Below the pieces are notes generated by a model. The model did no database searches and was not told where the DNA came from. It saw only the letters and a program-made list of their open reading frames with translations. Of a stretch of 33,877 nucleotides of DNA, positions 1 to 33,877 are shown one piece after another. Source of the stretch: an uncultured Opitutia bacterium. GTDB taxonomy: Bacteria > Verrucomicrobiota > Verrucomicrobiia > Opitutales > Opitutaceae. How positions within the stretch are numbered: position 1 is the first letter of the stretch; the number at the start of each line of letters is the position of its first letter. The DNA lies in contig CAJAYO010000939.1 of NCBI GenBank assembly GCA_903948415.1, positions 1-33,877 of the forward strand, in the 5' to 3' direction. The translations under genes and the position numbers were made by a program.

Positions 1-117
1 GATCTCGTAGATTTCGACGAGGGCGACGCCGGTGGTGGTGTTTGAGCCGGAGACTTGGACGGAGTAGCCGCCGGGGGCGTGGGTGGTGAGGAGGGCGGCG
101 TCTTTCGACGGGGCGGG
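1..117 (-). pseudogene. Orphan copy of the secreted-protein C-terminal tail
   Basis: Read on the minus strand, this stretch encodes SKDAALLTTHAPGGYSVQVSG followed by TTTGVALVEIYEI. This is almost the same as the last residues of the protease that ends at 148. It lies downstream of that protease's TAG stop, in the same reading frame, with only about ten codons of unrelated sequence between. No start codon or N-terminal part exists for it, because the upstream sequence is the protease itself. It therefore looks like a gene remnant or duplicated tail, not a gene. The fragment continues past the window edge, so its true end is not visible. The nucleotide match to the protease tail is nearly perfect over roughly 100 bp, which implies recent duplication or conversion. 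Confidence 0.7.
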
Positions 118-125
118 AGGGCGAC

Positions 126-154
126 GGAGCGCGAGCGAGCTCGCGGCCTACGGG
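126..154. repeat. Single copy of the hairpin (REP-like) element
   Basis: The sequence reads GGAGCGC, ten variable bases, then GCGGCCTACGGG. The same seven-base and twelve-base flanks occur in the tandem array at 18294-18544, where the middle ten bases differ. The centre folds as GCGAGC-GA-GCTCGC. The protease stop codon (TAG, minus strand) lies inside the GCGGCCTACGGG flank. Confidence 0.7.
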
Positions 155-3100
155 ACTTCATAGACTTCGACGAGGGCGACGCCGGTGGTGGTGCTGACGC
201 CGGAGACTTGGACGGAGTAGCCGCCGGGGGCGAGAGTGGTGAGGAGCGCGGCGTCGCGGGAAGTGCTGGGGAGGGCGAAGGCGCCGACGGTGGTGAAGGC
301 GGCGGTGAGGGCGGTGGCTTGGGCGGGGACGGCGGACCAGTTGTCGTTTTCGGCGAGTTTCGCGGAGGAGGAATTGAAGAGGGTGAGTTGGGGATCGGCG
401 ACGGTGCCGGGGACGCCGAAGGCGCCGAGGGTGGGGCCGACGGCGCGGATCAAGACCTTGGTGGTGGTGCCGCCACCGAGGACGAAGCCGACGGTGAGGC
501 CGGTGCCGAGGTGTTTGCGGACGGAGACGTTGACGAGGCGGGGCGTCGCGAGCGTGAAGGCGGTGGTGGCGGTCGCGTCGTAGAGTTCGGCGATGACGAG
601 GCCGGTGCCGGCGCCGTTGCCGGCGGCGGAGACGGCGACGGAGTTGTCGCGGGTCAGGATGCTGGCGGTGGCCGCGGCATCTTTCGAGAGCGGGCCGCTG
701 TAGGGGAAAGCGCCGACGGCGGCGAGGGCGGCGGTGAGGGCGGGCGAGCCGCCCCAGTTGTCGTTTTCGCCGGTCTTGGTGGAGCCGGCGAAGAGTTCGA
801 GTTTGGGATCGTCGAGGGTGCCGGCGACGCCGAGGGCGGCGAGGGACGGACCGGCGGCGCGGATGATGAGGGGCTTGGCGCCGGCGGTGGCGGCGCCGCC
901 GACGACATAGCCCATCGTGAAGGTGTCGGCGGGGGTGGCGAGGGAGGTGAGGACGGAGAGATTGATGAGGCGGCCGGGGTTGGCGGCGGCGGCGAGGGCG
1001 ACGGCGGCGGCGGGGCTGGTGACGGAGCCGTTGGGGGTGGAGACGGTGAGGGTGTAGCTGCCGCTCTGCGCGGTGCCGACGGCGGCGACCGAGTAGGTCG
1101 GGGTGTTGGCGCCGGGGATCGGGCGGCCGTCCTTGTTCCACTGATAAAAGAGGGCGCCCTGGCCGATGGCGGTGGCGGAGAGGGTGAGGGCGGCGTTGGC
1201 CGCGAGCGTGACAGACTGCGGGGCGGCGGTGATGACGGGAAGATCGACGGCGGCGCGGCCGAGGTGGCGGACGTTTTGGCGGTATTGGGGCCAGGGGCCG
1301 GTGCCGGCGTAGGCGCCGATGTCGAAGGCGTAGAGTTTCGAATCGTTACTGGCGAGGTAGAGGGTGGTGCCGAAAATCACGGGGCTCGAGCGGAGGTATT
1401 GGGCGGTGTCCCAGGTGCGTTTGAGGGTGCCGCCGGGGTAGAGCGCGTAAAGTTTTCCGTCGTAGGCGCCGATGTAGATGACGCCGTTGCTGTCGACGGC
1501 GGGGCTGGAGGCGAGGATGGGGCCGCCGGTGGTATAGGTCCAAAGGGGCTCGCCGGTGGCGGCGTCGAGGGCGTGGACTTTGCGGTCGGTGGCGCCGAGG
1601 TAGACGGTTGTGCCGTCGCTGCTGAGGCACGGGGAGCTGCTGATCCCGTTGGTGACGGTGACGCCGGCGTAGACCCAGCGTTGGACGCCGGCGGGAGTGA
1701 GGGAGATGACGCGGGAGGTGCTGTAGGTGGCGAGGTAGATGTTGCCGGCGGCGTCGAGGGCGGGGGTGGCGAGCATGTCGCCGCCGGTGGCGAATTTCCA
1801 GCGGAGGGTGCCGTTGGGGTTGAGGGCGTAGAGGTTCTTGTCGACAGAGCCCTGATACACGGTGCCGTCGGGGGCGATGATGGCGGCGGTGTAATAGCTG
1901 CCGACGTTGCCGACGTTGTAGCTCCACTTGACGGTGCCGTCGGCGGAGCTGAGGGCGTAGAGACTGCCGTTGGTGTGATGGGTGTAGAGGGTGCCGTCGG
2001 CGGCGAGGGCGGGGGCGAAGGAGGTGCTGCCGGTGCCGAGGGCGCGTTGCCAGCGGACGGTGCCGGCGGGGGTGAGGGCGGTGACATTGCCGTCGAAGGC
2101 GCCGAAGTAGATCATGCCGTCGGGGCCGATGGCCGGGGTGGCGAGGTCCATGCTCGCGCCGGCGGCGTAGGTCCATTTCAGCGAGCCGTCGGGGTTGACG
2201 GCGTAGACGCGGCTGTCGGGGGAGGTGGTGCCGAGGTAGAGGGTGCCGTCGGGGCCGACGGAGACGGAATTGGTGACGAGGGAGCCGTCGGTGCTGAGTT
2301 GCCAGAGGGAGTCGGTCACGGAGACGGTGACGAGGCCGCGGCTGGTGGGGTTTTTGGTGTCCACCTGGAAGTAATACGTGGTGCCGGCGGTGGCGGCGAC
2401 GGTGCAGCGGCTGTCGCTGTTTTGGATGGTGGCGGAGAGGTCGGTGTCGTCGTTGGCGGCGACGAGGGCGAGGTTGGCGAGGGAGGAGCCGGTGTAGACG
2501 GCGAGGAGGGTGTTGAAGTCGAAGGTGAAGGCGGAGACCTGGAAGCGGCCGGTGCGGGGGGCGGTCCATTTGTACCAGAGGGAGGCGCCGCCGGCGAAGC
2601 CGAGGATGCGGGGTTCGGTGGGCTCGGTGGTGGCGGAGTTGTTACGGGCGGTGGACTGGGCGCTTTCGCCGGCGAGCGGGGTGGCGTTGGCGAAGTGGTC
2701 GTTGGCGGGGGCGGGGGAGATGCTGAGCTGGGCGTAGCCGCTGGTGTTGGTTTTGCCGGAGACGGCGATGATGTACGAGGCGAGGGCGGTGACCGGAAAA
2801 GCGACGCGGCTGGTGACGGTGGTGCCGTAGTTGTCGTTGGAAGTGACGGGCACAAGGGTCGCGAGGGTGCTGCCGGTGAAGATATCGAGGGTGGTGTCGA
2901 AGTCGCTGCCGGCGGTGTCGACGACGACGGTGCCGGTGGCGGGGGCGATCCAGAGCCACCAGAGGCTGGCGCCGGCGTCGTCGGTGCCGGCGTGGCCGGG
3001 TTCGCCGGGTTCGATGGTCGCGCCGCGGTTGTTGGAGCGGAGGGTGAGGGTGGTGCCGGTGATGATGGCGCGGTCGGTGAAGTCGTCGTTGAAGGGGCGG

Positions 3101-4416
3101 TTGGTGGTGGAGGTGAGGGCGCGGGCGAGGTTGAGGCGGCCGTTGGTCTGGGCGCGGCCGGCGAGGGCGGACTTGAGTTCGGTGCCGCGGAGGAGGCGGT
3201 TGATGCGTTCGCGGTAGGTGTCGTTGGGGAACTGGGCGCGGAGGAGGACCATGGCGCCGGCGACGTGGGGTGCGGCCATCGACGTGCCGCTGCGGGCGAC
3301 GATGCCGGTGGGGTTGGTGAAATCGGCGGAGACGATGGCCGTGCCGGGGGCGAAGAGTTCGACGGTGGCGCCGTAGTCGGAGGACGAGCTGAAGGTGTCG
3401 GTGGGGCCGGAATTGCCGACGGAGAGGATGTTGTCGAGGAGGTAGCCGGCGGGATAAAACGGGGAGGCGTCGTTGCTGACGCCGTTGTTGCCGGCGGCGG
3501 CGACGACGACGATGCCGGCGTCGCGGGCGGTGCGGAGGGCGGTGTAGAACGTCTGGGAGAAGGTCGTGCCACCGAAGCTGCAGTTGATGACGTGGGCGCC
3601 ATGGGCGATGGCGTAGTCGACGCAGGCGGCGCTGTCGCTGGTCGTGGAGATGCCGTCGGCCCCGGCATTTTTCAGCACCATGAGCTGGGTGCGCCAGACG
3701 ACGCCGGCGGTGCCGAGGCCGTTGTTGCCGGAGGCGCAGAGGATGCCGGCGACATGGGTGCCGTGACCGGTGTTGTCGGTGATGTCGCCGGAGCGGTTGC
3801 CGCGGAGGAAGCGGGCGCCGTTGACGTCGCCGAAGGTGGGGGTGGGATTGACCCAGAGGTTGGGGGCGAGGTCGACGTGGTCGGGGCGGACGCCGTTGTC
3901 GATGAGGGCGACGATGACGTTGGGGGCGTCGTGCAGGATGTCCCAGCCGGGGATGGCCTTGATGTCGGCGCTCGGGGTACTGCCGGTGAGCTGGAGGCCG
4001 GTGTTGCTGAGGCCCCATTGGCTGGGGAAGCCGGGATCGTTCGGGATGATCTGGGCCGTCATCAGGTAGTCGGGCTCGACGAACTCATAGCGGCCGGTGG
4101 CCCGGAGGCGGGCGACGGCGTCGGAGGCGGATTCGTCGGGCGCGAGGGCGATGACGCGGAGGTCGCCGAAGCGGGCGAAGCGGTCGCGGACGCGGATGTT
4201 TTCCCGGGCCTCGGCGGCGTCGACGGTGGCGCGTTGGCGGGCGAGGGGTTTGGCGAGGATGAGGTGGTCGCTGAAGCCCTGGGCGCGCTCTTTGGCGGAG
4301 AACTTATCCGGAGGTGCGGTCGGGGCGGCGTGGGCGGAGAGCGCGAGCAACAGGGAGACGGCCGAGGCGACAAGCGAGGCTACGACGCGGATGAAAGCGG
4401 AGCAGAGGTAACGCAT
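148..4416 (-). CDS. Secreted subtilisin-like (S8) serine protease with PPC-like, PQQ-like propeller, Ig-like and two C-terminal modules
   Basis: A 1422-residue exported protease. The ORF track begins 19 codons earlier, but MRYLCSAFIRVVASLV at 4416 opens a proper signal peptide ending near ALSAHA. The S8 catalytic residues are visible: Asp173 in ALIDNG, His218 in GHGTHVAG, Asn310 in AAAGNNG and Ser379 in SGTSMAAP. Two prepeptidase-C-like beta domains follow, roughly residues 440-700. A PQQ-type beta-propeller comes next, with repeats such as GPDGTLYLG and YALNPNGTLRWKF, ending near YRQNVRHLGRA. An Ig-like domain (FYQWNKDGRPIPGA) and two tandem copies of a ~125-residue C-terminal module (LIRAVGPTLGAFGV, NDNW, GVALVEVYEVP) complete it. 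It probably acts on or outside the outer membrane; its substrate is unknown. The propeller may bind substrate or scaffold the protein. No Shine-Dalgarno sequence is evident. The TAG stop lies inside a hairpin repeat. Confidence 0.9.
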   Translation of the reverse strand: MRYLCSAFIRVVASLVASAVSLLLALSAHAAPTAPPDKFSAKERAQGFSDHLILAKPLARQRATVDAAEARENIRVRDRFARFGDLRVIALAPDESASDAVARLRATGRYEFVEPDYLMTAQIIPNDPGFPSQWGLSNTGLQLTGSTPSADIKAIPGWDILHDAPNVIVALIDNGVRPDHVDLAPNLWVNPTPTFGDVNGARFLRGNRSGDITDNTGHGTHVAGILCASGNNGLGTAGVVWRTQLMVLKNAGADGISTTSDSAACVDYAIAHGAHVINCSFGGTTFSQTFYTALRTARDAGIVVVAAAGNNGVSNDASPFYPAGYLLDNILSVGNSGPTDTFSSSSDYGATVELFAPGTAIVSADFTNPTGIVARSGTSMAAPHVAGAMVLLRAQFPNDTYRERINRLLRGTELKSALAGRAQTNGRLNLARALTSTTNRPFNDDFTDRAIITGTTLTLRSNNRGATIEPGEPGHAGTDDAGASLWWLWIAPATGTVVVDTAGSDFDTTLDIFTGSTLATLVPVTSNDNYGTTVTSRVAFPVTALASYIIAVSGKTNTSGYAQLSISPAPANDHFANATPLAGESAQSTARNNSATTEPTEPRILGFAGGASLWYKWTAPRTGRFQVSAFTFDFNTLLAVYTGSSLANLALVAANDDTDLSATIQNSDSRCTVAATAGTTYYFQVDTKNPTSRGLVTVSVTDSLWQLSTDGSLVTNSVSVGPDGTLYLGTTSPDSRVYAVNPDGSLKWTYAAGASMDLATPAIGPDGMIYFGAFDGNVTALTPAGTVRWQRALGTGSTSFAPALAADGTLYTHHTNGSLYALSSADGTVKWSYNVGNVGSYYTAAIIAPDGTVYQGSVDKNLYALNPNGTLRWKFATGGDMLATPALDAAGNIYLATYSTSRVISLTPAGVQRWVYAGVTVTNGISSSPCLSSDGTTVYLGATDRKVHALDAATGEPLWTYTTGGPILASSPAVDSNGVIYIGAYDGKLYALYPGGTLKRTWDTAQYLRSSPVIFGTTLYLASNDSKLYAFDIGAYAGTGPWPQYRQNVRHLGRAAVDLPVITAAPQSVTLAANAALTLSATAIGQGALFYQWNKDGRPIPGANTPTYSVAAVGTAQSGSYTLTVSTPNGSVTSPAAAVALAAAANPGRLINLSVLTSLATPADTFTMGYVVGGAATAGAKPLIIRAAGPSLAALGVAGTLDDPKLELFAGSTKTGENDNWGGSPALTAALAAVGAFPYSGPLSKDAAATASILTRDNSVAVSAAGNGAGTGLVIAELYDATATTAFTLATPRLVNVSVRKHLGTGLTVGFVLGGGTTTKVLIRAVGPTLGAFGVPGTVADPQLTLFNSSSAKLAENDNWSAVPAQATALTAAFTTVGAFALPSTSRDAALLTTLAPGGYSVQVSGVSTTTGVALVEVYEVP

Positions 4417-4626
4417 AGGAAACGGGGGTTGTCCTGAGCGACCGTAGGGTGGCAGGCAACGAACCCGGCACAAGGTCCAATGCGGAGGGCAAGGTAGGAA
4501 CCCTAGTCGGCCGGGAGGGCCGGCGCGCGTCGGCGGAGCGCCGGGCGGACGGGCGGCGGGGGCGAAGCCGGGGGAAATTGGATACGGCGGGGGAACCGGC
4601 CGGCCGGAGGGAAGGCGGCGGGCCGG

Positions 4627-7293
4627 TCAGGGCACCTCGTAGACTTCGACGAGGGCGACGCCGGTGGTGGTGGCGACGCCGGAGACCCGGACGCTGTAGC
4701 CGCCGGGGGCGAGGGTGGCGAGGAGCGCGGCGTCCTTGGAGGCAGGCGGGAGGCCGAAGGCACCGACCTGGGCGTAGGCGGCGGTGAGGGCGGCGGTGCC
4801 GCCCCAGTTGTCGTTTTCCCCGATTTGGGCGGAGGCGCCGTTGAAGAGGGCGAGCTGGGGATCGGCGACGGTGTCCGGGACGCCGAAGCCGCCGAGCGTC
4901 GGGCCGACGGCGCGGATGAGAATAGTTTTTGAGCCGGTGCCGCCGACGGTGAAACCCATGGTCACGCCGCTGCCGAGGTGTTTGCGGACGGAGACGTTGA
5001 GGAGGCGGGGGGTGGCGGCGGTGTAGGCGGCGACGGGGGTCGCGTCGTAGATTTCGGCGATCACGGTGCCGGTGCCGGTGCCGACGGCGGAGACGGAGAC
5101 GGAGTTGTCGCGCGTGGCGATGCGGGTGGCGATGGCGGCGTCTTTGGAAAGCGGAGACGCGTAGGGGAACGCGCCGACGGCGGCGAGGGCGGCGGTGAGG
5201 TCGGCGGAGCCGCCCCAGTTGTCGTTTTCGCCGGTCTGGGTGGCGGCGAAGAGTTCGAGCTTGGGGTCGGCGAGGGTGCCGGGGACGCCGAGGGCGCCGA
5301 GGGACGGGCCGGCGGCGCGGATGACGAGGGGTTTGAGGGCGCCGGGCGCGCCGCCCCCGAGGACGTAACCGAGGGTGAAATTGTCGCCGGGGGCGGAGAT
5401 TTCGGTGAGGATGGAGAGATTGATGAGGCGGGCGGGGTTGGCGGGATCGCCGGCGACGATGGGGTTGACGGACGCGATGGGGCCCCACTCGAGGGGATAG
5501 GCGTCGAAGAGGACGCCGCGGGCCTGGAGGCCGAGGGCGTTGGTGGACGACGGGGTGAGGGAGAACGTCGAGCCGGCGGCGGCGGCGACGGGCGTGCCGG
5601 TGGTGGCGGTTTGGACGCCGGTGAGGGTGAGGTTGTCAACGAACCAGCCGACGGTGTTGGTGCCGGCGGCGGTGTAGGCGGAGCCGGCGGGGTCGATGGT
5701 GAAGGCGAGGCGGACGCGGATGGTGCGGCCGGCGAACGAGCCGAGGGCCACGGTGCGGGCGGTGAACGCGGCGTCGGTGGGGGCGGGCGTGGCGGTGCCG
5801 GTGGGGGAGGTGCCGGCCTGCGTGTAGGTGTCGACCCAGGACGCGCCGTCGTCGGCGGAGACCTGAACGCGGGCGGTCTGGATCGCGGTGGCGATGCCGA
5901 GGCGGCTCAGGAAGGCGAGGGTCGCGCCGTTGCCCACGAGAAAGGTGTCGGGCAGCGTGAGGAACTGCGTCGAGCGCGGGTTCGTGTGCGAGAGGCGGTA
6001 GGACGCGGAGCCGGCGCCGGTGAAGGCGGACTGGACGACGGGGGGCAGACCCGGAGTGGTGGTCGCGACGAGACCGTCGAGGCCGGACTCGGCGTCGTAG
6101 ACTTTGGCGAAATGGGCGAGGGCGACGGTGCGCCATTCGAAGGAGCCGGCGAAGGCCGGTTTCGCGACGGTATAGGCGTTGGCCCGGCCGATCCCGGGGG
6201 AGGCGGGGCCGGTGACGGCGACGGGGACGGCGTCGGGGCCGGCGACGTCGGGGTCGAAGACGGTGACGGAGTAGGTGATCGGGGGAAGGGTGTTTCCGGA
6301 TACGCGGATGCCGGTGACGGTGACGCCGTAGGTCACGTCGGCGGTGGGGCGCGGGTGGCCGTCGGAGGCGGCGGTGGAAAGGTTGTCGTAGACCCAGACG
6401 AGGGTGTTTTCGCCGGCGGTGGTGGCGGGGTCCTGGCTTTCGAGGCGCACGGGAAGGGCGACGCCGTCGCGGGTCATCGTGACGGTGGCGGCGGTGAGGG
6501 CGGCGCCGGGATAGGAGAGGGACCAGCGGGGGAAGACGAGGGGGTGGGGAGCGTAGCCCGGGGCGGGGTAGGCGACGTAGGGTTCGCGCGTGGCGGGGCG
6601 GGTGGGAAGGGCGTTGGGGTCGACGATCCAGTTGGCGTGCACAGCCGGATAGGTCACGCCGTCGCCGGGGACGTCGCCGACGCCCATTTCGCGGGTGTGG
6701 GGGTAGAGCAGCCAGCGGCGATGGCCGACGCGGAAGTTGGTGCCGAGTGCGACGGTGCCGCGGCCGTCGTCGTCCTGGACGAGCGCGGTGATGGCGGCGG
6801 CGCCGGTGAGGCCCTGGGCGAGGTTGGAGGCGGCGGCGGAGTCTTTACCGTCGACGGTGTAGTAGGTCCAGGCGGTGGGGATGCCGGTGTGGCGGAGTTC
6901 GCGGTTGACGCTCATCATGAGGGCCGTCTGCTGGTTTTTCGCGGAGTAGGACGGGTTGAGCGTGATGCCGGCCGGGACGCCGGCCATGGCGCGGAAGAAA
7001 TTGATCCGGAGGAGGGCGGCGTCCTTGAAGGCGGCGGAGGTGGTGCCGGCGGCGGCCACCGCGGTCGAGCCGGTGTAGCTGCCGGTCCAGCCGAGCGGAA
7101 TATTTTCGGAGGCCGAGTAGATCGTGCGATAGAACTGGCGGACCTCTTCGCGCGAACGCGGGTTGACGGTGAGGGGCGCGGCGGCGGGGAGGGTGGCGGG
7201 GGCGAGGAGGAGCGCTGCCAGGACGAGGGCGAAAAAGGACACGGGTTGAGTCGTGCAGGGGGAGGCGCGGTGCAGAGGAGCGGCAAGTCGCAT
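4627..7293 (-). CDS. Secreted CAP (SCP/PR1-like) domain protein with beta-sandwich and two C-terminal modules
   Basis: An 888-residue secreted protein. The track start at 7329 is a TTG. The ATG at 7293 (MRLAAPLHRAS) opens a signal peptide ending near LPAAAP and is preferred. The N-terminal third resembles the CAP superfamily: RINFFRAMAGVPAGITLNP, then a RELRHTG segment and GHRRWLLYPHTREMGVGD. The middle holds beta-rich sequence, including a jelly-roll-like segment (VQVSADDGASWVDTY, then VGWFVDNLTLTG) of the kind attached to bacterial secreted hydrolases. The C-terminus has two tandem copies of the module shared with the protease, ending VALVEVYEVP. Part of the 3' end is nearly identical in DNA to the protease gene (about 28 identical bases around ttcgacgagggcgacgccgg). 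Function is unknown; CAP proteins are typically extracellular and sometimes bind lipid or act on other organisms. Confidence 0.8.
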   Translation of the reverse strand: MRLAAPLHRASPCTTQPVSFFALVLAALLLAPATLPAAAPLTVNPRSREEVRQFYRTIYSASENIPLGWTGSYTGSTAVAAAGTTSAAFKDAALLRINFFRAMAGVPAGITLNPSYSAKNQQTALMMSVNRELRHTGIPTAWTYYTVDGKDSAAASNLAQGLTGAAAITALVQDDDGRGTVALGTNFRVGHRRWLLYPHTREMGVGDVPGDGVTYPAVHANWIVDPNALPTRPATREPYVAYPAPGYAPHPLVFPRWSLSYPGAALTAATVTMTRDGVALPVRLESQDPATTAGENTLVWVYDNLSTAASDGHPRPTADVTYGVTVTGIRVSGNTLPPITYSVTVFDPDVAGPDAVPVAVTGPASPGIGRANAYTVAKPAFAGSFEWRTVALAHFAKVYDAESGLDGLVATTTPGLPPVVQSAFTGAGSASYRLSHTNPRSTQFLTLPDTFLVGNGATLAFLSRLGIATAIQTARVQVSADDGASWVDTYTQAGTSPTGTATPAPTDAAFTARTVALGSFAGRTIRVRLAFTIDPAGSAYTAAGTNTVGWFVDNLTLTGVQTATTGTPVAAAAGSTFSLTPSSTNALGLQARGVLFDAYPLEWGPIASVNPIVAGDPANPARLINLSILTEISAPGDNFTLGYVLGGGAPGALKPLVIRAAGPSLGALGVPGTLADPKLELFAATQTGENDNWGGSADLTAALAAVGAFPYASPLSKDAAIATRIATRDNSVSVSAVGTGTGTVIAEIYDATPVAAYTAATPRLLNVSVRKHLGSGVTMGFTVGGTGSKTILIRAVGPTLGGFGVPDTVADPQLALFNGASAQIGENDNWGGTAALTAAYAQVGAFGLPPASKDAALLATLAPGGYSVRVSGVATTTGVALVEVYEVP

Positions 7294-7657
7294 GGGAAAA
7301 TCGGTGAAGGAGAGCGGTGGGCGGTGCAAAGGCGGTGGGACTAAGCGGGCCGGGAACGGGACCCAGGTACGGCGCGCGCGGGGCGCGGATCAAGGGCGGG
7401 GGCGGAACGTGGGCGGCTTCGGCCGGAATCGCGAATGGAAAATGGGGGGTGGGCCGTGGGGCAGAGAGGCGGGGGATGACGGTGCGGGAAGGTGGGTGGG
7501 GCCGGGCCATGCGCCGGAAAGTCCGGGAGCGGGCCAGCGGGTGCGGAATCGTGGTCGGGCCGGGTGAGGCGGCAAGCGACGGCGGCGGGATGGGGGCTGA
7601 GGGTGGTCGGCGGTTGAAAGCCGCCGCTCCGGAGTGGGGGCGGGGCGGAGGCCCGCC
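7294..7657. other. Intergenic region between helicase and CAP gene
   Basis: This 364-bp gap holds the presumed minus-strand promoter of the CAP gene, for which I see no convincing -35/-10 pair. It contains a degenerate run of three heptamers (CGGAATC GCGAATG GAAAATG, 7424-7444). Two hairpins lie near its right end, described separately. No small gene with good start context was found. Confidence 0.5.
7424..7444. repeat. Degenerate heptamer run (three units)
   Basis: CGGAATC GCGAATG GAAAATG reads as three degenerate 7-bp units upstream of the CAP gene. It resembles the better-preserved heptamer arrays elsewhere in the window. With only three imperfect units, chance cannot be excluded. Confidence 0.35.
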
Positions 7658-7660
7658 CTA
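7608..7660. repeat. Double-hairpin element overlapping the helicase stop codon
   Basis: Two inverted repeats sit side by side: CGGCGG-TTGAAAG-CCGCCG (7608-7626) and GGGCGG-AGGC-CCGCCC (7643-7658). The helicase TAG stop shares the outer base of the second stem. The core CGGAGCGGCGG (minus strand) recurs near 12705-12717, which suggests a dispersed element. It could also aid transcription termination, but there is no T-tract. Confidence 0.5.
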
Positions 7661-10243
7661 CTGGGCGAGCCAGGCGGCGAGGTCGGCGTCGGCGAGGAGG
7701 TTGGTGCCGAACTGGTATTCGGGGGCGAGGAGGCTGGCGTAGGAGGGTTCGAGGAAACGCTGGCAGTGCAGGATGACGCGGGCGCGCTGGCCGGGGGCGC
7801 GGACGAGGCGGCCGAGGGCCTGGTTGACGCGGGTGATACCGGGAATCTGATACACGCGGCGGAAGGCCTGTTCGCGGGTGAGGCCGGCGCGGGTGGCCTC
7901 GTCGAGGCGGGCGCGCTGGATCGCGTTGACCTCGGGGAGCGCGGGGCCGACGACCATCGCGTGGGTGATGCGGCCGCCGAGGGCGTCGATGCTCTCGGCG
8001 AAACTGGAGCCGAGGACGAGGAAGAGGGCGTCGGCGAAGGCGAGGGATTCGTCGACCCAGGCGGATTGGGCGGCGAGGTCGCGGAGTTTGGGCTGGAGGG
8101 CGACGCGGAGGGGGAAGGCGCGGTCGAGCGCGGAGGCGACGGACTCGGCGTAGGCGTAGGACGGGAAGAACACGGCGACGCAGGGGGAGGGCGCGACGGA
8201 GGAGTTGAGCGTGGCGGGTGGAGCGCTGAGAGAATGAGAAGCGGAGGCGTGGAGGGCGGCGACGGTGGCGGCGGTGGTGGCGAAGTGGCGCGAGCGGTGT
8301 TGGAAGGTGGTGTCGACGCGGGCGTCGACGGCGACGTCGTAGGCGGCGTCGCGCCAGGGGGTGTGGGCGCGCAGGTGCACGGCGCCCGCGGCGGGCGCCG
8401 AGGTGGGCGGCGAAGTTGCGAGCTGAGAGCTGAGCGTTGCAGGCGCGAGGCCGATGGCGGTGGTGAAGGCGTCGGTGGGGGTGAGGGTCGCGCTGGCGAA
8501 GACGGCGCCGCCGAACGAGCGGAGGGTTTCGCCGATGGCATCCGCGGCATCGATACAGGTGAAATGGAGTTCGGCGGGGCGCGGCGTCCACAGGAGCTTT
8601 TTCAGCACGGGGGCGGCGAGCCATTCCGCGAGCTGCGGGGCCTGCCAGAGAATTTGGGAGAGCTGGGGGCCGAGGGCGGACGGATCGGGGGGCGTGACGG
8701 AGAGCTGGTCGGCGATCTTGGCGAGGGTGTCGGCGGCGTCGGCTTCGAGGGCGGGGTCGAGGACGGCGACGGGTTGGAGGGCGGCGAGGAGGTGGGTCCA
8801 GCTCTCCCAGGCGCGGACGAGGGCGGGGGGCGAGCGGAGGTGGTCGAGTTCGGCGAGGACGGCGCGGGCGTCGTCGGCGCGGGCCGAGTGGGAGTGGGCG
8901 TCGGCGACGCGGGCGGGGAGGTTGTGGGCTTCGTCGAGGAGGAGGAGGGTGCGGGCGGGGTCGAAGCCGGGCTGGTTGAAGAAGAGGGAGCGGTTGGCGG
9001 GGGCGAAGACGTAGTTGTAGTCGCCGATCCAGACGTCGTTGAAGGCGAGGGCGGCGCGGGTGATTTCGTAGGGGCAGAGGCGGGCGTCGCGGCCGGCGGC
9101 GCGGAGGGTGTCGAGGTCGCGGGCGTGGTGTTCGTCGAGGTAGAAGCGGGCGAGGCCGCTGGCGGGCCAGCGGGCGGCGAGGTTGTCGAGGTAGGAGCAG
9201 GATTCGCGGACGCAGTGGAAGACGGGGTTGATGCAGTGCTCGGCTTTGTTGCGGACGTGCCAGACGGTGACGGGCGGGCCGGCCGGGGCGGCGGGCGGCG
9301 CCGCCGTGGGCCGTTGCAAGGCGGAGGTGGCAGGGGGGGAGGCGGCGAGGCCGGCGGAGGGGGCCAGTTCACCGTTAGACTTTTCAGTTCGGCCTGGCGG
9401 CGATGACGGATCAGGCGTCATGGCGGCGAGGGTGCGGACGACCTGGAGTTGGCCGGTGGATTTGCTGGTGAGGTAGAGGGCGCGGTCGAAGTGGCCGGAG
9501 CGGAGCTGGCCGAGGGCGAATTCGAGGAGGACGCCGGTTTTGCCGAAGCCGGTGGGGGCTTCGAAGAGGACGAGCGGGTGGCGTTCGAAGGTCGCGGTGA
9601 GATCGCGCTGCGTCGTTTCCTGGCCGGGGCGCGGGGTGGCGAAGGGCGGCCGGAACCGGAGGTGGCGGAGGCGTTCGCGGGCGCGGAGGCGGAGGTGGAG
9701 GAACTCGGCGATGCGTTCGAGCTGGGCGCGGAAGAGGGCGTCGTCGGCGGAGGTGAGCGGGACGGTTTGCGCGAGGCCGGATTGGGCTTCGACAAAGACG
9801 AGCTGAGAGCTGAGCGCGGAGAGGGGCGGGCCGGCGGCGGAGCCGAGGCCGAGGCGCCACAGGGTGGCGTAGGTGGTGAGTTGGACGAAATAGTCGGGGT
9901 AGTCGCGGCGGAGTTCGGATTCGTCGGCCGGGAGGGGGCGGGTGACGGTCTTGATTTCGCGGAGGGTGAGTGCGGTGCCGGCGCGGAGGAGTTGATCGAT
10001 GCGGCCGGTGAGGGTGAGGGTCCAGCCGCGGTGGACGAGGCGGCCCTCGATGGGGACCTCGAACTCGGTGGCGGGGGCGGTGGCGGTGGCTTGGGCGCGG
10101 AGTTCGTTGTGCCAGTGGGTGCCGAGTTGCGCGCGCCAGAGGCCGGACGCGCCGCCGCCGCCGGCGTCGTGGGGGCCGAGGGTGAAGGCGGAGAATTCGC
10201 CGACACTCAGGCGGGCGGTGCGGGCGTCGAGGGAGAATTCCAT
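7658..10243 (-). CDS. PD-(D/E)XK nuclease fused to XPD/DinG-family Fe-S helicase
   Basis: An 861-residue protein with two parts. Residues about 40-130 look like a RecB/Cas4-type nuclease: HWHNELR near 45, Asp83 in GRIDQLL, the Glu96-Ile-Lys98 motif, and the QLTTYA motif from 121. The rest is a superfamily 2 helicase of the XPD/DinG group: Walker A APTGFGKT (229-236), four cysteines at 337, 344, 349 and 390 (the last in CPYE) expected to bind an iron-sulfur cluster, DEAH (437-440), and a motif VI QALGRLVR near the C-terminus. An Ala/Pro-rich insert of about 50 residues lies between Walker A and the cysteines. The likely role is DNA repair or processing of branched DNA, with the nuclease cutting near the unwound end. 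Two identical 18-bp heptamer-type repeats lie inside the coding sequence. It is the last gene of the DUF502-recO-VTT run. Confidence 0.85.
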   Translation of the reverse strand: MEFSLDARTARLSVGEFSAFTLGPHDAGGGGASGLWRAQLGTHWHNELRAQATATAPATEFEVPIEGRLVHRGWTLTLTGRIDQLLRAGTALTLREIKTVTRPLPADESELRRDYPDYFVQLTTYATLWRLGLGSAAGPPLSALSSQLVFVEAQSGLAQTVPLTSADDALFRAQLERIAEFLHLRLRARERLRHLRFRPPFATPRPGQETTQRDLTATFERHPLVLFEAPTGFGKTGVLLEFALGQLRSGHFDRALYLTSKSTGQLQVVRTLAAMTPDPSSPPGRTEKSNGELAPSAGLAASPPATSALQRPTAAPPAAPAGPPVTVWHVRNKAEHCINPVFHCVRESCSYLDNLAARWPASGLARFYLDEHHARDLDTLRAAGRDARLCPYEITRAALAFNDVWIGDYNYVFAPANRSLFFNQPGFDPARTLLLLDEAHNLPARVADAHSHSARADDARAVLAELDHLRSPPALVRAWESWTHLLAALQPVAVLDPALEADAADTLAKIADQLSVTPPDPSALGPQLSQILWQAPQLAEWLAAPVLKKLLWTPRPAELHFTCIDAADAIGETLRSFGGAVFASATLTPTDAFTTAIGLAPATLSSQLATSPPTSAPAAGAVHLRAHTPWRDAAYDVAVDARVDTTFQHRSRHFATTAATVAALHASASHSLSAPPATLNSSVAPSPCVAVFFPSYAYAESVASALDRAFPLRVALQPKLRDLAAQSAWVDESLAFADALFLVLGSSFAESIDALGGRITHAMVVGPALPEVNAIQRARLDEATRAGLTREQAFRRVYQIPGITRVNQALGRLVRAPGQRARVILHCQRFLEPSYASLLAPEYQFGTNLLADADLAAWLAQ
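8419..8436. repeat. Heptamer-type repeat inside helicase gene, copy 1
   Basis: cgagctgagagctgagcg contains AGCTGAG twice in tandem and is identical to the copy at 9799-9816. It encodes part of TLSSQL in a poorly conserved, Ala/Pro-rich region of the helicase. Confidence 0.6.
9799..9816. repeat. Heptamer-type repeat inside helicase gene, copy 2
   Basis: Identical 18 bases to 8419-8436, again read on the minus strand as LSSQL. It lies just after the nuclease QLTTYA motif, in the stretch GPPLSALSSQLVF. Confidence 0.6.
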
Positions 10244-10330
10244 GCGGGGTCAGCGACGGAACACAGGGAACCCGCGGAAGGAAGGCTGAAATCGGCGGCC
10301 GGGGCGGGGGGAGCGGCGGGCGGAGGCGGA

Positions 10331-11179
10331 TCAGGCGGGCCGGGGCGGCGGGGCGGAGAGGTTGCGGAGGGCGCGTTTGGCGAGGGAGCCGAGGATGAGG
10401 CAGACGACGAGGGTGACGACGATGCCGGCGATGACCGTCCAGCGTTCGGAGACGTTTTCAAAGCGGAGTTGCTCGAGGCGGGCGGCGCCGTAGGCGGCGG
10501 CGGCGGTGCGCGGGGCGATACCGACGACGGTGCCGAGCACGTAGTGGCGGAGGGGCACCCGGGCGGCGGAGAGCAGGAAGTTGACGATGGCGAAGGGCGA
10601 AAAGGGCGGGATGCGGAGGAGGGTGACGACAAGGAGGGTGCGCGGGGAGTCGACGCCGAGGAGCGCGCGTTGGACGGCGTGCCAGCGGGGTTTTTCGGCG
10701 ATGACGGCGAGGACGCGGTCGCGGGCGATCCAGCGGCCGATGGCATAGGCGATGACGGAGGCGACGGTGATCGCGGCCATGGCGACGGGCCAGCCGACGC
10801 CGAAGCCGAAGGCCCACCCGGCAAGGATGGCGGCGGAGTAGGTGGGGAGGAAGGAGACGCCGACCAGTACGGAGACGAAGACGAAGTAGATGAGGAGGCC
10901 GAGGTCCGCGTGGCCGCGGAGCCAGGGGCCGAGCGTGGTGAGCACGGCGAACAGAATGAAGCTTCCGAGCGGGGGCCAGAAGGACAGCAAGATCGCGAAC
11001 GGACCGGAGACGCCGAGACGGCGAAAGGTGCCGGGGCGGTGGGCGGCCGGGGCGGGTGGAGTGGAGAGGGGGTGGGGCACGAGGGAAGATTCGGGAGCGG
11101 GAGAGAGAGGCGGGACGGAGAGTGGCGTAGAAGGAATCTTGAAATCGGGAATCGGCCACCCGAAAACCGCGAAATCCAT
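10331..11179 (-). CDS. VTT/TVP38-TMEM64 (DedA superfamily) membrane protein
   Basis: A 282-residue integral inner-membrane protein. The VTT core is recognisable: several hydrophobic helices, SFLPTYSAAILAGWAFGFGVG, and the later RIPPFSPFAIVNFLLSAARVPLRHYVLGTVVGIAP re-entrant segment. Family members are linked to lipid or undecaprenyl-phosphate flipping and membrane homeostasis; the substrate cannot be told from sequence. The first ~45 residues are Pro/Ser-rich and include IPDFKIP, encoded by a degenerate heptamer run. The true start may therefore be the in-frame GTG in SSLVPHPLS, about 33 codons downstream. The gene sits 55 bp after the recO-like gene and 87 bp before the helicase, probably in one transcript. 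Confidence 0.85.
   Translation of the reverse strand: MDFAVFGWPIPDFKIPSTPLSVPPLSPAPESSLVPHPLSTPPAPAAHRPGTFRRLGVSGPFAILLSFWPPLGSFILFAVLTTLGPWLRGHADLGLLIYFVFVSVLVGVSFLPTYSAAILAGWAFGFGVGWPVAMAAITVASVIAYAIGRWIARDRVLAVIAEKPRWHAVQRALLGVDSPRTLLVVTLLRIPPFSPFAIVNFLLSAARVPLRHYVLGTVVGIAPRTAAAAYGAARLEQLRFENVSERWTVIAGIVVTLVVCLILGSLAKRALRNLSAPPPRPA
11132..11153. repeat. Degenerate heptamer run in the 5' end of the VTT gene
   Basis: AGGAATC, one extra T, TGAAATC and GGGAATC form three 7-bp units, two of them contiguous. They fall in the non-conserved N-terminal extension of the VTT protein. The pattern matches the clearer arrays in ybeY but is short. Confidence 0.35.
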
Positions 11180-11234
11180 CGCGGAGGCAACCGGGGGGGC
11201 GGCGGCAGCAGGAGCAACCCGGGCGCGGCGCGGG

Positions 11235-11852
11235 TCAGTCGAGGAGGATGTCGGTATGGTGGCGGAGGTAGTCTTCGAGGCCGCGCTGGAGGTGGAGGAC
11301 GGTGGCGGGCGGCGCGGTTTGATCGGCGAGCGGGCGGTTGAGGAGCGGGGCGACGGTGGCGCGGTCGGCGTCGGCCAGGAGGGGGAACCACTGTTGCTTG
11401 AGCGGGTAGCCCTCGTCGCGGGCGAAACAGTAGAGGCTTTTGAAATACACGATGTCGGGGCGGGCGCCGGCGGCGAGCGCGCCGAAAGCGGTGCGCAAGA
11501 GGGTGGCGACGGCGACGCGGCTCTCCTCGTGGACGGGGTTGCGGGCGACGAGGGAGGCGAGGGCGGAGGCGGCGACGAGGGTTTCGTAGCTGCGGCCGAG
11601 GTCGGCGTGGCGGGTGACGATCGTGGTTTCCTTCACGAACCAGGTGCGGCCCTGGTTGGACGATTCGAGGAGGAGGGAGGCTTCGTCGAAGAGGTCGAGG
11701 GCGACGGCGGTGGCGGCGAATTTTTTCGCGACGCGCTGCAGAATCAGGAGCGGGCCCTGGTCGGCGGAAAAGGCGGTGAAGGTTTGGAACGAGTCGGCGG
11801 GCGGGCGTTTCGCGAGGACGAAGACGTCGGTCTGGAGCGTGGGGGCGGGCAC
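11235..11852 (-). CDS. recO: RecO-like DNA repair protein
   Basis: A 205-residue cytoplasmic protein starting at a GTG. The opening TDVFVLAKRPPADSFQTFTAFSADQGPLLILQRVAKK follows the RecO N-terminal OB-fold pattern (adaptable start, the run ending in G.L..L..G.K). The later helical part, including YFKSLYCFARDEGYPLKQQWFPLL, fits the RecO C-terminal domain. The usual zinc-binding cysteines of many RecO proteins are not evident, and similarity is weak. RecO loads RecA on SSB-coated DNA with RecR in the RecFOR pathway. The gene lies 40 bp downstream of the DUF502 gene and two genes upstream of a nuclease-helicase, so a repair role fits the context. An unrelated conserved hypothetical remains possible. 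Confidence 0.55.
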   Translation of the reverse strand: MPAPTLQTDVFVLAKRPPADSFQTFTAFSADQGPLLILQRVAKKFAATAVALDLFDEASLLLESSNQGRTWFVKETTIVTRHADLGRSYETLVAASALASLVARNPVHEESRVAVATLLRTAFGALAAGARPDIVYFKSLYCFARDEGYPLKQQWFPLLADADRATVAPLLNRPLADQTAPPATVLHLQRGLEDYLRHHTDILLD

Positions 11853-11892
11853 GGGGCGAGGGGCGGGGCGCGTGACCGGGGAGCAGGGGGCC

Positions 11893-12573
11893 TCAGCGCG
11901 GGACGCCCAGTTCCGGGTTTTCGCCGCGGTGGGTCGGCCACGGGGGGACGACGGCGCCGCCGGAGATGATCATTTTCATGCCATCGCCGACGCTCATTTC
12001 GAGTTCGATGACTTCGTGCGGCGGGAACATCAGGAGGTAGCCGCCGGTGGGGTTGGGGGTGGTGGGGACGAAGACGGTCCAGAGCTCGCCGACGCCGGCT
12101 TTGAGCTGGGCTTCGCTCTGGGTTTTGTTGGTGAGGAAGCCGAGGGTCCAGGTGCCGGCGCGGGGGAACTGGACGAGGACGACTTTGTTGTAGAGGTTGC
12201 GGTTTTTGGTGCCGAAGGTGGCGACGATCTGGCGGACGGAATTGTAGACGGCGCTGACGCCGGGGATGCTCTGGACGGAACGTTCGAGCAGGCGGAGGAA
12301 GAATTTGCCGAAGACGTAGTGGGAGACAAAGCCGAGGGCGGTGACGAGGCCGAAGATGACGAGGGTGGCCACGATGTCCCAGACGAGGGGGAGGTCCTTG
12401 AGGGAGGCGGGGAGATGGGACTCGAAGAGAGGGCGGAAGGTGCCGCCGACGACGTCGATGATGCGGCCGAGGGCCCAGAGGGTGACGACGAGCGGCGCGA
12501 GGAGCAGTCCGCCGGTGAAGAAGGCGTTGCGGATCGTGGCGAAGCGGGAATTGGGCGGCGGAACGTCAGACAT
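11893..12573 (-). CDS. DUF502 family membrane protein
   Basis: A 226-residue protein. The ORF track extends far upstream through the antisense of another gene; the ATG at 12573 (MSDVPPPNSRFATIRNAFFTGG) is the sensible start. Family features are clear: a first hydrophobic segment FFTGGLLLAPLVVTLWAL, a second VWDIVATLVIFGLVTALGFVSHYVFGKF, then ERSVQSIPGVSAVYNSVRQI and a soluble part with VVLVQFPRAGTWTLGFLT, VFVPTTPNPTGGYLLMFP and VGDGMKMIISGG. DUF502 proteins are two-helix inner-membrane proteins of unknown function, found widely in bacteria. It heads the DUF502-recO-VTT-helicase run. No Shine-Dalgarno sequence is evident. Confidence 0.9.
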   Translation of the reverse strand: MSDVPPPNSRFATIRNAFFTGGLLLAPLVVTLWALGRIIDVVGGTFRPLFESHLPASLKDLPLVWDIVATLVIFGLVTALGFVSHYVFGKFFLRLLERSVQSIPGVSAVYNSVRQIVATFGTKNRNLYNKVVLVQFPRAGTWTLGFLTNKTQSEAQLKAGVGELWTVFVPTTPNPTGGYLLMFPPHEVIELEMSVGDGMKMIISGGAVVPPWPTHRGENPELGVPR

Positions 12574-12704
12574 GGCGTGGGGCGACGGTAGGGACGGCGC
12601 GCGGCTTAGCACGGAAAAATTGCAGAGGCGGAGTGAACTCGGTGGAGCCACGCCCGGCACGTGAAGCCGCGCCGCGGAGCGCACGGCCCACCTTCGGGGG
12701 GCAA

Positions 12705-12717
12705 CCGCCGCTCCGAT
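12705..12717. repeat. Partial copy of the CGGAGCGGCGG element
   Basis: On the minus strand, immediately after the Ig-like gene's TAA stop, CGGAGCGGCGG recurs as at 7621-7632. The second hairpin of the fuller element is not preserved here. Confidence 0.35.
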
Positions 12718-13640
12718 TATGGGACCTCGTAGATTTCGAGGAGGACGGCACCCGCGGTGGTGTCGCCGCTGGTGACTTGGGCGGTGTAGGCGCCGGGCGG
12801 GAAGGGCATCATGACGACGGCGTCGAGGGTGCCGGGGGCAAGGGGGAACGCGCCGGTTTTCGCCAAGGCGTCGGCGAGGTCGGCCTCGTAGGTGAGGCCG
12901 CCGACGACGGCGGGATAAACGTAGCCGTTGGTGTAGGGGTTGCCGGTGGCGTCGAAGACCCGGAGCACGGGGGCGCGGAGCGGATTGGCGACGCCGAAGG
13001 CGGCGAGGGTGGGGCCGACGGCGCGGAGAACGAGTTTCTTGGACTGGGAGGCGCCCGCGGCGACGACGAAGCCGGCGGTGAGATTTTGGCCGGCGCCGGC
13101 GGCGAGGACGGCGCGGGTGGACTGGTTCACGAGGCGGTCGGTCGGGCCGACGCCGAGGATGAGGAACTGACTGGGAAGGACGGTCCGGTTGGGTTCGGAG
13201 GTGACGAGTTGATAGGTGCCGGCGTCGGAAGAGCGCACGCCGTGGATGGCCAGGAGGGTGCCGGTGGCGCCAACGAGGGGGCGGCCGTCTTTGAGCCATT
13301 GGACGGCGCGGTTGGCGAAGGTGGGGCCGGTGAGGAGGAGGGTTTCGCCGGCGGGCACGGTGACCCGCGAGGGTGGGACGGTGCGGAGGCCGCTGCCGAC
13401 GTCGAGGGTGACGGCGGTTTCGCCGACCGCGGGGGCCTGGAGGGCGTTGCCGGCGGGCGCGAGGACGGCGGCGGGCAGGGTGACGGGGGCCACGGGGGCG
13501 GCCGTGGTTACGGTGACGGCCCCGGCCGGCGTGGTCGGGGCGGGCTGGGCGGTCGCGCGGGGCGCGAGCAAGGCGGCAGGTAAAAGCAGCAGCGGGGCGG
13601 CGCGGGACGCGTAGGCGGCAATGTTGGCGATGACCTTCAT
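12717..13640 (-). CDS. Secreted Ig-like protein with one C-terminal module
   Basis: A 307-residue exported protein. A signal peptide (PLLLLPAALLAPRATAQ) is followed by a low-complexity Ala/Pro/Thr/Val linker to about residue 75. An Ig-like domain then has VQWLKDGRPLVG and VRSSDAGTYQLV. The final ~140 residues are one copy of the module found in the protease and CAP protein: RLVNQSTRAVL, KLVLRAVGPTLAAFGV, and the ending GAVLLEIYEVP. There is no catalytic domain, so it is probably a structural or binding protein at the cell surface. It starts only 7 bp after the ybeY stop, with GAGGG a few bases upstream, so it is probably transcribed with ybeY. Confidence 0.8.
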   Translation of the reverse strand: MKVIANIAAYASRAAPLLLLPAALLAPRATAQPAPTTPAGAVTVTTAAPVAPVTLPAAVLAPAGNALQAPAVGETAVTLDVGSGLRTVPPSRVTVPAGETLLLTGPTFANRAVQWLKDGRPLVGATGTLLAIHGVRSSDAGTYQLVTSEPNRTVLPSQFLILGVGPTDRLVNQSTRAVLAAGAGQNLTAGFVVAAGASQSKKLVLRAVGPTLAAFGVANPLRAPVLRVFDATGNPYTNGYVYPAVVGGLTYEADLADALAKTGAFPLAPGTLDAVVMMPFPPGAYTAQVTSGDTTAGAVLLEIYEVP

Positions 13641-13647
13641 AAAGCCC

Positions 13648-14295
13648 TCAGGAGAGCCGAAAGCTGGGAAGGCAATCGTGCAGGCGGAGGAGGGTCATGG
13701 CGCGGGCTTCGGCGCGGCGCATGAGACGTTTTTTGGCGGGGACGAGGTCGTCGTAGCCGGCGAGGTGGAGCCAGCCGTGGACGAGGTAGAGGGTGAGTTC
13801 GGCGCTGAAGGCGGCCGCGGATTTGAGATCGGAGATTTGAGATTTGAGAGACGGAACGGGCGGACTGACGTGGCGGAGGGCGGCGTCGACGGAGACGCAG
13901 ATTTCGCCGGCGGTGCCGAAGGCCGGGTTGCCCTCGAAGGTGATCACGTCGGTGGGCGTGGGGTCGGCGAGGAAATCGGCGTGGAGCTGGGCGAGAGCGG
14001 CGTCGGTGAGGAAGACGAGGGAGAGTTCGCCGGGCGGGGCGGAGAGGCCGGGCGAAATTTTGGATTTTGGATTTTGGATTTTCGATTCGGCGAAGTGGGC
14101 GTCGAGTAGGTGGATGACGCGCGTGACGGCGCGCCGGTCGAGGCGGAGGCGCGGGTGGTGGTTCGCGAGGGTGATGGAGCGGGCGGGCACGGCGGAGAGA
14201 GCGGTTTCAAGCCAATCCTTGGCACGAGGACGCGAGGCAAGCGGAAAGACGGTGCAAGGGTGGGCGTGGGCAGATTTTGTTTTTGTCTCGGCCAT
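13648..14295 (-). CDS. ybeY: Endoribonuclease YbeY (rRNA maturation)
   Basis: A 215-residue protein from the ATG at 14295. A GTG at 14190 (VPARSITLANHHPRL) gives 180 residues and begins nearer the usual family start. The conserved core is present: ELSLVFLTDAALAQLHADFL, TDVITFEGN, GEICVSVDAA and HGWLHLAGYDD. The expected H-x3-H-x5-H metal site keeps its first two histidines; the third position is Asp, as in some other phyla. YbeY is a metal-dependent RNase acting in 16S rRNA 3' processing and ribosome quality control. Two short insertions, AESKIQNPKSKISP and SLKSQISDLKS, are encoded by AT-rich heptamer repeats (14054-14088 and 13820-13854). Its usual neighbours phoH and pgpH are about 7-8 kb away here, on the same strand. 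Confidence 0.85.
   Translation of the reverse strand: MAETKTKSAHAHPCTVFPLASRPRAKDWLETALSAVPARSITLANHHPRLRLDRRAVTRVIHLLDAHFAESKIQNPKSKISPGLSAPPGELSLVFLTDAALAQLHADFLADPTPTDVITFEGNPAFGTAGEICVSVDAALRHVSPPVPSLKSQISDLKSAAAFSAELTLYLVHGWLHLAGYDDLVPAKKRLMRRAEARAMTLLRLHDCLPSFRLS
13820..13854. repeat. Heptamer array in ybeY (GATTTGA type)
   Basis: Five consecutive 7-bp units: GATTTGA GATCGGA GATTTGA GATTTGA GAGACGG. On the coding strand they encode SLKSQISDLKS, between the GEICVSVDAA and HGWLHLAGYDD motifs. The base composition is far more AT-rich than the gene around it. Confidence 0.8.
14054..14088. repeat. Heptamer array in ybeY (TGGATTT type)
   Basis: Five units: GAAATTT TGGATTT TGGATTT TGGATTT TCGATTC. 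Three are identical. They encode SKIQNPKSKIS in a surface-loop position before the first conserved strand of YbeY. This is a different consensus from the array 200 bp away. Confidence 0.8.
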
Positions 14296-14342
14296 TTTTG
14301 GTCGCGCGATTTCAGCAGCGCGGCTCCTGCGGGCCGATCGCG

Positions 14343-14356
14343 CCGGGAATTCCCGG
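14343..14356. promoter_or_regulatory. 14-bp perfect palindrome between divergent genes
   Basis: CCGGGAATTCCCGG is a perfect palindrome in the 126-bp gap between ybeY (leftward) and the molybdenum hydroxylase genes (rightward). It could be a binding site for a dimeric regulator of either transcript. There is no regulator gene next to it, and in such GC-rich DNA chance is not excluded. Confidence 0.3.
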
Positions 14357-14421
14357 GGGCCGGGCGGTGCGGGCGCTTGTGAGCGGAGATGTCCAGGCGC
14401 AGGGTGGGGACAAGGGAGGGT

Positions 14422-15117
14422 ATGAAAACACGCGCGACGCAAACTGCAGGGGCCGAGCAGCCGGGCCCGACGGTGGCGGGCGGCGTGTCGCGCCGGATCT
14501 TTTTGAAGAGCCTCGGGACGAGCGCGGTGACGGCCGCGGCGTTGGGCGCGGACACGGTCTCGCAGGGGCTCGCCCAGGCGAACGCGGAGCGCGCGCAAGG
14601 ACCGGGGGCCGTGGCGGTCGCGTTCACGGTGAACGGGGAAAAGAGGACGCTGATGGTCGAGCCGCGCGTGACGTTGCTCGAAGCGCTGCGGGGCAATCTG
14701 GGACTGACGGGCGCCAAGGAAGCGTGCGACCGGGCGACGTGCGGGGCGTGCACGGTGTTGCTCAACGACACGCCGGTCTATGCGTGTTCGATGCTCGCGA
14801 TCGAGGCGCAGGGTGCGGCGATCACGACGATCGAAGGGCTCGCGCGCGACGGAAAGCTGACGGCGTTGCAACAGGCGATGGTCGAGCAGGACGGGTTGCA
14901 GTGCGGGTTTTGTTCGCCGGGCATGGTGATGGTGCTCACGGCGCTGCTCCGGAAAAATCCGCACCCGACGGAGGCCGAAGTGCGCCGGGCGATTGCGGGG
15001 AATCTGTGCCGGTGCGGTTCCTATCCGCGGATCGTGGCCGCGACGCTGGCGGCGAGCGGGCAAAAACCGGTGACCCAGCTCAATGTCATTTCCCTGCACG
15101 ACCATGCCCTGGCCTAA
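14422..15117 (+). CDS. Tat-exported 2Fe-2S subunit of aldehyde/xanthine-type oxidoreductase (PaoA-like)
   Basis: A 231-residue iron-sulfur subunit. The ATG at 14422 is preferred over the track start because AAGGGAGGG lies just upstream and the N-terminus becomes a Tat signal: SRRIFLK (23-29) followed by a hydrophobic stretch. Two [2Fe-2S] sites are complete: Cys102, 107, 110 and 122 (ACDRATCGAC and VYAC) in the ferredoxin-like domain, and Cys161, 164, 196 and 198 (QCGFCSPG and NLCRCGSYP) in the helical domain. It passes electrons from the molybdenum cofactor to the FAD subunit. The other two subunits lack signals, so the folded complex is presumably exported by hitch-hiking on this one, as in E. 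coli PaoABC. It overlaps the next gene by 14 bp. Confidence 0.9.
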   Translation: MKTRATQTAGAEQPGPTVAGGVSRRIFLKSLGTSAVTAAALGADTVSQGLAQANAERAQGPGAVAVAFTVNGEKRTLMVEPRVTLLEALRGNLGLTGAKEACDRATCGACTVLLNDTPVYACSMLAIEAQGAAITTIEGLARDGKLTALQQAMVEQDGLQCGFCSPGMVMVLTALLRKNPHPTEAEVRRAIAGNLCRCGSYPRIVAATLAASGQKPVTQLNVISLHDHALA

Positions 15118-17287
15118 AGAAACCAAATTTCTGGGGAAGGAAACGCCGCGCGTCGAAGGGCCGGCGAAGGTGTCGGGGCGCGCCAAATACACGGGGGACG
15201 TGGCGCCGGCGGGCGTGCTTTACGGGGCGATTTTCCGGTCGAAGTGGCCGGCGGCCCGCGTGAAGTCGGTGAACCTGGCGAAGGCCCGGATCGCGCCCGG
15301 GATCAAGGCGGCCATCCTCGCGCGCGACGGGGAGTTCGACGTGCGTTATTATGGCGACGAGATCGCGGCGCTGGCGGGGACGAGCAAGCAGGCGGTGCTG
15401 GATGCGCTGGCGCTGATCGAGGTGAGCGCGGAGCCGCGGGCGTTTGTGGTGAAGGAAGTCGACGCGCTGAAGACCGACGCGCCGACGGTGGTCGCGGGCA
15501 GGGCCAATCTCACGGAGGGCGCGGCCAAGGAGACAGGCGACGTCGAGGCGGCGTTCGCGGCGTCGGCCGCGGTGGTGGAGACGAGGGTGAGCACGCCGAT
15601 TCAGGTTCACCATCCGATGGAAACGCACGGGCACACGGTGCAGTGGGATGGCGAAGAGCTGTCGGCCTGGTCGTCGACGCAGGGGGTGTTTGCGTGCCGG
15701 GACAGTTTCGCGAAGAGCCTGAATGTCGCGCAGAACCGGGTGCGCGTGAGGTGCGAGCACATGGGCGGCGGGTTCGGCTCGAAGTTCACGCCGGGGGCCG
15801 AGGGGGTGCTGTGTGCGCGGCTCGCGCGGGCGGCGGGTGCGCCGGTGAAGCTGATGCTGACGCGTTTTGAGGAGGGGCTGGCGGTCGGCAACCGGCCGTC
15901 GTCGTTTCAGAAGCTGAAGCTGGGGGCGGACGCGGACGGGAAGCTGACGGCGTTTGAAATTTATTCGTTCGGCACGCCGGGCCATACGGCGGGAGCGAAT
16001 ACGGGTGGCGGCAGCGGCGGGGCGAGTTTTCCGGCGCCGTATCTTTACAAGCCGGCGGCGACGCGGGTGAAGCAGGGCAGCGTGGCGGTGAACGCCGGGC
16101 AGTCGTGTGCGTTCCGGGCGCCGGGGCATCCGGTGGCGTCGGTGGGCATGGAGGCCGTGCTCGACGATCTCGCGGTGAAGCTGGGGATGGATCCGGTGGA
16201 GATCCGGGTGAAGAACGATCCGTTCGATGTCCGGCGGCGCGAATACGCGATCGGCGCGGAGCAATTTGGGTGGAAGCAAAAATACCGGAAGCCGGGCACG
16301 ATGGCGGGCGCGGTGAAGACCGGGGTGGGTTGCGCCGGGGCCGCGTGGATGAGCGGCGGCAAAGGCACGCAGGCGGAAATCCAAGTCAACGCCGACGGGA
16401 CGGTCGAGGTGCGGGTCGGCACGCAAGACCTCGGAACCGGTTCCCGCACGGTGGTGCAGGTCGTGGCGGCGGAGATGCTCGGCCTCGGCCTCGACCGCCT
16501 CACCGTGCGCATCGGCGACTCGCGGTTGCCGCCGAGCGGTTCGAGCGGGGGGAGCCAGACGACGGCGGCGGTGTCGCCGGCGGTGTTCGACGCGTGCGAG
16601 AACGTGGTCGCCGAGTTGAAAAAGCTGAGTGGGATCGAGGACCCGCGGGGAGAAAACTGGCAGGCGGCGTGTGCGAAGATCGGCAACCTGCCGTTGCAGG
16701 TGCGCGGCAAGTGGCGCGAAGGACTCTCGACGGGCGGCGCGGGCGGGGTGCAGTTCGCGGAAGTCGAGGTCGATACGGAGACGGGTTTCGTGAAGGTGAA
16801 GAAGCTGCTGGTGGTGCAGGACTGCGGGCTGGTGGTGAACAAGCTGACGTGTGAGAGCCAGATCAACGGCGGGGTGATCATGGGGCTCGGGTATGCGCTC
16901 TACGAACAGCGCGTGATGGACGCGCGCACGGGGTTCGTGCTCAACCCGACGCTGGAGAATTACAAATTGCCCGGTGCGGCGGACATGCCGGAGATCGAGA
17001 TTTTGCTCATCGACATGCCGGAGCGCGGCGTGATCGGCGTCGGCGAGCCGTGCACGGTGCCGACGGCGGCGGCGATCGCGAATGCGGTGGCGAACGCGAT
17101 CGGCGTGCGCGTGCCGGATCTGCCCCTCACGCCGGACCGCGTGCTGGCGGCGCTCGGCCAGGTGCCGAAGGGAACGGCGGATACAGTGAGGAGGCCGGGC
17201 GCGTGGGTGGACGGGCGGGCGAGCGTGGCCGCGGCGCCGGTCGCGCCGTGGGTGGAGCGCAACGGCGGCGGCCAGGCCTACCGATGA
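15104..17287 (+). CDS. Molybdopterin-binding catalytic subunit of aldehyde/xanthine-type oxidoreductase (PaoC-like)
   Basis: A 727-residue catalytic subunit of the xanthine oxidase family. The ATG at 15104 (MPWPKETKFLGK) fits better than the one at 15083, though both overlap the upstream gene. Conserved parts include the N-terminal PRVEGPAKVSGRAKYTGDV, the cofactor-binding MGGGFGSKF, CAFRAPGHPVA, and VGEP near residue 648, whose Glu is the proposed catalytic base. It should hydroxylate an aldehyde or N-heterocycle using water; the substrate cannot be read from sequence. At 727 residues it matches PaoC and is much shorter than single-chain xanthine dehydrogenases. No signal peptide is present. 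Its stop overlaps the next start (ATGA at 17284), so the subunits are translationally coupled. No XdhC/PaoD-type maturation factor is in the window. Confidence 0.9.
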   Translation: MPWPKETKFLGKETPRVEGPAKVSGRAKYTGDVAPAGVLYGAIFRSKWPAARVKSVNLAKARIAPGIKAAILARDGEFDVRYYGDEIAALAGTSKQAVLDALALIEVSAEPRAFVVKEVDALKTDAPTVVAGRANLTEGAAKETGDVEAAFAASAAVVETRVSTPIQVHHPMETHGHTVQWDGEELSAWSSTQGVFACRDSFAKSLNVAQNRVRVRCEHMGGGFGSKFTPGAEGVLCARLARAAGAPVKLMLTRFEEGLAVGNRPSSFQKLKLGADADGKLTAFEIYSFGTPGHTAGANTGGGSGGASFPAPYLYKPAATRVKQGSVAVNAGQSCAFRAPGHPVASVGMEAVLDDLAVKLGMDPVEIRVKNDPFDVRRREYAIGAEQFGWKQKYRKPGTMAGAVKTGVGCAGAAWMSGGKGTQAEIQVNADGTVEVRVGTQDLGTGSRTVVQVVAAEMLGLGLDRLTVRIGDSRLPPSGSSGGSQTTAAVSPAVFDACENVVAELKKLSGIEDPRGENWQAACAKIGNLPLQVRGKWREGLSTGGAGGVQFAEVEVDTETGFVKVKKLLVVQDCGLVVNKLTCESQINGGVIMGLGYALYEQRVMDARTGFVLNPTLENYKLPGAADMPEIEILLIDMPERGVIGVGEPCTVPTAAAIANAVANAIGVRVPDLPLTPDRVLAALGQVPKGTADTVRRPGAWVDGRASVAAAPVAPWVERNGGGQAYR

Positions 17288-18249
17288 AAGCGTTTTCCTA
17301 CGTGACGGCGCAGACGGCGGATTCGGCGGTCAGCCTGGTCGGCGACCGCGGACGGTTCCTCGCCGGCGGGATGGATTTGCTCGGGGAGATGAAGGACGGG
17401 CTGGTCGAGCCGGCGCTGCTGGTGAACGTGAAGGCGGTGCCCGGCACGCGGGAGATCGCGGCGGGCCGGGGCACGTGGACGGTGGGGGCGAACGTGACGT
17501 TGACGCGGCTGGCGGAGCACGCGGAGGTGCGAAAAGTTTTCCCGGGGCTGGCGCAGGCGGCGGAGGCGGTGGGCTCGCCGCAGATGCGCAACGGGGCGAC
17601 GGTGGGCGGCAATCTCGCGCAGCATTCGCGGTGCTGGTATTACCGGCAGCGGGACGCGCGCTGCGTGAAAAAAGGCGGGGCGCGGTGCCTCGCGCGCGGC
17701 GGCGAAAACAAATACCACAGCGTGCTCGCGCACACGATGTGCCTGAGCCCGTGCGTGGCGAATCTGGCGGTGGCGCTGGCGGCGCTCGATGCGTCGGTCG
17801 TGGTGCAGCGCGGGGCGAAGACGGTGACGCTGACGGTCGCGCAGCTCTATGAGAAAGCGTGGACGGACGCGAAGGCGCACCACTCGCTCGGGAGCGACGA
17901 GTTGATTTTGCGCGTGGAGGTGCCGGTGGTGGCGGGCGCGCGGAGCGTTTACGTGAAGGTCGCGGAGAAGAGCGAATTTGACTGGGCGCTGGTGAGCTGT
18001 GCGGCGGCGGGGCGGGTGGAGGGCGGCCAGTTCCGCGGGGTGCGGCTCGCGCTCGGGAGCGTCGCGGCGGTGCCGTGGCAGATGCAGGAGGCGAACGCGT
18101 TTCTCGAGGGCAAGCCGGCGACGGACGAGACGGCGGCGGGCGCGGCGGCGATTTTGTTGCGCGACGCGGAGGCGCGGGAGCACAACGGTTACAAGATTCC
18201 GGTGGCGAAGGCGCTCGTGCGGCGCGCGTTGGCGGCGCTCGGGGCGTGA
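17284..18249 (+). CDS. FAD-binding subunit with extra cysteine cluster (PaoB-like)
   Basis: A 321-residue FAD subunit. FAD motifs are FLAGGMDLL (25-33) and ATVGGNLAQ (105-113). Right after the second motif is a cysteine-rich insertion, with Cys117, 127, 135, 153 and 157 (SRCWYY, ARCVKKGGARC, THTMC-like LAHTMCLSPC). In E. coli PaoB and in 4-hydroxybenzoyl-CoA reductase an insertion in this subunit carries a [4Fe-4S] cluster, so the same is inferred here. The subunit takes electrons from the 2Fe-2S protein and passes them to an acceptor. The gene order is small-large-FAD, unlike E. coli paoABC (small-FAD-large). The track start at 17050 is rejected because 17284 begins MKAFSYVTAQTADSAV at an ATGA overlap. 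Confidence 0.9.
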   Translation: MKAFSYVTAQTADSAVSLVGDRGRFLAGGMDLLGEMKDGLVEPALLVNVKAVPGTREIAAGRGTWTVGANVTLTRLAEHAEVRKVFPGLAQAAEAVGSPQMRNGATVGGNLAQHSRCWYYRQRDARCVKKGGARCLARGGENKYHSVLAHTMCLSPCVANLAVALAALDASVVVQRGAKTVTLTVAQLYEKAWTDAKAHHSLGSDELILRVEVPVVAGARSVYVKVAEKSEFDWALVSCAAAGRVEGGQFRGVRLALGSVAAVPWQMQEANAFLEGKPATDETAAGAAAILLRDAEAREHNGYKIPVAKALVRRALAALGA

Positions 18250-18293
18250 GATGCGGGGGACGGGCGACGGGGGGGCCTGCGGGGGCGAGGCAG

Positions 18294-18544
18294 GCGCCTG
18301 CGAGCAGGCGGCCTACGGGAGCGCCTGCAAGCAGGCGGCCTACGGGGAGCGGCTGTGAGCAGGCGGCCGACGGGGAGCGCCTGCAAGCAGGCGGCCTACG
18401 GGGAGCGGCTGTGAGCAGGCGGACGACGGGGAGCGCCTGTGAGCAGGCGGACGACGGGGAGCGCCTGCAAGCAGGCGGACGACGGGGAGCGCCTGTGAGC
18501 AGGCGGCCTACGGGGAGCGTCTGTGAGCAGGCGGCCGGCGGGGA
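18294..18544. repeat. Tandem array of nine 28-bp hairpin units
   Basis: Nine head-to-tail units, the first 27 bp and the rest 28 bp, with consensus GCGCCTGCAAGCAGGCGGCCTACGGGGA. Each unit folds as CGCCTGC-AA-GCAGGCG or, with TGTGAG in the centre, CGCCTG-TGAG-CAGGCG. Variants occur at fixed positions (CAA/TGA in the loop, GGCCTACG/GGACGACG in the linker). The array fills most of the 321-bp gap between convergent genes (FAD subunit and pgpH), a typical site for REP-like elements. No T-tract follows, so it is not a classic terminator, although read-through RNA from either side would be highly structured. Confidence 0.9.
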
Positions 18545-18570
18545 GGGTGGGGTTCGCGGAGGCGGGGGGA

Positions 18571-21186
18571 CTACGCTTTGGCTTGGGCGGCGGGCAGGGC
18601 TTCGCCGGTGGGGTAGGCGATGCGGGCGTGCAGCATGTTCAGGAGCGTGAACTGAAAACTGTTTTTGATTTTCGTGATCTCTTCGAAGGTGAGCGGGGCC
18701 TCGTCGAGTTGGCCGTCGGCGATGCGGTCGTTGACGATGCGGGCGATCAGGTCGTGGAGCGCTTCGGGGGTGGCCTGGCGGAGCGAGCGCGAGGCGGCCT
18801 CGAGTCCGTCGGCAAGGGAGATGACGGCGCTCTCTTTGAACCGGGGCCGGGGGCCGGCGTAGCGGAAGGCGGACTCGGGGATTTTCGAACGGGGGTGTTC
18901 GAGTTTCGCGTCGGGCGGTGCGGGGAAGGGGGGCGGAGCGTCGGGGGATTTCGCGTTGGCGCGGCGTTTGGCGGGGGCGGCGAACGGGGCGGTCGATTGG
19001 TCGAGGGCGCGCTGGTAGAAGTAGCGGACGAGGCTGGTGCCGTGGTGCTGGCGGATGACGTCGACGACGGCGCGGGGGAGGTTGTGCTGGTGGGCGAGTT
19101 CCACGCCGTCGGTCACGTGTTGCCTGATGATGCGGGCGGATTCGGCGGGGTCGCGGGCGTCGTGGGGGTTGACGCTGTCGCGCTGGTTTTCGGCGAAGTC
19201 GGCGGCGTGGGCGGTTTTGCCGACGTCGTGGAACAGGGCGCAGACGCGGGCGAGGAGGGGGTTGGCGCCGATGGCGTTGCAGGCGTTTTCGGAGAGCTGG
19301 GCGACGACGAGGGAGTGGTGGTAGGTGCCGGGCGCGTCGAGCTGCATGCGCAGGAGCAGCGGGTGATTGTAGTCGGTGAGTTCGAGGAGGGTGATGTCGG
19401 TGGTGCGCTTGAAGAGGGACTCGAGGATGGGGAGGAGGCCGACGACGGCGACGCCGGTGAGGAGGCCGGTGGCGAGGCCGGCGGTCATCTGGCGGGCGAG
19501 GGTGTCGGCGGGCGTCTGGTCGGCGATGCCGATGAGGGCGGCGAAGGCGGCGACGGTGAGACCGCCGGCGCCGGCGGCGCGGACGACGCGGCCGCGGCGG
19601 CGGGCGTCGCGGCCCATGTAGATGGCGACGAGGGAGGCGAGGAAGGTGAGGACGAGGAGGTCGAGGCGGTTGCCGTAGATGACGCCGGTGAAGATGGAGA
19701 TGAAGAGCGCCATGAAGATGCCGGAGCCGGCGTCGATGAGGATGGCGACAATGAGCGGGGCGAGGGCGGTGGGGGCGACGTAGGGGAGGGTGCTGGCCCA
19801 GGAGCCGTCGCGCACGAAGAACTCGGCGCCGCCGAGGGAGTAGTTGGCGCGGACGAGGGCGAGGTTGGCGATGACGACGAGGGCGAGGAGGCCGCAGCGG
19901 ACGTTGGAGCGGAGCGTCTCGGGATCTTCGATGCGGATGTAGATGAGGGAGGCGAGGACCATCGCGAGCACGAGGAGCACGCGACCAAAGAGCGTGAGGC
20001 CCTCGTTGAGTTCGGTATCGCCGTGGTCGAGGAGATAGCGGCGGTGGGCCTGGAACAGCTCGTGTTGTTCGGGGGTGACGCGGTCGCCGGGTTCGAGGAG
20101 GGTTTGGCCGCGGTTGACGGTGACGGTGACGGGTTTGAGGGTGCGTTGGGCGGCGTCGAGGCCGGCCTGCGTGGCGGCGGGGTCGAAGAGGACGTTGGGG
20201 GTGAGGCCGAAGCGGAAAACCCGGAAGACGGCCTGGGCGGAAGGACGGGAGACGCCGTCGGTGGCGAGGCTCACGCGCAGGAGGGGGAGGGCGTCCTCCA
20301 TCGATTGCACGGTGCGCGGGGCGGTGGCGGGCGGGGCGGGGGGCGTGGCGGGCGAAGGCGTGGGGGCGTCGGCGAGGGACGTGGCGGGTGCGGGGGCGAG
20401 CGCGGCGGCGGGGGCGGGGCGGGCGATTTGGAAGACGAGGGCGCCGGCACCGGTGCCGGCGAGCGTGGCGTCGGCGACGCCCTGGGCGTAGATATCGCGG
20501 AGGGTGGCGAGGCCGTTTTCGAAGAGGGCGGCGCGGGCTTTGCCGTCGCCGATGGCGAGGAGGGCGGCGATGTCCTCGGCGGTGGCGTGGTAGGGGCCGC
20601 GGACATTGAAGGCTTCGGCGATGGCGGCGAGTTCCGGGCGGCGGGCGGCGAAGGTGGCGGGCGGCGCGGTGTTCGGGGCGATGGGGGGCAGCGGAACGGA
20701 AGGCGCGGAGAGGGCGGGGCGGGTCGAGGCGGTGGCCGCGGTGGCGGGGTGTTCGGCGTCGTAGGCGTCGAGTTGGAGGAGGAGGGCGCGGGCGGCGAGT
20801 TCGAAGCGGCCGAACGATTCCGTTTCGAGGCGGTAGACCGGGGGGACGCGGTCGAGGAACTGGGCGCGGGCGGCGCGGGTTTTCTCCTCGCTTTCGTAGG
20901 TGAAGGAGGCGCGGGCGGTGACGCGGACGGTGGCGAGCTGATTGGGCAGGACGGCGAAGTTGGACGTGGTCATGCCGGCCCAGCTGATGAGGACGATGGC
21001 GACGACGGTGACGACGAAGATGAGGGCGGAGACGAGGCGGTTGCGGTCGAGGAATTCGCGGGTGGCGGAGAGGGCGGCGTTGGCGCTGGAGGCGGAGTGC
21101 GGGGCCGGACCGCCGGGCGCCGTCTCACCGGCGTGGCGGGCGTGGAGGCCGCCGAGGAGGAGTTTGAGTTGGTGACGGACGGACAT
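18571..21186 (-). CDS. pgpH: 7TM-HD phosphohydrolase, probable c-di-AMP phosphodiesterase
   Basis: An 871-residue membrane protein. One transmembrane helix (about 52-70) precedes a large extracytoplasmic 7TMR-HDED domain (about 75-395), interrupted by Ala/Pro-rich inserts near 145-180 and 258-292. A block of membrane helices spans about 400-590, then the cytoplasmic HD domain. HD motifs are YHHSLVVAQLSENA, HDVGK (653-657, for the usual HDIGK), ENQRDSVNPHDARDPAESARII and IRQHHGT, with FKESAVISLADGLEAASRSL near the end. Known PgpH proteins hydrolyse the second messenger c-di-AMP to pApA. Whether this organism makes c-di-AMP is not shown by the window. The gene follows phoH, as in many bacteria, but a DUF2442 gene intervenes. 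Confidence 0.9.
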   Translation of the reverse strand: MSVRHQLKLLLGGLHARHAGETAPGGPAPHSASSANAALSATREFLDRNRLVSALIFVVTVVAIVLISWAGMTTSNFAVLPNQLATVRVTARASFTYESEEKTRAARAQFLDRVPPVYRLETESFGRFELAARALLLQLDAYDAEHPATAATASTRPALSAPSVPLPPIAPNTAPPATFAARRPELAAIAEAFNVRGPYHATAEDIAALLAIGDGKARAALFENGLATLRDIYAQGVADATLAGTGAGALVFQIARPAPAAALAPAPATSLADAPTPSPATPPAPPATAPRTVQSMEDALPLLRVSLATDGVSRPSAQAVFRVFRFGLTPNVLFDPAATQAGLDAAQRTLKPVTVTVNRGQTLLEPGDRVTPEQHELFQAHRRYLLDHGDTELNEGLTLFGRVLLVLAMVLASLIYIRIEDPETLRSNVRCGLLALVVIANLALVRANYSLGGAEFFVRDGSWASTLPYVAPTALAPLIVAILIDAGSGIFMALFISIFTGVIYGNRLDLLVLTFLASLVAIYMGRDARRRGRVVRAAGAGGLTVAAFAALIGIADQTPADTLARQMTAGLATGLLTGVAVVGLLPILESLFKRTTDITLLELTDYNHPLLLRMQLDAPGTYHHSLVVAQLSENACNAIGANPLLARVCALFHDVGKTAHAADFAENQRDSVNPHDARDPAESARIIRQHVTDGVELAHQHNLPRAVVDVIRQHHGTSLVRYFYQRALDQSTAPFAAPAKRRANAKSPDAPPPFPAPPDAKLEHPRSKIPESAFRYAGPRPRFKESAVISLADGLEAASRSLRQATPEALHDLIARIVNDRIADGQLDEAPLTFEEITKIKNSFQFTLLNMLHARIAYPTGEALPAAQAKA

Positions 21187-21201
21187 GGGACGGTGGTGCG
21201 A

Positions 21202-21229
21202 AAGGACCGATGACTAATGGCTAGTGGCG
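21202..21229. repeat. Heptamer run at the DUF2442 3' end
   Basis: AAGGACC GATGACT AATGGCT AGTGGCG are four 7-bp units. On the minus strand they read CACTAGC CATTAGT CATCGGT, and they supply the TAG stop of the DUF2442 gene. The consensus matches the array between the HIT gene and phoH. Confidence 0.6.
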
Positions 21230-21498
21230 GAGAGCGGGCGGGGCGCTCTGGTTCGGTCGTTTTGGGGCGGCCCGAAGTTACCCTGCGGGATGCCACGGAA
21301 GGAGAGGTCTTCGGCGAGATCGGGCCAATGGAGACCGAGGGGAGCGAGTTTGATGGGGTCGAGTTGGGGGGGCGTGCCGCGGGAGAGGCGCGGGTTTTTC
21401 GCGACGGGGAAGCGCAGCTCGACGCCGCTCGCCATGACGATGACGATCGGACCGTCGAGGTGGAAGGCGCGTTGGGCGGTGTCAGCCAAGGTGTTCAT
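21214..21498 (-). CDS. DUF2442 family protein
   Basis: A small protein of 94 residues from the ATG at 21498 (99 from the GTG at 21513). It matches DUF2442: VIVMASGVELRFPVAKNPRLSRGTPPQL, then GLHWPDLAEDLSFRGIPQG. DUF2442 proteins are often encoded beside DUF4160 proteins and are suspected components of toxin-antitoxin-like pairs; no DUF4160 gene is here. The last residues (SATSH) and the TAG stop come from a heptamer repeat, so the native C-terminus may have been replaced. Its start overlaps the end of a short ORF that resembles a decayed toxin. It interrupts the usual phoH-pgpH order, which suggests a later insertion. Confidence 0.7.
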   Translation of the reverse strand: MNTLADTAQRAFHLDGPIVIVMASGVELRFPVAKNPRLSRGTPPQLDPIKLAPLGLHWPDLAEDLSFRGIPQGNFGPPQNDRTRAPRPLSATSH

Positions 21499-21622
21499 GC
21501 CAAGGAATCTCACCGTTGAAATCGCCGTCGTCGGTCATGGCCTGCCGCCGATGCGCGAGGCATCGCTGCTTGAAGTCAGATGCCCTCGATTGAGGGAAAT
21601 CTTCGTTCAGCTTGATTTTCAT
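21482..21622 (-). pseudogene. Short ORF, possible remnant of a DUF5615 PIN-like protein
   Basis: A 46-residue ORF absent from the ORF track. It begins MKIKLNEDFP, close to the MKIKLDENLP opening of DUF5615 PIN-like toxins, where the early Asp is catalytic. Homology then fades. In the +1 frame the sequence reads SAAGHD, which fits the family's next motif (GHDV), so a frameshift is likely. The start is well supported: GGAGGAG in the last codons of phoH lies 8 bases before the ATG, and phoH ends TAAATG. The ORF ends 17 bases inside the DUF2442 gene. It may now serve only to couple translation, or be a leftover of a mobile toxin-antitoxin unit. Confidence 0.35.
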
Positions 21623-22633
21623 TTATCGTTTCTCCTCCGCGGCGTTGTCGGCGGTGATGGGGTTGCGGTAGTCTTCGTAGGCTTCGATGATTTTGCCGAC
21701 GAGGGGGTGGCGGACGACGTCGCTGCCGCTGAAGGTGTGGAAATCGATGCCGGGGATGTCGCGCAAGATGTGGCGGACCTCGAGGAGGCCGCTCTGCTTT
21801 GCGCGGGGCAAATCGATCTGCGTGATGTCGCCGGTGACGACCATGCGGCTGTCTTCGCCGAGGCGGGTGAGGAACATCATCATCTGCTCGGGCGTCGTGT
21901 TTTGCGCTTCGTCGAGGACGATGAACGCGTGCGAGAGGGTGCGGCCGCGCATGTAGGCGAGCGGGGCGATCTCGATGACGGATTTCTCGGTGAGGCGGGT
22001 GATGTCCTCGGGGTCGAGCATGTCGTGCAGGGCGTCGTAGAGGGGGCGGAGGTAGGGGAGGATTTTCTCGCGGAGGTCGCCGGGGAGGAAGCCGAGGGTT
22101 TCGCCGGCTTCGACGGCGGGGCGGGTGAGGATAATGCGCTCGACCTCGTTTTTGAGGAGGGCGGAGACGGCGGCGGCCATGGCGAGGTAGGTCTTGCCGG
22201 TGCCGGCCGGGCCGATGCCGAAGACGACCGGGTGGGCGAGCATCGACTGGAGGTAAAGTTTTTGGCCGAGGGTTTTGGGGACGATGGTCTTGCGGTTGGT
22301 GGCGATGACGAGCGGCTCGGTGATGAGCGCGCGCAGCTGGTCGCCTTCGCCGCGGGCGAAGCCGTCGGTGATGCGGTGGAAGTCGGGCGTGCGGATCGTC
22401 ATGCCCTGGGAGCGGGCGGAGTCCAAGAAGGTGAACAGCGAAGCGGCCACGGCGATGGCGGGGGCGGCGGCGGCGGGGGACAGGCCGGTGGGCGGCTCAA
22501 TTTTCAGCCAGTCCTCGCGGGTGATGAGTTTGACGCCGAGGGTGCGCTCGGCGTGCGCGAGGTTTTCTTCGCGGCCCGCGTAGAGGGAGCTGAGGTGGCG
22601 GGGGCTGGGGAAGTGGAGGGTGCGGGCGGGCAC
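21623..22633 (-). CDS. phoH: PhoH-like ATPase
   Basis: A 336-residue cytoplasmic ATPase starting at GTG. The N-terminal part (about 10-45) is the short KH-like segment typical of PhoH/PhoL (LSSLYAGREENLAHAERTLGVKL). The P-loop GPAGTGKT lies at 141-148, followed by ILTRPAVEAGETLGFLPGDLREKILPYLRPLYDAL, and Walker B FIVLDEAQNTT at 237-247. PhoH-like proteins are thought to act in RNA metabolism, often with YbeY. The gene follows the HIT gene after a heptamer array and ends with a strong GGAGGAG serving the next small ORF. A 25-residue Ala-rich linker (about 50-68) separates the two parts. Confidence 0.9.
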   Translation of the reverse strand: MPARTLHFPSPRHLSSLYAGREENLAHAERTLGVKLITREDWLKIEPPTGLSPAAAAPAIAVAASLFTFLDSARSQGMTIRTPDFHRITDGFARGEGDQLRALITEPLVIATNRKTIVPKTLGQKLYLQSMLAHPVVFGIGPAGTGKTYLAMAAAVSALLKNEVERIILTRPAVEAGETLGFLPGDLREKILPYLRPLYDALHDMLDPEDITRLTEKSVIEIAPLAYMRGRTLSHAFIVLDEAQNTTPEQMMMFLTRLGEDSRMVVTGDITQIDLPRAKQSGLLEVRHILRDIPGIDFHTFSGSDVVRHPLVGKIIEAYEDYRNPITADNAAEEKR

Positions 22634-22641
22634 GGGGAGGG

Positions 22642-22690
22642 GAAGGAAGGACGAAGGACGAGTGACGAATGACCAAGGTCTAATGACTCA
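22642..22690. repeat. Heptamer array between HIT gene and phoH
   Basis: Seven consecutive units: GAAGGAA GGACGAA GGACGAG TGACGAA TGACCAA GGTCTAA TGACTCA. On the minus strand the consensus is roughly CATTAGT/CATTCGT. The array provides the last codons (MSH) and TAG stop of the HIT gene and reaches to within 10 bp of the phoH start. Confidence 0.8.
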
Positions 22691-23177
22691 TGGTGGCGGC
22701 GGCGGCGGCGAGGCGCTCCCAGGTCGCGTCGAGGGATTGGGGGAGGATGCGGGTGGAGCCGATCACGGGCATGAAGTTGTTGTCGCCGTTCCAGCGGGGC
22801 ACGATGTGGCCATGGAGATGGGCGATGCTGCCGCCGGCGACGGGGCCACCGAGGTTGAAGCCGAGGTTGAAGGCGTCGGGCTTCAGCGCGGCGGTCAGGA
22901 GGCGCTTGCCGAGCGTGAGCTCCTCGAAGAGGTCGGCGCGTTCGACGGGCGTGAGTTCGTCGAGGTCGGAGACGTCGCGGAAGGGGACGGCGAGGAGATG
23001 GCCCGGGTTGTAGGGAAAGCGGTTAAGGATCAGGTAGGACAACGGGCTGCGGTGGACAATGAGGGCGGCGCGGTCGTCGCCGAGGGCGGGGAGCTCCGTG
23101 AAGGGGCGCTGCATCGCGGCCGGATAGCGCGGCGCTTCGATGTATTCCATGCGCCAGTGAGGGTGGAGCTGTTGCAT
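22680..23177 (-). CDS. HIT family hydrolase/nucleotidyltransferase
   Basis: A 165-residue cytoplasmic protein of the histidine triad superfamily. The triad HLHGHIVPRW (His120, 122, 124) is intact, preceded by the family pattern YLILNRFPYNPGHLLAVPFRDVSDLDELT and FNLGFNLGGPVAGGSIAH. The layout resembles AP4A-phosphorylase-like HIT proteins (AP4A_P type), which act on dinucleoside polyphosphates or nucleotide adducts; the substrate is not certain. The stop codon and the last residues MSH come from a heptamer array, so the C-terminus has probably been altered without touching the active site. It is divergent from the TetR gene across a 170-bp gap, and heads a run with phoH. Confidence 0.9.
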   Translation of the reverse strand: MQQLHPHWRMEYIEAPRYPAAMQRPFTELPALGDDRAALIVHRSPLSYLILNRFPYNPGHLLAVPFRDVSDLDELTPVERADLFEELTLGKRLLTAALKPDAFNLGFNLGGPVAGGSIAHLHGHIVPRWNGDNNFMPVIGSTRILPQSLDATWERLAAAAATMSH

Positions 23178-23312
23178 GTGCGGTGGGGAAAAAGGGTCGG
23201 AGGTAAGGGGCGTGCGGCGGGGAAGTCAAAGCCGCAGGGGTGAGGAAAGCAGGGGAGCGGGCGAGCGGGGGAGACGGGGAAGGGACGCGGCGGGGCCAAG
23301 TCGGAGCTTGCG

Positions 23313-23340
23313 GCGTGGTATGACGCTCGTCATGCCACGC
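23313..23340. promoter_or_regulatory. Near-perfect 28-bp inverted repeat, candidate TetR operator
   Basis: Arms GCGTGGTATGACG and CGTCATGCCACGC are reverse complements with one mismatch, separated by CT. The repeat ends 7 bases before the TetR start codon, in the gap between the HIT gene and the TetR gene. Its size and symmetry fit a TetR-dimer operator, probably autoregulatory. Bound repressor would block initiation on the tetR-fabF transcript and perhaps on the HIT-phoH transcript. Confidence 0.7.
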
Positions 23341-23347
23341 AGCTGTC

Positions 23348-24001
23348 ATGCGATATCCGCCGGAACATAAGACTGCGACGCGCCGCCGAATTCTGGAGGC
23401 GGCGGGGCAGGCGTTTCGCGAGCGGGGGGTGGCGGAGACGGGGGTGGACGAAGTGATGCGGCGCGCGGGGCTGACGCACGGGGGTTTTTACGCGCATTTT
23501 CGGGACAAGACGGAGTTGGTGGCGGAGGCGTGTGCGGCGGCGTTCGATGCGGCGGTGCCGAATCTGGCGCGGATTGCGGCGTTGCCGACGCCGGCGGCGC
23601 GGGCGCGGTTGCTGATCGACAGTTATCTGGCGGCGCGGCACCGGGACAACCGCGGGTCGGGCTGCATGGTGGTGGCGGTGGCGGCGGACATGGCGCGGTT
23701 GACCGGGGCGGCGCGGGTGGGGTACTCGCGGGGGTTCGCGCAGCACCTTGAGCGGTTGGGCGGGGCGCTGCGGCTGAGCGACGAGGCGGAGACGAACCGG
23801 GTGCGGGTAACGCACCTGATGAGTTCGCTGGTGGGCGCGCTGCTGTTTGCGCGGGCGATCGACGACGCGGCGCACAGCGACGCGATTTTGCATTCGATGC
23901 GGCGGTGTCTGCGGGCGGAGTTTGGCGCGGAGGCGGCGGCGGCGTCGCGCGGCCGGGCCAAGGGAACGGTTGCGGCCCACGATTTTTTCCGCGCAGTCTA
24001 A
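23348..24001 (+). CDS. TetR family transcriptional regulator
   Basis: A 217-residue repressor. The N-terminal helix-turn-helix is clear: TRRRILEAAGQAFRERGVAETGVDEVMRRAGLTHGGFYAHFRDKTELVAEA (about 11-60). The C-terminal ligand-binding part contains the GSGCMVVAVAADMAR segment found in a TetR subfamily that responds to small electrophiles, acyl compounds or quinones. The ligand is unknown. A palindrome immediately upstream is the probable operator. The stop is 9 bp before fabF, so both genes are likely transcribed together and control of fatty acid synthesis is the obvious hypothesis. No Shine-Dalgarno sequence precedes the ATG. Confidence 0.9.
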   Translation: MRYPPEHKTATRRRILEAAGQAFRERGVAETGVDEVMRRAGLTHGGFYAHFRDKTELVAEACAAAFDAAVPNLARIAALPTPAARARLLIDSYLAARHRDNRGSGCMVVAVAADMARLTGAARVGYSRGFAQHLERLGGALRLSDEAETNRVRVTHLMSSLVGALLFARAIDDAAHSDAILHSMRRCLRAEFGAEAAAASRGRAKGTVAAHDFFRAV

Positions 24002-24010
24002 TTTTTCACC

Positions 24011-25339
24011 ATGAGCCATCCCTCCAGCACCCAACCTCGTCGTCGCGTTGTCATCACGGGCCTCGGCGCAGTCACGCCCTGCGGCAACACCGCGGCCGAA
24101 ACGTGGGCCGCGTTGATCGCGGGTCGCAGCGGCATCGGGCCGATCACGCGGTTCGACCCGACGGGTTGCACGGCGCGGATCGCGGGCGAGGTGAAGAACT
24201 TCGATCCGGCGCGGCCGTTGCCGGCGCCGTTGCAGCCGCGGGGGCCGGGCAGCGAACCGATGGCGCAGGCGCTCACGCAGAAGGACGTGAAGAAATTCGG
24301 GCGGTTCACGCACCTCGGGACGGCGGCGGCGGTCGAGGCGTATGCGGATTCCGGACTCGATCCGCACCGGGCGGGGATGGATGCGGAGCGGATGGGGGTG
24401 AATCTCGGCGTGGGGCTCGGCGGCCTGCCGGAGATGGAGGCGATGCACGATACGTGGAAGGCGGGCGGGTTTCGGAAGATCTCGCCGTTCTTCATCATTC
24501 AGATCGCGCCGAACCTGCTGGCGGGCCAGGTGAGCCTGTTGCTCGACTGTCGCGGGCCGAACATGAGCGTGGCGTCGGCGTGTGCGACGAGCGGTCATGC
24601 GCTGGGCGAGGCGGCGGCGGCGATCGCGCGCGGGGACGTCGACGTGATGGTGGCGGGCGGAGCGGAGTCGACGGTGACGCCGCTGGCGATCGGGGCGTTT
24701 GCGCAGATGCGCGCGCTGTCGACGCGCAACGACGCGCCGGAAAAGGCGTCGCGGCCCTACGACAAGGACCGGGACGGTTTCGTGCTGGGGGAGGGCTCGG
24801 TGGTGTTTATTTTGGAGGAGATGGAGCACGCGCAGCGGCGCGGCGCGCGGATTTATGCGGAGCTGCGCGGTTATGGGGCGACGGCGGACGCGTTTCACCT
24901 GTCGTCGTTGGCGCCGGGCGCGGAAGGATCGGCGCGCTCGATGAAGGCGGCGCTGACGCGCGGGGGGCTGGCGCCGACGGAGGTCGACTACGTGTCGGCG
25001 CACGCCACGTCGACGCCGGGTGGCGACGGGGAAGAGGCGGCGGCGATTGCGGCGGTCTTTTCCGAGAACAAGGCGAGCCTCCACGTGAGCGGGGTGAAGT
25101 CGATGACCGGGCATTTGCTCGGCGGCGCGGGCGCGATGGGTGCGCTGGCGGCGGTGCTGGCGATTCGCGACGGCATCGTGCCGCCGACGATCAATCTGGA
25201 AAATGTCGATCCGGCGTGCGCGGCGCTCGGGTTGAATTTCACGCCGAACGTGGCGGTGCACAAGCCGGTGCGCGCGGCGCTGGCGAACTCGTTCGGGTTC
25301 GGCGGGACGAATGCGTCGGTGGTGTTTGCGCGGGTGTGA
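24011..25339 (+). CDS. fabF: Beta-ketoacyl-ACP synthase II
   Basis: A 442-residue condensing enzyme of fatty acid synthesis. It extends acyl-ACP with malonyl-ACP in the cytoplasm. The catalytic triad is complete: Cys191 in SVASACATSGHA, His331 in SAHATSTPGGD and His368 in KSMTGHLLGGAG, with Lys363 nearby. The standard motif is HGTSTP; here Ala replaces the Gly. The length is slightly above the usual ~410 because of a loop RPLPAPLQPRGPGSEPMA near 70-85. The gene sits between a TetR regulator and a thioesterase rather than in a fabDGF/acpP cluster, so it may be a second, regulated copy rather than the housekeeping one. The start is preceded by TTTTTCACC, not a Shine-Dalgarno sequence. Confidence 0.9.
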   Translation: MSHPSSTQPRRRVVITGLGAVTPCGNTAAETWAALIAGRSGIGPITRFDPTGCTARIAGEVKNFDPARPLPAPLQPRGPGSEPMAQALTQKDVKKFGRFTHLGTAAAVEAYADSGLDPHRAGMDAERMGVNLGVGLGGLPEMEAMHDTWKAGGFRKISPFFIIQIAPNLLAGQVSLLLDCRGPNMSVASACATSGHALGEAAAAIARGDVDVMVAGGAESTVTPLAIGAFAQMRALSTRNDAPEKASRPYDKDRDGFVLGEGSVVFILEEMEHAQRRGARIYAELRGYGATADAFHLSSLAPGAEGSARSMKAALTRGGLAPTEVDYVSAHATSTPGGDGEEAAAIAAVFSENKASLHVSGVKSMTGHLLGGAGAMGALAAVLAIRDGIVPPTINLENVDPACAALGLNFTPNVAVHKPVRAALANSFGFGGTNASVVFARV

Positions 25340-25360
25340 AACGCGGCCGGCGACCATGAT

Positions 25361-25383
25361 CCGGCGGGCGGGTGGCCCGCCGG
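25361..25383. repeat. 9-bp-stem hairpin between fabF and the thioesterase
   Basis: CCGGCGGGC-GGGTG-GCCCGCCGG is a perfect inverted repeat 21 bp after the fabF stop and 12 bp before the thioesterase ATG. With no T-tract it is unlikely to be a strong terminator. It may be an RNA processing or attenuation element, or another REP-like unit. Confidence 0.6.
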
Positions 25384-25395
25384 TCCACCCCCACC

Positions 25396-25833
25396 ATGAA
25401 CATCGACGAGGTTCCGTTTAACCGGCTCATCGGGCTGCAGCGCGAGCCGGTGGGCGGGGAGTTCAGCGTGAGTCTGCCGGCGGGGACGCAGTATCACAAT
25501 CATCTCGGCATCGTGCATGCGGCGGCGCAGCTCGCGGTGGCGGAGGCGGCGAGCGGGGACTGGATGCTGCGGAATTTTGGGGAGCGGGCGGAGGAGTTTG
25601 TGGCGGTGGTGCGGCGGATGGAGACGACGTTCAAGCAGCCGGCGCGCGGGAAAATTTTCGGCAAGGCGACGGTGGGCGAGGCGGCGCGGGGGCAGTTGGC
25701 GGCGGAGTTGGCGACGAAGCGCGCGCTGTCGTTTACGTTGCGGGTGGAGGTGTTCGACGAAGCGGGGGCGCGCACGCTCACCGGGAGCGTCGAGTGGTTT
25801 ATCACGCGGCGGGGGCCGGCGGCGGGCGCGTAG
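25396..25833 (+). CDS. Hotdog-fold thioesterase (PaaI/DUF4442-like)
   Basis: A 145-residue cytoplasmic protein. The track start at 25372 lies within the hairpin, so the ATG at 25396 (MNIDEVPFNRLIGLQREPVGGEF) is preferred, preceded by CCCCCACC. The hotdog signature is SLPAGTQYHNHLGIVHAAAQLAVAEAASG, in which HNHLGIVH resembles the catalytic loop (Asn/His-x-G-x-x-H-G type) of PaaI-like acyl-CoA thioesterases. The remaining strands (FKQPARGKIFGKATVG and LSFTLRVEVFDEAG) fit the fold. It probably hydrolyses an acyl-CoA or acyl-ACP thioester. Its place after fabF suggests a lipid role, possibly under the same TetR control. Confidence 0.75.
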   Translation: MNIDEVPFNRLIGLQREPVGGEFSVSLPAGTQYHNHLGIVHAAAQLAVAEAASGDWMLRNFGERAEEFVAVVRRMETTFKQPARGKIFGKATVGEAARGQLAAELATKRALSFTLRVEVFDEAGARTLTGSVEWFITRRGPAAGA

Positions 25834-25898
25834 GGTGGGGGCGCGCGGGCGGCAGACGGATTTTGACACGCCGGCGGGGCGGCGGCAGGGTGTCGCGC

Positions 25899-26261
25899 GT
25901 GCTAAGGGAAATTCGCAACGTGAGGCAGGAACGGGGTGCCGGCCGGCGCCGGTGGTTTGAGTCGGATGGCTTCGAGCTGGTCGTGTGGCTGGATGACGCC
26001 GGGGCGTGCGAAGGCTTTCAGGTGTGTTACGACCTCGGGCGGGGCGAATGTGCGCTGACGTGGCGGCCTGGGCACGGGTTTGCGCACAACACGGTGGACC
26101 AAGGCGACGACCACGAGGGCGGGAGCAAGAAGAGCCCCATTTTGGTCGCGAACGGCGCCGTGCCGTGGCCGGAGATCACGCGCCTGTTTTCGGAGCGCGG
26201 GTCGGGGCTGGAGACGGAGCTGCGGGACCTGGTGAGCGCGCGGCTGGCGGCGCGGCAGTAG
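25899..26261 (+). CDS. Conserved hypothetical protein
   Basis: About 120 residues from the GTG at 25899 (VLREIRNVRQERGAGRRRWFES). The earlier track start at 25794 overlaps the thioesterase in another frame and gives a low-complexity N-terminus, so it is rejected. The sequence is not low-complexity: FELVVWLDDAGACEGFQVCYDLGRGECALTWRPGHGFAHNTVDQGD, then KKSPILVANGAVPWPEITRLFSERG. I recognise this pattern as a widespread small uncharacterised protein, soluble and without known motif. The Cys and His residues are not arranged as an obvious metal site. It is 65 bp after the thioesterase and convergent with the cytochrome c genes. Confidence 0.65.
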   Translation: MLREIRNVRQERGAGRRRWFESDGFELVVWLDDAGACEGFQVCYDLGRGECALTWRPGHGFAHNTVDQGDDHEGGSKKSPILVANGAVPWPEITRLFSERGSGLETELRDLVSARLAARQ

Positions 26262-26309
26262 GGACGTGGGCCGGACGCGGGGAACGCGGCCGGCCGGGGC
26301 GGGTGGGCG

Positions 26310-28160
26310 TCAGGTCGCGGGACGGAAGCTGCGCCACGCGGAGAGGGGCAGGCAGGCGAGGGCGATGAAGAAGAGCTGGCTCGCGGCGAAGCCGATGAGC
26401 CACCAGAAGGCGGAGTCCATGAAACCGTAGCTGTGGAGACCGACGCCGAGCATGTTGACGCCGAACCAGCTCCAGGCGGTGACGATGTTGCCGAAGACGG
26501 CGAGGGCGGCGATGCCGCGTTGTTTCGCGATGCCGCCCCAGCGGGCGTGGAGGATGAGAGCATTCCAGATCACGATCATGAGGGCGCCGTTTTCCTTCGG
26601 GTCCCAGCCCCAGAACCGGCCCCAGGATTGGTCGGCCCAGATGCCGCCGAGGATGGTGCCGACGAGGCTGAAGAGCGTGCCGAAGCAGACGATGCCGTAG
26701 ATCATGCGCGAGAGCGCGTCGGCGGTGGCTTTGTCGAGGGAGGCGGTGAACAGGCCGCGCACGATGTAGATGAGGGCGAGGAAGCCGGCGAGGAAGGTCG
26801 CGCCGTAGCCGGCGGTGACGGTGACGACGTGGGTGGCGAGCCAGAAGTTGGAGTCGAGGACGGCGCGCATCATCTCGAGGGTGTCGCCGCCGAGGGAGAG
26901 ATGGTGGGCGATGAGAAGGGTGGAGAAGCCGACGAGGCCGGCGGCGACGGAGCCGATGGCGTTGCGGTAGAAGTATTCGAGGGCGAGGCAGAAGCCGACG
27001 GCGCTCCAGCCGACGAAGAGGGCGGAGGAGTAGAGGTTGGTGACGGGCGGGCGGCCTTCGAGCCACATGCGGGCGAGGATGCCCGCGGTGGCGAGCACCC
27101 AGGCGAGGCCGACGAGCCAGAAGGCGGCGCGGCCGAGTTCGGCGGGCCAGAAGAGCCAGGAGATGACCGCGATCAGAAAGGCGAGCACGTAGAGGATGGA
27201 GGCGGTGTAGAAAGGTTCGGCGCTGTTGAAACGGGCTTCGGCGGCGCACTTGGTGAGCGACGAGGGGAATTTCTTTTCGAGCTGGGAATGGTAGAGGCCG
27301 ACCAGTTCGTTGAATTCCTTCGCCTGGCCCGCGTTCCAGGTGCGGGCGAGGCCGGCGTAGACCATCACGGCGGGGGCGATCTGGCCGGTTTGAAACGATT
27401 CGAGGAGGGACTCGCCGGCCTTTTTCCAGCCGGTGGTGTTGGCCTCGCCGTCGGCGGGCGGCACGCCGAGCAGGTAGGCAAGTTCGTCCATGCGGGAGAA
27501 GCGGGCGCCGGCCTCCATCATGCGGGCGGCGAGGGCTTCGTCGTGGGGTTGGTTGGCCTGTTTCGCGCGGACGGCGGTGACGCCGGCGGTGACGGAACTC
27601 TGGAACGTCATGAGCTCGGCGAGGAAGTCCTTGTGGTCGGGGGCGACGAGGCTGCCCTTGAGGCGGAAGTAAAGGCCGACATTGGAGTAGAGCTGGACGA
27701 CGGCTTTTTGGAAGGGCGTGCGCAAGGCGGCATCGACGGGGCCGGCGAGGGCGGACTGGCGCTGGAGCTCCGCGATTTTCGGTTCGAGCTGGCGGAAGGA
27801 GAAGCGGCGCTTGTTGCGGCCGTCTTCGGGGGTGAGGCCGAAGATGGCGAGCAGATCGGGATGGTTGATCTCGAAGTGTTGGTAGGCGTCGGCGCGCGAA
27901 CCGCGGAAGAGGACATCGAGGAGCCACTCGTTGGGGGCGAGGGGGGTGCCGTCGGGCGCGGAGACGCGCTGGCTGCTCTGGAAGACGACGAGGGAGGTGC
28001 GCGCAACGGTGTCGAGCGGTTTGACGCGGCCGTTGACGACGACGGGCAGGCGGCCGAAGGCGGCGAGGTCGAAGTCGGTTTTGGGGCGCTCGGGCAGAAA
28101 CGATTTCGCGACGAGGGCGAGGCCGAGCAGGAGGAAGAGGAGGGCGGAATACTTTTTCAT
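26310..28160 (-). CDS. Cytochrome c biogenesis protein CcsA/ResC, with long N-terminal extension
   Basis: A 616-residue inner-membrane protein of System II cytochrome c maturation. The heme-handling WWD motif SWGRFWGWDPKENG lies at about 512-525, flanked by histidines in LIAHHLSLGG and VGLHSYGF that should ligate heme. With ResB it exports heme and attaches it to CXXCH apocytochromes outside the membrane. About 290 residues precede the usual CcsA core: one signal-anchor helix, then a periplasmic region beginning FGRLPVVVNGRVKPLDTVAR. CcsA itself is usually about 300-400 residues, so this is the extended form. The start overlaps the resB stop (ATGA). No ResA or CcdA gene is nearby. Confidence 0.9.
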   Translation of the reverse strand: MKKYSALLFLLLGLALVAKSFLPERPKTDFDLAAFGRLPVVVNGRVKPLDTVARTSLVVFQSSQRVSAPDGTPLAPNEWLLDVLFRGSRADAYQHFEINHPDLLAIFGLTPEDGRNKRRFSFRQLEPKIAELQRQSALAGPVDAALRTPFQKAVVQLYSNVGLYFRLKGSLVAPDHKDFLAELMTFQSSVTAGVTAVRAKQANQPHDEALAARMMEAGARFSRMDELAYLLGVPPADGEANTTGWKKAGESLLESFQTGQIAPAVMVYAGLARTWNAGQAKEFNELVGLYHSQLEKKFPSSLTKCAAEARFNSAEPFYTASILYVLAFLIAVISWLFWPAELGRAAFWLVGLAWVLATAGILARMWLEGRPPVTNLYSSALFVGWSAVGFCLALEYFYRNAIGSVAAGLVGFSTLLIAHHLSLGGDTLEMMRAVLDSNFWLATHVVTVTAGYGATFLAGFLALIYIVRGLFTASLDKATADALSRMIYGIVCFGTLFSLVGTILGGIWADQSWGRFWGWDPKENGALMIVIWNALILHARWGGIAKQRGIAALAVFGNIVTAWSWFGVNMLGVGLHSYGFMDSAFWWLIGFAASQLFFIALACLPLSAWRSFRPAT

Positions 28161-29332
28161 GCGGCGACGGGGCTGGGGGTGGCGCGGCGTTTGGCGATGA
28201 AGGCGCGGAGGCTGAGGCTGAATTGGAGAATGAGGCCGATCGTCATCATGATGCAGGCGATGTAAGGCAGGAGCCAGCTGGGGTTGCGGACGACCTGGAG
28301 CACGGTGAGGCCGCGGGCGCTGTCCATCTGGTATTGGTAAAACGTGTAGCCGCCGTACCGCAGCGGGTTGTTCATGTAGATGAGGACCTCGCGGTCATCG
28401 CGGCCGTCGGGGGTGGTGAGTTTGATGCGGCTGGAGAAGTTTTTCGGCAGGTCGGTACCGACGTAGATTTCGTGGGTGACCTTGAGGAGTTCGAGGGCGA
28501 AGGGTTTGTACGCGCGGGCGATGCGCAGGGCGATGCGCCAGGTACGGCCGCCGTGGGTGAGGGTTTGGGGGGCGGCGAGATCGGGGGAGACGAGCCACGT
28601 GCCGAGCGAGCCTTCGGCGCCGATCAGTTCGACGACGGCGGCGGGCACGTTGGTTTCGTTCATTTTGTAGGTGATGGGCAGGGGGGTGACGGCGACGCCG
28701 GGGCCGATGCCCTGGGAGGCGATGGGCACGGCGGGGGAAGCGGGGGCGGCGGGGTCGCGGCGGGCGAGCGCGGCGTTGGGGAAGTAGGCGGTGGTGACGA
28801 CGCGGAAGGGCAGTTTCGGGTGCTGGACGACGGCGGATTGCGCGAGTTTGGTGTCGGGGATGGCGACGATCTCGTCGAATTTTGGGTCGGTGGTGTCGAC
28901 GAGGACGAGTTCGTAGAGACGGAAGCTTTCCGAGTAGTCTTTCGATTCGCCCTCCTTGATCGCCATCTGGAAATCCTCCTGCCAGAGGCCGGTGAGGAGT
29001 TCGCCGACGAGGAGAATAATGATGCCGGCGTGGGTGAGCTGGATGCCGGCTTTGCGCCACTCGAGTTTGAGGCGGTAGAGGTGGGCGGCGATGAGGTTGA
29101 GGAGGAGGAGGCCGCCGATGAAGTAACCGCCGGGGAAGACGGGGGCGGGGAAGTCGCCGAAACGGGCGAGGACGAAGAAAGTCTGGAAGTATTTTTCCTG
29201 GACGCCCCAGATGCCGAGGTTGACCTGGTCGAGGGTGGCGGCGAAGACCAAGATGAGGGACAGGGCGAGCAGCACCACGGTGAGCTTGAGCGACACGAAG
29301 AAGTCGCGGAACTGGCGGGTGACGTCGTTCAT
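28157..29332 (-). CDS. Cytochrome c biogenesis protein ResB/Ccs1
   Basis: A 391-residue membrane protein partnering CcsA. Family features include an N-terminal helix (LKLTVVLLALSLILVFAATLDQVNLGIWGVQEKYF), a second helix pair near FPGGYFIGGLLLLNLIAAHLYRL and LTHAGIIILLVGELLTGLWQEDFQMAIKEGE, a large extracytoplasmic domain, and a last helix (YIACIMMTIGLILQFSLSLRAF) preceded by YMNNPLRYGGYTFYQYQMD and VVRNPSWLLPYIA. These are typical ResB motifs. It forms the heme channel and synthetase with CcsA. It is coupled to both neighbours by ATGA overlaps (29329-29332 and 28157-28160). Confidence 0.9.
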   Translation of the reverse strand: MNDVTRQFRDFFVSLKLTVVLLALSLILVFAATLDQVNLGIWGVQEKYFQTFFVLARFGDFPAPVFPGGYFIGGLLLLNLIAAHLYRLKLEWRKAGIQLTHAGIIILLVGELLTGLWQEDFQMAIKEGESKDYSESFRLYELVLVDTTDPKFDEIVAIPDTKLAQSAVVQHPKLPFRVVTTAYFPNAALARRDPAAPASPAVPIASQGIGPGVAVTPLPITYKMNETNVPAAVVELIGAEGSLGTWLVSPDLAAPQTLTHGGRTWRIALRIARAYKPFALELLKVTHEIYVGTDLPKNFSSRIKLTTPDGRDDREVLIYMNNPLRYGGYTFYQYQMDSARGLTVLQVVRNPSWLLPYIACIMMTIGLILQFSLSLRAFIAKRRATPSPVAA

Positions 29333-29925
29333 GGCGAGGGTGCTTTGACGGTTTTGAGGAAGGCGAGGAAGGCGGGTTTTTCCTCAGCCATGGGGGCGGC
29401 GGGGCCGGTGAGTTTGAAAAACCAGGTGGTGCCGCGGAAGGGCACGATGGCGCCGAGGAGGCGCTGTTGGCCGTTGTCGAAGTCGACGACGGCAAATTTG
29501 AGGCCGTCCTGCTCGAAGCGGGTGAGGGCGAGATCGGCTTCGCTGGCGGGCGGGAGCTGGAGCTGGCCGCGCCAGCGGTTGAGGTTGGCGACCTCGCCGC
29601 CGACGTCGCCGGGGAAGGCGGTGATGGCGAGGTCGCCGGCGGAGGCTCCGGCGGGAACGGTGTAGCTGCCCTTGCGCATGGCCGAGGCGGCCTTGGGCTG
29701 CCAGTGGGCGGGGGCGGTCCAGGTGAGGTTGGCGCCGTCGGCGGTGGGCACGGCGGTGTTGGCCATGGTGCCGGCGGCGTCGGTGCCGGCGGGGGCGGCG
29801 GCGGCCGGGGGCGGCGCGGATTTTTCCTTGGGGGCGCGATAGGTGGTGATTTCCCGGTCGCGGCAGCCGGCGGCGGTGAGGCAGAGGCTTGCGGCGACGG
29901 CGAGGGCGGGGTAGGCAGAGCGCAT
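29329..29925 (-). CDS. Predicted lipoprotein upstream of resB
   Basis: A 198-residue lipoprotein. The track start is 45 codons too early; the ATG at 29925 (MRSAYPALAVAASLCLTAAGC) gives a signal peptide with the lipobox LTAAGC. A Pro/Ala-rich linker is followed by LTWTAPAHWQPKAASAMRKGSYTVP, AITAFPGDVGGEVANLNRWRGQLQLPP, and VPFRGTTWFFKLTGPAAPM. This pattern recurs in uncharacterised lipoproteins next to cytochrome c maturation genes in this group of bacteria, in my recollection. It is coupled to resB (ATGA), so a supporting role in cytochrome assembly is plausible but unproven. Confidence 0.8.
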   Translation of the reverse strand: MRSAYPALAVAASLCLTAAGCRDREITTYRAPKEKSAPPPAAAAPAGTDAAGTMANTAVPTADGANLTWTAPAHWQPKAASAMRKGSYTVPAGASAGDLAITAFPGDVGGEVANLNRWRGQLQLPPASEADLALTRFEQDGLKFAVVDFDNGQQRLLGAIVPFRGTTWFFKLTGPAAPMAEEKPAFLAFLKTVKAPSP

Positions 29926-30011
29926 GGAGGTGGTGTGAATTGGCGGTTTAGGACGAAACGGCAAATCAATCTGCACGATTTCCGGCCGCGGAGGGGTGGG
30001 GCGCACCCTCG

Positions 30012-30027
30012 GTAACAGGGTTGTTAC
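30012..30027. promoter_or_regulatory. Inverted repeat GTAACA-GGGT-TGTTAC in a divergent promoter region
   Basis: Six-base arms with a four-base spacer lie between the lipoprotein-resB-ccsA operon (leftward) and the CHRD gene (rightward). The repeat is AT-richer than its surroundings and symmetric, so it could be an operator. No adjacent regulator is known. Confidence 0.35.
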
Positions 30028-30119
30028 GCAGGGCCGCTGGACAAGGGGGCGAAAGCGCATTGCGTCTGAAATTCGGCTGGCGCGGCAATTCCTGCGGCGC
30101 GGCCGCCTTACTCCCCACC

Positions 30120-31505
30120 ATGAAAATTGCCAAGATTCGCGGATTGTTTTTCACCGCCGTGCTGACCGCCGGCTCACTGTTGACGGCCCGGGCGCAAATT
30201 ATCGAGTTTCGCGCGGCGATCACCGCGGCGCAGGAGGTGCCGGCCACGACGTCGACCGCCACGGGCAATGCCGTGATGCTCTACGATATTGGCAACAATA
30301 CGTTCGATCTCTTCATCTCGATCAGCGGATTTACGAACGCGTTGTCGGCCTCGCACATTCACGAGGCGGTGGCGGGCACGAACGGTTCGGTCGTGGTGCC
30401 GTTTTCGTTGAACAATTTTGCGGCCAACGCGGGCACGTTGAGCGGGACGGTTCTGCGGCTGCCCTATCGGGGCGACAAGGTGAAGCTGCTGCAGAACGGG
30501 GCCTACCTTAATTTCCACACGGCGCAGTTTCCGGGCGGCGAAGTGCGCGGGCAGCTGATCGCGCAGCCGAAGCGGCTCGTGGCGAGCATCGACGTGGGGC
30601 AGGAGCAGGCGGCGTTTCCGGCCGTCAACCTGGCCGGCGCGAACCTGAGCGATTTCGGCGCGGCGGTGATGAGCTACAACCCGGGCACGAACCGGGTGAA
30701 TCTGCGCATCTCGGTGTATAATTTCCGCAACCAGCTCAGCAATTCCCACTTTCACGAAGGCGCGCCGGCGGTCAGCGGACCGGTCGTGGTCAACCTGGGC
30801 AACAATGCGAATGCGGGCGGCTACACGAACACCAACGGGCACATCTCGGGCAGCTTCGACCTCCCCTACACGGGCGACCCGGTCAAACTGTTGACGGGTG
30901 GCGCGTATCTGAATTTCCACAGCACGACGTTTGCGGGCGGCGAGGTCCGCGGCCAGGTACGGGCGTCGGACGAAGTGCCGGGCTCGCGGATGTTCAGCAC
31001 GGCGACGCGCGGTTTTGTGGGCGCCGGGAACCAGAACCTGATCACGGGCATCAGCATCGTCGGGCCCGATCCGGTGCGGATGTTGATTACGGCGAAAGGA
31101 CCGTCGCTCGCGGCGTTCGGGGTCACCGGAGCGCTCGCGGATCCGGTGCTCGACCTCTATGATTCGGCCGGGCGGAGCATTGCGGTGAGCGACAATATCG
31201 GCACGCCGGCGGCCAGTTCGGACCTCGCCGCATTGCCCGGCGTGCCGACGAACACGGCGGAATCCGCCCTGATCGTCGTGCTGCCGCCGGGCAACTATAC
31301 GGCGGTGGTGTCGGGCAACGGCGGCACGGGGGTGGCGCTGTTGGAAGCGACCGATCTCCGCATCGTCGGCGCGACCGGCGCGGTGGCGTCCGCGGCGTTG
31401 ATGGAAATTCCCGCCCAGGCGCAGGAAAGCCGCACGTTGGCGGAGGCCCGCCTGGCGAATCTTGAATTTTGCGCCACTCCCGCGGCCGTGGACAGCCCGC
31501 GCTGA
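30120..31505 (+). CDS. Secreted protein with two CHRD domains and one C-terminal module
   Basis: A 461-residue exported protein starting at ATG 30120 (MKIAKIRGLFFTAVLTAGSLL), with signal cleavage likely after TARA/AQ near residue 25. The earlier track start crosses the divergent promoter region. Two CHRD domains follow (about 28-148 and 155-283), each with SHIHEA or SHFHEG and YLNFHT/FPGGEVRGQ motifs. CHRD domains are known from chordin and many bacterial secreted proteins; function in bacteria is unclear. Residues about 290-415 form a shorter version of the module shared with the protease, CAP and Ig-like proteins (MLITAKGPSLAAFGVTGALADPVLDLY and GTGVALLEA). About 45 extra residues follow it, unlike the other proteins. 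A strong terminator ends the transcript. Confidence 0.9.
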   Translation: MKIAKIRGLFFTAVLTAGSLLTARAQIIEFRAAITAAQEVPATTSTATGNAVMLYDIGNNTFDLFISISGFTNALSASHIHEAVAGTNGSVVVPFSLNNFAANAGTLSGTVLRLPYRGDKVKLLQNGAYLNFHTAQFPGGEVRGQLIAQPKRLVASIDVGQEQAAFPAVNLAGANLSDFGAAVMSYNPGTNRVNLRISVYNFRNQLSNSHFHEGAPAVSGPVVVNLGNNANAGGYTNTNGHISGSFDLPYTGDPVKLLTGGAYLNFHSTTFAGGEVRGQVRASDEVPGSRMFSTATRGFVGAGNQNLITGISIVGPDPVRMLITAKGPSLAAFGVTGALADPVLDLYDSAGRSIAVSDNIGTPAASSDLAALPGVPTNTAESALIVVLPPGNYTAVVSGNGGTGVALLEATDLRIVGATGAVASAALMEIPAQAQESRTLAEARLANLEFCATPAAVDSPR

Positions 31506-31527
31506 GCGCGGTCGTCGCGGTCAGGCA

Positions 31528-31562
31528 CCCGGCGCTCATCCGAGCGCCGGGTTTTTTCTTTT
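31528..31562 (+). terminator. Intrinsic (rho-independent) terminator
   Basis: A perfect 10-bp stem CCCGGCGCTC-ATCC-GAGCGCCGGG is followed at once by TTTTTTCTTTT. It lies 22 bp after the CHRD gene stop and before pxpB. It is the only textbook terminator I found in the window. Confidence 0.95.
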
Positions 31563-31595
31563 GCGGCGGGGCGGATCAGCCGAAATAACGGGGGC

Positions 31596-32270
31596 ATGAC
31601 GCTCTCCCCCCTGGGCGATTCCGCAGTGGTCGTGGCGCTGGGCCCGGGCCTGGACGAGACGGCGTTGCGGCGCGTGCGGGCGCTCGCGGAGGCGCTGGAC
31701 CGGGACCGACCGGCGGGGGTGGTGGACGTCGTGCCGGCCTTTGCGAGCGTCACGGTGTTCTACGATGCGGTGCACTGCGGGGGCTACGCGCACCTGTGTG
31801 CGGAACTGGAAGCGCGGGTGGCGCGGACGGAGCTGGCGCTGGTTTCGCAGCAGTCGCGCAGTTTGGAGATCCCGGTGTGCTACGGCGGCGAGTGGGGCCC
31901 GGACCTCGGCGAGGTGGCGGCGGGCGCGGGCGTGAGTCCGGAAAAGGCGGTGGCGCTGCACGCGGGGGCGGACTACCGGGTGCACGCGATCGGGTTTGCG
32001 CCGGGTTTCGCCTACCTCGGGGGATTGCCGGAGCGTCTGCATACGCCGCGCCGGGCCACGCCGCGGGTGGGGGTGCCGGCGGGCACGGTGGGAATCGGCG
32101 GCGCGCAGACGGGCGTGTATCCGCTGGCGACGCCGGGCGGGTGGAATCTGATTGGCCGGACGCCGCTGCGGCTGTTCGACGCGGGGCGGACCGAACCCGC
32201 GCTGTTGCGGACGGGCGACCGGGTGAGATTTCGCGCGATCAGCGCGGAGGAGTTTGCCGCATGGCGCTGA
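31596..32270 (+). CDS. pxpB: 5-oxoprolinase subunit PxpB
   Basis: A 224-residue cytoplasmic subunit of the ATP-dependent 5-oxoprolinase PxpABC, which opens the 5-oxoproline ring to give glutamate. The family pattern is clear: GDSAVVVALG at the start, VTVFYDAV, the motif HAIGFAPGFAYLGGLPERLHTPRRATPR, VPAGTVGIGGAQTGVYPLATPGGWNLIGRTPLRLFD. The KipI/PxpB name is used for this fold; here the adjacent PxpC and PxpA genes support the enzyme role. It overlaps pxpC by 10 bp. Confidence 0.93.
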   Translation: MTLSPLGDSAVVVALGPGLDETALRRVRALAEALDRDRPAGVVDVVPAFASVTVFYDAVHCGGYAHLCAELEARVARTELALVSQQSRSLEIPVCYGGEWGPDLGEVAAGAGVSPEKAVALHAGADYRVHAIGFAPGFAYLGGLPERLHTPRRATPRVGVPAGTVGIGGAQTGVYPLATPGGWNLIGRTPLRLFDAGRTEPALLRTGDRVRFRAISAEEFAAWR

Positions 32271-33184
32271 CGGTCATTCGCGCGGGCATGCTGACGACGG
32301 TGCAGGACCTCGGTCGCCGCGGGCACCGGGCGGACGGCGTGCCGCTGGGCGGGGCGGTGGATGCGTTTGCGCTGCGGCTGGTGAATCTGCTGGTGGGCAA
32401 CGCCGAGGAGGCCGCGGGGCTGGAGTTCACGCTGGTGGGGCCGGAGCTGGAATTTTCGACCGCGACGACGATCGCGGTGGGTGGCGGGGATTTCGGCGGA
32501 CCGCCGCGGTGGCAACCGGTGCGGGTGCGGGCGGGCGAGCGGGTGAAGTTCGGTCCGGCGCGGAGCGGCTGCCGGGGCTATCTCGCCTTGGCGGGCGGCA
32601 TCGACGTGCCGGCGGTGCTGGGCAGCCGCGGCACGTATTTGCGGGGGAAGTTGGGCGGACTGGACGGGCGGGCGTTGCGCGACGGGGACGTGCTGCGCGC
32701 GGCAGACCTCGCGCGCGAGGTGGTCGGCCGCTGGCACATCGACGAGCGGATTTTGCCGGCCTACACGGCGGCGCCGACGGTGCGGGTGGTGCGTGGCGCG
32801 CAGGCGGGGGAATTTGACGGCACGCTGACCGACGGGGAATTCAAGGTGACGGCCAAGGCCGACCGGATGGGCGTGCGGCTCGCGGGTCCGGCGGTGGGGC
32901 GGAGCGGCGGGGCCGAACTGGTTTCCGCCACGGTGGTGCCGGGCACGGTGCAGGTGCCGCCGGACGGGCAGCCGATCGTGCTGCTGGCGGACGCGCAGAC
33001 GATCGGCGGGTATCCGCAGATCGCGCACGTCGCGAGCGTGGACCTGCCGCTGGTGGCGCAGTTGCGGCCGGGCGACACGGTGCGGTTCACCGAGGTGCCG
33101 CTGGCCGCCGCGCACGAGCTGGTGCTGACGCGCGAGCACGCGCTGGCGATGTTGCGCGAAGGGCTCGCCGGAAAAATCTGCTGA
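32261..33184 (+). CDS. pxpC: 5-oxoprolinase subunit PxpC
   Basis: A 307-residue subunit. The ATG at 32261 overlaps the pxpB end and is preceded by GGAGGAG, so it replaces the track start at 31796. Family motifs include VIRAGMLTTVQDLGRRGHRADGVPLGGAVDAFALRLVNLLVGN, CRGYLALAGGIDVPAVLGSRGTYLRGKLGG and KADRMGVRLAGPAV, and the C-terminal QTIGGYPQIAHVASVDLPLVAQLRPGD. PxpB and PxpC together activate 5-oxoproline by phosphorylation, and PxpA completes ring opening. Its stop overlaps the region directly before pxpA. Confidence 0.93.
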   Translation: MALTVIRAGMLTTVQDLGRRGHRADGVPLGGAVDAFALRLVNLLVGNAEEAAGLEFTLVGPELEFSTATTIAVGGGDFGGPPRWQPVRVRAGERVKFGPARSGCRGYLALAGGIDVPAVLGSRGTYLRGKLGGLDGRALRDGDVLRAADLAREVVGRWHIDERILPAYTAAPTVRVVRGAQAGEFDGTLTDGEFKVTAKADRMGVRLAGPAVGRSGGAELVSATVVPGTVQVPPDGQPIVLLADAQTIGGYPQIAHVASVDLPLVAQLRPGDTVRFTEVPLAAAHELVLTREHALAMLREGLAGKIC

Positions 33185-33185
33185 C

Positions 33186-33877
33186 ATGCCCCCGCGCCTC
33201 GACCTCAACTGCGACCTCGGGGAGGGCGCCGGCCACGACGCCGAACTCATGGGGCTGATCACGTCGGCCAACATCGCGTGCGGGGCGCATGCCGGCGACG
33301 CGGCGACGATGGCGGCGACGGTGGCGCTGGCGCGGCTGCGCGGCGTCGCGATCGGGGCGCATCCGGGATTTGAGGACCGGGAGAATTTCGGGCGGAAGGA
33401 AGTCCCGCTGGAGCCCGCCGCGGTGCGTGCGTTGGTGGCGGGGCAGGTGGCGGCGTTGCGCGCGCTCGGTCCCGTGGGGCATGTGAAGGTGCACGGGGCG
33501 CTCTACCATCTCGCGGCGCGCGACGCGCGGTGGGCGGACGCCGTGGCGGAGGCGGTGCGGGCCACGGACCCGACGCTGGTGTTGTTCGCCCTCGCCGGCA
33601 GCGAGCTGGTCCGCGCGGGCACGGCGCGCGGGCTGCGCGTGGCGCGCGAGGTGTTTGCCGACCGGACATACCAGCGCGACGGCTCGCTCACGCCGCGGTC
33701 GCGCGCGGGCGCGTTGATCGACGACGAAGAGGTCGCGGTGGCGCAGGTGCTGCGGATGGTGCGCGAAGGCGTGGTGCGAGCGACGGACGGGACGGATGTG
33801 GCGATCGGGGCGGATACGGTGTGCCTGCACGGCGACGGCGCGCACGCGGTGGCGTTTGCGCAGCGGCTCAACGGGGA
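33186..33877 (+). CDS. pxpA: 5-oxoprolinase subunit PxpA (LamB/YcsF family), cut by window end
   Basis: The ATG at 33186, one base after the pxpC stop, opens an ORF with no stop before the window ends, so it is absent from the ORF track. The 230 visible codons match the LamB/YcsF family: LDLNCDLGEGAGHD, SANIACGAHAGDA, IGAHPGFEDRENFGR, GHVKVHGALYHLAA, REVFADRTYQRDGSLTPRSR and CLHGDGAHAVAFA. The protein is usually about 250 residues, so only a short C-terminal piece is missing. It completes the PxpABC operon that recycles 5-oxoproline. Confidence 0.93.
   Translation, partial: MPPRLDLNCDLGEGAGHDAELMGLITSANIACGAHAGDAATMAATVALARLRGVAIGAHPGFEDRENFGRKEVPLEPAAVRALVAGQVAALRALGPVGHVKVHGALYHLAARDARWADAVAEAVRATDPTLVLFALAGSELVRAGTARGLRVAREVFADRTYQRDGSLTPRSRAGALIDDEEVAVAQVLRMVREGVVRATDGTDVAIGADTVCLHGDGAHAVAFAQRLNG

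Follow-up and report, generated by a model that had tools for sequence, protein, structure and literature searches.

Two heptamer arrays in the ybeY gene

How did two arrays of 7-bp tandem repeats come to lie, in frame, inside the coding sequence of the endoribonuclease YbeY? The locus was found on a contig of an uncultured Opitutia bacterium (CAJAYO010000939.1), and the whole stretch of 33,877 nucleotides that was analysed is called the window here. The two arrays are probably intragenic, tolerated members of a short dispersed repeat that is resident in the family.

The gene product matched the Pfam family YbeY (PF02130) with E=2e-16 and 60 bits against a cut-off of 25, and the metal-binding motif HGxLHLxGYDH of YbeY here reads HGWLHLAGYDD. 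The third metal-binding histidine (GYDH) is an aspartate (GYDD and similar) in the window and in the family orthologues that were read. As the initial annotation had claimed, ybeY contains two 7-bp arrays encoding SLKSQISDLKS and SKIQNPKSKIS: Tandem Repeats Finder gave a period of 7 for each, and the open reading frame is intact despite both arrays (Table 1). Array 2 is better described as the 33-bp motif than by the Tandem Repeats Finder bounds. The composition is also unlike that of the gene, with a GC content of 37% in array 1 and 28% in array 2 against 65% in ybeY.

Table 1. The ybeY gene and its two heptamer arrays in the window, with the Tandem Repeats Finder (TRF) result for each array.
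Feature	Position	Strand	Description	TRF
ybeY, 215-aa endoribonuclease	13648..14295	minus	ATG at 14295, stop TGA at 13648-13650; HGWLHLAGYDD motif	
Array 1, GATTTGA-GATCGGA-GATTTGA-GATTTGA-GA	13820..13849	plus, antisense to ybeY	SLKSQISDLKS in loop 2, between ICVSVDAALRHV and FSAELTLYLVHG; in frame	period 7, 13820-13849, GATTTGA, 4.3 copies, 82% matches
Array 2, AATTTTG-GATTTTG-GATTTTG-GATTTTC-GATTC, 33 bp	14056..14088	plus, antisense to ybeY	ESKIQNPKSKI in loop 1, between LLDAHF and GELSLVFL; in frame	period 7, 14057-14087, ATTTTGG, 4.4 copies, 95% matches

Array 2 has 20 of 21 lag-7 matches, and since this score was reached by none of 60 window-length and none of 5000 gene-length Markov controls, a chance origin was ruled out. 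The case for array 1 is less strong, with 17 of 21 lag-7 matches and P=0.003 at the gene scale. Its score was reached by 11 of the 60 window-length controls, so we accepted it on kinship and not on its own statistics. Although described at first as two different arrays, the two are flavours of one degenerate unit, GATTTNN, on the same strand, where NN is GA in array 1 and TG or TC in array 2. They are direct to each other and not inverted. An assembly artefact is unlikely; the one-contig genome G012 has the same kind of array in loop 1 of its ybeY.

In an alignment of 13 orthologues both arrays coincided with the two length-variable loops of YbeY, while the HGWLHLAG columns were conserved, which bears out the claim that the arrays keep clear of conserved motifs. 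Loop 1 is flanked by LDAH and GELSLVFL, and loop 2 by ICVSxDxA and FSxELTLYLVHG. A search of solved structures with the single YbeY sequence gave no match; with the family profile five YbeY chains were found, which sufficed for placing the motif but not for a model of the loops.

A search of the genome for both heptamers had been named as a check at annotation. By pattern searches the heptamers are rare at home, the exact TG form being found at one place and the exact GA form at two, and they are abundant in relatives. Degenerate arrays number roughly a dozen in the genome of the window. The exact search detected no second copy of array 2 there, and recent copying is therefore not demonstrable in this genome.

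The GATTTNN unit in relatives and other phyla

Three tandem GATTTNN units were detected in 27 of 57 relatives, mostly from the window's own family, with up to 31 matches per genome and almost all reversed controls at 0. The four-unit match is patchy in the phylum (62 of 289 genomes). Five-unit arrays were found in Cyanobacteria, Chloroflexi, Acidobacteria, Bacteroidetes, Planctomycetes, Deltaproteobacteria, Ignavibacteriae and candidate-phylum genomes.

Among short periods in the relative G010, period 7 gave 53 arrays compared with 0-13 for the others, except for its multiple 14. When every 5-mer was tried as the core in 200 kb of G285, GATTT accounted for 16 of the 19 period-7 triplets. The NN positions in this genome are nearly free (entropy 2.9 of 4 bits), and a single array can read AATTTAC-GATTTAT-GATTTAA-GATTTTT-GATTGCA. 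The flavour of G010 is less varied, mainly TC and TG with GATTCTC as the third unit. The final unit is usually GATTG in both genomes, and five units per array were counted in 29 of 39 arrays of G010 and 15 of 19 of G005. The GATTTNN array is hence degenerate in sequence and almost constant in length, unlike a homogenised microsatellite.

These properties bear on a different origin, in which the arrays would be ordinary simple-sequence repeats that arose locally, in tolerant loops, through replication slippage of 7 nt and without any dispersal of copies. The initial annotation had likened them to the short tandemly repeated repetitive (STRR) sequences of cyanobacteria. They resemble STRR and the TAACTGA repeats of Beggiatoaceae (PMC4679880) in being heptanucleotide tandem units, head to tail, at many sites per genome and patchy across phyla. 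Slippage would also account for the long near-perfect arrays, of up to 24 units, in other phyla, and for a 7-bp step shared by heptamers of different chemistry, among them the CTC and CACTGGT types that occur in these very loops of ybeY. According to work cited in PMC4679880, heptanucleotides are the commonest repeat class in most surveyed genomes, and a polymerase footprint has been put forward. However, STRR and TAACTGA repeats are described as one fixed heptamer, whereas single GATTTNN arrays have five positions fixed and two free and a nearly fixed length. Unit number is mostly 5, and it was unchanged between orthologous arrays of G001, G003, G004 and G008 (flanks about 90-99% identical), at loci other than ybeY, so that the likeness to STRR does not extend to slippage-type variation in unit number. 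Together with the identical mixed 31-mers at unlinked loci (see below), this makes slippage an unlikely origin.

At one other orthologous gene, arrays lie at the same site (L043, G000:C898, and L359, G004:C60) with most units different and with flanks about 80% identical. The difference may come from repeated insertion or from flavour turnover at one site.

Intergenic arrays, hairpins and copying in G010

The arrangement of arrays was best sampled in G010, where genes were called over 780 kb with a simple codon-model gene finder trained on the genome's own long ORFs; the same type of gene finder was used for the other genomes. Of its 39 arrays, 34 were intergenic. All 22 occupied gaps were tandem, i.e. 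between co-directional genes, compared with 72% among all gaps. The GATTT 5' end was close to the gene behind it (median 9 bp) and farther from the one ahead (101 bp), and the arrays read into the gap. Thirteen pairs of arrays face each other, and the typical element of 111 bp consists of an array, a GGAGC..GCTCC hairpin, a spacer, a GCGCG..CGCGC hairpin and an inverted array. Three inverted pairs, of which one is from G010 and two are from other genomes, were found to fold (z of -11.7, -4.0 and -9.3). The arms of the 13 G010 pairs showed no excess covariation (within-element NN match 0.68 compared with 0.73 in shuffled arms), and selection for arm pairing is therefore not claimed.

One 31-mer was present 11 times in G010, and 57 identical pairs were counted against a mean of 8.7 and a maximum of 29 after shuffling. 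This excess of identical 31-mers at unlinked loci indicates that copies have been made within genomes.

Dispersal raises the question whether the arrays are the arms or heads of a REPIN- or MITE-like non-autonomous element that is moved by a REP-associated tyrosine transposase (RAYT). The inverted pairs of G010 with their conserved two-hairpin core and the edge-hugging position between tandem genes would fit such an element, and Y1 transposases were detected in 30 of 38 relatives. In addition, GTAG REPs are numerous in Opitutus terrae, and the intragenic ones are in frame, add 20-30 aa to conserved genes and occur twice in some genes (PMC3733652). The GATTTNN arrays share with REP and REPIN sequences that they are short and dispersed, that dimers fold as hairpins (in relatives) and that in-frame copies lie in conserved genes. 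They differ in being built of heptamers and not of a tagged palindrome, and single arms are common. No array was found within about 1 kb of any of the 16 Y1-transposase loci examined, no GTAG/CGTC tag was noticed beside the arrays, and the presence of transposases does not track that of arrays (G044 has 17 transposase hits and one array match). Movement by a RAYT was therefore considered quite improbable.

Orientation of arrays inside genes

Outside G010, all 43 arrays that overlap coding sequence were AAATC-sense, and three in-gene arrays of G010 agree with this. For the orientation test gene-end cases were removed and array 1, which is below the detection threshold of the array script, was added, giving 42 arrays; if stop codons alone mattered, the bias would have a log10 P of -11.6. 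Stops alone are insufficient, because 23 of the 42 arrays are also open in all three frames of the opposite direction. The mean Kyte-Doolittle value of the unseen direction is +0.88 (hydrophobic), compared with -1.75 for the AAATC-sense, which encodes polar, KSKIQNP-type peptides. The filter that acts inside genes would thus be protein solubility or loop tolerance, selecting against the hydrophobic reading. In-frame arrays, of which there are dozens and almost only in the polar orientation, offer a natural test of non-coding repeats turning into protein segments.

In one 1.5-kb gene of G010 (L120, G010:C4:151453-151563) a complete 111-bp inverted element lies in frame and encodes about 37 residues (IEFSIFDSRFSIGG...SAQSKIENRKSKIPEG), which shows that a gene can occasionally tolerate the hydrophobic half. 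Two arrays in a single gene were also found in G009 (L275), G028 (L008) and G032 (L009), and the double hit in ybeY is therefore not unique.

The ybeY loops across relatives

Loop 1 contains AAATCNN units in seven of 30 YbeY orthologues (G000, G005, G006, G012, G023, G029 and G033), with different letters in each, and it is short in many family members, e.g. AHAAKFRGGCPPG. On a tree of the YbeY core, with the loops removed, the loop-1 array required six changes and was unclustered, 213 of 500 shuffles being as low. With 17 of its 27 branches open, this tree is a weak guide to how many times the array was gained. The nearest relative by YbeY, G007 (83% identical), lacks an array in loop 1, and even a search of its genome that allowed one mismatch found no GATTTNN triplet. 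Its searched congeners have 12-59 matches, which suggests an abrupt loss or absence in G007. In loop 1 of G012 (L086) a second heptamer series, CACTGGT-CACTGGT-CATTGGT-CATT (SLVTGHWS), stands beside the AAATCNN units.

The initial view of both arrays as inserts in ybeY thus agrees with loop 1, where most relatives have a short loop, but the loop-2 insert is genus-wide and not private to this genome. At this position the other members of the genus carry another heptamer, ACTCTCA/NNNCTCA, in the identical 7-bp phase. Loop 2 reads ACTCTCA-GCGCTCG-ACTCTCA-ACTCTCA-GCTCCGC in G007 and TCTCTCA-AATCTCA-AATCTCC-GATCTCA-AATCCGC in G000; most units differ while the phase is kept, indicating that loop 2 is an old heptamer-phased insert. 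Going by these sequences, it is the flavour of loop 2 alone that is particular to this genome, and array 1 may derive from a CTC-type heptamer loop that was already present and then changed, and not from an insertion.

The loops could also be selected features of the protein, for instance basic loops that contact RNA or bind a partner, with the heptamers being incidental. Lysine-rich peptides in an RNase and the recurrence of the loop-1 array in orthologues would suit this idea, but in many relatives the loop is short and lacks such a peptide, and peptides of the KSKIQNP type accompany the DNA array in dozens of other genes. Ordinary loops would be expected to keep the same peptides with non-repetitive codons across the family, whereas the KSKI-type peptides were always encoded by AAATCNN heptamers. 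We regard selected loops as very improbable; the array in YbeY is most likely a tolerated passenger and not a functional part.

The reading as a dispersed repeat resident in the family can be put together as follows. The repeat would be a sequence of about 33 bp with four to five GATTTNN units, each with five fixed and two free positions. Its usual home in G010 is the gaps between co-directional genes, where arrays start beside a gene edge and are often in head-on hairpin pairs. Copies spread within genomes, as the identical 31-mers of G010 show, presumably by means of an enzyme. Those inside genes would survive in surface loops, almost only in the AAATC orientation that gives polar peptides such as KSKIQNP, and would then be inherited vertically with unit number unchanged, as was seen at other loci. 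Since YbeY has two such loops, it would be hit repeatedly.

Comparison with G-rich heptamers

No paper on GATTTNN heptamers or on Opitutaceae heptamers was found in the open-access literature. For the GGGNATC / GGGGA(T/C)T heptamers of Xanthomonas and Nostoc, quadruplex formation has been proposed (Rehm et al. 2015, PMC4692102). Both kinds of repeat have a degenerate 7-bp unit, prefer about four units and are dispersed, with some intragenic copies. They also share the position near gene edges, the co-directional genes and the head-on pairs (common in Xanthomonas), which on the GATTTNN side were seen in G010 and not in the window. In contrast to the GGGNATC heptamers, the GATTTNN core is AT-rich with two free positions, and in some genomes, e.g. 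G009, most sampled GATTTNN arrays are inside genes and in one orientation. The arrays contain no G-runs, whereas a G4-forming array would have four tracts of at least three G, so the G-quadruplex explanation is inapplicable to them. On the comparisons with GGGNATC, REP and STRR sequences, we classed GATTTNN as a dispersed heptamer repeat and not as a REPIN or a G4 repeat.

Bacteria have an excess of heptamer repeats, and there is no consensus on why. As the layout of the AT-rich GATTTNN arrays matches that of the G-rich heptamers, G-quadruplexes are insufficient as a common explanation, and a reader or copier that steps by 7 nt is indicated. A tentative extension, which we consider possible but not probable, is that RATTTNN-(GATTTNN)3-GATTG, about 33 nt long, is a defined motif that is read by its sequence in many phyla and is not a simple repeat, that a reader or copier with a 7-nt step reads five of the seven bases, and that Xanthomonas and Nostoc, with their G-rich heptamers, use a further dialect of one system. 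If so, quadruplex formation would not be the purpose of these elements.

Other short repeats were observed as well. Another heptamer family (AGTCAGG / CTCCTGA) is clustered at several places within 8 kb of G010 (C1:23598-31698), and elsewhere in its sampled contigs a TTCAG repeat with an 8-bp period reached 62 counts. In the window, nine copies of the 28-bp unit GCGCCTGTGAGCAGGCGGCCGACGGGGA lie at 18294-18545 (TRF score 371-413). With CGCCTG..CAGGCG in each unit, the cluster may consist of REP-like palindromes.
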